Of a DNA stretch of 64,000 nt, positions 1-64,000 are shown piece after piece. The notes under the pieces are model-generated. The model made no database searches. It saw only the letters and a list, made by a program, of their open reading frames with translations, and was not told where the DNA came from. The first letter of the stretch is position 1. Each line of letters opens with the position of its first letter. The DNA comes from Gimesia aquarii (GTDB lineage Bacteria; Planctomycetota; Planctomycetia; Planctomycetales; Planctomycetaceae), in assembly GCF_007748195.1 (NCBI RefSeq), contig NZ_CP037920.1:3287501-3351500 (forward strand), given 5' to 3'. The position numbers and the translations under genes were made by a program.

Positions 1-26
1 AGGATGTAAGGAATAAGTTGCATCGT

Positions 27-752
27 TTAATTCCCTTTAACAGTTGCCGCGGTTGTTAATGACTCTGCATCACAACGTTGTATCTGAACGAGCTTGCCAT
101 GATCGAGATAGAATTGTCGATCCGCAATTTGTGCCGCCTCGGCATCATGCGTTACCATAAGTAGTGTAATATCCAACTCACGGTTTAGACGTTTTAAAAG
201 ATTCAGAATTTGCTCGGACGTCTCTGAATCCAAATCGCCCGTGGGTTCATCGGCAACGACGATTTTGGGGTGTTTGACAATCGCGCGTGCAATACCGACG
301 CGCTGTTCCTGCCCGCCTGACATTTGACGTGGATAGTGGTCGGCCCGATCGAGTAAATCGACAGCCTGTAATGCCACTTGAATGCGTTTTTTGCGTTCGG
401 AGCGAGACATGGGTAACAGTAATAAAGGGAGTTCTACATTCTCATATGCCGTCAGCACCGGGACGAGATTATGTGTTTGGAATACATAACCCAGGTTGGC
501 GGCCCGCCATCGCGCGAGTTGTGATCGGGAGAGCGCGGTGATTTCAGTTCCATCCACAATAATCGAACCAGAGTCGGGGTGGTCAATACTGGCGATTAAA
601 TTCAGCAGTGTTGATTTTCCCGTTCCACTGGCACCCATTAATGAGAGGAATTCTCCCTGTTCGATCTCCAACGAAACTTCGTCGAGCGGCGTGATGGTCT
701 CACCTCCCTTATGATACTGTTTCGTGACGTGATTGATGACAACGAGTGACAT
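27..752 (-). CDS. ABC exporter ATP-binding protein (LolD/MacB type)
   Basis: This is a 241-residue cytoplasmic ATPase that would power the permease and adaptor encoded upstream. Visible motifs are Walker [10 protein letters not shown] (residues 40-48), the Q-loop Gln92, the signature MSGGQ (144-148), Walker B IVVADEP (164-170) and the H-loop His202. Length and motifs match the LolD/MacB/FtsE class, which pairs with FtsX-type permeases. The ATG is preceded by an AGGAAA-type ribosome site that overlaps the end of the adaptor gene, so translation is probably coupled. It is the last gene of the visible exporter operon; anything further downstream is outside the window. The substrate cannot be told from sequence. 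Confidence 0.93.
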
Positions 753-754
753 AG

Positions 755-2308
755 TTAGTTTCCTTCCTGATCGGTTTCGCCTGTGACCTGAATTCGCTCG
801 CCCGGAATAAGTCCCTCTTTGGGAGTGGAGATCAGGTGGCTGGTCAGGTTTAAGCCTTGTAAGACTTCAACCAGAGGACCGACTGTTTTCGTATCGACTT
901 CAATTAATTGGCGTTGGGCAATGTTTTTAGATTGGTCAACGATCCAGGCAAAACTTTGTCCCGCTTCATTGGATTCAATCATTTTCCTGGGAATATAAAT
1001 GCGAGTCTCTTCATTTGTTTTTGATGCCTCTTCCGAAAGCGCAGGGGCCAGAAACGTTACATCGACCAGCATTTCCGGCTTTAAAAGTGGTGAGGCAGCA
1101 TCAATTTCGACTTTGACTTGTAATGTGTTTTTCTGAATGTCTGCTTCAGAGCTGATATAAAGTACTTTTCCCGTCACAGGTTGACTCAATGCGGGATTGT
1201 TGATTTGCACGGGCTGGTTTAAGCTGACTTTGGGAATTTCTTCAAAACGGACATCGACCCTGATCTGTAACATTTCAGGGCGGTACATGGTGACAACGGT
1301 ACTGCCATCAAATCCTTCCATCTTCGTCAGCATATTCCCGATACTGGAGCCTGGATGCCCAATGAGCCGGTAGATGCGCCCATCAACGGGGGCACGGATC
1401 GTCATACGGTCTAAGGCCAGTTTGGCTTCATCTGCTGTGACCTGGGCATGCTCCAACTGTGCGATAGCTGCTTCAACTTTGGCGAGGGTTTCATCGCGTT
1501 CCTGTGTTTCTTCCGTCAATAGTTCCAGCTCTTTTTGCAGCGCGTCTTTGCGTGCCTGTAAAGCTTTCTGCTCGGCTACGAGAGATTCTTTGCGGTTATC
1601 TAGTTCTTCATATATTGCTTTGGCAGATTCCAATTCGGTCAGCGCTTCGTCAACGGTGCGCTGTGAGACCGCTGCTTTGGCGGAAAGTCTGCGTTCATAG
1701 TCATTTTTCGCAAAGTTCATTTTTGCCTTCGCACTACGGAGCATGAAAGGCAAATTGGTAAGTTCTGTGTTTTTCTTAGCCAGTTCTGCTTCTGCCTCTC
1801 TGAGAACAGATTCGCGATGCACCGGTTGCTCGAGACGAATTTGTGCGGCTTTTAAGATGGCTTTCATCTGTTGCAGTTCTGCTTTGCGCAGTTTCAGATT
1901 GGCGACGGCATGATTGTAGGTCAGTTCCGCATCTCTTCTCACCATTAACGCGATGGGTTGATCTTTTTTGACACTTTGATCTTCGACTACCAATAGTTGT
2001 TCAATGATTCCTGGCTCTAACGCAGCAACCCGAATGGGAGTGGGCCGTGGTTCGACCCAGCCTGCAGCCTGGAAGAGCGGCGTTCCTGCATTACGGATGG
2101 AAGACTGCGTCACAATCACAGGCATGACTGTGACTGGCTTGGGCGGAAACACAAGATCTCGAGAGACCCAGCAGATCAACGACAAAAAGCCAATCAGCAG
2201 TGTACCTGGTAAGAAATAACGTGTGATGAATCGAAAGCGAGTGTGTCCTCGTATCTGCGAGGACTCACTGCGATCGATGGCTAACTGTGATAAGTCAATT
2301 TGAGACAT
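755..2308 (-). CDS. HlyD/MacA-type periplasmic adaptor of the ABC exporter
   Basis: This is a 517-residue membrane-fusion protein. A short cytoplasmic N-terminus and one membrane segment (about residues 30-50) are followed by a lipoyl/barrel half. A long Glu/Lys/Ala-rich coiled-coil hairpin (about 130-310) comes next, then the second barrel half with the typical VDGRIYRL and [11 protein letters not shown] segments. The family links an inner-membrane ABC permease to the outer envelope. I chose the ATG at 2308 because AGGAAA lies at a good distance before it; a GTG directly upstream is also open. It abuts the lipoprotein stop codon, and the ATPase follows almost without a gap. Confidence 0.9.
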
Positions 2309-2311
2309 CAC

Positions 2312-2857
2312 TTATTTCCTAATAAAGATCCCGTTAGCAAATACTGTGAGATTACCAGTGTCATCGCGTTTTGCTTTGCCTTTGACAACCACTGTTTGCA
2401 GTTCTTTCAGATTCAGCAGCTTTCTTGCATCTTCTTTAATGAGCGTGCCGTCTTCATCAACAACTTTGATTAACGCCATTGAGGTTGGCAGCTTGTCGGT
2501 TTCACAACAGTAATCCCAAGGCTTTTCACAACCATCGCCGGGAATATCACTACAGGCCTTAAGTGAATTATCAACAATCGAAAACACAGCGCGGCCGTCG
2601 ACCCAGGGGTCTTCACTGCCACCAATGCGGCCCACGATGACGACCTCTTCATCATTTTGAGCAGATTCACGGGCTTTGATCACTTCTTCCGCACCCGCTG
2701 GTTCACTGGTCAGTAAGATTTCTGTGGTTGCAGTTGGCTTGCTGGGAGCCAGTTCAGTCGTACTCTTGTTTTCAGGTGTGGGAGTTGAGTTACCGCATCC
2801 GGTAACTAAGATTGTAGCAACTGATAACAACATCATTTGGCACATTAAACTTTTCAT
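2312..2857 (-). CDS. lipoprotein encoded within the ABC exporter operon
   Basis: This is a 181-residue lipoprotein. A hydrophobic signal ends in the lipobox VTGC (Cys at about residue 21), followed by a Ser/Thr/Pro-rich linker. The mature part reads like a small beta-barrel: repeated hydrophobic strands such as EEVVIVGRIGG and LQTVVVKGKAK, with four Cys in a short central segment (CSDIPGDGCEKPWDYCC, with further acidic residues). The layout resembles an OB-like fold, but this is by eye only. Its place between permease and adaptor genes suggests it belongs to the same envelope machine, perhaps as a substrate or metal-binding partner. I do not recognise a named family. Confidence 0.75.
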   Translation of the reverse strand: MKSLMCQMMLLSVATILVTGCGNSTPTPENKSTTELAPSKPTATTEILLTSEPAGAEEVIKARESAQNDEEVVIVGRIGGSEDPWVDGRAVFSIVDNSLKACSDIPGDGCEKPWDYCCETDKLPTSMALIKVVDEDGTLIKEDARKLLNLKELQTVVVKGKAKRDDTGNLTVFANGIFIRK

Positions 2858-2911
2858 TTTTTCAATCCTTTTTCATTTTTGTTATGCCCGAAAACATGAT
2901 TCGAGCGGTAG

Positions 2912-4081
2912 TTAAACTGATTTTAATCCATCGACAATCGGCAGTCTGAGCGCACGCAGGGCAGGGGGAATTGCTCCCAGAAGCCCCAGTAGCACACCCA
3001 CACTACAGCCGATGAGTAGCGAAATGCTGTCGATTTGGAGTGTGAACGCACCCATGGTAAAACGAACAGAGATACCATTGATCAAAAATATGGCGATCAG
3101 AGCGGCAATCAGACTGGCTGTCACAGCCAGGAGAACGCCTTCCTGAATCAAACTCATTACAATCGCGCGGCGCATAAAGCCAATTGTTTGCAGTGTCGAT
3201 AGTTCTCTGGTTCGTCCGACAACGGCACCGTAAAGCGTGTTCAAACCCGCGAACACACCGGCACCTGATACCAGAAAAACCACTAACCATGCCAGCATGC
3301 GAATGGGGCCATAATCTTTTTTGAGGCCTTGATAATAATTCACTTCTTGAATCGACTGGAGCTCAAGATCGAGACGTTCTTTACAAAATAGATTCAGATC
3401 CGGGTAATCCGCTGGCGAGTTCAAAGTGACTGCAACGACGCTTAAATCCTGACGTTTCATTGCCTGCTGTAATTCATCCAGGCGACACCAGATTTCTGAT
3501 TCGAATGCCGAACCGGCGGCGGAAAAAATACCACTGATTCTCCAGGTCCGACCTTCCAAAATCAATTCTTTGCCGACGGAGATTTGCTCGTGGGAGACAT
3601 TCAATTTGGTGGCCACCAATTGCCCTACAAGAATCTCTCCCGGTCCCGGCCAGGTTCCTGCTTCCAGTTCCACTTGTCTGCGAACCAATAGTGCCGACTG
3701 AGTCACGCCGCGTACAAGTCCCATTTCTGTTTCATCTTGTCCGGGAATCTTAATCTGAGTACCAAGATAAAGTTCAGGCGAGACATATTTGCGATCGTGA
3801 AATGTTTTAATGCCTTCCACACTGGCTGACACCAGTTCGTTCGTACGCATGGGAATCGAAGAATATTCCAGGTTTTCTCCCATTCCGAGCGAAAACAGCA
3901 ATGCGACATCCGGATCACCACTGACAGTCAACGAGTGTTCCAAACCACGAATGAAACCGATCACGATAAAGACCAGCACAACGACAGTGGTTAAACCAGT
4001 CAGTGTTAAAAGTGTACGCATCGGTCGCCGAAATAAATTGCGAACGCCATATTCCCAGGGAATTAATGAGAAACGAAACAT
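2912..4081 (-). CDS. ABC transporter permease, FtsX/MacB family
   Basis: This 389-residue protein has the FtsX/MacB layout. One N-terminal membrane helix (about residues 20-45, after FRRPMRTLLTLTG) is followed by a large extracytoplasmic domain (about 50-255). Three C-terminal helices follow, the last ending in a PPALRALRLPIVDGL segment typical of the family. It works with the ATPase encoded at the far end of the operon. The extracytoplasmic domain has the MacB-like core segments (GEILVGQLVATKLN and a later strand-rich part). It is the first core exporter gene and follows a Cys-rich secreted protein gene by about 115 bp. Confidence 0.9.
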   Translation of the reverse strand: MFRFSLIPWEYGVRNLFRRPMRTLLTLTGLTTVVVLVFIVIGFIRGLEHSLTVSGDPDVALLFSLGMGENLEYSSIPMRTNELVSASVEGIKTFHDRKYVSPELYLGTQIKIPGQDETEMGLVRGVTQSALLVRRQVELEAGTWPGPGEILVGQLVATKLNVSHEQISVGKELILEGRTWRISGIFSAAGSAFESEIWCRLDELQQAMKRQDLSVVAVTLNSPADYPDLNLFCKERLDLELQSIQEVNYYQGLKKDYGPIRMLAWLVVFLVSGAGVFAGLNTLYGAVVGRTRELSTLQTIGFMRRAIVMSLIQEGVLLAVTASLIAALIAIFLINGISVRFTMGAFTLQIDSISLLIGCSVGVLLGLLGAIPPALRALRLPIVDGLKSV

Positions 4082-4196
4082 AAAAACTTCATTCTGAGTG
4101 AGCCGTTTATCAGCGGCTGATTACACGAAATCACGCGCAGGCCGCAACGAAACTGTGAACGAACAAAAGGTAGAGCGTCGAAAACTCAGAAATGAA

Positions 4197-4574
4197 TCAG
4201 CACTGAAACGTCATCTGCAGACAACGGATCTCGCGCCCGGAAAGTCTGTCAGGTTCAACAGAGACTTCGCCAGACTGTTGGCTTAAGCTGATGAGCTGAA
4301 AATTTGCGTCCTGGAATGAGGGTTCTCCCCATAAAAGACTCAGCAGGGTCAGGTCAATGATGTTGGTGTTTTCAAAAATGGCACCAGTACAGAGACACTG
4401 ACAACAATCAGAAGCAGGTTGCGGGATCAGAGGATCGCTGTTCGACTCTGACTGACAATGGCTGCAGCACGCACTAACACCTGACTCTGTACTTTCCACG
4501 TTTTCCTGCATGCAATTTAAGGGGCAAGCGAGAATCAACGCCGTCAATAAAAGAGGGAGCAATTTGGCAGTCAT
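4197..4574 (-). CDS. Cys-rich secreted small protein upstream of the exporter
   Basis: This is a 125-residue protein with a cleavable or lipoprotein-like signal (MTAKLLPLLLTALILACPLNC). It is followed by a segment with CCSHCQ, then DCCQCLC, and it ends in Cys. These clustered Cys/His residues suggest metal binding or disulfide formation outside the cytoplasm. It is in the same direction as the exporter genes and about 115 bp before the permease, so it may head the operon. No family is recognised. The C-terminal half lacks the Cys clusters and is weakly hydrophobic. Confidence 0.6.
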   Translation of the reverse strand: MTAKLLPLLLTALILACPLNCMQENVESTESGVSACCSHCQSESNSDPLIPQPASDCCQCLCTGAIFENTNIIDLTLLSLLWGEPSFQDANFQLISLSQQSGEVSVEPDRLSGREIRCLQMTFQC

Positions 4575-5077
4575 GATTAACCTTAGTGAAGTAGATTAAA
4601 ATCCATACTAGTTTGTGAACAACCAGATGGCAATATCATTCTTGTAATTTTATAGAGTCAGGTGGCAGTACTTTTATTCAATATTACAGATGAATATTTT
4701 ATTTACGTCTTTTAAGCGTCTATATGAATCGCATATTCCAGAGTTTTTTGTCTTCCAAATTATCGAATTTGCGAATTCAACAAATCCAGAAACGTATTGC
4801 TTGTTTCATGACGTTTAACTGGAACATCTATTTTCATTTTTGAAGTAAGGTTTATGTCGTTCACCTCTTTGTAGCTCTGATCAACGAATTTGCAATTTCG
4901 CCAGTTGTAGAAATTGTAATCAGGTCTTTACATCACTTCTGACAGAAGATTCTTAACTATAACTTGTAAATTTATTATGTAGGTATACAAAAAATTGTTG
5001 ATAAATGGACCAATGTGCAATTTAATATATAGGACTTAGTTCTAGCCACGTTAACAAATTTAATTGAAAGTAAAATC
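4575..5077. other. AT-rich divergent intergenic region
   Basis: About 500 bp between the Cys-rich gene (minus) and the carbonic-anhydrase-like gene (plus). It is clearly more AT-rich than its surroundings and must hold promoters for both sides. I could not pin down a convincing -35/-10 pair. No RNA gene or ORF with a good ribosome site was seen. Confidence 0.5.
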
Positions 5078-5614
5078 ATGCAAAATTCATCAAACGACAA
5101 AGTTCAGGATTGTTCTTACTTTCCAGCTCGTGGGCCAGTGCTTCTACTTAGTTGTATGGATTTGAGGCTTGTTGATGATGTCGTACGATTCATGGAACAT
5201 GATGGCCTTACTAACCGGTATGACCATGTGATCATGGCCGGTGCCGCGTTAGGGGCACTTGGAGCGAATCGGAAAGATTATAAGCATTGGCGTAAAACCT
5301 TTATGAATCATTTAGAAACCGCACATAAACTGCATCGAATCAAAGATGTCTATATCTTAGAGCATCGTGATTGCGGTGCTTATCGTGAGTTTCTCGGACC
5401 CAGAGGAACGTTTGATGATACACAGTATAAGAAAGAATTAAAGACGCATCGCTGTTATGCAAGGCAATTGACTTGCGTCATTGAAGACTGGGCTGAAAAG
5501 GTAGGCACTAAACTGAATGTGAAATCATTCTTGATGGATCTGAGGGGGAATGTATGCATAATGACTCCTCATAAGAAAAAGAAGAAATGTCATAACTCTG
5601 ATGTTTATTGTTGA
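5078..5614 (+). CDS. small beta-carbonic-anhydrase-like zinc protein
   Basis: This 178-residue protein keeps the zinc-site pattern of beta-class carbonic anhydrases: Cys26-x-Asp28-x-Arg30 in LLSCMDLR and His96-x-x-Cys99 in LEHRDCGAY. Beta enzymes hydrate CO2 to bicarbonate in the cytoplasm. Between the two zinc motifs sits a Gly/Ala-rich stretch (VIMAGAALGALG), which is where the family's conserved N-A-G strand lies. The protein is short for the family, and the segment after the second motif is reduced and ends in a Lys-rich tail with two Cys. It may therefore be a catalytically changed paralogue. It stands alone, convergent with the cytochrome gene 5 bp away. Confidence 0.75.
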   Translation: MQNSSNDKVQDCSYFPARGPVLLLSCMDLRLVDDVVRFMEHDGLTNRYDHVIMAGAALGALGANRKDYKHWRKTFMNHLETAHKLHRIKDVYILEHRDCGAYREFLGPRGTFDDTQYKKELKTHRCYARQLTCVIEDWAEKVGTKLNVKSFLMDLRGNVCIMTPHKKKKKCHNSDVYC

Positions 5615-5619
5615 GGTTT

Positions 5620-6783
5620 TTAAAATTTCAAATCAGGGAATCGCTGCTGATCGAGTTCACGAATTCGAATCCAGTGATCGGTGAAGGAGAGGTTGTCATG
5701 GACATTGACAGGGGGCATGTGGCATTTCAGGCATTCACTTTTCATTGGCTCCTGTGAACAGACGGGGGCATGTCCTTCAAGATTGCTATGACAATTGAGA
5801 CAGATTTCTCGATAGTATTCGGGATCTCTGCTAGCTTGCTCATGGGGATCATGGCACGTTGTGCAGTCAAACCGTGAGGATTTTCCGGGAGGCAACTTGA
5901 GTTCTCCCTGTTTGATAAAACAAGGACTTTGAGACATTCCGATCGGAGCAAAACGAATCAGCAATTCATTGCTGGGATGAATTTCATCTGGCTCCAGTTG
6001 ATCAGAACGCCGATGACATTCCCCACAGCGATTGATTGACTCCAGGGGAGTTAGTTGATTCCATTTTGTGAGCTTTAAATCTTTCTCTCCTTTTTCGACC
6101 GCTTTGATATGCGCCTCCCCATTCAAATGACAACGTATGCAAGAGACTCCCGCAATCATTTGAGATGTCTGGATTTCTCCTGGTTCATTTCCCAGGTACG
6201 ATGTATGGCAACCGAAACAGCCCATGGTTTTTTCATGAGAAAGCACTTCCCCTAACGATTGGATGCCAGCCGTGTTTTCCGCTAATTCCTGAAGTCCGAG
6301 TGTGACACCTAATTTACCTGTTGGGTACCAGGAAACGATGTGTTGCAACAGTTCCGATTTTCCTGAATCATTTTTGAAAAGTGAAACCGGAGTCAAGGCG
6401 TGGAGTCCGGAACCAAAGACCCATTCGATACGAACCGGATTGGGATAAATGTTACAGTCAACCCACAAAGCGCCTTCCTTTTCGTAAAAACGGTATGTGT
6501 ACCCATTTTCTTTCAATGTGACTTCTTTGCCAGCAAATTTATCTAAAACGTCAGCATCGGTCGCTTTCCTCAGCGTTCTAAGGTGCGGTGCCCCTGCAAA
6601 TTGATGGCAGACTTTTTCATGACACTCACAACACTGTTTCATTTTTACGGGTTGTTCGGCTGAAAGGAGTTTGCGAACAAAGGGCGTGTGTTCCTGAGAG
6701 CCGTACAAGTACCAGGCTGTGCCCGACGCGCATGCCAGGAGCAGTATCAACAATGGTGTCAAAAATGGAAATTTACCGTTCAT
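5620..6783 (-). CDS. seven-haem c-type cytochrome, membrane-anchored
   Basis: This 387-residue protein has an N-terminal hydrophobic anchor (about residues 7-27) followed by seven CXXCH haem-binding sites: CCECH, CFGCH, CIRCH, CGECH, CTTCH, CLNCH and CLKCH. An extra C-x4-CH lies directly after the first site. The spacing and the final CLKCHMPP resemble multihaem cytochromes of the NrfB/doxx-like electron-carrier type found in planctomycetes. It should act in the periplasm in electron transfer; donor and acceptor are unknown. Its start overlaps the stop of the membrane/TPR gene (ATGA type, positions 6780-6783), so the two are translationally coupled. Confidence 0.88.
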   Translation of the reverse strand: MNGKFPFLTPLLILLLACASGTAWYLYGSQEHTPFVRKLLSAEQPVKMKQCCECHEKVCHQFAGAPHLRTLRKATDADVLDKFAGKEVTLKENGYTYRFYEKEGALWVDCNIYPNPVRIEWVFGSGLHALTPVSLFKNDSGKSELLQHIVSWYPTGKLGVTLGLQELAENTAGIQSLGEVLSHEKTMGCFGCHTSYLGNEPGEIQTSQMIAGVSCIRCHLNGEAHIKAVEKGEKDLKLTKWNQLTPLESINRCGECHRRSDQLEPDEIHPSNELLIRFAPIGMSQSPCFIKQGELKLPPGKSSRFDCTTCHDPHEQASRDPEYYREICLNCHSNLEGHAPVCSQEPMKSECLKCHMPPVNVHDNLSFTDHWIRIRELDQQRFPDLKF

Positions 6784-8921
6784 TGAATCGATTTCAACAT
6801 GATCTGACTAGGTACGGCCAGTCGGTTGTCGGGATGCTGTTGTATCAACTTTTGTAACAAGAGTGCCGCACTTTGAGGATCACCCGATTCGAGCAGGATC
6901 TGGGCTTTCGCATATAGTGTCTCGCTATCATCGGTTGAGAGTTTCTTGATGGCTGCCTCCCAGTCTCCCCGTGCATAGTCCTGAATCGCGTTCTGGAATG
7001 TGTCGGGGACTTTGCGCGGCTCAACTGGTTCTTTTATGACCAGACCTGAAAAGTCTAACGGACGAACACATACTGATTTTGATGTATGATAAGCCAGTGA
7101 TCTTAAATGGCTGGCTGAACCGGTTTCTAATTTCTCTTGATATCCCAGTTCTTTTTGGCACAGATGAAATTCCTGGATTACTGCTGGAGTATGGTAGTGT
7201 TGCAATAATGGGTGCAAAACACGTAATGCGGCCGTATAAAGTTTCATTGCCCGGAATGTTTTTGCCTGTAACAAGGAAGGTCGCGGGTTAGGAAGACCGG
7301 TGAATGCACCCCAGAGGTCAAAGCAATCAGGCGTTCCGGAGGCCTCTGGAAGTGAATAAGTCCAGGCTTGCCGGTTGAGAAACTCTTTGGCAGGTAGTAG
7401 CGCCACGATTTTGGGGCTACTCAACAATTCGCCAGACCAGCCAAACGGAATCACAGAAGCATCAACAGACATCGGTTGCCAACGACTGTCTATCAGAGCG
7501 CGAATGGTTTTCGCGTCGCCATTGGGTACCAGTAACAACTGGCAGTTTCTTTTTTTCAGTCGAACCCACCAGCCTCCCCAGCTATTATCAGATCGGGGAT
7601 GTTGAAATACCCAGCCGTTCGATAATTCTTGATTTAATGAGATCTCTTCAAACAGTAACCCTTGCAGCAGCGCTTGCCTCAATGTTCTGACTGGTTGAAT
7701 TTTTCGATCAGATTTAATCCAGCAGAGCATGCCTGTTGAAGCGATTCCCATACAGTGGCCCGTACCACGATAGTCGATAGGGCCAATCGTTTGATTTAAT
7801 AATGTAATATCCAGTTCAGGATCAATTCCCCAGCCTAATCTTTGTGGGTGTCCTGATAATGTACCCGAAGCGGACTTCCAGCTTATCAGGAACACACCAA
7901 TGATGAGTAATAACCTCCCCATTGCCGGAGAAATAAGTAGTTTCCATTTCTGAACCTGGACTGGTACATCGTGGGTGAGCATACATTGACAGACCAGTAG
8001 TGAGACACCAATCACGCACGGAGGCAGGCAATCATAGTTGGTCCAACCTGGTATTGCGAAAGCAAGAAAAGCAACGGTGTCAAGCCAATTCGCCGAATGC
8101 AATATTAGTAAGAGAGCCATCCACGCCGTCAGAATTCCAAATGCCAGAACTTCAATCGTGGCGCCTTGCTGAAACGTGGGTTGCCAAATCGTAAGCGAGA
8201 GTAATACCCTATCATAAAACAGGCCGGGAAACAGTTGCACAAAAGAATCAAAAGGGGTGAACCATCCGCGTGGAGTGACCATTAATGCCAGACATGTTGC
8301 AAGAAGCATGAGGCAAGTCTGTTTCCGAATTGAGGTACTCTCTGTTCGAACTCCTTTTAACCAGGGAACGAAGAGCACCACTGGAATTCCCAGTAAACTG
8401 AGCGGTGAAATATTTGCCCAAAGGATGAGTAAGACCAAAACAGGAAGCTTTTTTTTCCAATGCGGCTCCTGACACCAGCGTTCGGTCATGATCCAGGTCA
8501 GAAATAAAAACCAGCAATCCAGGAGTCGCGGCGTTGGTTGCCAGGCAGGATTGGCTGCCATTAAGGTTAGTGTCACGACGAAAAAAGCACGCCAGTTGAG
8601 CTGTGTCTCATAACGATTCAATAATGAATAGAGCAGCAGTCCCACAGCGGCAATTTTTAGAATCATCAATCCCGAAAAGCCTGCTACCTGATAGGCGAGA
8701 TAAAACGGGAGCCCTCCCAGCCAGTCTGCTTCAGCAGGATTGTTTCCGGCAGTTAAAATGGGACCTGGAGGTGACAAATCAGAAATGACGACTCTTCCGC
8801 GACTCAGTTGCCACCAGATTTCTGGAGCGGAGAGGGGAGTCAGAACAAAACTGACCGTCATCACCAACAGCAAAAATCTGCGCAGTCGCCAGTCAATCGT
8901 TGATAAGTCCTGTTCAGTCAT
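6780..8921 (-). CDS. polytopic membrane protein with C-terminal TPR repeats
   Basis: This protein of about 713 residues has many membrane helices in its first 400 residues, a soluble middle part, and a C-terminal region with tetratricopeptide-like helices (about the last 120 residues, for example the ALLLQKLIQQHPDNRL segment). The layout resembles planctomycete membrane proteins of glycosyltransferase-like or O-antigen-ligase-like shape. No catalytic motif is clear. I placed the start at the ATG at 8921; an upstream TTG at 8993 would add 24 hydrophobic residues, and neither has a strong ribosome site. It is coupled to the multihaem cytochrome gene, which suggests a shared envelope role. Confidence 0.7.
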   Translation of the reverse strand: MTEQDLSTIDWRLRRFLLLVMTVSFVLTPLSAPEIWWQLSRGRVVISDLSPPGPILTAGNNPAEADWLGGLPFYLAYQVAGFSGLMILKIAAVGLLLYSLLNRYETQLNWRAFFVVTLTLMAANPAWQPTPRLLDCWFLFLTWIMTERWCQEPHWKKKLPVLVLLILWANISPLSLLGIPVVLFVPWLKGVRTESTSIRKQTCLMLLATCLALMVTPRGWFTPFDSFVQLFPGLFYDRVLLSLTIWQPTFQQGATIEVLAFGILTAWMALLLILHSANWLDTVAFLAFAIPGWTNYDCLPPCVIGVSLLVCQCMLTHDVPVQVQKWKLLISPAMGRLLLIIGVFLISWKSASGTLSGHPQRLGWGIDPELDITLLNQTIGPIDYRGTGHCMGIASTGMLCWIKSDRKIQPVRTLRQALLQGLLFEEISLNQELSNGWVFQHPRSDNSWGGWWVRLKKRNCQLLLVPNGDAKTIRALIDSRWQPMSVDASVIPFGWSGELLSSPKIVALLPAKEFLNRQAWTYSLPEASGTPDCFDLWGAFTGLPNPRPSLLQAKTFRAMKLYTAALRVLHPLLQHYHTPAVIQEFHLCQKELGYQEKLETGSASHLRSLAYHTSKSVCVRPLDFSGLVIKEPVEPRKVPDTFQNAIQDYARGDWEAAIKKLSTDDSETLYAKAQILLESGDPQSAALLLQKLIQQHPDNRLAVPSQIMLKSIQ

Positions 8922-9168
8922 GCAGCGCTGGATTATGAGTATTAAAAATAAGAAAAATAAAGAGTTACGGACGAAGTCGGAGAGTAGTGTCAAGTCAATT
9001 ATAAAGAGGAGATGCAGGGATGAATATGGTGGTTTTGACTTGCCTGATGAGAATTTTCAAGATGTGAACTTAAAATCGATAAGATCGCTCTCCTATAAGG
9101 CTCTCTCATAGATTCACAGTACCCTAAAAGATGAATATTGTGAACAAACTGATCAGTAATTGGGGATG

Positions 9169-9188
9169 ACTCACTGAGAGTGAGTTTT
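9169..9188 (+). other. small perfect hairpin in intergenic region
   Basis: ACTCACT and AGTGAGT (9169-9175 and 9179-9185) form a 7-bp stem with a 3-nt loop, followed by TTTT on the plus strand. No plus-strand gene ends before it, so a terminator role is uncertain. The surrounding stretch 8994-9282 is otherwise featureless. Confidence 0.3.
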
Positions 9189-9282
9189 GGGAATGAGCAG
9201 AAGACGTCGTTTTAAATGCGAACGAATCCGTCTCTAACCCTTTGAAGTGATACATTCAAGTCTTCAACAAGAGTATTTAAAA

Positions 9283-10734
9283 TTACCGTTTTGTATTGCC
9301 AGTGTTAGACCTCGCCTTGATGGCTCTTGCTTCGGCTTCTGCATCGTACTTGTGATTGGGCCTGGTAGGGATGGGAGCACCCAAAGTTTTTTGCCATTGC
9401 TGAAGTGTTGCGAGTAATTGTCTGGTCACTTCTGGTTTTGAAGAACTCAGGTCATGCGTTTCACCAATGTCTTCTTTAAGGTTGTATAGTTCGAGTTGGT
9501 TGTCTTCAAAATATTGATGCAACTTCCAGGGGCCAGATCGGATTATGCTGCAGGGGCGAGTACGAAATAACGGGTCTCGCTGTTCTTTTGAGCCTGTGGA
9601 GGACTGCAGGTATGCTGGGAAATGCCAGTACAAGGGGCGCTTGTAAAAAGATTTCTTTGACCCATTCAGCAGTGGTACCAAACTCACTCCATCCGCCGGT
9701 TGACTGGAGGGCATGGAAGCACCACCGATCTCACAAATTGTCGGGTAAATGTCGACTCCAATAACGGGTTCGGCCGAACGCGTGCCTGACTTGACGACTC
9801 CCGGCCACTTAACAAAGAAGGGAACACGGATCCCGCCTTCGTAATACGTCCCTTTGTAGCCTCTCAACGGTTTCATGTCTGTCGCTCGTCTGTAACCTCC
9901 ATTGTCTGAGAAGAAGACGACAACTGTGTTGTCAACAAGTCCCAGTGTTTCCAGAGTGGCTTGAATCTTTCCAATACCATCATCAACAGATTGAATCATT
10001 GTCGCCATCGCGATATGACTATGAAGTTTACCGGTCTTTTTCGCTTTGTATTTCGCAACCAGTTCTTTCTTGGCGTTCAAAGGGGTATGCACTGCAAAGT
10101 GGGTCAGGTACAGCGCCCACCGTTTGTCTTTGTGCTTCTGAATGAACTTAACCGCTTCATCACTCAGGCGATCTGTTAAGTATTCACCTTGGGGTGCCTC
10201 CTTGAGACCTGGTACATTCTTGTGAGGTGGATAGTACCCCTTGGGGGGGCTTCCAGAATGGGTTCCCCCAATGTTGATGTCGAATCCGTAGGGAATCGGG
10301 TCGTCACTTAAGTGCCATTTACCCATGCTGGCTGTGGTGTAGCCTGCTTTTTGTAACTGATGAGCCCACGTGACAATCTTAGGGTCAAGTACGTCTTTAC
10401 CGGCAATGTGTTCCAGCTTTCGATGTTTTGCGTTTCCACGCGGGGACGTTCCAACATTGTAGATTTCGTGACGGGGTGTGTACTGACCAGACAACAGGCA
10501 GGCTCTAGCGGGAGCACAGTTGGCAGCGCAGGAATACGCATCACTGAAAACCATTCCTTCCGAAGCCAGACGATCCAGGTTTGGCGTTTCGTAGAAATCC
10601 GAACCCATATAACTGGTGTCTCGCCAGCCAAAATCGTCTAAAAAAATAAATAGAATGTTGGGCCGATCAGCGGCGGATGCTGATACAGGAGAGAAAATAG
10701 TAAAAAGCAGAATCAGATACAGGAATCGAATCAT
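9283..10734 (-). CDS. secreted sulfatase (type I, Cys-type)
   Basis: This 483-residue protein has a signal peptide ending near ASAA (residue 22). The metal-binding Asp pair is at 33-34, and the sulfatase signature is CAPAR at 73-77, whose Cys would be turned into formylglycine. Downstream are the usual GKWH, HTPL and FFSDNGG motifs of the alkaline-phosphatase superfamily. It should remove sulfate esters from polysaccharides outside the cytoplasm. It follows another sulfatase gene by about 40 bp in the same direction. No formylglycine-generating enzyme is encoded in the window, so maturation depends on a gene elsewhere. Confidence 0.92.
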   Translation of the reverse strand: MIRFLYLILLFTIFSPVSASAADRPNILFIFLDDFGWRDTSYMGSDFYETPNLDRLASEGMVFSDAYSCAANCAPARACLLSGQYTPRHEIYNVGTSPRGNAKHRKLEHIAGKDVLDPKIVTWAHQLQKAGYTTASMGKWHLSDDPIPYGFDINIGGTHSGSPPKGYYPPHKNVPGLKEAPQGEYLTDRLSDEAVKFIQKHKDKRWALYLTHFAVHTPLNAKKELVAKYKAKKTGKLHSHIAMATMIQSVDDGIGKIQATLETLGLVDNTVVVFFSDNGGYRRATDMKPLRGYKGTYYEGGIRVPFFVKWPGVVKSGTRSAEPVIGVDIYPTICEIGGASMPSSQPADGVSLVPLLNGSKKSFYKRPLYWHFPAYLQSSTGSKEQRDPLFRTRPCSIIRSGPWKLHQYFEDNQLELYNLKEDIGETHDLSSSKPEVTRQLLATLQQWQKTLGAPIPTRPNHKYDAEAEARAIKARSNTGNTKR

Positions 10735-10775
10735 GGTAAATCGCTTCGTAAGGAAAATGTGTGAAACAAACCCAC

Positions 10776-12119
10776 TTATTGAGTGTCCTGACCAGGCCAG
10801 TGCGGGCTGACTGTTCTGGCACCATCGAGCAAGTCTGCGAGCTTTCGAGCCAGTTCGGGATGTTGTGCGGCGAGATCCCTGGTTTCTTCAGGATCATTTG
10901 AAAGATCGTAGAGCTTTACCGGTTCTTTGAGACCGAAGCGAATTCCCTTCCAATGGTCCTTACGGATGGCTTGATGAAACGGATTGTGAAATTCCCAGTA
11001 AATATATTCCAGAGGTTTTTGTTTTTTGCCCATCAAAGTCGGTACGACGCTGACTCCATCGGTATCAGGGATATCCTGAACAGCAGCTAAATCACTGATG
11101 GTTGCCAGAATGTCGGTATGCGACCAGGCAAATTCACTCACACGTCCAGCAGGTACGTGATCCGGCCAGCGGACGATCATGGGGCAGCGAATTCCCCCTT
11201 CGTTCAGACTGCGTTTCGTTCCCTTAAACGGTCCGGCTGATTTCATCCGCGCGAGAAGTGGTTTGTTGGGGCCGTTATCTCCCGTAAAGAATACAATCGT
11301 GTTTTTGTCTAGATTCAGTTTTTTCAGCAGCGCAAAAAGTTCCCCCATATCTTTATCCAATCGAGTGACCATCGCTGCGTGAGTTTTTTCGTTCTTTGTC
11401 CATGCTCGATCCTCATAGGGGGCAAGCGAGGGCATTTCATATTTTCCATGGGGAAGCGTGACGGGAAGGTAGAGGAAGAAACGTTGATTTTGATTCTTTT
11501 CAACGAAATGAAGCGCTCGTTCCATGATGAGATCGTGGCTCCAGACCGCTTTCGATTTGCCTTTGTTCTCTGGTAGTGCCACATATTGATCTGTATCCCA
11601 CAAGCGGTCTGTGTAATAGTTGTGGGCATGCACCTGGTCGAGATAGCCATAAAATTCATCAAATCCATGTTTTGCTGGTGCTCCCGTGGTGTCGAAATCT
11701 CCGAGCCCCCACTTTCCAAAGCCTCCCGTCACGTAACCGGCCTTTTTCAGAACTGTCGCCACGGTGATATCTTCTGGTTTGAGCGGTACAAGCGGACGTT
11801 TGTAGTAGGGGCCTTTTCCCACTGAGGGACGATTATCACGTCTGGTGCAATGGCCAGAGTGCAGCCCCGTCATGAGTACACAACGTGTGGGCGCGCAAAC
11901 GGCAGAGCCACTATAGCAGTTTGTGAACCGCGTGCCTTCTGCAGCCATACGATCCAGATGAGGAGTTTGAATTAACCTGGAACCATAACAGCCAAGGTCG
12001 CCCCAACCCTGATCATCCGACATGACAAGTATGATGTTTGGGGGATCAGATTCAGTGGCTGATGTGAGATTACAGATACAAAATGCAATCAGGAAGTAAA
12101 CGTAGAAATCGTGTTTCAT
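10776..12119 (-). CDS. secreted arylsulfatase-like protein (type I, Cys-type)
   Basis: This protein of about 447 residues has a signal peptide (MKHDFYVYFLIAFCIC, then LTSA). The metal site is SDDQGWGDLG at 34-43, the signature is CAPTR at 75-79, and GKWG, FFTGDNGP and the C-terminal LYDLSNDPEE motif follow. This is the arylsulfatase A-like layout. I chose the ATG at 12119; an upstream TTG would add four residues before the signal. It lies between a transthyretin-like lipoprotein and the second sulfatase. The run of sulfatases behind an ECF sigma/FecR pair suggests polysaccharide-induced expression, which is inference. Confidence 0.92.
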   Translation of the reverse strand: MKHDFYVYFLIAFCICNLTSATESDPPNIILVMSDDQGWGDLGCYGSRLIQTPHLDRMAAEGTRFTNCYSGSAVCAPTRCVLMTGLHSGHCTRRDNRPSVGKGPYYKRPLVPLKPEDITVATVLKKAGYVTGGFGKWGLGDFDTTGAPAKHGFDEFYGYLDQVHAHNYYTDRLWDTDQYVALPENKGKSKAVWSHDLIMERALHFVEKNQNQRFFLYLPVTLPHGKYEMPSLAPYEDRAWTKNEKTHAAMVTRLDKDMGELFALLKKLNLDKNTIVFFTGDNGPNKPLLARMKSAGPFKGTKRSLNEGGIRCPMIVRWPDHVPAGRVSEFAWSHTDILATISDLAAVQDIPDTDGVSVVPTLMGKKQKPLEYIYWEFHNPFHQAIRKDHWKGIRFGLKEPVKLYDLSNDPEETRDLAAQHPELARKLADLLDGARTVSPHWPGQDTQ

Positions 12120-12186
12120 TAGATCACTCAAGAAAAAATGGATGAAAGAATCACGTTATGATTCAATGGCAAAATGGATATGATTG

Positions 12187-12636
12187 TTATTCAAAGTCTT
12201 CAAATTTCAAATTTTTGGGCTTAAAACCATCTGAATTTAAATCGAAATCGATCTCACTACCGCCTGATTCGACGATTGCATTCAGAGAAGATTCAATATT
12301 GTATTTCGGTGGAACACGTTCCGGTCTGGGGCGGTCATCTCCGACATCTTCGTTATAGACAAATTGCTTTGTTGAGATACGAACCGTGTGAGTGCCCAGT
12401 AGAGCGCCATCGAGGTCCGTTGTGTACTGGAGTCGGTAATATCCATTCGCATCTGTGTTTCCAATTGAAGGGCGGCCGGGCCCCGTCGGTTCAAATGAGA
12501 CGATTGCATCAGCCAACGGACTACCATCCATCATGACAGTACCCGTTACCCTTGCAACTTTCGGACCGCTATCACTACAGCCGGAAAAAAACAAAAGCAC
12601 ACACATTGTGATTGGAAGTACGCAACAAAGACGCAT
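12187..12636 (-). CDS. transthyretin-like (carboxypeptidase regulatory) lipoprotein
   Basis: This lipoprotein of about 149 residues has a hydrophobic signal followed by the lipobox FSGC. The mature part reads VTGTVMMDGSPLADAIVSFEP and then GNTDANGYYRL, which is the planctomycete carboxypeptidase-regulatory/transthyretin-like beta-sandwich. I chose the ATG at 12636 because GAGGAG lies 9 nt before it; an ATG at 12657 would put charged residues ahead of the signal. Such proteins commonly sit next to DUF1559 genes in planctomycetes, as here. Function is unknown; a cell-surface role is likely. Confidence 0.8.
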   Translation of the reverse strand: MRLCCVLPITMCVLLFFSGCSDSGPKVARVTGTVMMDGSPLADAIVSFEPTGPGRPSIGNTDANGYYRLQYTTDLDGALLGTHTVRISTKQFVYNEDVGDDRPRPERVPPKYNIESSLNAIVESGGSEIDFDLNSDGFKPKNLKFEDFE

Positions 12637-12681
12637 GGCTCGCTTCTCCTCATCCATTTATAGAACTAATGAAAGTAATAT

Positions 12682-12714
12682 AAAAAGTAGTCGCCTCGAA
12701 AGGCTGAGGCGACT
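12682..12714 (-). terminator. intrinsic terminator after the DUF1559 gene
   Basis: AGTCGCCTC and GAGGCGACT (12689-12697 and 12706-12714) form a perfect 9-bp stem with an 8-nt loop. On the minus strand it is followed by a T-rich run (complement of 12682-12686). It lies between the DUF1559 gene and the lipoprotein and sulfatase genes, so it would reduce read-through into them. Confidence 0.8.
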
Positions 12715-12733
12715 CTCGAAATGATCGCATTAT

Positions 12734-13723
12734 CTAGAAGTCACCGATGATATTTCCATCGTCGCGACCCATCAGGTTTTCCAGGAGACTATTTCGATTA
12801 TGCTGAGATTTGGCAGTATCTCCCTTGAAATCAATGTTTTCAGAAATAAATCGAACCGATCCATCAGCCATCGTGACTTGAACGCCGCCGACATGGAGAC
12901 TACTGATCGAAGTAGTACAGGAAACGAGGCTATTGATTCCTTGATTATTTCGCATATTGAACATCACATCGGAAAACCTCTGTCCTTTGTAAAGATTGGG
13001 GTAAGGGCTGCCCCCAATTCCCTGACGTCCTTGTGAACCGTACACGAGTGCCGAGTTGCAAAATCGTGTTGGATTCAATTTCCAGCAGCGTTCACTCAGC
13101 ATAATTGTGTTACTGGTACCATCGGTGATGTCACGGATTTTCACTTTGCTTGCGGGAGCGAAAATCCCATCAAATCCAGCGAAACCATCGACGCTTTCAG
13201 CAGCATCCACCTTACGAGCCCATGTTCCGGAATTTGATCCCACATAATTCGATGTTGCAATACGTCTATTATTTGTGTTACTCGCATTTCGGATTCCATT
13301 ACGTCTGTTATTCAGGTCCGGAGCGGTATCACTGGGACAGCGGAATGTAGGAACTGGTTGTTGCATGAGATCGTAAGTTGCTCCTGGTTCCAGTGCGTTG
13401 ATCATGGGCTGATTGCCAACGCCGAGCGTATTGTAATTGTTGGCCAAGTCGATATAGGGCATCACCATAGCAGACCACCCCCATGCGCCTCCTCTGTCCC
13501 TGTTGCCCTGATTGACACATCCAGGTGGGAATGTGCTAAAGACGTCATGGTAATTGTGCAAAGCCAGCCCCAATTGTTTGAGATTGTTTTTGCACTGAGA
13601 ACGACGTGCTGCTTCTCTGGCTTGCTGAACTGCAGGCAACAACAAAGCGATGAGAATTGCAATGATCGCGATGACCACCAGCAATTCGATGAGTGTAAAT
13701 CCGCGAATTCGATTTCTCTTCAT
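12734..13723 (-). CDS. DUF1559 protein with type IV prepilin-like N-terminus
   Basis: This 329-residue protein starts with a prepilin leader and helix ([20 protein letters not shown]), then the [15 protein letters not shown] segment and the DUF1559 body, ending in [16 protein letters not shown]. Members are found in large numbers in planctomycetes as pseudopilin-like surface proteins of unknown function; cleavage would occur before the Phe of GFTLIE. I chose the ATG at 13723 because a G-rich run lies just before it; a TTG five codons upstream is the only alternative. It follows the FecR-domain gene by about 60 bp and is followed by an intrinsic terminator. Confidence 0.92.
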
Positions 13724-13781
13724 TTGATTCCCCCCCAAATAAGAAAATTAGAATAAAACAAGGGAATTCGATTCCCAACTA

Positions 13782-15152
13782 TTATTTACTTTGAATCAGC
13801 ACTCGAAATTGATCTCTTGCGAGCCTTAGTTTCAGTTTATATTCAAGCCGGCGGCGATCACCGGAGATGATGATTTCGTCATCACTCTCGAGTTCTGTTT
13901 TTCTGTATTTTGTTGCATTCGGATTTGTGTATTTCATATCGGGAATTCCGAGGAGGTTGTCGGTCGCTTTGAGCCCATCATCTTCTACAATCACCGCAAT
14001 AATCGGCTCTTCGAATTCAATGAAACCCGACACAGTACGCTCTTTTTTGGGACCGGAGTCTCCGTGGACTAAAAAACTATCGATTTTCTCCTCTACACTG
14101 TCTGGATTTGACAGGCTTTCCAGATCCAGCAAACTTTGTTCACTGAGATCGGTGATTACTTTCCGTAATTCCTCATCAACGGGGACTTCGCGTCCTTCAG
14201 GGATGAGAAAAACACGTTGTGTGTCTGTCAGTGCTCCCCGATCAACACTGGGGGGAGGATTGTGCAAATAAGCGGTTGTGGGACTTAAACTTTTGATTCC
14301 CTTAAACATCGATAAAGCGTCAGCGAATTTATCTGGTGCAAACGGAGTTTTACGAATGGTTGTGTTTGACATGTCGAACGCGACTGCTGAATTTTGCTCC
14401 ACCACTTGAGGCTCAGACTCCCAATTCTGCTTGACCACAGCAGCGGAGACGCGTCCTTTGATCACATGAGTTTGAGTCGCTCCCTCGTTGCCTATCTCGA
14501 CACCAAATTCTGTACCGAGATCAACGACTCGACCAGCGGGAGTTTCTACAGTAAACCCAATTGCTTCTTCAGGAACTTTCGCGACGAGCTGACCAGCACT
14601 AAGAATACAGCGATTCGGTTCGACCAGCTCGAGAATTGCAGGACCGCGCAATGCCACCATCACGCCATTCAAAAACTTCAGCCGCATTGTTCCGGAATCA
14701 AGGTCGATCACTTCATTATTGACTAACGTCTCACCTACTTGAAATGGAAGATCGATTCTTGAAGCGCCATAACCAACGGCATCTACGGTTGCAATGGGAA
14801 TATCTGGAACAACCGGTGGCACATCAGCCAGAGGTACCGGTGCTTTCTCGGGAGTCACCAGAGTTACGATTCCTACCATCGCGAATACACAAATGGCAAT
14901 TACAACCCAATACCCTGTGGCTTGACGCTTTGGATTTGAAGTTGCAGGGAGTGAAACTTCTACTGTCTCATCTTGATGGTGTACCCGTTGGAGTAACGAA
15001 TCTATTTCGATCAGGGCAATATAGTCAGATCGCGCACGCTCATCGACCAGGAGAATCTCTTCGAGACGCTTTGCCTGCTCCGAGGAGAGAGTCTGGTCAA
15101 GCATTGCCTGAAACAGAAAATCTAGTTCGAAATCTTCTTGAGGATTTGACAT
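13782..15152 (-). CDS. FecR-domain membrane protein (putative anti-sigma factor)
   Basis: This 456-residue protein has an N-terminal helical part that resembles anti-sigma N-domains (DFLFQAMLDQTLSSEQ, then RLEEILL), and a single membrane helix at about residues 78-98. A FecR-like beta domain follows, with the typical core RVVDLGTEFGVEI. The C-terminal third is acidic and unassigned. FecR proteins sense periplasmic signals and control a partner ECF sigma factor. The sigma gene lies 6 bp upstream, so the two are almost certainly co-transcribed and functionally linked. It precedes the DUF1559 gene and the sulfatases. Confidence 0.85.
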   Translation of the reverse strand: MSNPQEDFELDFLFQAMLDQTLSSEQAKRLEEILLVDERARSDYIALIEIDSLLQRVHHQDETVEVSLPATSNPKRQATGYWVVIAICVFAMVGIVTLVTPEKAPVPLADVPPVVPDIPIATVDAVGYGASRIDLPFQVGETLVNNEVIDLDSGTMRLKFLNGVMVALRGPAILELVEPNRCILSAGQLVAKVPEEAIGFTVETPAGRVVDLGTEFGVEIGNEGATQTHVIKGRVSAAVVKQNWESEPQVVEQNSAVAFDMSNTTIRKTPFAPDKFADALSMFKGIKSLSPTTAYLHNPPPSVDRGALTDTQRVFLIPEGREVPVDEELRKVITDLSEQSLLDLESLSNPDSVEEKIDSFLVHGDSGPKKERTVSGFIEFEEPIIAVIVEDDGLKATDNLLGIPDMKYTNPNATKYRKTELESDDEIIISGDRRRLEYKLKLRLARDQFRVLIQSK

Positions 15153-15158
15153 ATAAAA

Positions 15159-15686
15159 CTAACTATTTGCTGTGCGACGTACACAGTCCATCAGTGCCAG
15201 ACGAATACGATAAAGTAATGAGGATATTGTTTCTGCCGACCGTCCATTCAACTTTGCTATCGAAGACACGGACAGGTCTTCGTAGTACCGCTTACGAACC
15301 ATCGTTCGATGATTGGCTGGTAGTTTTTTAATGCACTCTTTCAAGCGTTCATTTCTTTCATCTACGCAAGCGGTCTCAGCGTCATATTCTGAGACTAGTT
15401 TTTCGATCAGTTCCCCACCAAAAAGTACCGGTTTTCGGTTTCGGTCCCGAATTTCGGAAAGGACGCAAAAATGGGCGATCCGTTTCGCCCAGGCTTCAAA
15501 ATCTGTACCGAATTTGAAAGTTGATGACTTACGCCACAAAACTAAATTTGCCTCCTGTAGTACGTCTTTCGCACGATTGTGCTGTCCCGACATTAACGTA
15601 AGTACGTACCGATACAGCACATCCTGCGAAGATGTTAAGAGCGTTACGAATTTTTCGGTTTCTTCAGGAGTCAAGACTCTACTCAC
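15159..15686 (-). CDS. ECF-type RNA polymerase sigma factor
   Basis: This 175-residue protein has a sigma region 2 (YRYVLTLMSGQHNRAKDVLQ) and a region 4 helix-turn-helix near the C-terminus (LSVSSIAKLNGRSAETISSL). It belongs to the short sigma-70 type common in Rhodopirellula-like planctomycetes. It directs RNA polymerase to a small set of promoters. It heads the run of FecR-domain, DUF1559, lipoprotein and sulfatase genes, so it is likely to be their activator. A concentric inverted repeat lies 11-53 nt upstream of its start. Confidence 0.9.
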   Translation of the reverse strand: MSRVLTPEETEKFVTLLTSSQDVLYRYVLTLMSGQHNRAKDVLQEANLVLWRKSSTFKFGTDFEAWAKRIAHFCVLSEIRDRNRKPVLFGGELIEKLVSEYDAETACVDERNERLKECIKKLPANHRTMVRKRYYEDLSVSSIAKLNGRSAETISSLLYRIRLALMDCVRRTANS

Positions 15687-15696
15687 GATAAATTGC

Positions 15697-15739
15697 CATG
15701 CCGCTTAAGCCATTATTAATAATTCCAAATTGCGGCATG
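15697..15739. promoter_or_regulatory. concentric inverted repeat upstream of ECF sigma gene
   Basis: CATGCCGC (15697-15704) and GCGGCATG (15732-15739) form a perfect 8-bp inverted repeat. A 12-bp palindrome ATTATTAATAAT (15712-15723) sits almost exactly at its centre. The structure lies directly upstream of the sigma gene start at 15686, where an operator or promoter element would be expected. No known operator family is recognised. Confidence 0.5.
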
Positions 15740-15941
15740 TCATGATGGGCTTTTTTGATAAATCTCAAAAAAAAGAAATTAACAGGAGTTAATCCTATGA
15801 ATGCATGCTGTTTATTAAAAAACAAGTCTATGACAAAGTGTGATCGATTTTGCTGATGGGAAATTTTTCTCGTGTTTGATTCTGTAACACAATATGACTA
15901 ATTCTGAGCGCATACGGTAATTTTTCAGACTCACAAACAAT

Positions 15942-15970
15942 AAAAAAACCCGACAGATCATACTGTCGGG
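15942..15970 (-). terminator. intrinsic terminator of the ceramidase-like gene
   Basis: CCCGACAG and CTGTCGGG (15949-15956 and 15963-15970) form a perfect 8-bp stem with a 6-nt loop. On the minus strand it is followed by seven T. It lies 40 bp after the stop of the ceramidase-like gene. Confidence 0.92.
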
Positions 15971-16009
15971 CTCAGAGGTTTTTTCTAATGATGAATTACG
16001 AAATGATCT

Positions 16010-18139
16010 TTATTTTGAGAGGGACTTCAATTCTTCAGCCGTCAATACACGGTCAAAAACAGCGATTTCGTCCAGACGTCCTTCCCAATTGGATTGATTG
16101 TCGGTTCGACCACCAAAGAAGAACTGCTCCAGGACAACGCCTTCTGTTCCAGGGACAGATTCCATTTCTATTTCCGGTTTGGTATTTCCATTGAGATAAA
16201 CTCGTACCATTTTTCCATCGCGCACCAAAGCTACATGATTCCAGGTCCAGCGTTCAATCGCAGTTTTACCTGCATGCAATTTACGATCTGCTCCGTTCAT
16301 ATAAACCAGCTTACCAGGGTGTTGTGTGCCTCCGACTCCTAAAAAGTCTCCATAGGCGGCAAGTCCATGATTGGGACCTTGTGAGAACATCCATCCGCTG
16401 ATTTCGCGTGCATCGAGGGGCATCCCGTTCCAGATCCAAAGTGATATGGAATAGTGGTCCTTCAAATCGTTGATCCGCGCCTGTAATCGATTACCGGCAA
16501 AATGGACAGCGCGGTTTGTTTCATCTCCTCCACAGAAGGATTTCGAACGGGGGCCTTCCAGAAAGTAGGCGATCGCCGGTTCATAGAACGCATCGCGTTG
16601 ATTGCCGGATGTGTCTCTTGCACGGGGACCGTTGAATTCATCGAGTCGCCAGTAAGCAACTGGTTTCGCAGCTAAGATTGTTTTGACCGCAGAGCCCTGG
16701 CTTTGCTGATAGAATCGCCGGTGTTGATTACACACTTTTTCCAAGAGTTGCAGATCAGATTCGACGATTTTGGGTTCGGCTAAGACTTCAAGACCAGCGG
16801 AGCGCGCCGCCCAGGTATTATACCCCCCCAACAGGTGTTGTTCCGGAGGAGGAATATAGCCATCACCACCATTGGCCAGTTCAATGACCATTGTATTAGC
16901 CAAGGGGCTTTGCAATTTTAATTTTAAACCAGTGAGTGCATATGTTTCATTGGGAGTGGTGGTAATGGCAATGTCGCCGATCCGCAGTGCCTGTGTGACG
17001 ACTTCTGTCGACTGCCGTTCGTGCAGAATGATTTGCTCCCTGGCGTAAACTTCTTCTGTGGTTTTGGGGAGACGATCACCAGTCTTCTTGACCACTTTTT
17101 GTGCCCATTCCAGGAGTTGTTGATTGGGAACGCGATAATTCAGTTGCATCCGTTGTTCTGCCATCTCAATATCAGCGTCTTTTCGATACTGAATCTTCTT
17201 GTAAACATCGGTCGTGATTTTAATCAGTCCTGCTGCATACTCATTGATATCATCGGTCACGGCCCATTGCTCTGTCGGTTTCGTGTAGTCACGGCGATAA
17301 ATATCACCACTACAACCGTGTGACATAATGGCAACAAAAGGAGGAGCGTCTTCACCAATATCTTTTCCAAGTTGGGTTTGTAAACCGTTGCAGTACAGAC
17401 CGAAATAGTCAGCACTCAAATCCCTGTCACCAAAATAATGCATCGAGAAATTGGCGAGTAATGCAATCGGTCGTCCATCTTTGGCCTGAAAAGAAATGAT
17501 GGAAAGGTCGGGATCTTCAGGCCCCGATTCGCCGGTAACATCTTCCCATTTCCTGCCTGCATGCATGTTCGCCCGAACTGTCGGGTTTCCAAACGGATCG
17601 TTGCTGATTCGATCAGGGCGTTTGATCCAACGACGCAGTGCTGTATACTCTGGCGCTTTACCTAAACCCCAGCCAACTTGTGCTGGTTCCAGATTGGCTT
17701 CCGCTTTGGCGATCGCATCAACAAGTTTACCTCTGAGGTAGGGGACATAGTCGGGATCCGCGCTGGTTCCCAGACAGGCCAGACTGGAAGGAGCCGTATG
17801 CGTATGCGTAGCTGAGATCAGCATATGATCGGCTCGAATTTTGGTTCGTTGCGCTGCCAGCGTTTTGACTTCATCCAGTAAAGGGCGGGGCAGCATACAG
17901 CTATCGACGACGACAATCGCCAGCCGATCCTCACCATCGGCGACAACAATCGCCCGGGCGTTGACTTTGGTTTTGACTTTTTTCACACTCCGACTAACCA
18001 TGCTGCCATTAACCAGTACAGGGAATTTGGTGGGTGTCACGTCAACAATCGTGGCACCGACTTTAAGTTCTGCAATTAATTGAGAGGGAAGAAAAAACGT
18101 CAGGCAGGAGAGCAGGAGGGTCGCGAAAGCCGGTTTCAT
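16010..18139 (-). CDS. secreted neutral ceramidase-like protein with LamG C-terminus
   Basis: This 709-residue protein has a signal peptide (residues 1-23). A neutral/alkaline ceramidase N-terminal-like domain follows, with LKVGATIVDVTP, VVVDSCMLPR, the HTHTAPS metal motif and SHGCSGDIYRRDY. A C-terminal concanavalin/LamG jelly-roll is seen at about residues 495-705 (AYWRLDEFNG, then ISLWIWNG and LDEIAVFDRVLT). In planctomycetes this family is often annotated as neutral/alkaline non-lysosomal ceramidase, but the true substrate is not established. It should act outside the cytoplasm, with LamG perhaps binding glycans. It has its own strong terminator and appears monocistronic. Confidence 0.82.
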   Translation of the reverse strand: MKPAFATLLLSCLTFFLPSQLIAELKVGATIVDVTPTKFPVLVNGSMVSRSVKKVKTKVNARAIVVADGEDRLAIVVVDSCMLPRPLLDEVKTLAAQRTKIRADHMLISATHTHTAPSSLACLGTSADPDYVPYLRGKLVDAIAKAEANLEPAQVGWGLGKAPEYTALRRWIKRPDRISNDPFGNPTVRANMHAGRKWEDVTGESGPEDPDLSIISFQAKDGRPIALLANFSMHYFGDRDLSADYFGLYCNGLQTQLGKDIGEDAPPFVAIMSHGCSGDIYRRDYTKPTEQWAVTDDINEYAAGLIKITTDVYKKIQYRKDADIEMAEQRMQLNYRVPNQQLLEWAQKVVKKTGDRLPKTTEEVYAREQIILHERQSTEVVTQALRIGDIAITTTPNETYALTGLKLKLQSPLANTMVIELANGGDGYIPPPEQHLLGGYNTWAARSAGLEVLAEPKIVESDLQLLEKVCNQHRRFYQQSQGSAVKTILAAKPVAYWRLDEFNGPRARDTSGNQRDAFYEPAIAYFLEGPRSKSFCGGDETNRAVHFAGNRLQARINDLKDHYSISLWIWNGMPLDAREISGWMFSQGPNHGLAAYGDFLGVGGTQHPGKLVYMNGADRKLHAGKTAIERWTWNHVALVRDGKMVRVYLNGNTKPEIEMESVPGTEGVVLEQFFFGGRTDNQSNWEGRLDEIAVFDRVLTAEELKSLSK

Positions 18140-18293
18140 CTGAGGAGATCCTTATTGAATGTCAGCTAACTTTGAGGTTGGAAAAATGTCACTATATCTT
18201 GAATATAGCCGCTCTCTGGGAAGAAAGATACCGAAATAATTAGAGTTATTAATTAAAAAAATGGGGTCAAATAAGAGCCAGTTTCAGAGGGGA

Positions 18294-18394
18294 TTGGCCA
18301 CTCGTACTTTCCTGATTTGTGGTTAACAAATAGGAATAAGTTCTACCACGAAATACACGAAACTCACGAAAAAATTGAGAATTCGAGTGGCCAA
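18294..18394. repeat. 11-bp inverted repeat TTGGCCACTCG
   Basis: TTGGCCACTCG at 18294-18304 returns as its exact reverse complement at 18384-18394. It interlocks with the larger imperfect repeat at 18343-18483. Confidence 0.7.
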
Positions 18395-18483
18395 TTATTA
18401 TTGAGCGTGGCACTATCAGTGCGATTTGAATGAGCTTCTTGGAAACGAAATATATTCGTGTTTTTTCTTGTATTTCGTGGTTA
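18343..18483. repeat. imperfect inverted repeat with CCACGAAATAC cores
   Basis: The arm starting TACCACGAAATACACGAAA (near 18344) returns as its near reverse complement ending in TTGTATTTCGTGGTTA at about 18468-18483, with about 30 bp on each side. Similar CCACGAA-rich palindromes occur between genes in several bacterial groups as dispersed repeats (recalled knowledge). The function here is unknown. Confidence 0.65.
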
Positions 18484-18504
18484 ATAGATTTAAGAATTCA
18501 TTGG

Positions 18505-18876
18505 TTATCGTAAATCTTCGGAATCGATGTAGATCGACTTCAGGAAGTGGGGGTTGCAGACTACGATGAAGACCAGATCGTCCTCTCCGATGTTGGTGAT
18601 CCGCTGGTCTGTATCTGGCGGAATGCGTACGACGTCTCCCGGATGAACTTCGGTCGGCTCGTAGTCGCCGACTTCGACTAACCCGGTTCCGGAGAGCATA
18701 ATATAACGTTCAAACGTGCCTTTGAGTCGATGGAAACGGGTCTTTCTTCCTGGTTCGACACGTGCCCGTGCAATCGAAACTTCCGGATCAACGTCGGGGT
18801 GCGACATCTCCAGGATGTAACAACCTTCTTCGAAATAGTATTCGTCAGCTTCCTGGGGGCGTGTGATGTGATCCAT
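18505..18876 (-). CDS. cupin-domain protein
   Basis: This 123-residue single-domain cupin has the two short cupin motifs around residues 45-65 (GRKTRFHRLKGTFERYIMLSG) and 80-95 (VHPGDVVRIPPDTDQRITN). The usual first-motif His/Glu metal ligands are only partly kept, so metal binding is uncertain. Cupins of this size bind small sugars or metals or act as isomerases; the substrate here is unknown. The start ATG at 18876 has AAGGA about 10 nt upstream. It follows the DUF1552 gene with a gap of about 130 bp. Confidence 0.8.
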   Translation of the reverse strand: MDHITRPQEADEYYFEEGCYILEMSHPDVDPEVSIARARVEPGRKTRFHRLKGTFERYIMLSGTGLVEVGDYEPTEVHPGDVVRIPPDTDQRITNIGEDDLVFIVVCNPHFLKSIYIDSEDLR

Positions 18877-19005
18877 GTTACTAGTCCTTTGGTCGTTTGA
18901 AGTGATTTGAACTTGTTATCGTATGGATCAGAGGCAATGAATACCACCGAACCAAAATGAAATTTACAAAATTTTGATTCGGTGTTCTCAATGGAAGTAT
19001 GAAAG

Positions 19006-20325
19006 TTAAGTCAGTTCAGACAAAATTCCATCGCCGCAGAAGTTCGAATTACCGAATGTTTTGATACGGTGTCCCATGCCGTGGGCGAAGGACATCAGCA
19101 ATCGGTTGTGGGGAACATTCTTGAATTGGAGTGAGCGTCCCATTTTGAAGTCCAGGCCTTTACCAACGAGTACAAGGGGAACATCATTCAAGGTATGAGA
19201 GTTGCCTTTGCCTAACTCATTCGTCCAGACCACCAGCGTGTTGTCCAGCAAAGTTCCTTCGCCATTTGGTTCGGGAGTTTTATCCAGTTTTTCGACCAGA
19301 TAAGCGAGTTGTTCACAGAACCACTTATTGATTTTCGTGAGTTTGTCCTGTGATTCCTGGTCTTTATCAGGCTTATGAGATAATGAGTGATGTCCATCAT
19401 CAATGCCGAGCCACTTCATTCGCGCCTGACCGACTGAATTGGTATATTGCAGTGTCGCAACGCGCGCCATGTCGTTTGCCAGGCTGTTGACCATCAGATC
19501 GATCTGCATCTTACTGGTGATGGGCATGTTGTCGTTGTCATTTTTGATTCCGACTTCTTGCACAGGAACTTCAACTGCCAGCTTCTGGTTTTTATTGGCT
19601 TTCAGTTCCTGTTCCATTTGACGAACATAAGATTCATGTTCTTCCAGGAGCTGACGATCCGCACGACTTAATTTCGTTCGGACTTTTTTCAAGTCTTCGC
19701 GCACATCATCCAGAATGCTTGCCAGACTTTTGCGGTCTTTCATCTGACCATAGATTTTTTCAAACATCTGATAGGGATCGTCAATGGGGGCGATCGGTTT
19801 ATTAGATCCTGCGTAGACCATTCGAGTCCAGGGATCGGCGCGATCAGGAACATTGACACCGAATTCCAATGAGCCGAATCGGGTGCGTGTTTCCGGTTGG
19901 CTCTGCAGAAAACGTTTGATTTCCTGATCAATTGAATGCCCACTAGCCCAACCAGCGGGGGTGTGTGAACCGCCTTGAATATTACCGGGTAATAATTCAA
20001 TTCCCGTCAAGAGGCAGCTCATGCCGCGCATATGACTGTCGCCGTCGCCTCGTACACGGTCGGCTACACCTTTAATGACCAGCATTTGATCCTGATATGC
20101 CTTGAGCGGCTGCATGATCTCTTTCAGTTCAAACTTCTCTCCCACTTCATCGGGCCAATAGGTTTTGGGGACGATTCCATTGGGGCTGAACATTACGATC
20201 AATCGCTGCTTGCGAATGCTCGCATCAGCGGCAAAGCCGAGACTCGGTAAATGGGTTACCAGCGGTAGGACAGCCGTGGAAAGCCCCAGTTCTTTTAAAA
20301 ATGCGCGGCGGGATTGGAATGTCAT
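19006..20325 (-). CDS. Tat-exported DUF1552 protein
   Basis: This 439-residue protein has a twin-arginine signal ([14 protein letters not shown]) and then the DUF1552 body. Recognised segments are [32 protein letters not shown] and the C-terminal [20 protein letters not shown]. In planctomycetes the DUF1552 gene is regularly paired with the large DUF1587/1592/1588/1585 cytochrome gene, and here it follows that gene by 14 bp. The molecular function of the pair is unknown. The fold of DUF1501/DUF1552 proteins resembles the alkaline-phosphatase/sulfatase superfamily, so an exported hydrolase is plausible. Confidence 0.9.
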
Positions 20326-20339
20326 CAGATATCACTTTC

Positions 20340-22649
20340 TCAGGACTGAGGTTGGTGTAAAGCGGCAACCTTCATAATTTCTATCAGCAGTTGTTGAATA
20401 TTATAGTCAGACTTTTCAAATTGCGTGGTTAATTTTTCACGAATCTTTTCGCCATAGGCATTAATGGGCTGTTTCACAGCCTGATGAAATAACTGATCGA
20501 CAAATGCTGCGTGGGCATGCCGATCTTTGGCAATATGTTCAGCCAGGTCTCGGGCTCCATTAAATTGAATTGTTTCACCGGTGACGGAAACTAATTCCGA
20601 TTTAGCATCAATCGATTTTTGGGATTCCTTTTCTCTATATCGGCCAATGGCATCAAAGTGCTCCAAACTAAAACCAAGCGGGTTGATGATGCTGTGGCAC
20701 GACATACAGGCCGCAGGCTTGGTGATCAACGCCACTTTTTCGCGTGTGGTCATACCCGGCTTGAAATCTGCATCTTTGAATTCCGTGGCCTGTGGTGGTG
20801 GTTTCAATGTTCTTCCTAACAGATGACGTGTCACAAAAACACCACGGTGGATGGGCGAACTTAAATTGTGATAAGCAAAGTTAGCCATGAGGTATGGGTG
20901 TGTGACCACACCGGCCCGCTTATCTTTATCCAGCGAAACTTTTTGAAAACCTTTTCCTTCCGGGAGTTTCACATTATAAACTTTGGCTAATCGATCATTA
21001 AGATAGACGTAGTCTGACAGGAGCAATTGCCGATAATCAGAAGAGCCTTTCCAGACCACATCATCGAGGAACAGATCGAGTGAGGTCCGGAGGTCGGAGA
21101 CCGTCAGCTTATCAAATTCCGGAAAGAGTGCTTTGTCTTTTGATAGTTCTTCCTTATCATCTAACTGTAACCAGTGATGAAAGAAATAACGGAGCTTGGA
21201 TTGTGCACGCGGATCTTTGAGCATCCGTTCTGCCTGTTGGGCGACCTGAGTCGAGGTCTTCAATTTTCCCGCTTTGGCGGCCTTATAGAGTTGTGTGTCT
21301 GGCATTGAATCCCACAAACCATATGAGAGCCGGGACGCGACTGCAAAACTGTCTACCGATTCAAACTCGCGGTCTGTATAAAGGAATCGTGGTGATTTCA
21401 AGATCAAAAGAATAGCGCGTTTGACTGATATTTCGATCGCAGTTTGCTTTTTGAAGTGTTGATCGACAAAAAATGTTTTTTGGTCGTCAGTTAAAGGACG
21501 ACGAAATGCCAGTTCTGCGAAGCGATGGCAAAACTGCCTGACTTTTTCTTTACGATTTTTGTCATTCTGTTTTGTGCGTGCCATTCGGTCGAGATGTTTG
21601 ATGACCTTGGTCATGATCTCGATGGCTGCCGTGGTTGTTGCTTCGTCCCAGGATTTGGAAACCGCGATACCCCGTTCGTACCCGGACACGCTGTCATCAG
21701 GTGGAAAGACGGTCGAACTGATAAACGTTCCCGGCACTTGCTGAGGAACCAGATTCCGTTGCGGAATCACTTCCTGTGCTTTGCGAGGAGGTTTCCATTC
21801 CAGTATAACCGATGCCGATTTGTCTTTGTATTTGAATAGATGCAATCGGAGTGTATAAGGTTTGCCTGCCAACAAACGGATGGTGGCTTTATGCTCTTTG
21901 GCCCGTCCCTGAGAACTGACCCATTCATCAATAATGGGCTCTGCCTGATTCACCCATAAGCGGGCCCCATTTTCAGTTTTCAGAATGAACTCGTAGTCAC
22001 CAGTTTCTTCTGCGAGGACCGAACCCTCCCATTTGATAGAGAACTCTTCGGCGTTTGTGACTTTTTCAACGGGCTTTTTATTGTCAAACTGAAAGTTCAC
22101 GACGGGATCAATACGTTGGAGAATCCGTTTGTCGCGACGTAAACTGCGACTGTCGTAGTATTCTGCATTTAAACCGCGCTTTTGATTTGTCGTTCTGGCG
22201 TGGCCCAGAAAATTCGCCATTAAGTCGGCAGTGGTATACAGGTACTGTCGCACAGTCAAACGCGAAAGTTGAACGCGCGCGCTTTGGTTGGCTGACTGAG
22301 AATCTTTTGTATAAAACCGCTTGAAAACATACTCTGCTACACGTTTTGCCTCTTCACCCTGGCAGGTCTCCGGATCTTCTTCCGGCATCGTTTCATGAAT
22401 GAGCATGCTCAATTCAGCCAGGCTTTTATGACCTTGCAAGGGGTTTGCCTTATCGTCAACGCCTTGGCCATTGGCGGCGTGGCATTGAATACACATCTTG
22501 CGATAGATCTGCTCACCCGTAAGAGGTTTCGCTTCAATTAACTCAGCAGTACTGTGGAAACTCAAAAAGCAAAGAGTTGAGAAAAGGCAAAACGTACGAA
22601 CTCTGAACTGAAAGCAGCGTCGATTCTTTCGAACAATCTTATTTCTCAT
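20340..22649 (-). CDS. large planctomycete cytochrome with DUF1587/PA14/DUF1592/DUF1588/DUF1585 domains
   Basis: This 769-residue secreted protein reads in order as follows. A signal peptide is followed by a cytochrome c-like domain with haem motif CIQCH, a DUF1587 part (VRQYLYTTADLMANFLG), and a PA14 glycan-binding domain (RGLNAEYYDS, then YTLRLHLFKYKD). DUF1595, DUF1592 (FLYTDREFESVDSFAVASRL) and DUF1588 (LMANFAYHNLSSPIHRGVFV) come next, a second CXXCH (CMSCH), and DUF1585 at the end. It is co-transcribed with the DUF1552 gene. A role in redox chemistry linked to polymer breakdown is often guessed for these families; nothing here proves it. The PA14 insert suggests carbohydrate binding. Confidence 0.9.
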   Translation of the reverse strand: MRNKIVRKNRRCFQFRVRTFCLFSTLCFLSFHSTAELIEAKPLTGEQIYRKMCIQCHAANGQGVDDKANPLQGHKSLAELSMLIHETMPEEDPETCQGEEAKRVAEYVFKRFYTKDSQSANQSARVQLSRLTVRQYLYTTADLMANFLGHARTTNQKRGLNAEYYDSRSLRRDKRILQRIDPVVNFQFDNKKPVEKVTNAEEFSIKWEGSVLAEETGDYEFILKTENGARLWVNQAEPIIDEWVSSQGRAKEHKATIRLLAGKPYTLRLHLFKYKDKSASVILEWKPPRKAQEVIPQRNLVPQQVPGTFISSTVFPPDDSVSGYERGIAVSKSWDEATTTAAIEIMTKVIKHLDRMARTKQNDKNRKEKVRQFCHRFAELAFRRPLTDDQKTFFVDQHFKKQTAIEISVKRAILLILKSPRFLYTDREFESVDSFAVASRLSYGLWDSMPDTQLYKAAKAGKLKTSTQVAQQAERMLKDPRAQSKLRYFFHHWLQLDDKEELSKDKALFPEFDKLTVSDLRTSLDLFLDDVVWKGSSDYRQLLLSDYVYLNDRLAKVYNVKLPEGKGFQKVSLDKDKRAGVVTHPYLMANFAYHNLSSPIHRGVFVTRHLLGRTLKPPPQATEFKDADFKPGMTTREKVALITKPAACMSCHSIINPLGFSLEHFDAIGRYREKESQKSIDAKSELVSVTGETIQFNGARDLAEHIAKDRHAHAAFVDQLFHQAVKQPINAYGEKIREKLTTQFEKSDYNIQQLLIEIMKVAALHQPQS

Positions 22650-22689
22650 CACACAGTCTCAGGTAGGGTATGTTGGAGGGCACTCTTAT

Positions 22690-22733
22690 GGCTCTCCTAT
22701 TAGGTGGGTGATGACAGGAGAGCCTTTTCTTTT
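22690..22733 (+). terminator. hairpin with T-tract (plus orientation, orphan)
   Basis: GGCTCTCCT and AGGAGAGCC (22690-22698 and 22716-22724) form a perfect 9-bp stem followed by TTTTCTTTT on the plus strand. There is no plus-strand gene upstream, so it may stop antisense transcription or act as a leader structure of the minus-strand cytochrome mRNA. Confidence 0.5.
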
Positions 22734-22895
22734 CACTGAAGCTATTTTATGAGTTACAAATAGCAGGGTCAAGCAAGTCTATTTCTCGTAAGCCCTTTTG
22801 AATTTAAGAGTTTAGTTAATAAAAGGCCCACTTCGCATACCTGAAAACAAGGTACTCTTGTTACTTTTGCTCTTCAAAGAATGAGTAGATGCCTG

Positions 22896-23729
22896 TTATT
22901 TGGAGATCAGTTTAAACTCTACGTCTTTATTTTTATCTTTTACTTCATATGTGAGCACAGACTTTACATTGTAAATCGCTGGGACTTGTTTTTCATAAGA
23001 GACGATTCGAACGATATGATTTCCGACTGCCGCTCCCTTGAGATCTTTTAAATAATTGAGCGAAAATTTTCCTTGCTCATCTGTGATGCCTACTGATTGT
23101 GCTGGTTTTTTATCTTCCTTCCATGTGTCCTGGGGAACAAAAGTAACCTCGGCACGTGGTAGTGGTTGACCATCAAGGGTTACGATCCCGCTCACAATTT
23201 CCAGTGGTGGATGATCAACGGTTTTGACCATCGAAGACATTAAAGAATATAAGCCATAACAAACCAAAATCACTACGGCAGCACCAGGAAGAATCATTTT
23301 TGCATAATGTTTGCCGACTTCTTTTGCATATTGATTCTCATCCAACCATTTTTTGATTCCCGTTTTTTTCTTTTGTTTTGATTCTTCAGGTTTGGGTTTT
23401 CCTGAGTCAAAAGAATCTGTTTTGTCCGCTTTGGACGAATCCGTATGACGCAGTAATTGATTCGCAATATTACTAGACGCAGGTGCTTCCGGTTTTTTAG
23501 GAGACGTTTCCTCGGAATCATGTTCCTCAGGTTTGTGAACTTCCGAGAGCGGGGGAAGCTGAACATAGCTTGCTGAAGAGAGTTTGCTTTTTTCTTTCGC
23601 TGCAAGCACTTTTTCTTTGTCAGGAACTCTTGAAATGTGGCCACATTTTGAACAGGAGACTTTTTTGCCTATGTACTCATCAGGCGCTTTCAGCTTTTTG
23701 CCGCATTTGCATAAAAATCGAATCACCAT
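22896..23729 (-). CDS. zinc-ribbon, single-span membrane protein with transthyretin-like C-terminus
   Basis: This protein of about 277 residues starts with a four-Cys zinc ribbon (CKCGKKLKAPDEYIGKKVSC then SKCG). A long charged low-complexity linker rich in Lys, Glu, Ser and Pro follows, then a membrane helix at about residues 145-170. The C-terminal beta-sandwich has the VSGIVTLDGQPLPRAEVTF pattern of transthyretin-like or carboxypeptidase-regulatory domains. The layout implies a cytoplasmic zinc ribbon and an outside sandwich. I chose the ATG at 23729; a GTG four codons upstream lacks a ribosome site. No enzyme function is visible. Confidence 0.75.
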   Translation of the reverse strand: MVIRFLCKCGKKLKAPDEYIGKKVSCSKCGHISRVPDKEKVLAAKEKSKLSSASYVQLPPLSEVHKPEEHDSEETSPKKPEAPASSNIANQLLRHTDSSKADKTDSFDSGKPKPEESKQKKKTGIKKWLDENQYAKEVGKHYAKMILPGAAVVILVCYGLYSLMSSMVKTVDHPPLEIVSGIVTLDGQPLPRAEVTFVPQDTWKEDKKPAQSVGITDEQGKFSLNYLKDLKGAAVGNHIVRIVSYEKQVPAIYNVKSVLTYEVKDKNKDVEFKLISK

Positions 23730-23876
23730 TTTGGGGCCCACTGGTTATGTTAGAGTAAAAAACTTCCTGTCAGATAACATTCCTTATTCAGTACAAGCTA
23801 CAAGTCGCTTGATTGATTCGCATGTGAGAAAATTCTAGCGCTAAAGTCTTACTTTGCATCATCTTCGAAACGGAAT

Positions 23877-23903
23877 GAAAATGAGAGACGCTTCGGTTTC
23901 TCA
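23877..23903 (-). terminator. intrinsic terminator of the second DUF1559 gene
   Basis: TGAGAGAC and GTTTCTCA (23882-23889 and 23896-23903) form an 8-bp stem with one G-T pair and a 6-nt loop. On the minus strand it is followed by TTTTCATT. It lies about 30 bp after the DUF1559 stop codon. Confidence 0.7.
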
Positions 23904-23933
23904 AAGATTCATTTCCAAACAACGTCCAGCAAA

Positions 23934-24995
23934 TTATTCCCCTACGGGAATTCCATTCGACATGTTGCCCAAGTTAGCAAATATGAAACCATCGATATTC
24001 TCTGAGATCGCACGAACTCCACCATCAGCAAACGCAAATTGTGCAATCCCATCGTGATCGCTTCCAGGACCTGCAATACTGAGTGCTTTATTAGGTCCTT
24101 CTCGTGTGCTGAAGAGCGTAGCGGCTCCTCCCCAGGCCCAACCATCGCGGCTTCTTAAATTATCCAATGTGCCAGGAATTGTCAGACGTTGTGCTTCACC
24201 GACAATGATTACATTTGATGTACCATCTTTAATGTCACCCATTCTGGTACTGCTATTCACAGAGAAAACTCCAATATCGAATGGATGTGGCGTTTTCATG
24301 ATACCGGGAGGGCCGAGAGCCGTTGGCTGAATAGGTTCATTAAGATTTTGAGCTGGTGTGACAGCCCAGGTTGCTCCAGGGATACCTAAAGACAAATTGT
24401 TGAAAGCAAGTCCTGAGCCGATACAACCTACATAGTCATTTCCGCCTTTGGTGAAGTTAACATTCACCCTTTGCAGATTACTAAACTGGGTTAAATTCAT
24501 ATCACTGCGTCGAGAGGGGCAGTAATATGCAGGGATATTTGTCTGAGTTGGAGTGAAAAGCGGGGTGAAGGTATCTGTCGGGAGTAACAGGACTCCGTTC
24601 CCATAGACATTACGTTGGAAATTCCATAAGTCGTAAATCTGTGCCTGCTCAATCTGCGGTAGGATATGGAACATCCAGCTTGTTCCATGGCGCCCTGATC
24701 CATTAATGAGCGTTCCTTCAGTAGCAAACGCATAGGTGCGATCATTAGCACCGAGTCCACCATCAAAAGAGGACGTTAATTCTCCAGGAGGAAAAGTACC
24801 ATGTAAGTCATGATAGTTATGAAGGGCCAAAGCAATTTGCTTTAAATTGTTTTGACATGTGGAACGGCGAGCTGCTTCGCGTGCCTGTTGAACTGCTGGT
24901 AAAAGGAGAGCAATAAGAATCGCAATGATTGCAATGACTACCAACAACTCAATCAACGTAAAGCCTCGAGCGAGACGCATTCGGTTTCTACGCAT
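23934..24995 (-). CDS. DUF1559 protein with type IV prepilin-like N-terminus
   Basis: This 353-residue protein has the same build as the DUF1559 protein at 12.7-13.7 kb. It has a short basic leader, [20 protein letters not shown] as pilin helix, [16 protein letters not shown], the body with [18 protein letters not shown] and [12 protein letters not shown], and the end motif [16 protein letters not shown]. The ATG at 24995 has AGGAGA 8 nt upstream. A 16-bp palindrome lies about 80 bp upstream of the start and an intrinsic terminator follows. It appears monocistronic. Function of the family is unknown; export through a type II/IV pilus-like machine is inferred from the leader. Confidence 0.93.
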
Positions 24996-25074
24996 GGTCG
25001 TTCTCCTGAATTTGATTTTAGTCTATAGATTAAACCTTTCGATATATAAGCTCTTATCAGTACTCCCCACTCAA

Positions 25075-25090
25075 TTGCTCAATTGAGCAA
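25075..25090. promoter_or_regulatory. 16-bp perfect palindrome upstream of DUF1559 gene
   Basis: TTGCTCAATTGAGCAA is a perfect 16-bp palindrome about 80 bp upstream of the DUF1559 start, preceded by another CTCAATTG copy. It is a plausible operator; no regulator family is recognised. Confidence 0.45.
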
Positions 25091-25286
25091 ACATGAAGAG
25101 ATTTATTTATGATGAAGATATTGTTAATAGTTTTAGTTTGTTTAACTTTTAAGTTAATTTCTCTTATTTAAAGGGTATCAGGATTAGATTTGAGACTCAA
25201 GAAAATTATCTGTATTTAGCTGTTTGTAGACAAAAGTATCTTACTTCAATGCGGCCGTTTGTATTTCCAGTATTTGTAGAAACGAA

Positions 25287-26015
25287 CTATTTCAGAAGTG
25301 GCGCTGTTTGTGCTTTGCTTGTGACGCCGGGGGGCAGTTCCATGATCTGGATACTGCGAAATTGGATTTCTGCCCCTTCTGATTCGAGACAGAGATATCC
25401 TTTCTTAACAGAAGCATTTCGGACTCCATTCACAAATTTCCCATTTACAGAAAGTTTCACAACACCGTCGACACAGACGACATCATAGACATTCCATTCC
25501 CCTTTTCCTTTGCAGCGATTTTCGATGGATTTACTGCGAGTGCCACGTGGGTTATCGGGAATTGTCGTCAAACCATTGGCACCAAAGAGTTCTCCATGAA
25601 CGTAGGCAATCGGAGGGAGAGTTCCATCTTTTTTCTTGTGGAGATTGACCCACTCCAGTTCCAGCATTTGAATTTCCATACCTTTGGGCAAGCGTTTGCC
25701 TTCGGGGACGGTGCCTTCACTCCAGGCAAACACACCTGAATTTCCACCCGCTTCCATATGGCGCCATTCAACATGGAGCAGAAAGTTCTCGTACTGTTTC
25801 TCGGTTCGCATCACACCGATGGGGTGCCCGGTGCAGATCAGCATGCCATCGCGAACGAACCAGGTATCTTTGTCGGTGTTAACATTCACCCAGCCGGTGA
25901 GATCTTTGCCATTGAAGAGAGGCTTGTAATGTGGGAGGTCTTCTGAATGGCCAACATTTGGAATGCAAAGCAGAGTCAGAGAAAAGCAGAACAAGGTAGT
26001 GATGCTATGTTTCAC
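25287..26015 (-). CDS. secreted DUF1080 (3-keto-disaccharide hydrolase-like) protein
   Basis: This 242-residue protein has a signal peptide (residues 1-24) and a concanavalin-like jelly-roll of the DUF1080 family. Typical segments are [39 protein letters not shown] and the end motif [14 protein letters not shown]. Members act on glycosides; the name 3-keto-disaccharide hydrolase comes from characterised relatives, and the substrate here is not known. It starts with GTG at 26015, with AGGAGA upstream. It lies downstream of the DUF1501 gene on the same strand. Confidence 0.88.
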
Positions 26016-26151
26016 GGTAGAGTCTCTCCTGTTGGGAAGCCGTTGGTACGTGGTTTAAGTGCAGTTCGTAAGTTTCAAACACAGATAGCGATCATACCGG
26101 GAGTAAAAGCGTGAAACAAGTTGTTTGCTGCAGGGATGTGTAATTCACATC

Positions 26152-27564
26152 TCACGCAAGTTCCGTGAGACGCTGGCCTTCATCGAGCAGGTATTGCGGT
26201 CTGCCCCGTGGATCGATGAGGGTGACGGCATGTGGATCAATTCCCAGGTTATGGTACAGCGTAGCGAAGACATCTTTATAATCGACGGGGCGCTGAATGA
26301 CTGCGCTGGCGGTGCGGTCTGTTTTGCCGATGACCTGTCCTGTCCGCATGCCTCCACCGGCGAGAATAGCAGGGCCAACGCGTGGCCAATGATCGCGGCC
26401 TCCCTTTTTGGAATTGATGCGAGGTGTCCGCCCAAATTCTCCCCAGGCAACGATTGTCACATCATCCAGCATCCCGCGTTCTTCGAGGTCTGTTACCAGA
26501 GTCGTGAGACCATGATCTACAATCGGCAATATTTGTCGCAGGCGATCAAAATTGCTGCTATGAGTATCAAAATCACTGATGGAAATACTCACGCAACGAA
26601 CACCCGCTTCGATGAGCCGGCGGGCTAATAGAAATTTTTTCACCGCATCCGGTCCTTCCGTTGTATAAAAACGGGGGTCAGCTTTGCGAGACAGGGGAGT
26701 ATAGCGCGCTAAGCTGGCGGGATCTTCTTTGGAAAAATCCATCGCGTCAGCCATTCGACCCGATGTCAGAATGCTCACCGCCTGTTGAGAAAAACGATCC
26801 ATAGCATCCATCATGCCGCTTGCATCGACCTGACGCCGAATGGAATCTAATTCGGAAAGTAACGTTGTTCGGTTTTCCAGACGTTGGATGCTGAGCGAAG
26901 GGTTCAGCTTCAGACTGACTTGATGGTCTGTCCCCAGTCGTTTGAGTTCACCTTGCATCCCTTTTTCCAGCTCACGTTTGAATAACTCAGAGATATCCGG
27001 GCGAAAGGGTTGATGTGCGGGACCTAAAAAACCGGGACGCGCACTATTACGGACTAAACCTCGACCCTGCATAATGTCAACAAAGGAAGGAGCGCGATCT
27101 TGAGGTGAGCCTTTGAGTTTGGAAATCACGGAACCCAGTGCAGGGCGCCCCCCCACAGAGAGCATGTCTTTTTTACGAAAGCCGGACTGACACTGAAAGG
27201 CATCGTGCACACCGGCAGATCCTACCAGGGATCGGATGAAGGCAAACTGATTCGCATTCGCTGCCATCCGCGGCAGCATCTCACAGAGTTTCAGCCCCGG
27301 CACATTGGTAGCGATCGGTTGAAATTCCCCCCGAATTTCCGCTGGAGCCTCGGGTTTCAAATCGATCATATCCATATGCGGAGGGCCACCATCCAGATGC
27401 ACATTGATGATGGCTTTGGAAGAGGAGCGAACTCCTGCCTGTTCTTCAGCCCGCAACAGGTCAGCCAGTGTGAATCCCGTGAGTCCCAGCACTCCTGCTT
27501 GAAGAAAGGTACGACGAGAGCAGGCCTGATGTCGCTGTATGTGTGAGCTTTTGAATGACAGCAT
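26152..27564 (-). CDS. Tat-exported DUF1501 protein
   Basis: This 470-residue protein has a twin-arginine signal (SRRTFLQAGVLGLTGF) followed by the DUF1501 body: INVHLDGGPPHMDMIDLKPEAP, SIRSLVGSAGVHDAF and VAWGEFGRTPRIN, with the DHWPRVG motif. These motifs place it in the alkaline-phosphatase/sulfatase-like superfamily without the sulfatase signature. In planctomycetes DUF1501 genes usually accompany DUF1549/DUF1553 cytochrome genes; that partner is absent here. Function is unknown; export and hydrolase activity are inferred. Confidence 0.9.
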   Translation of the reverse strand: MLSFKSSHIQRHQACSRRTFLQAGVLGLTGFTLADLLRAEEQAGVRSSSKAIINVHLDGGPPHMDMIDLKPEAPAEIRGEFQPIATNVPGLKLCEMLPRMAANANQFAFIRSLVGSAGVHDAFQCQSGFRKKDMLSVGGRPALGSVISKLKGSPQDRAPSFVDIMQGRGLVRNSARPGFLGPAHQPFRPDISELFKRELEKGMQGELKRLGTDHQVSLKLNPSLSIQRLENRTTLLSELDSIRRQVDASGMMDAMDRFSQQAVSILTSGRMADAMDFSKEDPASLARYTPLSRKADPRFYTTEGPDAVKKFLLARRLIEAGVRCVSISISDFDTHSSNFDRLRQILPIVDHGLTTLVTDLEERGMLDDVTIVAWGEFGRTPRINSKKGGRDHWPRVGPAILAGGGMRTGQVIGKTDRTASAVIQRPVDYKDVFATLYHNLGIDPHAVTLIDPRGRPQYLLDEGQRLTELA

Positions 27565-27992
27565 CGCTTCCCTTTCTTGTCAGACACGACAGCACTAAGC
27601 CGTTTTGGAATCGCCTTTTGAGAAGGTCGAAATACGTATCAACGTTTGTTTATAACAAAAGAGACTCAATCGGCTCAAGCGTGATTCCGCAATTAACAGA
27701 AATCTCAATAAGTCTTTTATTGATCGAACAGCGAACTATGTAGTGATATATCGGGCTTTCCGCCAATTTTGATACAGATCATCTTAAAAACGTAAAACAG
27801 GATAATGATGTCTGGTTTTGATGTGTCTGAGCTGATAGAATGGTTTTTCATACGAGAAGATGGGAGGAATTTCCGTTGCTTTTCCAGATATGTAAAGCCT
27901 GATGAAATCAGGTTTATTGTTAGATTTTTTAATAGTCGGCAAACTTAATGCTCAACGTGGGTTTTAAGTCTGAGGATTTCAGGAGCAATCCA
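27565..27992. other. divergent intergenic region
   Basis: About 430 bp between the DUF1501 gene (minus) and the haem-binding protein gene (plus). It should carry both promoters. No repeat, RNA gene or supported ORF was seen. Confidence 0.5.
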
Positions 27993-28598
27993 ATGCGTTT
28001 CACTGTACCAATGGCTTTTTGTTCGGCGATGACTTTGGCTGGCATGTTCTGTTTTGCTATTTTTCTATTTGCTGAACCGCCGGAAGAGAAAAAAAGCAGT
28101 GTGAGTGTGAAACCGAAATCCGTTGATCCAGGTCGGAAAACGGAGACTCAAAAGGCTTCGAAGAAACGTCTTGTATCCGTGGAAGTCGCGCGCGAGCGTG
28201 CGAAATTAACACATAGTATTTATGCAACTACTCTCGAAGCAATGCACCATCACTACTTCTTCCATGACAGGGCGAACGTTCCTGCGCGTGTGATGGAAGA
28301 TATGTTTGAGGATATCGCACGTCAGGAGAATATCAAGGCGAAGTGGATTGCCGTCAATGCCAAGGCAATGAGCATTGATCATGAACCCGAAAGCGCGTTT
28401 GAAAAACAGGCAGTCAAGGAAATTTCGTCAGGTAAACCCACATATGAACGAGTCGAAAAGGGTGTGTACCGAAGTGCCTTCGCGGTTTCATTAATGAATA
28501 ACGGATGTCTGGGCTGCCACCTTGGTTTTGGCGCGAATGAAAACAAAAAACCTCGTTTTGCCGGGTTGGTGATTTCGATCCCCGTCAAAGAAGATTAA
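27993..28598 (+). CDS. exported DUF3365/Tll0287-like protein with one c-type haem site
   Basis: This protein of about 201 residues has a signal or anchor helix (MAFCSAMTLAGMFCFAIF), a Lys-rich linker, and a helical sensor-like domain containing THSIYATTLEAMHHHYFFHD. Its C-terminal part carries the single haem motif CLGCH. This matches the DUF3365 (Tll0287-like) fold, a PAS-like haem-binding domain often used to sense redox or gas. I chose the ATG at 27993 because AGGAG lies 8 nt upstream. It stands alone, so the partner is not evident. Confidence 0.78.
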   Translation: MRFTVPMAFCSAMTLAGMFCFAIFLFAEPPEEKKSSVSVKPKSVDPGRKTETQKASKKRLVSVEVARERAKLTHSIYATTLEAMHHHYFFHDRANVPARVMEDMFEDIARQENIKAKWIAVNAKAMSIDHEPESAFEKQAVKEISSGKPTYERVEKGVYRSAFAVSLMNNGCLGCHLGFGANENKKPRFAGLVISIPVKED

Positions 28599-29227
28599 TG
28601 GATTTGTTTTCCAAAGCTTTTTAGATCAATGCGACTATCGCTGGGAACTTTTCTGTTTGAGTTGCTTGCGATTTCTTTATCACGATGCAGCACGAATGAA
28701 ACTCTCTGCGCGCGATTTCTATGAAGTTCTTTCCAAATCGGAGAGCAGTATAGGCTAAGGCAGCATGAATAAAGAGACATCTTTATTCATGTTATGGATG
28801 GCGAAAGCGGGATGTTAATCATGACACCGTGAACAATTTTTCTTTTGGATTCACGAGAAATTCATAATTCAAAAACAGAGCCTCATTTTTGTCGATAAGT
28901 GGCCGATTTAAGCTGTTTTGAAAAGTCGGACTCTTGCCCTTAATTGTATATCGCAGAAATGCCCAAAACGTTAACAACTATTTTCAAAAAAAACGAAATT
29001 CCCGCGTATCGCCATCTTTTTGCGTTAATGAATAAAACTTCTTAGTGATCTTCATCAACTCTTAACAGATTCTACTAGAATATAAAATATTGAGATTACT
29101 GACGCGATGTATTAAAGTTTGCAAATTAAATCAGATACGATTCTCATCAGATATTCTTTTAGTTACGTCATAACGAAACTTCGGAACTCATTCAAAAATC
29201 AGCAAATAGAAGAGACGCACTAGTCCG
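28599..29227. other. intergenic region before the second ECF sigma locus
   Basis: About 630 bp without a supported gene. It holds a perfect 12-bp inverted repeat (28764-28791) and an AT-rich stretch near 28980-29200 that should include the sigma gene promoter. Confidence 0.5.
28764..28791. repeat. perfect 12-bp inverted repeat
   Basis: CATGAATAAAGA and TCTTTATTCATG (28764-28775 and 28780-28791) are exact reverse complements with a 4-nt spacer. There is no T-tract, so it is a hairpin or operator rather than a clear terminator for the upstream haem protein gene. Confidence 0.7.
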
Positions 29228-29791
29228 ATGAATGCGACACAAACAACAACACTTCAAGTCGATTCTGCACGCAGCCGAGCAGATTTGGCACGCAACTGGG
29301 TCAAAGTTCAACCTTCATTGATGGCATTCGTGGTGGCATCAACTCCACAGTTCAATGATGCAGAGGACTTACTGCAAGAGGTCGCAGCGGAAGTCGCATT
29401 ACGTTATGATGAGTATGACAGTTCTCGCCCTTTTTTGCCTTGGGCTTTGTGGATTGCAAAGCTCAAAATTGCCGACTACTACCGAGGTAAACGCCGCGAT
29501 CGAGTGTTGTTCATGGGTGAGGCCATGGATGCACTCGCTGATGCCTGCTCTCGTGTCCAACGCTTGATGTCAGAAGAACGGGATCTCTTGGAATACTGTC
29601 TTGATCAATTAACTGAGCGATCCCGGCGTTTGTTAGGGCTGCGTTATACAGATGATTTGAAGCCAAAAGAAATTGCCAGTGAGTTAGGAACATCAACTGG
29701 CTCAGTACGGGTGACGCTTTCCCGTATTCGTACCAGCTTAATGGATTGCGTTCAAAAACGAGCCGCCGGTGAAGCGAATGTCGGAAACTAA
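29228..29791 (+). CDS. ECF-type RNA polymerase sigma factor
   Basis: This 187-residue protein has region 2 (DAEDLLQEVAAEVALRYDEY) and PFLPWALWIAKLKIADYYRG, and region 4 helix-turn-helix (LKPKEIASELGTSTGSVRVT). It is a second sigma-70-type factor of the short planctomycete class, distinct from the one at 15.2-15.7 kb. Its 3' end overlaps the start of the membrane partner gene by about 14 bp, which indicates translational coupling. It likely controls its own operon; targets are unknown. Confidence 0.9.
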   Translation: MNATQTTTLQVDSARSRADLARNWVKVQPSLMAFVVASTPQFNDAEDLLQEVAAEVALRYDEYDSSRPFLPWALWIAKLKIADYYRGKRRDRVLFMGEAMDALADACSRVQRLMSEERDLLEYCLDQLTERSRRLLGLRYTDDLKPKEIASELGTSTGSVRVTLSRIRTSLMDCVQKRAAGEANVGN

Positions 29792-31067
29792 CGAACTGAA
29801 AGAAGTTACAGCGCTCGAGAATATCGATGCGTATCTGGACGGTGAAGATCTTTCGCTGGAAGAGGCGCAAAAGTTAGAGCAGTGGATCAAGTCAGACAGC
29901 GACAATGCTGATCAGGCCTTTCGTCGTGTATTTCTGCATTCGTATCTTAGACAGCGGTTCCAGGTCCGATCGATTGGTGAAGCACAAGTCAAAGAGATGC
30001 AATCGCGTCAAAAAGAACCGTTGGTTCTACCTTCTGAGTCTGAAATCGAAGTCAAATCCCGTCAGACGACACCACAAAAACAAACACGAAGGCAGAAACG
30101 ACATACACTGCTGACTTGGCGTTGGTTCCTGATGATCGGAATAGGAATCGTTTCTACTATTAACCTGGCAGTTTTGTTTATCAAAGATTTTCAACTTCCC
30201 TATGACGAAGACAAAGCGTTTGAAACTCTTTTTCAGCAGTCTGATTATGCTAAAAAAACGTTTCTGATGGCGCGCATCGCGGCTCAACCTTTTTTATATG
30301 AAGGATTTGATTATTCAGAAGCACTTCTGGATGAGAAGGAATCCAAAGGTGCCACCGGTTTGAATGGAGGGCAGGGATGGTCTGGGCCCTGGATCGACAA
30401 GGGACCCAAGTACTCTACCATTATTCATGACCCGAAACGACAGACTTCGGGTGGTAATGATATGCGGTTGTTTGGTTCCCTCGGATTTTCTGATCAATAT
30501 GGGAATATGCTCTTAACAGAAGGTGGCCAGTTTCGTTCGGGGGGGCCTGCAGAATCTGTGACGGTTCGTCACATTGATCTACAACAGGTCCCTTATGCAT
30601 TATCCGACGAAAAGGGTTTTGGAGCCGACGGCGAAACGGTCTGGCTCAGTTTCATGGCGCAATCCTACGATAATGCAGGTGAGGGACGCTATGCTTATAT
30701 CGATTTTGGAAACGAAGAATCGAGCCTGCGAATCGGAAAGTTGGCTTCCGCTCCCAGAGGAAACTGGGCTGCCGCGGGACAAGTCAATGGAACCGAATAT
30801 AATACGACTTCGAGTGACGTGCTTTCGGGGCAGGTTGTCCTGATTGTGGCTCGGATTCTCTTTCGTCCCGGTGCTGAAGAAGTTGCCATGTGGCTGAATC
30901 CCCCTCTCAACCACATTCCCGATCTGGGAGATGTGGACTTGCGACTGATGACGCCGGATCTGAGAATCGAGCGTGTCAAAATTGTCAGTCAATACTCAAC
31001 TGACTTCGATGAACTGCGCGTGGGAGTCTCTTTTGTCGATGTGATTCCAGCCCCTGATGAAAACTGA
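29778..31067 (+). CDS. membrane partner of the ECF sigma factor (putative anti-sigma)
   Basis: This protein of about 429 residues has an acidic N-terminal helical part (ENIDAYLDGEDLSLEEAQKL), similar to the N-domain of FecR-type regulators, and one membrane helix at about residues 113-135. A large outside domain follows, with jelly-roll-like segments (GFDYSEALLDEKESKGATGL, then DIGNEE-like strands). No FecR core motif is seen. The start is the ATG at 29778 inside the sigma gene; a GTG at 29769 is also possible. Position and topology suggest an anti-sigma role, which is inference. Its last 11 bp overlap the Cys-periodic small gene. Confidence 0.72.
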   Translation: MSETNELKEVTALENIDAYLDGEDLSLEEAQKLEQWIKSDSDNADQAFRRVFLHSYLRQRFQVRSIGEAQVKEMQSRQKEPLVLPSESEIEVKSRQTTPQKQTRRQKRHTLLTWRWFLMIGIGIVSTINLAVLFIKDFQLPYDEDKAFETLFQQSDYAKKTFLMARIAAQPFLYEGFDYSEALLDEKESKGATGLNGGQGWSGPWIDKGPKYSTIIHDPKRQTSGGNDMRLFGSLGFSDQYGNMLLTEGGQFRSGGPAESVTVRHIDLQQVPYALSDEKGFGADGETVWLSFMAQSYDNAGEGRYAYIDFGNEESSLRIGKLASAPRGNWAAAGQVNGTEYNTTSSDVLSGQVVLIVARILFRPGAEEVAMWLNPPLNHIPDLGDVDLRLMTPDLRIERVKIVSQYSTDFDELRVGVSFVDVIPAPDEN

Positions 31068-31422
31068 GTGCATTACACAGAATGTGGGTTTCGTTCGTTC
31101 TGATCTCCTTTCTCTGTACCGTATCAGGCCCAGATGTGCAGCAGCAGCTATTAATGTCGCTGCTGGGTGGACAGCTGGTTGTGTTGCTGCAGCCGCTGCT
31201 TGCGCGCTGGTGGCAAATAACAACTTCGATACTTGTGTCGGTAATCAAAATATTCTTTACGTCAACTGTATTAATAAAGCTACCGGAGATTATAATGATG
31301 CGATAGCAGCAGATGCTGCAGTGGCTACTTGTTATGCCGATGCAGATAGTGCATACGCTGATTGTCTAACTGCCGCAACCGATGCCTACAATGCTTGTCT
31401 TGATGCATGCCCTGTGGAATAA
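31057..31422 (+). CDS. small Ala/Cys-rich protein with 11-residue Cys/Tyr repeats
   Basis: This 121-residue protein overlaps the end of the membrane partner gene by 11 bp and is followed by a terminator hairpin, so it is the last gene of the sigma transcription unit. It has a short N-terminal part, then an Ala-rich stretch (CVAAAAACALVA), then a repeat C-x7-Y-x2 with Cys at 60, 71, 92, 103 and 114 and Tyr at 68, 79, 100 and 111. A last Cys is at 118. An 11-residue period fits a helical hendecad with Cys and Tyr on fixed faces. No known family is recognised; an exported structural or metal-binding peptide is possible. The start has no strong ribosome site and may depend on coupling. Confidence 0.55.
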   Translation: MKTECITQNVGFVRSDLLSLYRIRPRCAAAAINVAAGWTAGCVAAAAACALVANNNFDTCVGNQNILYVNCINKATGDYNDAIAADAAVATCYADADSAYADCLTAATDAYNACLDACPVE

Positions 31423-31436
31423 GTGAACTATCAAAT

Positions 31437-31478
31437 CTGGATCCCGTACGAGAAGATGCGGGATCCAGTTTGATTCTT
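31437..31478 (+). terminator. intrinsic terminator of the second sigma operon
   Basis: CTGGATCCCG and CGGGATCCAG (31437-31446 and 31459-31468) form a perfect 10-bp stem with a 12-nt loop, followed by the T-rich TTTGATTCTT. It lies 15 bp after the stop of the Cys-periodic gene. Confidence 0.82.
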
Positions 31479-31593
31479 GATATTGGATCAAAACTGTATA
31501 CAATAGAGTTGATGTATCATTATGGTAGCCAACATGTTGACCCCCCACACTTACAGGCAAGGTTTTCTATTATGCAAATTTCTGGAGGTTAAA

Positions 31594-31923
31594 GTGAATT
31601 CACCATTTTTGCTGATTTTCATGGCCATGTGTCCTTTTTTACTGCTTTCCCTATTTATTTCCTGGTGGAGCAGCAGACTGCAAAAAACGAGTACAGGTCA
31701 GAATGGCGCCACTAAAATCCCTACTTATAAAACTGTCATCGTTTATATAGTAGCGGTTCTCATCATAATATTCCTACCACAGCCTCTCTATAATTTTCTA
31801 ATCCCTAAAATAGAACCAGCTGTTCCTCAAAACTTGCAACCTCCAGCACCATTAGCACCCACCGAGCATCATCCTGCTCCTGATGCAAAAAAGAGTACTC
31901 CTTTACCAAACAACATCAAATAA
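31594..31923 (+). CDS. small two-span membrane protein with Pro-rich tail
   Basis: This 109-residue protein starts with GTG at 31594, preceded by a strong GGAGG 6 nt upstream. It has two membrane helices (about residues 4-23 and 48-68) joined by a polar loop. A C-terminal tail rich in Pro and Ala (PAVPQNLQPPAPLAPTEHH) ends in a short basic segment. It is separated from the sigma operon by a terminator and from the IS element by about 230 bp. No family is recognised. Confidence 0.6.
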   Translation: MNSPFLLIFMAMCPFLLLSLFISWWSSRLQKTSTGQNGATKIPTYKTVIVYIVAVLIIIFLPQPLYNFLIPKIEPAVPQNLQPPAPLAPTEHHPAPDAKKSTPLPNNIK

Positions 31924-32166
31924 GGTCCATATTGCAAAGTAATTTACTGCTTGCCTTTAACTTAAGTCATACTGGATAACTGAAACGTTTACGGAGCGTT
32001 TCATAATAAGAAGGCAATGAAGTGGCCTGCTACATCACCCATCTGAGAGAGCGGTGATCTACAATCAGATTCTCAACTTTAGCTCTGCCACTCCTGATAG
32101 TGGATACTGACACTGATCAGATAGTCTCTGTTTCAAAGTCTAGAGAAATTGACGTGATACTATGAC

Positions 32167-32180
32167 CGCCGTGTCAAGCC
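32167..32180 (+). repeat. left subterminal inverted repeat of the IS
   Basis: CGCCGTGTCAAGCC, exact reverse complement of 33451-33464. Confidence 0.88.
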
Positions 32181-32251
32181 CCCTCCCTGAAACGCTAAAA
32201 TAAGTGTTCCAGTTTTTCCTGACCTGAACACTCTATTAAGGATGCAAAATT

Positions 32252-33257
32252 ATGTGGCATATTGGTATCGATCTTCATCGGAGAACGGTTGTCACGTCCG
32301 CGGTCAATGATTCTGGAGAAGTGGTCTCTCCTGTGACAATCGAATGTCGGAACACAAAAGCCATTCTCAAATTTCTACAACCACTCAAACCGTTCCGAGC
32401 GGTTGTCGAGTCCACAGCAACTTATCGTTGGTTATATAAGTTACTCTCTGAGGAAGGAACCATCCTGTTGGTCCATCCAGCGAAATTACGCTTGATGATT
32501 CAACGGCGCGCTAAAACAGATCGTTTGGACTGTCAGCTCCTAGCGAACCTGTTACGGATCAACCAGATCCCGCTCTCCTACATTCCCCCCAGACGATTAT
32601 CAGCAACTGAGAGAGATTACACGCCACCGCGCCCGCCTGGTCCGTGACAGAGCCCAGGTCAAGATTGGTTTACGGTCATTGTTGGCGCGTCATAATCGGG
32701 ACGCCCCCTATCGCATCCCTTTTGGTCCTGGAGGGATCAAGTGGTTCCGGGATCAATCATTTTCGCCCATTGACGATCTGATCCGTGATGAACTGATCAC
32801 GCGACTTAATCACTTTACTGAGCAAATTAATGCGATCGATCAACAACTGGAAGAACTACGGGAGTCTTTTCCCCAGGTAGAAGCATTACTCGATATTCAC
32901 GGAATCGGACTGTATTCCGCTTTGGTGATTGTTGCTGAACTGGGGGAGATTGAACGATTTCGCTCTGCGAAACAGGTGGGTGCTTATGCAGGATTGACAT
33001 CAAAAGTGAACCAGTCTGGAGGTCACTGTTATTACGGTTCCATTACCAGACAAGGACCACCCTGGTTACGTTGGGTGCTGACCGAAGTCGCGATTCACGC
33101 GATCAAACGCTATGTTCCCTTGAAAAGGTTTTACACCCGAATTCGTAAGCGATCTGGAGCCAAGAAAGCCTGGGTTGCTGTAGCTTGTAAACTTGCGGAA
33201 ATTTCCTGGAAACGATTATTCCGCTGGCAGATTGAGCACTCAGTACAGTTGGCTTAA
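32252..33257 (+). pseudogene. IS110-family DEDD transposase, frameshifted
   Basis: The first part gives the RuvC-like domain with the four acidic residues Asp7 (IGIDLHR), Glu53 (VVEST), Asp90 and Asp93 (AKTDRLD). The second part, in the next frame, gives the Transposase_20 domain with LDIHGIGLYSALVIVAELG, the AYAGLTSKVNQSGGH core containing the likely nucleophile Ser, and GPPWLRWVL. The frames join if one C is removed from the run of six C at 32585-32590: the product then reads SYIPPDDYQQLREITRHRAR and has about 334 residues, the normal length. The break is thus a single-base expansion in a homopolymer. It may be a real inactivating mutation, a sequencing error, or slippage. Confidence 0.88.
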
Positions 33258-33450
33258 AAAGAGAAAAGACGAATTACGCGAAAGCAGTGAGTTCGGCCCG
33301 CTGTGGGGGCTGGTGAGAGAAGCTCTGCGCCGTTGACGTGAATGGGCTGCTCACTGATTGAATTGTAATCTGCGCGACGGCGTTTTGCCGGACGGCGCGA
33401 ATGGGTGCCTAGTTTCGCGTAAAAACAAATTTAGAATACAATGGAACGGA
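33258..33450 (+). ncRNA. candidate bridge RNA in the IS right end
   Basis: This stretch between transposase stop and right inverted repeat is strongly structured. CAGTGAG (33285-33291) pairs with CTCACTG (33350-33356), and GCCC (33296-33299) with GGGC (33344-33347). An apical hairpin covers 33312-33331. Between these stems is a symmetric internal loop with 12 nt on each side (33300-33311 and 33332-33343). The 5' side contains GTGGGGGC, the reverse complement of the right flank at 33476-33483. The 3' side contains TTGACGTGA, identical to 32149-32157 at the left end (left flank plus core plus one IS base). A second structured part follows (CGCGA at 33373-33377 with TCGCG at 33415-33419). Known biology: IS110-family elements encode such RNAs, in the right end for IS1111 members. 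Its exact ends and promoter are not determined. Confidence 0.68.
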
Positions 33451-33464
33451 GGCTTGACACGGCG
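33451..33464 (+). repeat. right subterminal inverted repeat of the IS
   Basis: GGCTTGACACGGCG, exact reverse complement of 32167-32180. Confidence 0.88.
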
Positions 33465-33625
33465 TAGTCATGGGTGCCCCCACGAATGTCTCGAGTCGCT
33501 GGAAACAGTAATGATTTGTTCTTTTAAGATTGAGTTGCTTGGTGTGAAGTGGAACCATAGAATGGAAAGCAGTATTTGTTTGTGGGATTCCAGACGTTCA
33601 TTTATCGCTTCCGATTGGAAATTAG

Positions 33626-35095
33626 ATGAGACTGCTTTGCATTAGTTGGCTTGTTTGTGTGTTCTTAGGTTTACCTCAGTTCTCAGAGAAAGTAAATGCG
33701 GCGGAAAATCAATATAACGTGTTATTTATCATTTCAGATGATCTGACAGCGACCGCGCTTTCCTGTTATGGCAACAAAGTCTGTCACACTCCCAACATTG
33801 ATGAAATCGCTGCGAAAGGAACACGTTTTACACGCGCTTATTGTCAGGCCACCTATTGCGGACCCTCTCGGGCTTCGTTTATGTCGGGCTATTATCCACA
33901 TGCTTCATTGGCCTTTGGTTATGTGAGTCCGCGTTCCTATATTGGTGACCGGCCCACCTGGTCACAACACTTCAAGAACAATGGGTATTACACTGCTCGG
34001 GTGAGCAAGATTTATCATATGGGAGTACCCGGAGATATTGAAAAAGGAAGCAACGGCACTGATGATCCTGCGTCGTGGACCGAACGCTTTAATAGCCAGG
34101 GACCGGAATGGAAAGCGCCTGGAAACGGCGAAACACTGGAAAACAATCCTGATGGAAAGAAACCTGCCGTTGGTGGAAACACATTTGTCGTTGTGGAAGC
34201 GAACGGGGATGATCTCGTGCACTCCGACGGAAAGACAGCAAAAAAAGCAGTGGAGTTAATTGAGAAACATAAAAACGAACCCTTCTTTCTGGGCGTAGGT
34301 TTTGTAAGACCGCACGTGCCGTTTGTCGCTCCTAAATCTTATTATCCTCCATTCCTGCCTTACGGAAAACATATTCTTCCCAAAAAGGTGAAAGGAGACT
34401 GGGATGATATTCCGAAGTTCGGCATTAATTACAAAACGAGTGTGAACATGAAGATGGATCTCCGCCGACAGAAAAAAGCGGTCGGTGGTTATCTGGCCTC
34501 GGTCGCTTATATGGACGCGCAGGTCGGAAAATTACTGGATGCTTTGAAACGTGCGGGGATTGAGGATAAGACGATTGTGATCTTTACCAGCGATCATGGC
34601 TATCACCTGGGTGAACATGATTTCTGGGCTAAGGTCAGCTTGCATGAAGAGTCGGCGGCGGTTCCGTTGATTATCAGTGTGCCTGGCAAGAAACCGGCTG
34701 TCTGTCATTCTCTCACCGAGTTGCTTGATTTGTATCCGACGATCACAAGCTTGTGCGGCTTAAAAATTCCGAACGGAATTCAAGGTAAAGACCTTTCTGG
34801 CATGCTGGACGATCCAAGTGTGAGTGTGAGAGATGCTGCCTTTAGTGTGGATCCGCGAAATAAAGGGAATCGAGGCTTTCTCCTTCGCGATGACCGCTGG
34901 GCCTTCATTCAATATAAAGAAGACGCTTCCGAGGGTGTGGAATTGTACGACATGCAAAATGATCCGCAGCAATTCACAAATCTAGCAGAAAAACTCGAGC
35001 ATCAGTCCAAAGTCGCTGAATTTAAGAAACGACTTGCGAAAAAGCTGAAAGCAATCCGCACGAATGACCTGGGTCATACCTACACGAAACAATAA
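33626..35095 (+). CDS. secreted sulfatase (iduronate-2-sulfatase-like, Cys-type)
   Basis: This 489-residue protein has a signal peptide (residues 1-26), the metal motif SDDLTATALSCYGN at 37-50, and the signature CGPSR at 78-82 with Cys78 as formylglycine precursor. GVGFVRPHVPFVAPKSYY and FTSDHGYHLGEHDFWAK follow, which are typical of iduronate-2-sulfatase-like enzymes. It should act outside the cytoplasm on sulfated glycans. It lies 150 bp after the IS element, so its promoter region is directly next to the insertion. It is convergent with the Gfo/Idh gene 21 bp away. Confidence 0.92.
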   Translation: MRLLCISWLVCVFLGLPQFSEKVNAAENQYNVLFIISDDLTATALSCYGNKVCHTPNIDEIAAKGTRFTRAYCQATYCGPSRASFMSGYYPHASLAFGYVSPRSYIGDRPTWSQHFKNNGYYTARVSKIYHMGVPGDIEKGSNGTDDPASWTERFNSQGPEWKAPGNGETLENNPDGKKPAVGGNTFVVVEANGDDLVHSDGKTAKKAVELIEKHKNEPFFLGVGFVRPHVPFVAPKSYYPPFLPYGKHILPKKVKGDWDDIPKFGINYKTSVNMKMDLRRQKKAVGGYLASVAYMDAQVGKLLDALKRAGIEDKTIVIFTSDHGYHLGEHDFWAKVSLHEESAAVPLIISVPGKKPAVCHSLTELLDLYPTITSLCGLKIPNGIQGKDLSGMLDDPSVSVRDAAFSVDPRNKGNRGFLLRDDRWAFIQYKEDASEGVELYDMQNDPQQFTNLAEKLEHQSKVAEFKKRLAKKLKAIRTNDLGHTYTKQ

Positions 35096-35116
35096 GATGT
35101 GCGAAAGAGGGCAAAA

Positions 35117-36157
35117 TCAATTGACGGGAATGCTCTGAGTTTGTCCTGTCTCGGCTGCTTTGTAGGCGGCGTAGATCGTTCTGAGAACCTGTAAGCTGTC
35201 ATGGCTGGTGAGCGTGGGTGGTTCTTTTTCCAGTACAGACCTGACTGCGGCATGCACACAGGGAGTATAGCCCCGAGGTTGAATGGGACCTTCAAACTTG
35301 TGAATGGTTCCGGGTTTGTCATCATTCAGAGACCATTGTAAATGTTTGCCAGTCGAATAATCCATTTCCAGCCAGCCTTTGGAACCCCAGATTTTAATCA
35401 ACGACTGCTTGCCCCGTTTAGTGTAATAACCGGATGTCATCGTACCTAAAAATCCTTTATCGAATTTCAGGCTGAGGGCTGCGGAATCTTCGACGTCAAT
35501 GGGCTGTCCACCGACATTGGTGATGAAACCGCACACATCCGTGATTTTGGAATCTGTGATATACATTCCCAGGTCGAGCCAGTGAATTCCCAGCCAGATG
35601 AGGTGACCGCCACCGGCACACTTTTTTTGAGCAAACCAGCCAGCCTGATAACTTTTGCTTGTCAGTCTCGTCTGATCGGCAATGAAGTTGAGTTCAATGC
35701 CATAAATCTTACCGAAGGTTCCTTTGCGGATCATACGACGCGCGGCTTTGACTTCCGGGTTATTACGATTTGCTAAAGCCAGCATCAGATTGAGATGTTT
35801 TCCGTCTGCTTTTTGCACCAATGCTTCAAATTGTTCGATGTTCGTGCAGGAAGGCTTTTCGGCAAATACAGGACAGCCATTTTCTAGCGCAAGATCAATG
35901 GCCGCCGGTGACTGGATGGCTTCCATGGTGATTAATGCCATGTCGGGCTTTTCTTTTTTAAACAATTTTTGGGGATCGTCATAAACCCGGGTTAATTTAT
36001 CGCCCAGTTTGTTGCGTGCCGTTGCGACATGTTTCTGGCTTGGATCACAGAGAATGACTTCGCTGACGTCCTCGCAGGAAGCGAGTGCCGGATAGTAGGC
36101 GCCCAAATGTGCGGATGTGTCATTGATGAGAAGGGCGACGATTGCCTTGTCTGCCAT
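35117..36157 (-). CDS. Gfo/Idh/MocA family oxidoreductase
   Basis: This 346-residue protein has no signal peptide. It has an N-terminal NAD(P)-binding Rossmann part (IVALLINDTSAHLGAYYPAL, a non-canonical glycine loop), the EKPSCTN motif with the catalytic-region Lys, and a C-terminal alpha/beta domain with GIHWLDLGMY. The family oxidises or reduces sugars and inositols. The usual GxGxxG loop is altered, so cofactor binding may differ. It is 56 bp downstream of a second Gfo/Idh gene on the same strand, and the two probably form an operon. Confidence 0.87.
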   Translation of the reverse strand: MADKAIVALLINDTSAHLGAYYPALASCEDVSEVILCDPSQKHVATARNKLGDKLTRVYDDPQKLFKKEKPDMALITMEAIQSPAAIDLALENGCPVFAEKPSCTNIEQFEALVQKADGKHLNLMLALANRNNPEVKAARRMIRKGTFGKIYGIELNFIADQTRLTSKSYQAGWFAQKKCAGGGHLIWLGIHWLDLGMYITDSKITDVCGFITNVGGQPIDVEDSAALSLKFDKGFLGTMTSGYYTKRGKQSLIKIWGSKGWLEMDYSTGKHLQWSLNDDKPGTIHKFEGPIQPRGYTPCVHAAVRSVLEKEPPTLTSHDSLQVLRTIYAAYKAAETGQTQSIPVN

Positions 36158-36213
36158 GAAACTGCTTTCTCTTAAAACGAAATGGGATTAGCTGTCAATA
36201 TTGAGTCAAAGGT

Positions 36214-37500
36214 TCAAACTCGGGGTAGCTCAAAACCGTCTCGATAATCACGGGTCAGATAGCGGTTGGCTTCCTTATCTTCAGGGAACGTCTCCGTTTT
36301 CGGATCAAATACGAGCCGACGCCCCGTGCGATACGAAATATTTCCGAGATGGCTGAGCATGGAAGAATAATGGCCTTCCTCGATTTCTGCTAACAGATTT
36401 TCAGATTTACGACTTTTGACGCAGTCAATAAAGTTTTGATAGTGGGTTGGTGTATCCTGCCACTTCTGCTCATAGGCGGGGCCGCGTTTGTGCTTATAAA
36501 AGATGCGATAGCCGGATCGATCGACCATCATAAATCCTTTATCGCCGTAGAAAATGTTATCGTTATCATGGCGATGTGCCTGCATGCGGTACGGTGTGAA
36601 ATCACGCTGCTCATAGACATAGAGCAGATCGTCGTATTCCCAGGTGACGACCATGGTGTCGGGGGTTTCCTGTGCGTCTCCTTTGGAGCCGAGCTTGGCA
36701 CCACTGCAGGAAACGGCATTCGGTGCTTTTAAATTCAGAGCCCAGCGGCCAATATCAATCTGGTGTACGCCGTCATTACCAATATCACCGGTGCCAAAGT
36801 CCCAGGTCCAATGCCATGAGGTATGAAAGCGATTTCTATTAAAGGGGCGTTTTTTTGCAGGGCCTAACCAGAGGTCGTAGTTCACTCCTTTGGGAACAGG
36901 CTCATCCGGGCGGTGGGCATAGAGCGCACGCCGTTGGTTATTGATGGCCTTGACCATCATTACTTTGCCGATGGCACCATCCTGAATCTGCTTCCACGCT
37001 TTTTCATAAACGGGAGTGGCTCGTAAATTGGTACCATGCTGGACAACGCGTTTATATTTGCGGGCTGCATTGACCAACTGGCGCCCTTCATGAATATTAT
37101 GCGAGCAGGGCTTTTCTACATACACGTCTTTGCCCGCCTGACAGGCCATGATCGCCGCCGGTGTATGCCAATGATCGGGAGTGGCGATCACAATCGCATC
37201 AATGGTATTTCCATCCAGCAGTGTGCGAAAATCTTCGACGAGCTGGGGACGTTTGCCTGAAGACTTTTCGACCTGATCTGCCATCTGGCCAGATCGGTTT
37301 TCATCGGGATCACATAAGGCGACAAGTTGACTTTCCGGCAGACTGGAGAACCAGTTGGCTAATCCGCGTCCGCGACCACCACAACCCACGAGTGCGACGT
37401 TGACTTTTTCGTTCGCGGAGACGGCTGTATGTCCGACCGCTGACATTCCAGCCCAAACAAGAGACGCTCCCAAAAATCCCCGACGGCTCACATCACTCAT
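36214..37500 (-). CDS. Tat-exported Gfo/Idh/MocA oxidoreductase
   Basis: This 428-residue protein has a Tat signal (SRRGFLGASLVWAG), a Rossmann part (VNVALVGCGGRGRGLANW) and the VEKPCSHN motif. The C-terminal domain has GDIGNDGVHQIDIGRWALN. Exported Gfo/Idh proteins carrying NAD(P)-type cofactor are common in planctomycetes and are thought to act on glycans outside the cytoplasm (family knowledge; the Aspergillus-type enzymes carry bound cofactor). It precedes the cytoplasmic Gfo/Idh gene. Confidence 0.9.
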   Translation of the reverse strand: MSDVSRRGFLGASLVWAGMSAVGHTAVSANEKVNVALVGCGGRGRGLANWFSSLPESQLVALCDPDENRSGQMADQVEKSSGKRPQLVEDFRTLLDGNTIDAIVIATPDHWHTPAAIMACQAGKDVYVEKPCSHNIHEGRQLVNAARKYKRVVQHGTNLRATPVYEKAWKQIQDGAIGKVMMVKAINNQRRALYAHRPDEPVPKGVNYDLWLGPAKKRPFNRNRFHTSWHWTWDFGTGDIGNDGVHQIDIGRWALNLKAPNAVSCSGAKLGSKGDAQETPDTMVVTWEYDDLLYVYEQRDFTPYRMQAHRHDNDNIFYGDKGFMMVDRSGYRIFYKHKRGPAYEQKWQDTPTHYQNFIDCVKSRKSENLLAEIEEGHYSSMLSHLGNISYRTGRRLVFDPKTETFPEDKEANRYLTRDYRDGFELPRV

Positions 37501-37663
37501 AGCGGATCTCCTCGCATGTTGACATTACTAATGCGTAAACTGCTATAAATGATCCTAAACAACACAGAATGATACATCAAGGGCTATTGATGCTTTGGGG
37601 CTTTCGTTATCAAGAGGGTTCTTAGTGCTCGAAAGATCTCGGAACTAAAAAGAACCTTTCATT

Positions 37664-38776
37664 CTAGTAGTCTTCGTCCTCATAGTCATCGTAGGGGGGC
37701 GATAGATAAATCTCGCCTTTCCAAGGGTGGTTTGTTGAGCCATGTAGTGAGTATTTTTTATCGGCAGGTAATAAATCTAATGCTCTATGGAATCCGTCCA
37801 TGATTGAGTCCGCTGAATCAAAGAGCGATTTGAGTTGGTTCTCTGTCCGTTCATAAAGATCATCATCTTCATCGAAATCATCACTGTAGGAGATGGTATC
37901 TGCTAGCTCAGAGATGATCGATTCAACATCAGACCGTTCATGTACAATAAAGATCCGGTCGACCGTCTCCTCCCATTCATCACCTGACATATTGGTTTCT
38001 TTAAGATAATTCTTACGAATCTGTTCGTCGATAAAGTAGCTGATTTCTTGTTTCCAGGGCTGTTTCACCATTTCAATTTCTTCGTCTGAAAGGTCCGTGC
38101 GGCCTTCCTTGGCGGAAACCCGCATGACTTCTTCTGTTGTGATACCTCCTCGCTCAATGCGCCAATCCATAGTACGCGCCCAGGATTTCTTGAATACTTC
38201 TTCAAAGCTTTTATCTGTATGGTCGACGACGGTCTTTCCGGCGATTTCTTCAAGCATCCGATTATGCAATTCATTGACATGACTTTCATCTGATAGATTC
38301 AGATGATCCATTCTAATCATTTGGCTGAATTCAGGATGGTCCATTCCATCATCGGGGGCCGTACTGACTGTGATCTGTGTTTCGTCTGACATTTCACAAA
38401 CCAGATCCAGATAAAACGCGTTTGCTTGATCGACTTCATAGATTAAAGCGAAGCCCGGTAAATCTGAGTTTTTGAATCCCAGCATTTTGACATGCACAGG
38501 AGCATATGAGTCAAATGATCCGGTAACCCGATACCCTAATCTTTCCAGTGCTTCCGTTGTTGTTTTTTTCTTTGAGAAATCAGTCCATTCCAGTTCATTA
38601 TTTTTTTCCAACTCAATACGAAGTGGAGGAACGCCTGCCCCTCCCATATTTGAGAGTGCTTCTGCTAAATGCGAAGAAAATTTTCGGAGCTTGAATTTAA
38701 TCCAAAACCAGATGAGCAGAATTAAAATCACAAAGCCTAAAATAACGCCGAGCGCAACGTAGAGGATCATGATCAT
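37664..38776 (-). CDS. hypothetical acidic protein with N-terminal membrane anchor
   Basis: This 370-residue protein has one N-terminal membrane helix (about residues 3-27, ILYVALGVILGFVILILLIW). A long soluble part follows, rich in Asp and Glu, with no recognised domain, and the C-terminus ends in repeated acidic and Tyr residues (YDDYEDEDY). The orientation is likely N-out, C-in or the reverse; not decidable. Neighbours are the Tat Gfo/Idh gene and a sialidase-like gene, both on the same strand but about 160 bp apart. Confidence 0.6.
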   Translation of the reverse strand: MIMILYVALGVILGFVILILLIWFWIKFKLRKFSSHLAEALSNMGGAGVPPLRIELEKNNELEWTDFSKKKTTTEALERLGYRVTGSFDSYAPVHVKMLGFKNSDLPGFALIYEVDQANAFYLDLVCEMSDETQITVSTAPDDGMDHPEFSQMIRMDHLNLSDESHVNELHNRMLEEIAGKTVVDHTDKSFEEVFKKSWARTMDWRIERGGITTEEVMRVSAKEGRTDLSDEEIEMVKQPWKQEISYFIDEQIRKNYLKETNMSGDEWEETVDRIFIVHERSDVESIISELADTISYSDDFDEDDDLYERTENQLKSLFDSADSIMDGFHRALDLLPADKKYSLHGSTNHPWKGEIYLSPPYDDYEDEDY

Positions 38777-38948
38777 CGGGCTTCCGTTCTACCAGTTGGA
38801 TACAGGGAATAGATGTCCCAACTGGAATATCAAATTTTGGAATGCAAACTCAGAGAGGTGATCTCAACTAGTACTAAGGTACCAATCTGAAAAAGAGGAT
38901 CAAGAAAATTTAGAAGCCACTCATACTTTTTTAACTAAAGTCGATCAA

Positions 38949-40214
38949 TCATTCATTTTTCACGGGATGGGGCTGATTCCACAAGATTTTTGAAACATAC
39001 ACGCTGTTGTCTGCCCCGTATTTGTTATCAACGGGCATGATGTGATTGGGGCCGTGAGTTTGCATCCACTCACTGACAATCACCCAGGTTTCATGTTTGT
39101 TTACATTAACGACTCCAAAATTTCCCAAACGGGCACCACGTTCGGGTACCAGGATACGTTCCGAATTTCGAATGATGGCCATCTTTTCTGGATTCACACG
39201 GCCAATGAAAAGAGGAGCACGGTTTCGAAAGACGTGGTCATTCTTTGCTCCTCTGCGCGTGTAAACCAAAAATAACCCGTTTGCGTGAGTGACCCAGTGG
39301 GCCTGCGTATTGTAACTGCCCAGATCCTGACCATCATCGAACGTCCATTTTTGCGGTGGTGCGAAATGCAGCCCATCCCTGCTGCGGGTGACATAAGCAA
39401 ATTTGTCGTTCCGCAATGTCAGGTAAAACCAATCACCAAATTTTGTGATCGATGGCTCGGCAAATCCCCGTCCGAAATCGATCGATAATTCATTACCGTG
39501 TTCAACATACTTCAACGTTTCACCGTCAAAGCGACAACGGATCACCATCACATCAGAGACTTTTTTACCAGGCTTCGTAAAATAGACCGGTAGCAGAATG
39601 TCACCGTTGGGTAAATCATAACGTTGCACCGAGCCAGCGCCGCTACTGGCAAACTCGGGGCCGTCCGGCAGTTTGAGCGATTTCCAGTTCGACCAGACAT
39701 TCGTTTTGGGATCGTAAGCGGCATATGATGTGACGCGAATATTCTTTTTGTGGTCGATGCGATTGTTGTAGTAGCGGACGGTATGGCCGATACCCAGAAG
39801 TGTTTTCGATTTCGCGTGCCATTGCGGCCAGAAATCAGAGACAACAACTTCACCACCGTCGGGGAGGTTATGGCGGCTAAGGTTTTTCTGTTCGACTGGA
39901 CCCTGCCAGCTTTTCCCCAGGTTGTCAGTTCGCATTGAGTTCAATGCATAAAAAATATCACTACCCGATAATAGTAATTTTTGCATCGTCATCACCACAA
40001 TTGGATCAGAGGATGAGTTGCCCGGTGCTCCGACAGGAATCGCTCCGGCTCGTGCATGTACCCAGCAAGTCTTTCCATCATAGCCTTTGATGGCGGTACT
40101 CAACTGAATGCGAAAATCCAACTGCTGCGGCTTTTGATCTGCAGCATGCAAATTATTGTGTGTGAATAACCAGAGCATCGACAGCATCAATAGAAACGAT
40201 TTTTGTAAGGGCAT
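38949..40214 (-). CDS. secreted sialidase-like (BNR beta-propeller) protein
   Basis: This 421-residue protein has a signal peptide (residues 1-24) followed by a beta-propeller with several BNR/Asp-box-like segments (SMRTDNLGKSWQGP, TRSRDGLHFAPP). The build is that of the exo-alpha-sialidase superfamily, but I cannot show the catalytic Arg triad by eye, so the enzyme could act on other glycans. It lies alone, divergent from the PQQ-propeller gene. Confidence 0.75.
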   Translation of the reverse strand: MPLQKSFLLMLSMLWLFTHNNLHAADQKPQQLDFRIQLSTAIKGYDGKTCWVHARAGAIPVGAPGNSSSDPIVVMTMQKLLLSGSDIFYALNSMRTDNLGKSWQGPVEQKNLSRHNLPDGGEVVVSDFWPQWHAKSKTLLGIGHTVRYYNNRIDHKKNIRVTSYAAYDPKTNVWSNWKSLKLPDGPEFASSGAGSVQRYDLPNGDILLPVYFTKPGKKVSDVMVIRCRFDGETLKYVEHGNELSIDFGRGFAEPSITKFGDWFYLTLRNDKFAYVTRSRDGLHFAPPQKWTFDDGQDLGSYNTQAHWVTHANGLFLVYTRRGAKNDHVFRNRAPLFIGRVNPEKMAIIRNSERILVPERGARLGNFGVVNVNKHETWVIVSEWMQTHGPNHIMPVDNKYGADNSVYVSKILWNQPHPVKNE

Positions 40215-40455
40215 GGTTTGTTCTCGATCTATTATTTAAGTTGTGCCATTGAATTCAGAGGTGATCGCAGATTCATCATACCCGCAGTAGTCCAGACCGG
40301 CAATCATTTGCTGCTTTGCAGAATTGAGCAGAGTCTATTTGCCAATGCGCTTGCGGTTGCTCACGAACTGCTTACAATAAAATGCAATGCTCATTGATTA
40401 CTGATTTGCAATCCCATATGCCCCACACATTGCCAACCCGTTAGAAAGCCCACCG

Positions 40456-41736
40456 ATGAAGCGACTCCTCAGTCTCAGCTTGTTGTTTTTGATTTCCCAT
40501 CCCATCTGCATCATTGCGGGGGAAGAAAAAAAGGATTCTGTCGAGCCGATTAATGTCAAAGCAATCGATTGGCCCTGGTGGCGAGGCCCACAGCGAAATG
40601 GGATTGCCTATGCGAACCAGAATCCTCCACTCAAATGGAGTAAAGCAGAAAACATCGTCTGGAAATCACCGATTCCCGGGCGCGGCTATAGTTCTCCGAC
40701 AGTCGTCGGAAATCGAATTTATCTCGCGACGGCGAATAAGAAGAATGAAGCACAGTCTGTCCTGTGCTATGACCGTGCAACAGGGAAACAACTCTGGCAA
40801 ACCATCATTCACAAAGGGGGCTTCAGTACTAAAGGTAATAAAAAATCGACGCATGCGTCTTCAACGGTTGCCTGTGACGGAAAACGACTTTTTATCAACT
40901 TTGTCAATAATGGGGCCGCTTACACCACGGCACTGACATTGGATGGCAGGCTTCTCTGGCAGACGAAGATTACAGATTACGTCATTCATCAGGGATATGG
41001 TTCCTCACCCGCAATTTATGATTCACTGGTGATTGTCTCAGCGGATAACAAAGGGGGCGGCGCGATAGCCGCATTGAAACGAAAAGATGGTTCGGTAGTC
41101 TGGAAAATTGATCGTCCCAAGACTCCGAACTATCCTTCGCCCATCATTCTAAACGTGGCGGGGAAAGATCAAGTGCTGATGACGGGTTGTGATTTGGTAA
41201 CGGGCATTGAACCACTCACGGGGAAAAAACTCTGGGAGATCGAAGGGGCAACCACGGAATGTGTGACTTCTACCGTGACGAATGGCGATCTTATTTTGAC
41301 CAGTGGTGGTTATCCCAAAAATCATATGTCCGCTGTCAAAGCCGATGGTTCTGGTACCGTCGTCTGGGAGAACAGCAATCGCATGTATGTACCTTCCATG
41401 TTAGTGCAGGGTGACACGATTTACTCTGTCACCGATAATGGCGTTGCCATCTGCTGGGATATTAAGACCGGTAAACAAATCTGGAAGGCGCGATTAGGCG
41501 GAACTTTCAGTTCATCTCCCGTGTTGGTGGGAGATCGGATTTATGTGACCAATGAAGCGGGCGAGACGTATATTTTCAAAGCCGATCCGAAAGAATTCGA
41601 ATTATTGGGAGAGAATAAATTAGGAACGGAAGTTTTTGCAACTCCCACATTTTGTGACAGTCGCATTTATATGCGTGTTTCTGAAGAGGTCGACGGTAAA
41701 CGTCAGGAATTATTGTACTGCATCGGAAAACGCTGA
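40456..41736 (+). CDS. secreted PQQ-like beta-propeller protein (BamB-like)
   Basis: This 426-residue protein has a signal peptide (residues 1-22) and then WWRGPQRNGIAY, the hallmark of planctomycete PQQ-like propeller proteins. Repeated blades of the pattern A-x-D-x-x-T-G-K-x-x-W follow (DRATGKQLWQ, EPLTGKKLWE, DIKTGKQIWK). The family includes BamB-like lipoproteins and quinoprotein-like proteins; no haem site is seen. It is likely exported. It is convergent with the HEAT/sialidase gene 11 bp away. Confidence 0.88.
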   Translation: MKRLLSLSLLFLISHPICIIAGEEKKDSVEPINVKAIDWPWWRGPQRNGIAYANQNPPLKWSKAENIVWKSPIPGRGYSSPTVVGNRIYLATANKKNEAQSVLCYDRATGKQLWQTIIHKGGFSTKGNKKSTHASSTVACDGKRLFINFVNNGAAYTTALTLDGRLLWQTKITDYVIHQGYGSSPAIYDSLVIVSADNKGGGAIAALKRKDGSVVWKIDRPKTPNYPSPIILNVAGKDQVLMTGCDLVTGIEPLTGKKLWEIEGATTECVTSTVTNGDLILTSGGYPKNHMSAVKADGSGTVVWENSNRMYVPSMLVQGDTIYSVTDNGVAICWDIKTGKQIWKARLGGTFSSSPVLVGDRIYVTNEAGETYIFKADPKEFELLGENKLGTEVFATPTFCDSRIYMRVSEEVDGKRQELLYCIGKR

Positions 41737-41747
41737 TTGGTTCTGAA

Positions 41748-43682
41748 TCAGTCATCCGCTGGTTGATAAAACCAGGCCAGTGGTACCGAACGGAAGCGCG
41801 ACGAAATCACATTCTTCTCATAGCTGACGTAATAACCCATGATGGCTCGTCCCTGATGGAACATAAGGCTGATATAGGAATATTCGTGATCTGGGTTGTT
41901 CTCCAGGTTCTTTTTGAATTTCCAGGTTTTGCCTTCATCAGAACTAATGGCGACGGTTAAGGGAGTGCGTTTGCCGCCGTGTCCTGCTCCTGCTTTAAAA
42001 TGATCGTTCCAGATCAGCATCAGATCACCGGTGGAGGGAATGCGACGCAGCGTGGCTGGTGCCTCGGGAGCCCGTACACCCCACGAACCTGGCTTGCCCC
42101 AGGTCTCTCCTCCATCTTCGGAAACACTTGATCCGATGTGACCGGATTGCGTACGGAAAATCATCAGAACGTTACCATTTTTTAACTCACAAACTTCTGG
42201 TTCCATCGCACCTCGTTTTGCGTAATCGACGCTTCCCTTTGATTGCCGCCAGGTCTTTCCCTGATCATCAGAGATGAAGCAGGTGCATACGAAGTGGTTC
42301 ACATTACGCACATCAGCTGTGGATGCGACCGGAGCGAGCCAACGGCCTGAAGAGAGGATTGTGATACGATCATTATTCATCACGTGGTAACCGGGAGGCA
42401 CCGTGATTTCGATTGCCTCCCCAAATGTTTTTCCGTTGTCTTCGGAAATCTTTAAATAGGCTTTCAGGTCAGAGTATGTATTTTTCTTGAGATAGAACAG
42501 TCCGATAGGGCGTTTTTCATGCATGGGTCCTTTTATGTAACGCAGTGTGGCCGACATGACATTTTTCTTGCCCGTGTTTTCCTGCAAGACGCGGGGTTCG
42601 CTCCAGGTTCTGCCTCCATCGGTTGATGTTTTACCGATGATTCGCGCAGTGGCGAAGTCAGAGCCACTGTCGATGAATTGTGTGGTTGCGTACAATAAAC
42701 TGCCGTCGTTCAAAGGCAAGATCGAACCTTCACTGTAACGGGGGTACTTTTTCGATGACGGGAAGAGTTCATTGACGACAACTTCTCCTCGCGGATGTGG
42801 AGCTGTTTTCGCAAGGACAATTAACGCCTGGGCAGCCCGCACTCTGGCGTCCAGATTGTCATCGTTTAACTGTTTGATCAGCTTTGCTTTCAAATGACTG
42901 GCGCCCGCTTCACCGGCAAAGATGGCGGAATAGGTTTTGATGGCGGGGTTATCGCTGTCCAGATTCTTTTCAATGGCCTGTAACCCTTCCGGATCGCCAT
43001 GCATGGCCAATGCCGTTTCGAAATAAGCACGTACAAACGGATCATCGGTTCGTTTCAGATTTGCTTTAAGTGCGGGGATATCCTGCTGGTCTCCCACGCG
43101 AGCGATAATCCAGGCGGCCACGCTGGCGACGCTGATATCCGGATCGTTCAGGAATTTTCGTACTAAACGCAGTGCATCCTGGTTACCCCAACGCGAGAGC
43201 AGGGCGGCAGCCATCATCGCTTTACGGGGGTTTTCGGATTGCATCGCTTCGCGAATGAGAATCCCGTCACCCAACTCATTGACTTTGTACAAGGATTCGC
43301 AGGCATGTACGTGTCCGTGAGGATCTTTGCCAGCGAGAATCTGAAACATGATTGCAGCTTTGGAACGATCGCCAGCACGTACGAGTTCTCGTGCCAGCCC
43401 GCAACGGTGCTGGTCATCTTTCTCTGTCTTCAATTTGGGTTCCAGCAAGTCACGAACTTCTGCCCCTTCACCGGCCAGAGTGAGTGCTTCCGCCGCATGC
43501 ATGGAAGGCCAGAACTCATCACTGCGAATGGCCTCTCGCAATACTTCCAGGCAACGCGCCCTGGTTTGGGGACTCAATTTGATCTGAGGTGACTTCGTTT
43601 CGTTACCAGCCACCAATACTGATTGGCAGAATAAAGTCAAAGCCAAAGTAACCGTCGTGAACCAGGAGAGTGATTTCATCAT
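41748..43682 (-). CDS. secreted HEAT-repeat plus sialidase-like (BNR) protein
   Basis: This 644-residue protein has a signal peptide (residues 1-25). An alpha-helical HEAT-repeat part (about 30-285, for example the PRKAMMAAALLSRWGNQDAL segment) is followed by a beta-propeller with Asp-box motifs (SEDGGETWGKPG, SSDEGKTWKFKK, STDGGRTWSEP). The domain pair is common in planctomycete secreted glycan-active proteins annotated as sialidase. Catalytic residues are not assigned. It is downstream of the NHL-repeat gene with a hairpin between them. Confidence 0.82.
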   Translation of the reverse strand: MMKSLSWFTTVTLALTLFCQSVLVAGNETKSPQIKLSPQTRARCLEVLREAIRSDEFWPSMHAAEALTLAGEGAEVRDLLEPKLKTEKDDQHRCGLARELVRAGDRSKAAIMFQILAGKDPHGHVHACESLYKVNELGDGILIREAMQSENPRKAMMAAALLSRWGNQDALRLVRKFLNDPDISVASVAAWIIARVGDQQDIPALKANLKRTDDPFVRAYFETALAMHGDPEGLQAIEKNLDSDNPAIKTYSAIFAGEAGASHLKAKLIKQLNDDNLDARVRAAQALIVLAKTAPHPRGEVVVNELFPSSKKYPRYSEGSILPLNDGSLLYATTQFIDSGSDFATARIIGKTSTDGGRTWSEPRVLQENTGKKNVMSATLRYIKGPMHEKRPIGLFYLKKNTYSDLKAYLKISEDNGKTFGEAIEITVPPGYHVMNNDRITILSSGRWLAPVASTADVRNVNHFVCTCFISDDQGKTWRQSKGSVDYAKRGAMEPEVCELKNGNVLMIFRTQSGHIGSSVSEDGGETWGKPGSWGVRAPEAPATLRRIPSTGDLMLIWNDHFKAGAGHGGKRTPLTVAISSDEGKTWKFKKNLENNPDHEYSYISLMFHQGRAIMGYYVSYEKNVISSRFRSVPLAWFYQPADD

Positions 43683-43729
43683 GCTGCTTCTATCAAAAGG
43701 TGTGATTCAGTGTGTGGTGGATTTAAGAA

Positions 43730-43751
43730 GACAGCAGCTGTGTCTGCTGTC
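43730..43751 (-). terminator. hairpin after the NHL-repeat gene
   Basis: GACAGCAG and CTGCTGTC (43730-43737 and 43744-43751) form a perfect 8-bp stem with a 6-nt loop, 14 nt after the stop of the NHL gene. On the minus strand it is followed by TTCTT. A weak T-tract makes termination possible but not certain. Confidence 0.5.
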
Positions 43752-43765
43752 GTTGGCATTCCGTT

Positions 43766-44869
43766 TTAACTAAGCCGTTTCAGTTTTGTGATTCGCCCCG
43801 TGGCCACCCATTCGGCAACAAAAATATTTCCATCCTGATCAAAACAGGCATCGTGCGGATGCACAAACCGACCGGCTTGCCACTTCTGTGGTGTTTCCCG
43901 CATGCGGGGTTTGGCGGTTTTCATCGCTTTGGCCCAATCCGGATCCTGTCCTAAATGAGCGACAACTTTATTATCAGCATCCAGCAGCGTGATACGCGAT
44001 GCCAGGTCGGGAACCAGCAAGAGTTCCTGGTAGGCATCCACATTCGCGGGCAGAATAAAGTCTGTCATCGTTTTGAGATGCTTTCCCTCTAACGTGAACC
44101 ATTGCAGGCGGCCATTAGCCCGGTCTGCCACCACAACGGATGGCTCGCGTCCTTCACGGTCATCAATCCACAGGCCATGCGGCAGGTTGAATTTACCATC
44201 TTCTTTGCCTTGACCCCCGAAGGCAGAAAGCCATTTTCCATTTTTGTCATAACGGTGGATCTGATAGGCGCCATAACCATCGGCCAGATAAAAACCACCA
44301 TCGGTATGAAAGGCAAAGTTGGTCGGCATGAATCGGTTTCGTCCCCAGACTTTCTTGGGTTGGGTCGCTTCTCCTTTCGCATACGCTTTGGATTCCATCG
44401 GCGCATAGTTCTGCCAGACCGTTTCCCCTTTCAGATCAAGCTTGGCAAAGGTTTTCAGATGTTGATAACCTGTAACATAGAGAAACTGTTCATTGCCTTC
44501 CTGCCGGACTTCGAGACCGTGGCCGCCACCTTGAAACTGTTTGCCAAATGAGCGGACATAGTTTCCTTTCGGATCAAATACAAAGATCGAAGGATGATCT
44601 TTCTGATTGGCGCGGCCTTCGTGGATGACATACACAAACCCGTCTTTGTCAACGGCGACATTGTGTGTGGTCTGCCACGTGAATTGGGAAGGGAGTTTCG
44701 CCCAGTCGTGATTCACTTCGTATTGATAGTCGCCAGAACCCAGCACAATACGCGAGTCGGTTTTTGTGCCTGCATGAATGGCGGGAGCACCGAATAAGGC
44801 GGCCGTGGTTCCGGCTGCTGTCGTTTTTAAAAATTCACGACGCGTTTGTGACGGTTGCGGTTGACTCAT
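43766..44869 (-). CDS. Tat-exported NHL-repeat beta-propeller protein
   Basis: This 367-residue protein has a Tat signal (TRREFLKTTAAGTTAALFG) and then a propeller with NHL-type blades (IHRYDKNGKWLSAFGGQG, KFNLPHGLWIDDREG, FVHPHDACFDQDGNIFVAEW). NHL propellers usually bind ligands or proteins rather than catalyse reactions. The neighbours are sialidase-like and sulfatase genes, which supports a glycan-related role. The ATG at 44869 is followed directly by the signal. Confidence 0.86.
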   Translation of the reverse strand: MSQPQPSQTRREFLKTTAAGTTAALFGAPAIHAGTKTDSRIVLGSGDYQYEVNHDWAKLPSQFTWQTTHNVAVDKDGFVYVIHEGRANQKDHPSIFVFDPKGNYVRSFGKQFQGGGHGLEVRQEGNEQFLYVTGYQHLKTFAKLDLKGETVWQNYAPMESKAYAKGEATQPKKVWGRNRFMPTNFAFHTDGGFYLADGYGAYQIHRYDKNGKWLSAFGGQGKEDGKFNLPHGLWIDDREGREPSVVVADRANGRLQWFTLEGKHLKTMTDFILPANVDAYQELLLVPDLASRITLLDADNKVVAHLGQDPDWAKAMKTAKPRMRETPQKWQAGRFVHPHDACFDQDGNIFVAEWVATGRITKLKRLS

Positions 44870-45109
44870 GATCGATCTCCCTGAGCGGTTTTATTGAGAT
44901 AAGCGAATTTGGTAATGAAATTAAAATAGGGTTCCTTAAACTGTAACCAGTGCTGAAAGCCAGATCAATTCGTAACTCGAATCTTCCTGCATTTCTTCAG
45001 AACCGGCGTGACAGTGATTTTCGATTGTTGAGTCCTGTCTCATGTCTGTTTACAATAGAGTCCATATCTCTTTGAATTCCGTGATCTCTCACATTAGTAA
45101 AGCAGCAAC

Positions 45110-46720
45110 ATGCCAAACTCGCGTCTCCCTAGATTTGTGATTCTCTTTTGTACGTTCTGTTTTCTGTTTTCGTTTGGAACGCATCTGAGTGCCGCTGAAA
45201 AGCCGAATATCATTCTCATTATGTGTGATGATATGGGCTATTCCGATATCGGCTGTTACGGAGGCGAAGTCGAGACTCCCCATCTGAATCGACTGGCGCG
45301 GGAAGGGATGCGGTTCACTCAGTTTTATAACAACGCCAAATGTACGACCACGCGGGCTTCTATTCTGACCGGCCTCTATCCCCGTTTCGGCAAGGGAGGC
45401 CATATGCGACAAAATATGGTGACGCTCGGCGAAGCGATGAAGGTCGCCGGTTATCATACGGGACTCAGCGGCAAGTGGCATTTAATGCGCACGAAGGGCT
45501 ACGCCAAGAGCAAATATCCCGGTGGCTGGATTGATCGTTACGATAAAACAACACATCCGTTCTTTCGTGGCTTTGACTCGTATTACGGTGTGCTGGATGG
45601 TTGTTGTAATTTCTTCGATCCAACGATTTCTGATCCTCCCTACAAACGCGCCGGCATTCGCAGCTTTGGGCATGACGACAAAGCGGTGACCCAATTTAAA
45701 GAGGATTACTACACAACGGATGCCTTTACCGACCATACACTCGATATGATTCAGCGTTATAGCAAAGATGAGAAACCGTTTTTTATTCATCTTTGCTACA
45801 CTGCCCCGCATTATCCGCTCCATGCAAAGCCCAAAGACATCGCAAAGTATGTCGGAAAGTTCAAAATGGGGTGGGATCAGATGCGGAAAGACCGTTGGAA
45901 ACGGATTCAAAAGATGGGTTTGGCGGGTGAGAACTGGTCTTTGTCGGAAGGAGACAGCCGTAGTTACGCATGGGAGACGGCGAATCACGAGTTCGAAGAC
46001 CTGCGAATGGCCGTTTATGCCGCCATGATTGACAGTATGGATCAAAATATTGGTCGGATTATGACCACTTTGAAAGCAACGAATCAACTCGATAATACCC
46101 TGGTCCTGTTTCTCTCAGACAATGGGGGCTGCAGTGAAGAACCGGGCGGACGTGATCCTAACAAGCGGACTCCCGGTCCCAAAGACGATTATGTGGCCGT
46201 CGGTCCTTCCTGGGGCTGGGCGCAGAATTCTCCTTTCCGGCGGTATAAATCGTGGGTACATGAAGGGGGCATCTCGACGCCTTGCATCGCCTGGTGGCCG
46301 GGTAAAGTTCCGGCTGGGAGTATCAATCGCAGTCCGGCTCACATTATTGACCTGATGCCGACCTTTCTGGAAATGGCGGAGACCGAGTATCCAAAAACCT
46401 ATCAGGGACACGACATTCTACCCGTTGAAGGTACCAGCATGCTGGCACTCTTAAAAGGTGAAGAGAAATCACTGCACAATTCTCTCGCCTGGTACTGGTC
46501 AGGTAATCGTGCACTGCGACAAGGTCCCTGGAAACTCGTTTGGGACTCTCAGGTCAAAGAGTGGGAACTGTATGACATCAATGCCGACCGGTGTGAGATT
46601 AACAACCTCGCCGCGCAGCATCCCGATCGGGTCAAACAGATGACCAAAGACTGGTTTGCCTGGGCAGACAAGGTGGAGTTGCGGTCGAAGCTCAAAGCAG
46701 ACCGGAAGAAGAAAAAGTGA
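45110..46720 (+). CDS. secreted arylsulfatase-like protein (type I, Cys-type)
   Basis: This 536-residue protein has a signal peptide (residues 1-29), the metal motif MCDDMGYSDIGCYGG at 38-52, and the signature CTTTR at 78-82 with Cys78. GKWHLM, HYPLHA and FLSDNGGCSEE follow, and it ends in a Lys-rich tail. The CTTTR form is seen in the arylsulfatase B-like class. It should cleave sulfate esters outside the cytoplasm. It appears monocistronic and is convergent with the hypothetical membrane gene 95 bp away. Confidence 0.93.
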   Translation: MPNSRLPRFVILFCTFCFLFSFGTHLSAAEKPNIILIMCDDMGYSDIGCYGGEVETPHLNRLAREGMRFTQFYNNAKCTTTRASILTGLYPRFGKGGHMRQNMVTLGEAMKVAGYHTGLSGKWHLMRTKGYAKSKYPGGWIDRYDKTTHPFFRGFDSYYGVLDGCCNFFDPTISDPPYKRAGIRSFGHDDKAVTQFKEDYYTTDAFTDHTLDMIQRYSKDEKPFFIHLCYTAPHYPLHAKPKDIAKYVGKFKMGWDQMRKDRWKRIQKMGLAGENWSLSEGDSRSYAWETANHEFEDLRMAVYAAMIDSMDQNIGRIMTTLKATNQLDNTLVLFLSDNGGCSEEPGGRDPNKRTPGPKDDYVAVGPSWGWAQNSPFRRYKSWVHEGGISTPCIAWWPGKVPAGSINRSPAHIIDLMPTFLEMAETEYPKTYQGHDILPVEGTSMLALLKGEEKSLHNSLAWYWSGNRALRQGPWKLVWDSQVKEWELYDINADRCEINNLAAQHPDRVKQMTKDWFAWADKVELRSKLKADRKKKK

Positions 46721-46814
46721 CCTTTTATCGGAATCAGGTTCGACCTGAAGACGGCTGCCCGAATACCAATCGGCGGACCCGATAAAATCAACCATTTTTG
46801 ACACGCTCAGTAAA

Positions 46815-47822
46815 TCAAAGATGGTCCACGACTTCAAGATCCAGAAATTCGCCTAATTGCTCGGCAGCGTGTCGTGGTTGGTCCGGGGATTCGTGAGCCC
46901 GGACATCGAAGCTCATGAGATTGATGCGATTTCCCATGAAGGAATCCTCGATCAGGTTGATCTCGTAACGCGTAGCACGTTCGGGGATCTCCTCTTTGCA
47001 TAACTGAAGAGCAACGCAATCATCATACGGAATGGATTTCTCGTCGTGATTTGAATAGATAATACGGATCGCTTCATTATTTGTTTCGATGCGAACGGGA
47101 TAGACATCGGCAGCGTGGTCAACAATGCTGCGGTCACGGCTGAACGCCTTTCGTTTGATTTCGGCTGCATTTTCGGCGACAACAGACAATCGGCTCTTGT
47201 ATCGTCGCTCATGGCCGACTTCCCACGTCGCCAGGCGATCGACTCGCAGCGGCGAGCCGTCTGCCAGGGTGATCGCGGCTTGCGTGTAGTTGTGGCTGCC
47301 CTCGGCCAGGATTCGTGACAAGGCATCAAAGACCGGCAGTGCGTCCTCGCTTTTCAAAGTGTAGCCAAGATGGGCGACCTCCTGTGTTTCAACGTGACGC
47401 AACAAAATGATCTTAAATCCACCCCAAGTGCGATGTAGCTCGGTCTTGGCCCCTACCTGGTAATCGACGACAACACTTTGGCGATTCAGCACAAGACGCG
47501 TCGGCAACAGAAAGAAGCCATATCGAACGATCACCTCATCCGCGCCCGTCGGTATCAAAACGCTGCGGGGAAAGCACAGTTGGTGAATCACTGCCCAAAG
47601 AACCAACCCGCCGGGCAGGAGGGTCGCCGCCTTGGATTCCGTCATAAAAAACAAGAGCCCCGCAAAAAAAACACCACAACCAATAATGAACGCCAGACGC
47701 TCCAGTTTGGGGCGGACCTGCGTGCCTTCTGCCGTCAGCACGGCCTTGGGATCAAACATCAACGGTCGCTTGCGGGTTTTACGGACAAGTCGATTCCAGT
47801 CAGCATCGGACGGATGGTTCAT
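46815..47822 (-). CDS. hypothetical membrane protein
   Basis: This 335-residue protein has two membrane helices at about residues 42-80 (FIIGCGVFFAGLLFFM and LPGGLVLWAVIHQLCF), followed by a mixed alpha/beta cytoplasmic-type domain of about 250 residues without recognised motifs. The layout resembles two-span proteins with a bacterial PH-like domain, but this is only a shape argument. Codon use looks slightly richer in GC than its neighbours. Its job is unknown. Confidence 0.6.
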   Translation of the reverse strand: MNHPSDADWNRLVRKTRKRPLMFDPKAVLTAEGTQVRPKLERLAFIIGCGVFFAGLLFFMTESKAATLLPGGLVLWAVIHQLCFPRSVLIPTGADEVIVRYGFFLLPTRLVLNRQSVVVDYQVGAKTELHRTWGGFKIILLRHVETQEVAHLGYTLKSEDALPVFDALSRILAEGSHNYTQAAITLADGSPLRVDRLATWEVGHERRYKSRLSVVAENAAEIKRKAFSRDRSIVDHAADVYPVRIETNNEAIRIIYSNHDEKSIPYDDCVALQLCKEEIPERATRYEINLIEDSFMGNRINLMSFDVRAHESPDQPRHAAEQLGEFLDLEVVDHL

Positions 47823-48333
47823 ATTGGATTCTTCACGCCTTTAATAACCGGGCCTCTGCTACTCCGACGAAGAGCGCACTTAAACAGGAATTCTACAGTC
47901 ATGGTTGAAAAACCACATCACACTTCCACCTCCGATACTAACGGGGCAAAACTAGTCTCGGATCATTCATTTGTGAACAAGAGCGAAAAAAAACGGACGT
48001 TTTCGTTTGAGTCAGTGCGTTCAGGTGTGGTCGCGCTCAATCAGCTTCAAAACTGATCCAAGACAGGCCACGCGTAGTTTTAGTCTGCGAAACTCGTCAT
48101 TTCACGGACACACCGTAAAACCACCCAATTTGCTGACACATCATATGAGGTAGAGGAAACTGTATTTGGTTAGCAGTGAAAAGAATCCCAAAATGGCTGC
48201 AAGGGATTTTCGTCGAAATGCTTTCGCGTAACTCATCATTTGCGGGACAGTCAACTCAAACGAACGATTTACGGGTTTACTGAAGTAGCATATCAATTAC
48301 GAAAGGCGGGGCAGCGGTTTGCCACACACATCA
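47823..48333. other. intergenic region with imperfect 24-bp repeat
   Basis: About 510 bp without a supported gene. It contains two related 24-bp segments (48087-48110 and 48226-48249, 20 of 24 identical) in the same orientation. No RNA gene was recognised. Confidence 0.45.
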
Positions 48334-48738
48334 CTACGGGGTGTGCAGCTTTTCAACGACGTGGCAGCAATCAGTTCTCTTTTGTGTTAAACATTTCTCC
48401 AAAGCTGACTTCAACACTCGTCGAACGTGTTTCAAATCTTTGAGGCGTTTCTCGACATCTTCCAGCCGATCTTCAATCAATTCTTGGACACTACCACAGG
48501 TCGGTGCTTCACCCGATTCATCTGATAGCAGTGCTTTCACATCTTCGAGAGTAAAGCCAATGGATTGAGCCGACTTGATGAATTTGAGCTTTTGTAACGA
48601 CTCGTCACCGTAGAGTCGATAGTTCCCCGCACTACGGTCTTCGGGCTGGATAAGACTGATTCGCTCATAGTAGCGAATAGTCGTTGTTGGGATATCGGCT
48701 TCTTTTGCCAATTGGCTGATTATAAATCGCTTGTTCAT
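48334..48738 (-). CDS. MerR-family metal-responsive regulator
   Basis: This 134-residue protein has an N-terminal winged helix (FIISQLAKEADIPTTTIRYY), a coiled-coil dimer helix and a C-terminal metal site. Cys residues lie at the start of the dimer helix (APTCGSVQ) and in a closing C-x7-CC loop (CLTQKRTDCC). This resembles the ZntR/MerR arrangement for Zn, Cd or Hg. It is divergent from the metal-transport fusion gene and the operator-like dyad lies between them, so it is almost certainly its regulator. The exact metal cannot be read. Confidence 0.9.
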   Translation of the reverse strand: MNKRFIISQLAKEADIPTTTIRYYERISLIQPEDRSAGNYRLYGDESLQKLKFIKSAQSIGFTLEDVKALLSDESGEAPTCGSVQELIEDRLEDVEKRLKDLKHVRRVLKSALEKCLTQKRTDCCHVVEKLHTP

Positions 48739-48813
48739 TCTGCCCTAATTCCTGCGACTTTTCCGTAAAAACAGCTAAGTATTATGATCTATAACAAAAC
48801 ATGTGAAACAGGC

Positions 48814-48845
48814 TTGACCTTACACTATAGTGCAAGGTCGATAAT
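48814..48845 (+). promoter_or_regulatory. MerR-type promoter and operator
   Basis: A -35 box TTGACC (48814-48819) and a -10 box GATAAT (48840-48845) are 20 bp apart, the overlong spacer expected for MerR-activated promoters. The dyad GACCTTACACTA/TAGTGCAAGGTC (48816-48839) is symmetric in 11 of 12 pairs and fills the spacer. It would control the metal-transport fusion gene at 48909. Confidence 0.88.
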
Positions 48846-48908
48846 AAGTAATTAACAACGGCTTTGCAACAACATCTATCGTGCAGAACTTGGAAAAGAA
48901 CAGCTAAT

Positions 48909-50129
48909 ATGGCTTCTGAAAAAACCATACAAAACCGAATTCAGTGTCCCTCCTGCGATAAAAAAGCAAAACGGGTCAGCGCCGTCACACTGGCATCTTT
49001 ACTTAACAAGGAGTCTGCTCAATTGTTCCAAACAGATGGTCATGACTGTTGCGATTCAAACGAAGAAGGCTGCACACCAATTAATGGAGATACTGGTTGG
49101 CGATTTTGTGACTCAGAAGATTGCGATGTGGTCTATTTCTCTGAGGTAGAAGACACGGTATTTAACAAATCGCAACTAAATGTTTCAGTTGGTGTGAAAG
49201 AAACGACTGGTGAGCGTCCACTTTGTTATTGCTTTGGACATTCGGTTTCCAGCATTAAAGAAGAGCTAAATACTAAAGGGCATTCCGATGCCTCTGACGA
49301 TATTCGTGCAAAGATGAAAAGCCCTGGTTGTCGATGTGAAACTGAAAACCCCTCTGGTTCGTGCTGTTTGGGAAGTGTTACTAAGGGAATTAAGATAGCA
49401 CAGGATGAACTAGAAATGGATAACGCTGAGATAGATACTCCAGCCACCCCATCAGGCAATAAGGGTGAGAAGATTGCCAAAATTGGAACTATTGTTTCTG
49501 CAATCATGGCATCAAGTTGTTGTTGGTTGCCACTGTTGTTGTTGGCAGTAGGAGTCTCTGGAGCAGGCATTGCATCGACATTGGAAGCCTACCGACCGTT
49601 GTTAATCATGGTAACATTTAGTTTTCTCGGTGCAGCATTCTATTATACATATCGCCCCAAAAAAGCGGCTGCCAATGGTGGGCATGGTTGCTGTGCGACA
49701 GAGCCAGTAGGTGGAGAAGATTGTTGTGCTCCGGCGGCTAAAGGTAAATTCAATATAATGTCTCTCAATAATCTGATGCTGTGGGGCGTGACAGTCATGG
49801 CTCTCGTTTTCCTACTCTTCCCGAGATATGTCGGGATAATTATCGGCGGTGATGGAAAGGCTGTTTCTGAAAACATGAACAGTGCCGTTTTCAAAATTGA
49901 AGGCATGTCTTGTGAAGGTTGCACGGAAAGTGTTTCAAAAGCTATCAGTGGCGTAACTGGTGTAAGTAGCGTGAAGGTCGATTTCAAATCGGGCACTGCA
50001 ACAGTGCAACATCTTTCATGCTGTAAACTTCCCACAGATGCTGTTTTATCCGCTGTGAAGAATGCGGGATTCAAAGGCAATGTCGTACGGAACCACATTG
50101 CGAAACCAAAACCTGATAGGAAGAAATAA
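48909..50129 (+). CDS. fusion of CopZ-like metallochaperone, MerT-like membrane part and MerP-like HMA domain
   Basis: This protein of about 406 residues has an N-terminal Cys-rich part (CPSCDKKAKRVS, DSEDCDVVYFS, CYCFGHS, CRCETE and SCC), which resembles CopZ-type zinc ribbon plus BFD-like [2Fe-2S] domains. Then come MerT-like membrane helices with the Cys pair ASSCCWLPLLLLAVG, a Cys-rich cytoplasmic loop and another helix. The C-terminal HMA domain has the metal motif GMSCEGCTES, like MerP. Separate MerT and MerP import Hg(II) toward mercuric reductase; no merA gene is present in the next kilobase. The metal may be mercury or another soft metal. The ATG at 48909 is chosen from domain start; an upstream TTG lies at 48864. 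Confidence 0.85.
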   Translation: MASEKTIQNRIQCPSCDKKAKRVSAVTLASLLNKESAQLFQTDGHDCCDSNEEGCTPINGDTGWRFCDSEDCDVVYFSEVEDTVFNKSQLNVSVGVKETTGERPLCYCFGHSVSSIKEELNTKGHSDASDDIRAKMKSPGCRCETENPSGSCCLGSVTKGIKIAQDELEMDNAEIDTPATPSGNKGEKIAKIGTIVSAIMASSCCWLPLLLLAVGVSGAGIASTLEAYRPLLIMVTFSFLGAAFYYTYRPKKAAANGGHGCCATEPVGGEDCCAPAAKGKFNIMSLNNLMLWGVTVMALVFLLFPRYVGIIIGGDGKAVSENMNSAVFKIEGMSCEGCTESVSKAISGVTGVSSVKVDFKSGTATVQHLSCCKLPTDAVLSAVKNAGFKGNVVRNHIAKPKPDRKK

Positions 50130-51049
50130 ACTGGCCTCAGCTTACGAATTTGGCTCTATTCATTCAACAGCTTTGTTTTCAGAGTTTTTGATCGTGACTG
50201 AAACTCGTAAGCCTTCCATAATCCTTTAAAACCACCATTTTAAAAGACACTGTCTAAAATAGTGACGGGGAAATTAAGGTTTCGTAAACAGTGCAAACTG
50301 ATCGTCCTATAACAATTAACTTTCGAATTGCCAGCAGTGTCACATTTTCAGTTCGAGTTGCCGGGCGCTATTTCATATCATTTCTTCGGATTTCTTTAGC
50401 CAGATTGTTTTTGTAATCTTTGGCAAGTACTCCATCAGACATGGCTGAGATGTCCTTTTAGGTTGAGAGGTTTTGTGATGCTTCTGTCTCGCTGGTTTCT
50501 ATTCATGGTTTCATTTCGAATCATGTTAAATCATACAGGACGGCGGGAGATAGACAAGAGAAACTTTTGCGCAGTTTTGTCTGAGATGTGGTATGAAATT
50601 GATATTTTGTCTCGCCTACGTTGCCGGAAAGCATGCTCAAAGGGAGCGAGTCATTACGAATGTGTTCTCAATTTGCAGGTGAAGATGTGGAAAAAACAGG
50701 CGTTTTTGTGGTGTGGAAATCCTCAGTGTTCACGATGAGCACCTGCTGGAAAAATTCTCCTCGCGCGCGCGACGCAGATCAGCTAGTTTCAAAAATGGTA
50801 TGACGGTGTCAAGTTCAAAAAATACACTTGGATTCAAAGTGAAAATGGTTGTTCGAAGGTTACTGAAATTGTCAAGACTTTTTGATTGGGAGACTTTTGG
50901 ATACTGTTTATGAATCAGTTTCTTCCGAACACAATGGAAATAAAAAGATTTAAACCGCTTCTGAGTCCGGTTAGACTGAAGTGTGGTATAAAATCAGAGT
51001 TGATTACACAGGAATCAATAAGCTTAAACTCGACTATGAGAACTTTATT
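50130..51049. other. long intergenic region
   Basis: About 920 bp between the metal-transport fusion and the third ECF sigma gene. No ORF with both coding pattern and ribosome site, no RNA gene and no clear repeat was seen. A short CG-alternating tract lies at about 50762-50772. The sigma gene promoter should lie near its right end. Confidence 0.45.
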
Positions 51050-51622
51050 ATGCAGGAAGTCACACAAATTTTGAAAGCGCTGGAAGCGGGTGATGTGGCT
51101 GCTACCGATCAACTGCTGCCGATTGTGTATGCGGAGTTGAGGAAACTGGCGGGGAATAAAATCTCTCAGGAAGCACCGGGGCAAACACTGACGGCAACAG
51201 CGCTGGTGCATGAGGCCTATTTACGGTTGGTGGGGAAGGAAGAGGAGCCGCAGTGGGATCATCGGGGGCATTTCTTCGCGGCGGCTGCGGAATCGATGCG
51301 GCGGATCCTGATCGAAAACGCACGACGCAAAAAAAGACAGAAACATGGTGGCGAACTGGATCGTGTTGAGCTTCCTGAGATTGCGGTGCCCGCTCAGAAA
51401 CAGTTCGATGATCTGTTGGCACTGGATGACGCTTTGACTCAATTTGCGAAGGAAAGTCCTGAGAAAGCCGAGTTGGTGAAGCTGAGATACTTCGCTGGAT
51501 TAAGTGAACAGGAAGCCGCGGAGGTATTGGGAATTTCCCGTGCGACGGCCGCTCGTCACTGGGCTTATTCTCGTGCCTGGTTATTTAGCCAGATTAATTC
51601 CGATTTAAATCAAACCGAATAA
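51050..51622 (+). CDS. ECF-type sigma factor paired with a Ser/Thr kinase
   Basis: This 190-residue protein begins MQEVTQILKALEAGDVAATD and LLPIVYAELRKLA, the typical start of the planctomycete ECF class that lies next to Ser/Thr kinases. Region 2 has LVHEAYLRLVG and HFFAAAAESMRRILIENARR, and region 4 has LSEQEAAEVLGISRATAARH. I chose the ATG at 51050 because the family starts there; the longer form at 50981 adds non-conserved residues. The kinase gene follows within 190 bp, and such sigma factors are thought to be controlled by the kinase (family knowledge). Confidence 0.9.
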   Translation: MQEVTQILKALEAGDVAATDQLLPIVYAELRKLAGNKISQEAPGQTLTATALVHEAYLRLVGKEEEPQWDHRGHFFAAAAESMRRILIENARRKKRQKHGGELDRVELPEIAVPAQKQFDDLLALDDALTQFAKESPEKAELVKLRYFAGLSEQEAAEVLGISRATAARHWAYSRAWLFSQINSDLNQTE

Positions 51623-51652
51623 TTATAAGGACTTACAGATAATAAGGAGAAC

Positions 51653-51733
51653 ATGACGAAAACCAATCTTCAAAAAATTTTGTTTTTTGAAAGAAACTGT
51701 GAGGCGCGCCATATGACAAAATCGCATGGTTGA
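51653..51733 (+). CDS. candidate 26-codon ORF before the kinase gene
   Basis: The ATG at 51653 is preceded by a strong AAGGAG ribosome site 5 nt upstream and the frame runs to TGA at 51731-51733. The product is basic with a hydrophobic middle (MTKTNLQKILFFERNCEARH). It lies between the sigma and kinase genes, which otherwise lack such a strong ribosome site. It could be a leader peptide or a remnant; expression is unproven. Confidence 0.35.
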   Translation: MTKTNLQKILFFERNCEARHMTKSHG

Positions 51734-51809
51734 ATAGTCGGGGAACAATGACTGTTCCCATTTAAAATCTTTACCTGGTGGGGCGACCCATCCTGAAGAA
51801 AACAAAATC

Positions 51810-54800
51810 ATGTCCGACCCTGAAATACCAGAAAATCCTGAGCCGGAACCAACACGTGAGAATGTGAATCCTCAATCAGTAGAGGGTCTGTTTCTGCAGG
51901 CATTGGAAAAGAAAACTCCAGCGGAACGTGCACAATTTCTGGATGAGATGTGCGGTGATAACATGGAACAACGCCGTCGTGTTGAGGCACTGTTATTGGC
52001 ATATGACGATGCGGGCAGCTTTCTGGAAAAATCCCCCATTGGATCAAGTGAACCACAGCCCGTTTCTCTTGAGTTTCTAACACCCTCCGATAATCCAGAA
52101 TTGTTGGGGACACTGGGAGAGTACGATATCTATGAAGTGATCGGGCAGGGGGGGATGGGGATTGTCTTTCGTGCGCTCGATCCGAAATTAAATCGTATCG
52201 TTGCCATTAAAGTGATGTCACCACTTTTGGCGATTAACCCCAATGCGCGGAAACGATTTTTACGGGAAGCCCAGGCGGCTGCTGCCGTCAGTCATCCGCA
52301 TATTGTCACGATTCATGCCGTTGACGAAGACAAATTACCGTATCTCGTGATGGAGTATGTCGTTGGCCAGTCGTTGCAGGAAAAACTTGATAAAGTCGGT
52401 TCTCTGAAAGTGACAGAAATCCTGCGGATTGGAAATCAGATTGCCGAGGGACTTGCCGCCGCTCATAAACAGGGATTGATTCACCGCGATATCAAGCCGG
52501 CGAATATTCTGCTGGAAAACGGTGTGGAGCGGGTTAAGATCACCGACTTTGGTTTGGCGCGAGCCGTCGATGATGTGACGATCACGAAGACCGGCGAAGT
52601 CTCAGGCACTCCCCAGTATATGTCTCCTGAGCAGACAACGGGAGAACGCGTAGACCAGCGCAGTGACCTGTTCAGCCTGGGTGCGGTGATGTATGCGATG
52701 TGTACCGGACGTTCGCCTTTTCGAGCGAGCAATCTGGCTGCTGTGGTGCGACGGGTTTGTGATGATACGCCACGTCGCATTCAGGAAGTCAATGAAGAGA
52801 TTCCACCCTGGTTAATTGAGATCATTGATTGTCTGCTGGAAAAACGACCGGAAGATCGATTTCAAACAGCGCAAGAGGTCGCTGAATTATTGGGAACGCA
52901 TTTAGCGATTGTGCAGCAGCCTGGAAAAGTACCGGCGATCGATGAGAGACCGCGAGAAACTCACAGGCAAGGCACTGAAGCACGACACACTGAAACTCAG
53001 TCGATCAAAGAAAGTGACCCACGTGCCTTCTATCCTGTTGCCCACGCGGTGATGTTCCTGGGGGGGATGGTTGCATTTTCGGAAGCACATGCACCACTTT
53101 CGTTTCCAATCAGTGCGGGGTGTGGAGTCTTTCTGGGGCTGTTGATTGCATTAGTCGTCTACGAGGCAGAACGCCGTCACGCGCAACCATTTGCCGCATT
53201 ACGCATGTCTGATGTACTCTCAATGCCGATTGCCTTTGCAGGTGGTACGCTCTTGATGCAAATACTGTTCTATCTTGAATTTCTTCCCAGCATTCCCAGA
53301 CCACTTCTATATCTCCTGTTTCTGTTGGGGATCCCTTTGTATTTTGTCTGGATTCTCATTAAACAGCAGGGGCATGCGGATCGAGACTTTCAGTCGAATT
53401 CGAACCAGCGACAAGGCCAATGGGTAGATCGTCTGGCAGTCTGGGCAGGTGCGTTGATGTTACTGACCCCGATCTTCATCGGGTTGTTTGGAATCGCTAC
53501 AGGACGGCATTTTGCTGGAAACGTTCCAGAAATGATACTGGTGTCGCTGTTGTTCTTTGGTCCTGTGGGATTGTTAGTCCTGGTTTGTGGTGCACAAAAT
53601 ATCGTTCAGCCAAATTCAACTACTGCGAAAATTTTGGATGGATTATTTTTGTTGGCGTGTTTCTGTTTGGGGCCTTTGGGTATTCTGCTTTACATTGCAC
53701 GCTACATCAAACGACGCGACGCGCGGGAACAAGAAAAGTCCGAGCCAACGCCGGTTAGCCCCCACCAAGATCCGATTACTGCAGAGCATAAACGCTCCAA
53801 CAAACGAATTATTGTAGGAGTGATCTTAGGTGTCATCACTCTTCCGTTACTGTTTTTGTTTGCTCTTGCATTCAGACATATGAATCCCACTGAGAAATCC
53901 TGGGTCGTGAACTGGGGACTGATGACAGTTGTTGTCTGCGGGATGTTTGGAGCAATGTACTACATTAAACGGAAAGGCGTTTTGGATGCTTTGAGTAATC
54001 CATGGAAATTGATTGGCTGGCTGGTTCTTTCTGTCATGTTATTGATTCCCAGCCTGTTTGCAGTTTCATTGCTCGTGCCAATGTTAGCGAGAACGCCCGG
54101 CAGTAATGAAGTTGTGATTAACTACGATCCTGATTATCCCATTACCAAAATTATGACCGAAACAGGCAAGGCATATGATGTGTATTCCAAACCGTTTACT
54201 CTGAAGTTGACGCCGGGAAGTCATGTCTTACAAATTTCATATAACGCTAATAACTTGATACACCGATTTACAAAAAAGATAAAGAAAGAAGCCGGTAAAC
54301 AACTGAAGATCGACCTGAGCACAGAGATTAAACGATTGTATGATGCCAATGTAAATCAGCGAGCTTCGGTGGATATGGAGGAGGCAGGGGAGGCTGATAT
54401 GGATGGATCCTTGTTTTCCGATGACTCAAAAGCTGTGTCAGCAGAACGGAAAAAAAATCTGGGAGCGATTTTACTTAGTGGGCAGGAGCCTGGCTTACGG
54501 GCAGGGATATTTCCCGTTAATCCATTCCAGGCCAAACCTGAAGACGGTGTGTTTGGTTTTGCTGACCGGTTTTTTACTTTTGAGTCATTAACGCATGAGG
54601 TCCCCGCCGGGAAGTACTTCATACGGGTTTCCAGTAATTATGCTGGTTGGGAAATTGATGACGGAACGCCAAAGTATGATCTGACTGAGATCGAGGTGAA
54701 GCCGGGGACCATTGTTCCAGTGACGATTCAACGTGATTTCACGAAATTGGTGGAGAGTCACCCGGACTGGTCAAAGGGAGGACTGTTTAAGTTTCATTGG

Positions 54801-55721
54801 CCTGTTCCCGAGATGGGAGCATATTTTATGGTTTATACGCTGACACTACCGCAGGCGGAGGTCGTGCAGGAGTTGTTAGCTGCGTTTGTTGCAGGAAAGC
54901 CTAGTGTACATGAATTAGAATTAATGGAGACTGCGAACAAACATATCATAACGAAAAGTTATGCGTCGATGAAGAACCTGTTTAATAACGGGAAACATCC
55001 TGCCTGGAAAAAATTAATTGTGTCTGGCGAGGGAGAGAATACCTGGCGGTTAATCGCACCAGAGTCAGAGTTGAAGAATACACGAGACAATAAACCGAAT
55101 AACGGAACAATTTTGCTTAAGATGCAGGATACAGGCCTGCGGGCGAGTCTCTTAACTACTACTGATTCAAGTTTGACTCGGAAAACCGATTATGGAATTT
55201 ATTTCCCTGATCCAGATATGACATTCAAAGTTCCTGCGGGAATGTACCTCATTGAAGTCACAAGTGATGATGCTGGCTGGGTAGTTGATGATAGTGCCTC
55301 TCAATACCTTCATTCAAACATCAAGGTGAAGCCAGGAGTGCTTGATATTGTTGCGATCTCGCGCGATTATCAGAAACTGGCGGAGAATCATCCTGACTGG
55401 ACGCAGAGTGATGTGTTTGAGTTTAGCTGGCCGCTTCAGGTCAAGTCTGATTGGCCCGTACCTTCTGTATCAGGTCCTCCAAAAAACTACCAACTTTCAA
55501 GACCGCAGGCAAAAGTGGTCCAACAATTATTTACCGCATATGCCGAAGGCAAACCAGACGTTAATGAAAAAATATTATTGGAAAAAGCAAACGAAGATTT
55601 AAAAAAGGAAACATACAAATCACTGAAAGAGTTATTTGACAAGGGAGAACATACTGCCTGGGGAACCTTGATTGTACCTGGTAAGGAAAAGAATACTTAT
55701 CGGTTAAGAGAACCGAAATAA
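51810..55721 (+). CDS. polytopic Ser/Thr protein kinase with duplicated C-terminal module
   Basis: This 1303-residue protein has three parts. The N-terminal 70 residues carry the LFLQALEKKTPAERAQFLDE segment typical of kinases partnered with ECF sigma factors. A Hanks-type kinase domain spans about residues 108-370, with GQGGMGIVF, Lys at about 134 in VAIKVM, HRDIKPAN at about 223 and DFGLA at about 244. About a dozen membrane helices follow at about 408-770. The C-terminal 500 residues contain two copies of one module (GAILLSGQEPGLRAG and GTILLKMQDTGLRAS, each followed by a LPQAEVVQEL / RPQAKVVQQL helix part). The kinase domain should be cytoplasmic. Duplicated outer modules may sense ligands, which is inference. 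It lies downstream of the ECF sigma gene. Confidence 0.9.
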   Translation: MSDPEIPENPEPEPTRENVNPQSVEGLFLQALEKKTPAERAQFLDEMCGDNMEQRRRVEALLLAYDDAGSFLEKSPIGSSEPQPVSLEFLTPSDNPELLGTLGEYDIYEVIGQGGMGIVFRALDPKLNRIVAIKVMSPLLAINPNARKRFLREAQAAAAVSHPHIVTIHAVDEDKLPYLVMEYVVGQSLQEKLDKVGSLKVTEILRIGNQIAEGLAAAHKQGLIHRDIKPANILLENGVERVKITDFGLARAVDDVTITKTGEVSGTPQYMSPEQTTGERVDQRSDLFSLGAVMYAMCTGRSPFRASNLAAVVRRVCDDTPRRIQEVNEEIPPWLIEIIDCLLEKRPEDRFQTAQEVAELLGTHLAIVQQPGKVPAIDERPRETHRQGTEARHTETQSIKESDPRAFYPVAHAVMFLGGMVAFSEAHAPLSFPISAGCGVFLGLLIALVVYEAERRHAQPFAALRMSDVLSMPIAFAGGTLLMQILFYLEFLPSIPRPLLYLLFLLGIPLYFVWILIKQQGHADRDFQSNSNQRQGQWVDRLAVWAGALMLLTPIFIGLFGIATGRHFAGNVPEMILVSLLFFGPVGLLVLVCGAQNIVQPNSTTAKILDGLFLLACFCLGPLGILLYIARYIKRRDAREQEKSEPTPVSPHQDPITAEHKRSNKRIIVGVILGVITLPLLFLFALAFRHMNPTEKSWVVNWGLMTVVVCGMFGAMYYIKRKGVLDALSNPWKLIGWLVLSVMLLIPSLFAVSLLVPMLARTPGSNEVVINYDPDYPITKIMTETGKAYDVYSKPFTLKLTPGSHVLQISYNANNLIHRFTKKIKKEAGKQLKIDLSTEIKRLYDANVNQRASVDMEEAGEADMDGSLFSDDSKAVSAERKKNLGAILLSGQEPGLRAGIFPVNPFQAKPEDGVFGFADRFFTFESLTHEVPAGKYFIRVSSNYAGWEIDDGTPKYDLTEIEVKPGTIVPVTIQRDFTKLVESHPDWSKGGLFKFHWPVPEMGAYFMVYTLTLPQAEVVQELLAAFVAGKPSVHELELMETANKHIITKSYASMKNLFNNGKHPAWKKLIVSGEGENTWRLIAPESELKNTRDNKPNNGTILLKMQDTGLRASLLTTTDSSLTRKTDYGIYFPDPDMTFKVPAGMYLIEVTSDDAGWVVDDSASQYLHSNIKVKPGVLDIVAISRDYQKLAENHPDWTQSDVFEFSWPLQVKSDWPVPSVSGPPKNYQLSRPQAKVVQQLFTAYAEGKPDVNEKILLEKANEDLKKETYKSLKELFDKGEHTAWGTLIVPGKEKNTYRLREPK

Positions 55722-55840
55722 AAACACTGAATATAAATAGATTCAATCGCTCCACAGAAAGTCTTTTTAGTCTCATATAAAGTGTCATGTCGGTAGAAAA
55801 TAATGACTGATAGGAACACTAGAAGTAGGAAATGTCGATC

Positions 55841-56251
55841 ATGCGAGACCTGCTTACAACGATATCTTCGATTATTGTGATTTTGTTTTGTTTGTCACTT
55901 TTGTTTGTAAGTGAGGAGATTGAAACAGATCAACAATATAAGGAAGAGATTTCGAATCAGAACGCGAGTCATCAAATTTCACAGCCGCCTGATAACAAAT
56001 CAATCGTGTTTAATAGAGTTCAGTCTGTGGAACTGGAACACGGGATTTTAAAGTTTTCAACGTTCGAGAATGAAACATTCAAGGAGCATTTTTTCAAGAT
56101 TCGTGATAAGAACGTCATATTTACGAGAGAAGCAGACGGTGGTATGCCTTTGCATTCCATCAAATTTGTAGACAGCGGTTGTAATACTTTGTTGGTAACG
56201 ATACCACCTTCGTTTGAGGTCGACATCATGAAAGATTTGATCTCAAATTAA
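55841..56251 (+). CDS. small anchored hypothetical protein
   Basis: This protein of about 136 residues has one N-terminal membrane helix (TTISSIIVILFCLSLLFVS) and a soluble C-terminal domain of about 100 residues with no recognised motif. I chose the ATG at 55841 because AGGA lies 10 nt upstream; an ATG at 55832 is too close to that site. It lies 120 bp downstream of the kinase gene on the same strand and ends just before a hairpin, so it may belong to the same transcription unit. Confidence 0.62.
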   Translation: MRDLLTTISSIIVILFCLSLLFVSEEIETDQQYKEEISNQNASHQISQPPDNKSIVFNRVQSVELEHGILKFSTFENETFKEHFFKIRDKNVIFTREADGGMPLHSIKFVDSGCNTLLVTIPPSFEVDIMKDLISN

Positions 56252-56254
56252 AAC

Positions 56255-56284
56255 GAACCCGCCAGGAATTACCGAGGCGGGTTC
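56255..56284. terminator. hairpin between convergent genes
   Basis: GAACCCGCC and GGCGGGTTC (56255-56263 and 56276-56284) form a perfect 9-bp stem with a 12-nt loop, 4 bp after the stop of the small anchored protein gene. The T-rich side is on the minus strand (GTTTTAATTT), so it could end minus-strand transcription of the giant gene or work in both directions. Confidence 0.65.
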
Positions 56285-56544
56285 ACACATCATTTGTCAA
56301 TAAAATGATCTTCTGCGATCTGAACCGATCAGAGGCGTACCTCTTACTTCACAGGCTCACGGTCTCGAAGAGAGGGAAGATCATTTACAAAATTTTGATG
56401 CGGCATTACATACCCCCTTTCCATTTATCTAAAGAAAAATGAGACTTTCCTTAGTCTCTGTGACACATCTCATTTAGAATGGTTCGGAGAAAAAATTCGA
56501 ATTCAAAAAAACTGCGAAATGTTGATGGTGCGATTCTAAAGCGA

Positions 56545-59500
56545 TTAGAATGCGATGAGGCTTGAACTCTCTTTGAGGGATGTGAAGAACTCGTCTGTTT
56601 CAGAATCTGATTGTAAAACGTGTTCATCCGCAAAGTGCGGAAGCTTACGAATGCCAGGAGCCAGGGTTTCCTCCATCACTCCTTCGTTTTCATGTTCGTA
56701 TCCCAACAGGTGGCCGAGTTCGTGCATGATGACGGACCAGAGATCCACTCGACCAGCGGCATCACTGTCGGGCAGGGCAATGAGGGATAAGTGACTTGAC
56801 TGTTCGAACTCACTATGATCACCAGGTGTGTCATCAATAAACCATCCATATCCAGCCGCATTAACATCGATGTAAATTGTACCGGTAACGGCGCGACCTA
56901 ATGTGTTCCCCGTAAGGTCAACGATTTCAATGTCGATATTTTCGAGTGTTTCGTTTTGGCTTGGAGTAAGCTGAGGACTCACATATTCAACAACACCGTC
57001 CAATACTGAGTCGGCAGCAGACTGTGAAAGAGAAACTGGTGAGGTTTGCGGTTCAGCCTGAGACGTATCGGCAATCAGTAGATTGTTCCAGGCTTCAGGG
57101 AAATTCTGGGAATACACGATCGTAGATTGATTTGATTTCCGCTTGCCATAGTTACTGGCAAACAAGATCAAGTCTTTAAAGTTGACTCGATCACTTTGAT
57201 TCAAATCAGCAAACCAGGAATAATTTGAATTCGATTCGCTGGGTATCGTATTGTAGGCACTGGCAAATAACATCAGATCTCGGAAATTAATAGCGTCGTC
57301 ATCGTTTAAATCATAGGGGTTCGCGTAGATTTTTGTTTCAGGTGATGGACCATGAATCTCTTCGCTGGGAGCGCCTCCTACAAAAATGACTTCTGGTTGT
57401 CCGATTGAAAAATCAGGACTTTGCGGGTTTAGACTCTGGACTTGCAAGTCCAGGTCGATTGAATCGTCATTGGTTGACTCAAATCTGATGCGGGCAAAGA
57501 GTACATGTTGATCATCTCCTGCATCAGTCAGACTTGTCTCCGCTGTTAAGTCCTCAATCGTTCCTGTTAGATCATTGATAGTTCCTGTTTGATTCAATGT
57601 GAACGCGGCACCATATTCAATGCTGGTGGCGGTTGTGATCTCAGTGTTATAGGTCAAGTTAAGATTCGCTGACAGAATTCCTAAATCTCCTGTGGATGGT
57701 TTATTGATCCAGATTTCTAACCAGTAACCACTCCATTCATCTAGCCAGCCAAGATTTTCAGGAAGTGCACTGGATTCTCCATTGCTCTGTGTAGAAGTCT
57801 TTGATTTAACAACTCGTAAATCAATCTGAGTGAAAGGCGTTTGAACTTCATAAGCACCGATATCAATTGTACCATCAATAATACGATCAAAACCTGTACC
57901 ACGTTGATCATTATTTAATCCTGCAAGAATAGCGGCTGAATTGTCTCCTGCATTAATCGCAAGACTTCCTATTAGTAATGCATGTGTCTGGGTAAGACCT
58001 CCATTGTTGCTCAGAACTGGATCAAGTAAGCCTTCAATGTTGTGTTGTATAATACTAGTATTGTTCGCAAAATTGCCGAAGATCTGTGAATCCAGACCTG
58101 CAGTATTCCCAGCAACGATGCTGTTTGTAATCGTCGGTGTCACCAAGTGGCTATAAATCCCGCCACCCTTGCTTGTCGCTGAGTTCAGAACGATGGTAGT
58201 GTTAATGATTGTCAGCGGTAACGTGCTTATGGAGTAAAGTCCACCACCCAAAATAGATGAACTGTTTCCAGAAAGAGTAGTGTTGATGGTGGTTGTCGTA
58301 CCGGTTGAGCTATTATAAACAGCACCTCCTGATGAACCAGATGTATTTTCTGTGAGCGTACTTCTGAGAATTGAGAGCGTCCCCCCGTTTCCGATTCCAC
58401 CACCGTTCGCTGTTGCTGTGTTTTTACTAAACGTACTATCTTCAACAGCCAAAGTAGCCAAAGAATTGAAAACTCCGCCACCACTAAACATGGAAGAGTT
58501 TTCAGTAAAGGTACTCTCAGAGATCGACACGATACCATTTAGAATATTGATGCCCCCACCAAAAAACTTTGCAGAGTTCTTCGAGAATTGACTGTGCATA
58601 ATTATGGCTTCATAAATTTCCGTATGATTAGGGTTTATGGAGTGATAGATTCCTCCTCCATCATCGGTCGTTGCTTCATTTTCAGTAAAGGTTCCGTCTA
58701 CTACAGCCATAGAGCCATTAATGTTATAGATTCCGCCACCATATTTTGCAGAATTTTGGACGAAAGTAGAGTTGGATACGAGATGAGTATCGCTTATAGA
58801 GTTAAAGATTCCTCCTCCATATGTTGTTGCCGTGTTACCAGAAAAGAGACTGTTGGTAACAGTCAACGAACCAGAGCTGCTATAAATTCCTCCACCTAAA
58901 CCAATTTGATTAGGGTTACCAACAAGATTATCTGAAAAAGTTGAGCCTTCGACTGTTAGTAAGCCGTCACTATTATAAATTCCGCCTCCATAAGATGAAC
59001 GATTTTCTGTGATGGTGGAGTTGGTAACAGATAACTCTCCCTCGTTTGTATAAATTCCTCCCCCATGAATTCGCCCCTCATTTTTGGTGATAGTGGAGTC
59101 AATAATTGAAAGAGTCTCTGAATTCCGAACCGCGCCACCTTGATCTGAATATCCATTGGTCAAATTAAGACCACTGAGTTCAACTAAGATTGATGTATTG
59201 GAATTTCCGTTATCAATGTCAAAAATGCGGCTGTTTTTATTTCCATCAATAGTAAGTTGATCTGCTCCTAAGCCGATAATCGTCAGGTTATCAGAGATTG
59301 ACATTTCACTCTCAAGAACAATTGTCTGACCGGTAAGCGTGGCATCGAAGGAAATGACGTCTGCACCGGCATTGGAATTTGCCAATTTGATTGCTTCTCG
59401 TAGTGACAATTGTCCGTCAGAATAATCTCCATCATCTAGGTCAGAATTGGTATCAACGAGAAAGTGTAATGGATTGGCTTCAAACGCGCCAATATCCACA

Positions 59501-62500
59501 GTGCCATCAAGAAGCCTCGCAAAACCAGTTCCACGTTGATCTGTTGTGAGTCCTGCATTCGTAGCTGCTGAATTATTACCTGCATTAATCGCAGCACTAC
59601 CAGCTAGTAATGCGTGGGTTTTGGTGGGGCCGCCATGATCTTTCAAAACTGGGTCCAGTAATCCGGTAATACTTGACGAGATGATATTATTCTGACCTGA
59701 ATAACTACCGTCGACTTGAGCAGCCGAGCTACCGGATGTATTACCTGCAACAATACTATTCCTAAGCGTGAAGTTGGGTATGGCCTGGAGTGAATAAATA
59801 CCACCTCCAGAAAAAGTATTTGCTTTATTTCCCACGACTGTACTGTTAACGACAGAGAAATCTGTAATACCGATTAAAAAGATCGCTCCTCCCGAGAAAT
59901 TACTCATATTTTCCGAAAAAGTGGAGTTATAAATGGTTAATTTCTCTGCTCCCAGATTATAGAGCGCACCACCATTGAAGGTGGTGGTATTTTCTGCAAA
60001 TGTTGAACCGGAAATAAATAGCGTTCCCCTATTATCAATCGCTCCACCATTAGAAGTGGTATGGTTTTTGATAAACGAACTGTCATAAATACTCAAGTTT
60101 CCAGATTCATTATTGATTGCTCCACCGCCGAAATTGTGTGATGCATTATTGGAAAAAATACTGTTTTGGATGATGATAGGTGCACTTCGATTATAGATCG
60201 CTCCACCTGAACCAGAGTTGTTCAAATCGAATGTTGAATATGAAACGGAAAGGCTAGACGCCGAATTGGAATAGATTGCACCACCAGAAGAAGATGCTTC
60301 GTTTCCAATGAATTCGGTCTGGGTTACTGTCAGTGTGCCAAAATTTTGATAGATCCCACCACCGTGTCCCTCTAGATTTCCTTCCCCCACTTTGTTCTCT
60401 TGAAGGCGTGAATTGTCTACCGACAGAATCCCACGATCATTGTAAATCGCAGCCCCTTGTTGAGTAGCGGTATTTCGACTCAGTGTGGAATCGATAACCG
60501 AGAGCGATTCTGAATTATAAATTGCTCCTCCCGTAGCCGCCGATCCATTGGTCAGTGTCAGGCCACGAATCTCAACATCGATTTTTGTGCCTGTTCTACT
60601 GTCGTCTATGTTAAAAATGCGACTGTTAGCATTGCCATTTATTGTGAGTTGGCTCGCTCCCAATCCCGTAATCGTTAGGTCATCAGTAATCAATAACTCA
60701 TCCAAGAGAACAATAGTCTGACCAGAAAAACTGTTATCGAAGGAAATGGTGTCTGAGCCGGTATTGGAATTTGCCAGTTTGATCGCTTCCCGTAGTGAGA
60801 GCTGACCAAGGGAATAATCGCCATCGTCGAGATCAGAATTCGAATCAACAAGAAGATGTACTGGCTCAGGTACAATGAAGCCTTCAAATGCGCCGATGTC
60901 TACAGTGCCGTCAATAATTCTTGGAAAGCCGATTCCACGTTGATCTAAAGCAAGTCCTATATCCGTAGCCGCTGAATTATTACCGGCATTAATCGCAGCG
61001 CTACCAGCTAGTAAGGCGTGTATTTTGGTGGAACCACCATGATCTTTCAGAACCGGGTCCAGTAATCCGGAAATACTTGATGAAATGATATTATTCTGTC
61101 CCGAATAACTGCCATCGATCTGTGCAGCCGAGTTACCCGATGAATTACCAGCAACAATACTGTTTCTAAGCGTGAAGTCGGGTATGGCCTGGAGTGAATA
61201 AATGCCACCTCCAGAAAAAGTAGTTGCTTTATTTCCAACAATAGTACTGTTAACCACAGAGAATACTGAACTGCCGAGTAAATAAATCGCTCCTCCCGAG
61301 AAGTGGCTCGTATTTTCGGAGAAGGTAGAGTTATAAATGGTTACTTTCTCTGCTCCCAGATTATAGAGTGCACCACCATTGAAAGTGGTGGTATTTTCTG
61401 CAAATGTTGAACCAGAAACAAACAGCGTTCCATTATTATCAATCGCTCCACCGTTAAGAGTGGTATGATTCTTAATAAACGAACTGTCATAAATACTCAA
61501 GCTGCCAGTTTCATTCTTGATTGCTCCACCGTCGAGACTATTGGAAAAAAAACTGTTTTGGACAATTAATTGTGTACCTGAATTTCTAATCGCCCCACCT
61601 GACCTAGCATTGTTCAAATCGAATGTTGAATTTGAAACGGAAAAGCTAGACGCCCAGCTGGAATTGATTGCACCACCAGAAGAAGATGCTTCGTTTCCAA
61701 TGAACTCGGTCTGGGTTACTGTCAGTGTGCCAAAAATTTGATATATCCCACCACCTTGTCCCTCAAGATTTCCTTCCCCCACTTTGTTCTCTTGAAGGCG
61801 TGAATTGTCAACCGACAGAATCCCACGATCATTGTAAATCGCAGCCCCTTGTTGAGTAGCGGTATTTCGACTCAGTGTGGAATCGATAACAGAGAGCGAT
61901 TCTAAATTATAAATTGCTCCTCCCGTAGCCGCAGATCCATTGGTCAGCGTCAGGCCACGAATCTCAACATCGATCATTGTGGCTGGTCTACTATCGTCTA
62001 TTTTAAAAATGCGACTGTTGGTATTGCCGTTTATTGTGAGTTGGCTCGCTCCCAATCCCGTAATTGTCAGGTCATCAGTAATCTGTAGTTCATCCAAGAG
62101 AACAATGGTCTGACCCGTGAGGCTGTTGTTGAAGGAAATGGTGTCTGCGCCGAGATTAGAATTTGCCAGTTTGATCGCTTCCCGTAGTGAGAGCTGACCG
62201 AGGGAATAATCGCCATCGTCGAAATCGGAATTTGAATCAACAAGAAGATGTAAAGGTTCAGGTACAATGAAGCCTTCAAATGCGCCGATGTCTACAGTGC
62301 CGTCAATAATTCTTGGAAAACCGGTTCCACGTTGATCTGTGGAAAGTCCTATACTGGTGGCTGCTAAATTATTACCAGCATTAATCGCAGCACTACCAGC
62401 TAGTAAGGCGTGTGTTTGGGTGGGGCCACCATTATCATTCAAAACCCGGTGCAGTAATCCGGAAATACTTGATGAAATGATATTATTCTGTCCTGAATAA

Positions 62501-64000
62501 CTGCCATCGATTTGAGCAGGCGAGAAGCTGGGGCCGGATCTATTTCCTGCAACAATACTATTCCTAAGTGTGAAGTTGGGTGTACTTTGGAATGAATAAA
62601 TGCCACCCCCGGTAAAAGTAGTGGTTCCATTTCCAACGATCGTACTATTAATAACAGAGAAATCTGTATTACCAAATAAATCGATCGCTCCACCATTGAA
62701 TCTAGCCTTATTTTCGGAGAAGGTGGAGTTATAAATAGTTACTTTATCAGCTCCCGAATTACTTAGTGCACCACCACTGACGTTGGCGGTATTTTTAAAA
62801 AATGTTGAACTGGAAATAAACAGCGTTCCACTATTGTCGATTGCCCCGCCGTCGGACCCACTGTTGGGAGCAGTATGATTCTTGATAAAGGAGCTGTCAT
62901 AAATGCTCAATTTTCCAGTATCATTCTTGATTGCTCCACCATCGGATTTTGTCATATTTTCGGTGAAGGTACTGGCTGTCACAGTCATTTTACTTTGCTG
63001 AATATAGATTGCACCACCAGACCATCTGGAATAGTTGTTTGTGAACCGGCTGTTACTAATTGAGTCTTCATCATCTGTGGTATTAATTAACACTGATCTA
63101 TGATAGATCGCCCCACCTGAAAGAGAGTTGTTCGAATCGAAAGCCGAATATGAAACGGAAAAGCTAGACACAAAGGTAGTATAGATTGCACCACCGAAAG
63201 AAGAGGCTTCGTTTCCAATGAACTCTGTCTGGGTTACTGTCAGTGTGCCATCTATTTGATATATCCCACCACCTGAACCATGAATAGCCTTGTTCGAATC
63301 AAAAGTCGAATTTGAAACGGATAAGCTAGACGCCGAGTTGGAATAGATTCCCCCACCGGAAGAAGATGCTTCGTTTTCAATGAACTCTGACTGGGTTATT
63401 ATCAGTGTGCCATGATATTGATATATCGCACCACCTTGCCCCTGAACAACCTTGTTCTCTTGAAAACGTGAATTGTCTACCGACAGAATCCCATCACTGT
63501 TGTAAATCGCTGCCCCTCCTTGAGTAGCGGCATTTTTGCTCAGTATGGAATCGACAATGGAGAGCGATTCTGAACTATAAATCGCTCCTCCTTGTTCTGC
63601 AGATCCATTCGTCAGTGTAAGACCACGAATCTCAACATCGATCGTAGTAGTTGTACTACTATCGTCTATGTTAAAAATGCGGTTGTTAGCATTGCCATCT
63701 ATTATCAGTTGGTCTGAACCAAGACCGGTGATGGTCAGGTCATCGGAAATTACGAGTTCATTCGAGAGTACTATACTTTGACCTGCGAGACTGACATCGA
63801 AAGTAATTGTGTCTGCGCCTACGTTAGCATTTGCCAACTCAATTGCTTCTCTAAGACTGCCTGTTCCAGAATCGTTAGTATTCACAACTGTGAATGCTGT
63901 TAATAGCGTACGATCTTCCAATGATTCTGTAACGAACTTGGAAACAGAAGTCTGCGCGAACGGTGCTTGAACACTGCGATTTTGCTTTCGACATGTTCTG
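56545..64000 (-). CDS. giant repeat protein with beta-helix modules, dockerin and metzincin-like protease (5' partial)
   Basis: The reading frame is open to the window edge, so the N-terminus lies outside; about 2,484 residues are visible. Near the edge it reads SVSKFVTESLEDRTLLTAF, the planctomycete LEDRTLL export-related motif. Four modules follow, each starting with a SLREAIKLANSN segment and ending in VDIGAFE or IDIGAYE, filled with right-handed beta-helix repeats (GGAIYN, NSTFSEN). Next come a strand-rich adhesion-like domain, two dockerin-type Ca-binding repeats (DLNDDDAINFRDLMLFAS and DLNQSDRVNFKDLILFAS), and a zinc-protease domain with HELGHLLGYEH (56692-56724) and a nearby Met-turn (GVMEE). 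It should be secreted and surface-bound. Confidence 0.88.
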   Translation of the reverse strand, partial: RTCRKQNRSVQAPFAQTSVSKFVTESLEDRTLLTAFTVVNTNDSGTGSLREAIELANANVGADTITFDVSLAGQSIVLSNELVISDDLTITGLGSDQLIIDGNANNRIFNIDDSSTTTTIDVEIRGLTLTNGSAEQGGAIYSSESLSIVDSILSKNAATQGGAAIYNSDGILSVDNSRFQENKVVQGQGGAIYQYHGTLIITQSEFIENEASSSGGGIYSNSASSLSVSNSTFDSNKAIHGSGGGIYQIDGTLTVTQTEFIGNEASSFGGAIYTTFVSSFSVSYSAFDSNNSLSGGAIYHRSVLINTTDDEDSISNSRFTNNYSRWSGGAIYIQQSKMTVTASTFTENMTKSDGGAIKNDTGKLSIYDSSFIKNHTAPNSGSDGGAIDNSGTLFISSSTFFKNTANVSGGALSNSGADKVTIYNSTFSENKARFNGGAIDLFGNTDFSVINSTIVGNGTTTFTGGGIYSFQSTPNFTLRNSIVAGNRSGPSFSPAQIDGSYSGQNNIISSSISGLLHRVLNDNGGPTQTHALLAGSAAINAGNNLAATSIGLSTDQRGTGFPRIIDGTVDIGAFEGFIVPEPLHLLVDSNSDFDDGDYSLGQLSLREAIKLANSNLGADTISFNNSLTGQTIVLLDELQITDDLTITGLGASQLTINGNTNSRIFKIDDSRPATMIDVEIRGLTLTNGSAATGGAIYNLESLSVIDSTLSRNTATQQGAAIYNDRGILSVDNSRLQENKVGEGNLEGQGGGIYQIFGTLTVTQTEFIGNEASSSGGAINSSWASSFSVSNSTFDLNNARSGGAIRNSGTQLIVQNSFFSNSLDGGAIKNETGSLSIYDSSFIKNHTTLNGGAIDNNGTLFVSGSTFAENTTTFNGGALYNLGAEKVTIYNSTFSENTSHFSGGAIYLLGSSVFSVVNSTIVGNKATTFSGGGIYSLQAIPDFTLRNSIVAGNSSGNSAAQIDGSYSGQNNIISSSISGLLDPVLKDHGGSTKIHALLAGSAAINAGNNSAATDIGLALDQRGIGFPRIIDGTVDIGAFEGFIVPEPVHLLVDSNSDLDDGDYSLGQLSLREAIKLANSNTGSDTISFDNSFSGQTIVLLDELLITDDLTITGLGASQLTINGNANSRIFNIDDSRTGTKIDVEIRGLTLTNGSAATGGAIYNSESLSVIDSTLSRNTATQQGAAIYNDRGILSVDNSRLQENKVGEGNLEGHGGGIYQNFGTLTVTQTEFIGNEASSSGGAIYSNSASSLSVSYSTFDLNNSGSGGAIYNRSAPIIIQNSIFSNNASHNFGGGAINNESGNLSIYDSSFIKNHTTSNGGAIDNRGTLFISGSTFAENTTTFNGGALYNLGAEKLTIYNSTFSENMSNFSGGAIFLIGITDFSVVNSTVVGNKANTFSGGGIYSLQAIPNFTLRNSIVAGNTSGSSAAQVDGSYSGQNNIISSSITGLLDPVLKDHGGPTKTHALLAGSAAINAGNNSAATNAGLTTDQRGTGFARLLDGTVDIGAFEANPLHFLVDTNSDLDDGDYSDGQLSLREAIKLANSNAGADVISFDATLTGQTIVLESEMSISDNLTIIGLGADQLTIDGNKNSRIFDIDNGNSNTSILVELSGLNLTNGYSDQGGAVRNSETLSIIDSTITKNEGRIHGGGIYTNEGELSVTNSTITENRSSYGGGIYNSDGLLTVEGSTFSDNLVGNPNQIGLGGGIYSSSGSLTVTNSLFSGNTATTYGGGIFNSISDTHLVSNSTFVQNSAKYGGGIYNINGSMAVVDGTFTENEATTDDGGGIYHSINPNHTEIYEAIIMHSQFSKNSAKFFGGGINILNGIVSISESTFTENSSMFSGGGVFNSLATLAVEDSTFSKNTATANGGGIGNGGTLSILRSTLTENTSGSSGGAVYNSSTGTTTTINTTLSGNSSSILGGGLYSISTLPLTIINTTIVLNSATSKGGGIYSHLVTPTITNSIVAGNTAGLDSQIFGNFANNTSIIQHNIEGLLDPVLSNNGGLTQTHALLIGSLAINAGDNSAAILAGLNNDQRGTGFDRIIDGTIDIGAYEVQTPFTQIDLRVVKSKTSTQSNGESSALPENLGWLDEWSGYWLEIWINKPSTGDLGILSANLNLTYNTEITTATSIEYGAAFTLNQTGTINDLTGTIEDLTAETSLTDAGDDQHVLFARIRFESTNDDSIDLDLQVQSLNPQSPDFSIGQPEVIFVGGAPSEEIHGPSPETKIYANPYDLNDDDAINFRDLMLFASAYNTIPSESNSNYSWFADLNQSDRVNFKDLILFASNYGKRKSNQSTIVYSQNFPEAWNNLLIADTSQAEPQTSPVSLSQSAADSVLDGVVEYVSPQLTPSQNETLENIDIEIVDLTGNTLGRAVTGTIYIDVNAAGYGWFIDDTPGDHSEFEQSSHLSLIALPDSDAAGRVDLWSVIMHELGHLLGYEHENEGVMEETLAPGIRKLPHFADEHVLQSDSETDEFFTSLKESSSLIAF
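59486..63845. repeat. long tandem repeats inside the giant gene
   Basis: Equivalent landmarks at 59486, 60890 and 62282 show copies spaced about 1,404 and 1,392 bp. The units are nearly identical over long stretches (for example around 60780-60930 and 62170-62320). They correspond to the beta-helix modules of the protein. A further, more diverged module extends to about 63845. Confidence 0.85.

What the first reader, a model, noticed from the sequence alone, without database searches (positions are those of the whole stretch)
32149..33483. Internal loop in the IS right end matches both flanks of its own insertion site: a candidate bridge-RNA target-binding loop
Seen: 33285-33356 folds into an outer stem, a 12 x 12 nt symmetric internal loop and an apical hairpin. 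The 3' side of the loop holds TTGACGTGA, identical to 32149-32157: five bases of left flank, the three-base candidate core GTG, and the first base of the IS by my boundary. The 5' side holds GTGGGGGC, the reverse complement of 33476-33483 at the right end. So one side pairs with one strand of the left target half and the other with the opposite strand of the right half. Known: bridge RNAs of IS110 elements (described for IS621) use one loop with two guides in this antiparallel way. Inferred: the site before insertion was TTGAC-GTG-CCCCCAC, read in the reverse sense by the RNA. Two independent matches, both placed at the expected loop sides, are hard to explain by chance, but boundaries are inferred.
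Basis: partly seen in the sequence, partly recalled or inferred. Interest (0 to 1): 0.86.

Follow-up and report, generated by a model that had tools for sequence, protein, structure and literature searches.

The report
Jumping gene's RNA matches its target
A small jumping gene (IS1111 type) carries a folded RNA whose loop spells out both halves of the place where it sits, the tip of another jumping gene, so it most likely finds its target by RNA pairing; this works as in known relatives, and the element is a new member of that kind.

Summary
The window carries a 1320-bp IS1111-group element (32155-33474). Its long non-coding region, downstream of the transposase gene, folds into a bridge/seek-type RNA (about 33274-33422); 18 of 30 tested pairs show compensatory changes across nine related elements. 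The target loop matches both flanks: 6/6 left, 7/8 right. None of 40,000 random sites from the window matched the two loop sides as well. Loop and flanks change together in relatives. The predicted empty site TTGACGTGCCCCCACGAA occurs exact and uninterrupted three times in one congeneric genome, as the right tip of an IS3-type element. A sister lineage with a changed guide sits in the left tip of such an element; an uninterrupted copy of that tip was found too. Corrections: the shared core is TG, not GTG; the trailing A of the nine-base match is invariant and uninformative; a second (donor) loop is likely at 33362-33407; this copy's transposase frame is broken. Three of 13 right flanks do not fit (L046, L004, L024). 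New member of a known kind: no new mechanism, but a clean natural case of guide and target changing together.

The parts
32149..32154 (+). Left target half TTGACG
   Evidence: identical to loop 33333-33338; exact in uninterrupted copies in G037
32155..32161 (+). IS left terminal extension TGATACT (7 bp, begins with core TG)
   Evidence: TGATAC conserved in the left ends compared; 7-bp rule in PMC11187229 (passage)
32162..32180 (+). Left subterminal inverted repeat ATGACCGCCGTGTCAAGCC
   Evidence: pairs with 33451-33471 except for an extra TA
32252..32647 (+). Transposase, N-terminal part (DEDD domain PF01548); frame broken near 32585 by a one-base length difference in a homopolymer run
32679..33257 (+). 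Transposase, C-terminal part (PF02371, with QSG motif)
33274..33283 (+). RNA outer stem, 5' arm
   Evidence: L138, L076 and L052 have different but complementary arms (read by eye)
33285..33356 (+). Target-binding stem-loop of the bridge/seek RNA
33303..33310 (+). [quoted passage not shown]
33333..33340 (+). [quoted passage not shown]
33362..33370 (+). Putative left-end donor guide ATTGTAATC
   Evidence: same place as better-matching guides in L052 and FR_14; only 5 of 9 here
33371..33399 (+). Donor-loop inner hairpin
   Evidence: helix 3: 100% of cells paired, 2 of 5 pairs with double changes; helix 4: 88.9%, 1 of 3
33401..33407 (+). Right-end donor guide ATGGGTG, identical to element end plus core 33470-33476
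   Evidence: present in all 9 aligned RNAs; equals the right end in W, L008, L052, FR_14
33413..33422 (+). RNA outer stem, 3' arm
33451..33471 (+). Right subterminal inverted repeat, with extra TA at 33465-33466
33472..33474 (+). IS right terminal extension GGG
33475..33476 (+). Core TG on the right (target copy)
33477..33486 (+). Right target half CCCCCACGAA, within a 24-nt stretch (33474-33497) that is 87.5% identical to an IS3-type right end

Best explanation
This is an IS1111-group insertion sequence in a planctomycete lineage. The region downstream of its transposase gene encodes a bridge/seek RNA. [quoted passage not shown] A second loop probably pairs with the joined element ends. The transposase bound to this RNA recombines the circular element into the tip of an IS3-type element (TTGACG-TG-CCCCCACGAA). 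Shown here: anatomy, fold with compensatory changes, guide-flank match, co-change in relatives, uninterrupted targets. Inferred from published relatives: transcription, RNA-protein complex, circular intermediate, recombination chemistry. This copy probably cannot move by itself because its transposase frame is broken.
For: PF01548 and PF02371 in the window's two frames; intact relative P0001 has both, passes NCBIfam 'IS110 family RNA-guided transposase' (218 bits, cut-off 140) and matches PDB chains of ISCro4 and IS621. RNA fold: 92.5% of cells paired, 18 of 30 pairs with double changes, shuffle mean 9.1, 0 of 500 as high. Guide-flank matches: W 6/6 + 7/8; L006 5/6 + 8/8; L008 and L018 4/6 + 7/8; five FR_14 copies 4-5/6 + 7-8/8; L052 4/6 + 6/8; L138 5/6 and L072 4/6, left only. 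Permutations, one row per lineage: left 28 of 36 against mean 15.5 (3 of 720 as high), right 29 of 40 against 17.0 (1 of 120). Predicted 18-nt empty site exact three times in G037, at an IS3-type end. TTGACATGCCCCCTTTAACCGAA uninterrupted in L199 (genome G025), where L018 carries the same two halves around the element.
Against: L046, with the loop of L018, fits its right flank only 3/8; L004 (deletion remnant) 2/8 right; L024 1/8 right, its right end may belong to other DNA. The left fits of 4/6 are modest one by one. The window's 5' donor guide fits only 5/9 without a bulge. No expression data. No syntenic empty site for the window's own insertion: the best relative (G026) matches only to the right. 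The transposase frame is broken. The 193-nt region folds no better than many shuffles (34 of 200). Rfam gave no match in 31900-33700 at E up to 1.
Confidence: 0.93

Rival explanations
1. Target choice is made by the transposase protein (or by the IS3 end structure), and the RNA matches by chance or for another reason.
For: Within the genus, W, L006, L008 and L018 all sit in TGAC[G/A]TGCCCCC, so a protein preference cannot be excluded from these copies alone.
Against: FR_14 elements with 40-50% identical transposases sit in an unrelated target (GGGCG[A/C]C-TG-T[G/T]CCACAC) that their own loop matches; window and sister lineages differ in the right guide as their targets differ (AC versus TT after CCCCC).
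Confidence: 0.04
2. The loop is a relic that once copied flank sequence, or the RNA is mainly a regulatory or terminator hairpin and guides nothing now.
For: This copy's transposase frame is broken, so the RNA here may be inactive.
Against: Double-sided compensatory changes keep the stems while guides vary; members with an intact frame and the same architecture exist (L018, L046).
Confidence: 0.03

Closest known systems
IS1111-group elements with seekRNA (ISEc11, ISPa11, ISKpn4, ISPst6; PMC11187229)
   Same: RNA from the region downstream of tnp, subterminal inverted repeats, 7-bp and 3-bp end extensions, top-strand match 5' of bottom-strand match
   Different: Other host lineage and target; here the RNA is predicted only, and the right inverted repeat carries two extra bases
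IS621 / IS110-group bridge RNA (PMC11208160 passages; PMC11208158 listing only)
   Same: Two internal loops, each with two guides that meet at a dinucleotide core
   Different: IS110-group RNAs mostly lie upstream of the gene, and their guides are in the opposite order; core CT in IS621, TG here
IS4321/IS5075 (IS1111 group; [quoted passage not shown] title seen as a reference in PMC11187229)
   Same: Inserts into the terminal repeat of another mobile element
   Different: Host element here is an IS3-type IS rather than Tn21
ISEc21 (IS110 family; PMC11187229 section 12, passage)
   Same: Uses IS3-family members as target
   Different: It targets the transposase coding region, not the terminal repeats

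Membership tests
IS1111 group | DEDD transposase with C-terminal Transposase_20 domain | tested here: met
   PF01548 and PF02371 in the two fragments; intact relative has both and passes NF033542
IS1111 group | Subterminal inverted repeats | tested here: met
   14 bp perfect, 19 bp with a two-base insertion in the right copy
IS1111 group | 7-bp left and 3-bp right terminal extensions | tested here: met
   TGATACT and GGG outside the extended repeats, read by eye, L052 likewise; rule
IS1111 group | Long non-coding region downstream of tnp | tested here: met
   33258-33450
IS1111 group | Top-strand match lies 5' of bottom-strand match in the RNA | tested here: met
   guides at 33303 and 33333
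IS1111 group | RNA is made and co-purifies with the transposase | not testable with these tools
   no expression data
IS1111 group | Circular intermediate and RNA-dependent transposition | not testable with these tools
   bench work needed
IS1111 group | Intact transposase in this copy | tested here: not met
   frame broken near 32585; intact in L018 and L046
Bridge RNA | Target-binding loop with two guides matching opposite strands around a core | tested here: met
Bridge RNA | Donor-binding loop matching the joined element ends | tested here: inconclusive
   3' side 7/7 but invariant; 5' side 5 of 9 here, 8 of 9 in L052 and FR_14
IS110 group (IS621-like) | Bridge RNA upstream of the transposase gene | tested here: not met
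   RNA is downstream

The most novel reading that the evidence does not exclude
This IS1111 lineage lives on IS3-type elements and moves between their two ends by a few base changes in one RNA guide (TGTGGGGG or CGTGGGGG for the right end, GAAGGGGG for the left), while the left guide and the donor loop stay nearly fixed: natural guide re-aiming within one element lineage, between the two ends of one kind of host element.
Probability: 0.5. Interest if true: 0.5.

Novelty: new member of a known kind. Interest (0 to 1): 0.42.

Why it matters
It shows that a bridge/seek RNA can be read from one bare genome window and then checked by prediction: the empty target was predicted and found. It gives a compact natural series (right-end guide, left-end guide, and an unrelated palindromic target in FR_14) of guide and target changing together, in hosts far from those of the named IS1111 elements in the papers seen here, and it points to relatives with an intact frame that could be tested.

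Tried and rejected
Syntenic empty site of the window's own insertion: not found. In the joined-flank search the best relative, G026, matched from 46 bases right of the core outward and the others from farther out; to the left the only match outside the own genome was 29 bases in G033. Uninterrupted copies of the target elsewhere were used instead.

Genome contigs with a single protein found nothing; with a four-protein alignment it kept the best 80 of 324. The other 65 were not read.

RNAalifold's choice for the 3' third (columns 134-139 with 191-196) was replaced by the donor hairpin that single folds and compensatory changes favour. Alignment A2 held L152 on the wrong strand and was dropped.

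The covariance model found few new elements: 6 of 170 family genomes and 8 of 392 phylum genomes had matches at E up to 0.01. Eight of these loci were read: L174 is the place already held as L138; L168, L170, L173 and L176-L179 were left out of the counts as degenerate, partial or without two clear ends.

Core GTG was rejected for TG. An uninterrupted copy of the L046 site was not found among the loci held (up to 4 mismatches).

Permutations: FR_14 entered with one copy per side, the best-fitting one (L155 left, L154 right), in both versions; L004 was in the eight-row right set and not in the eight-row left set. Rows are related, so the permutations are not true probabilities.

Literature: no paper of the held library combined IS110, bridge RNA and Planctomycet; three combined IS1111, terminal inverted repeats, target and IS3 family, of which I looked only into PMC11187229, which reports ISEc21 in IS3-family genes. 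I make no wider claim that targeting of IS3 terminal repeats is unpublished.

Full report
What is there. The window is part of a 7.4-Mb genome held as G000. Between 32155 and 33474 lies one insertion sequence. Two open frames, 32252-32647 and 32679-33257, match the two halves of an IS110-family transposase, PF01548 and PF02371. Compared with L018 and L006 the frame is broken near 32585 by a one-base length difference in a homopolymer run. A relative with an intact frame of 334 residues (P0001, from L018; 100% identical in L046) has both Pfam domains, passes NCBIfam's 'IS110 family RNA-guided transposase' and finds ISCro4 and IS621 among solved structures. The ends carry a 14-bp perfect subterminal inverted repeat, 19 bp if two extra bases in the right copy are allowed; outside it lie TGATACT on the left and GGG on the right. 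That is the 7-bp and 3-bp pattern that PMC11187229 gives for the IS1111 family (passage). The long non-coding region is downstream of the gene, as in IS1111 (PMC11187229, Results part 1 of 4 read; PMC11208160, passages).

Check of the observation. The 72-nt hairpin folds at -31 kcal/mol, z -2.28, 7 of 200 shuffles as good; its internal loop is partly filled by short helices in the minimum-energy fold and mostly open in the centroid. Longer stretches are less striking: 33272-33424 z -1.92, 8 of 200; 33258-33450 z -0.98, 34 of 200. Single-sequence folding alone is thus weak evidence. Against random 15-nt sites from the window, the exact double match in the two loop sides was reached by 0 of 40,000, and 11 of 13 by 17 of 40,000. 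The final A of the nine-base match is invariant in the nine aligned RNAs and was not counted.

Relatives. In 170 genomes of the family, own one included, DNA search found full copies in the same genus: L006 (94%), L007, L008 and L018 (87%), and protein search added L046. L007 and L008 have the same flanks on both sides, so I count them as one inherited insertion and used L008. A scan of genome contigs gave more distant relatives; those read were 37-63% identical. FR_14, a deltaproteobacterial MAG by its record title, holds one such element in five copies (L152-L155, and L156 with L157).

RNA structure. For nine RNAs (window, L006, L008, L018, L024, L052, L072, L076, L138) a structure of 30 pairs gives 92.5% paired cells and 18 pairs with changes on both sides; 500 shuffles gave mean 9.1 and none as high; sliding the partners by 1-3 columns dropped pairing to 33-42%. 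The structure was derived in part from these sequences, which favours it against the slid versions. The outer stem (33274-33283 with 33413-33422) is not in that count because its arms are misaligned; L138, L076 and L052 have different but complementary arms (read by eye).

Guides and flanks, k of 6 left and k of 8 right. W 6, 7. L006 5, 8. L008 4, 7. L018 4, 7. L046 4, 3. L152 4, 7. L153 4, 7. L154 4, 8. L155 5, 7. L156 5, 7. L052 4, 6. L138 5, no right end held. L072 4, no right end. L004, a deletion remnant in the own genome, 5, 2. L024 no left end, 1. So of 13 rows with a right flank, 10 fit at 6-8 of 8 and three do not (L046, L004, L024). Of 14 rows with a left flank, 14 fit at 4-6 of 6. 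Permuting flanks among one row per lineage gave as good a sum in 3 of 720 (left: W, L018, L155, L052, L138, L072) and 1 of 120 (right: W, L018, L154, L052, L024). With eight rows per side it was 56 of 40,320 (left: W, L006, L018, L046, L155, L052, L138, L072) and 108 of 40,320 (right: W, L006, L018, L046, L154, L052, L004, L024, so the three misses are in). FR_14 entered with its best-fitting copy on each side. Rows are related, so these are guides and not probabilities.

The empty target. In 17 genomes of the genus the 18-mer TTGACGTGCCCCCACGAA has 19 places with up to two mismatches: three exact, all in G037, eight with one and eight with two mismatches; 10 of 17 genomes have some; the backward control pattern had 9 places in all, so some of the mismatched ones may be chance. 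In 15 of the 19 the sequence goes on as TGA[C/T]A[C/T]CAG[T/C]CA after unrelated left flanks; L058, L059, L068 and L070 go on differently. This is the right end of a mobile element of about 1.29 kb that matches in 16 of 17 genomes. It carries two frames of 92 and 290 residues (L180), and the second frame of a copy beside L018 has integrase-core domains (PF00665, PF13683); the name IS3 family for this make-up is from recall. The window's right flank is 87.5% identical to that end over 24 nt and then departs. L006, in another genome (G032), has TTGACG left and CCCCCACGAA right with different outer flanks: an independent insertion into the same kind of site. No syntenic empty site was found for the window copy itself; G026 has the right neighbourhood without the element but not the left one.

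The sister lineage. L008, L007 and L018 carry GAAGGGGG in place of TGTGGGGG in the right guide and abut CCCCCTTTAACC, the left end of such an IS3-type element. Uninterrupted left ends reading TGACGTGCCCCCTTTAACCGAA (L053, genome G024) and TTGACATGCCCCCTTTAACCGAA (L199, genome G025) exist; the latter equals L018's two flanks with one TG between them, which fixes the element's limits there. So one element lineage appears aimed at one IS3 tip or the other through changes in one guide. The direction of change is not known. L046, with the same loop as L018, is an exception on the right side; its uninterrupted site was not found among the loci held.

FR_14. The five copies sit in GAGGGCG[A/C]C-TG-T[G/T]CCACAC or a sequence that differs from it at few places. 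Uninterrupted sites like it are in the same genome: five places with 1-2 mismatches, none in the backward control. Two of the five (L220, L221) read CACAGCCGAGGGCGGCTGTG, a palindrome like a REP; the other three are variants of it. The FR_14 loop (CGCGAC and GTGTGGAA) fits this target and not the IS3 tips.

Donor loop. The 3' side ATGGGTG equals the right end plus core in W, L008, L052 and FR_14 (7 of 7 each; L072 and L138 have no right end held), but both are constant, so this is consistent rather than compelling. [quoted passage not shown] In FR_14 the left end differs from L052's at one base, and the RNA differs in step at the matching position, but the neighbouring RNA position becomes a mismatch. 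I call the donor loop likely, not proven.

Mechanism, shown and inferred. Shown: anatomy, structure, guide-flank matching, co-change, empty targets. Inferred from PMC11187229 and PMC11208160, and in part recalled: transcription, RNA-protein complex, circle, recombination by the DEDD/serine recombinase.

What is new. The kind is known: RNA-guided IS1111 elements; insertion into the terminal repeats of another element (IS4321/IS5075 in Tn21, title seen as a reference); IS3-family members as targets (ISEc21, passage); natural re-aiming (ISEc11 and ISXne4, passage). New here, as far as these searches show, are the lineage, the IS3-tip target, and the left/right guide pair. Searches behind this: (listings); PMC11187229 (parts) and PMC11208160 (passages); PMC11208158 was seen only in listings.

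Noticed in passing
G000:C1:3372129-3372299 (L004), outside the window: A deletion remnant of the same element: left flank and first bases of the left end run directly into the target loop of the RNA at a shared CCGC, with the transposase gene gone.
   Followed up: partly
G535 (FR_14), L220-L224: A palindromic REP-like repeat, CACAGCCGAGGGCGGCTGTG and variants, looks like the target of five copies of a related element and also occurs uninterrupted.
   Followed up: partly
L177 and L179 (G180): Bridge-RNA-like donor hairpins with intact-looking right ends; the target loop looks degenerate, and no left end was found with the pattern used.
   Followed up: no
window 31057-31422: Open frame for a 121-residue peptide very rich in alanine with many cysteines, near the IS; no Pfam match at E up to 0.001. 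Its presence in relatives was not searched.
   Followed up: partly
L046, downstream of the element: A long stretch reads N in the held record; left alone.
   Followed up: no
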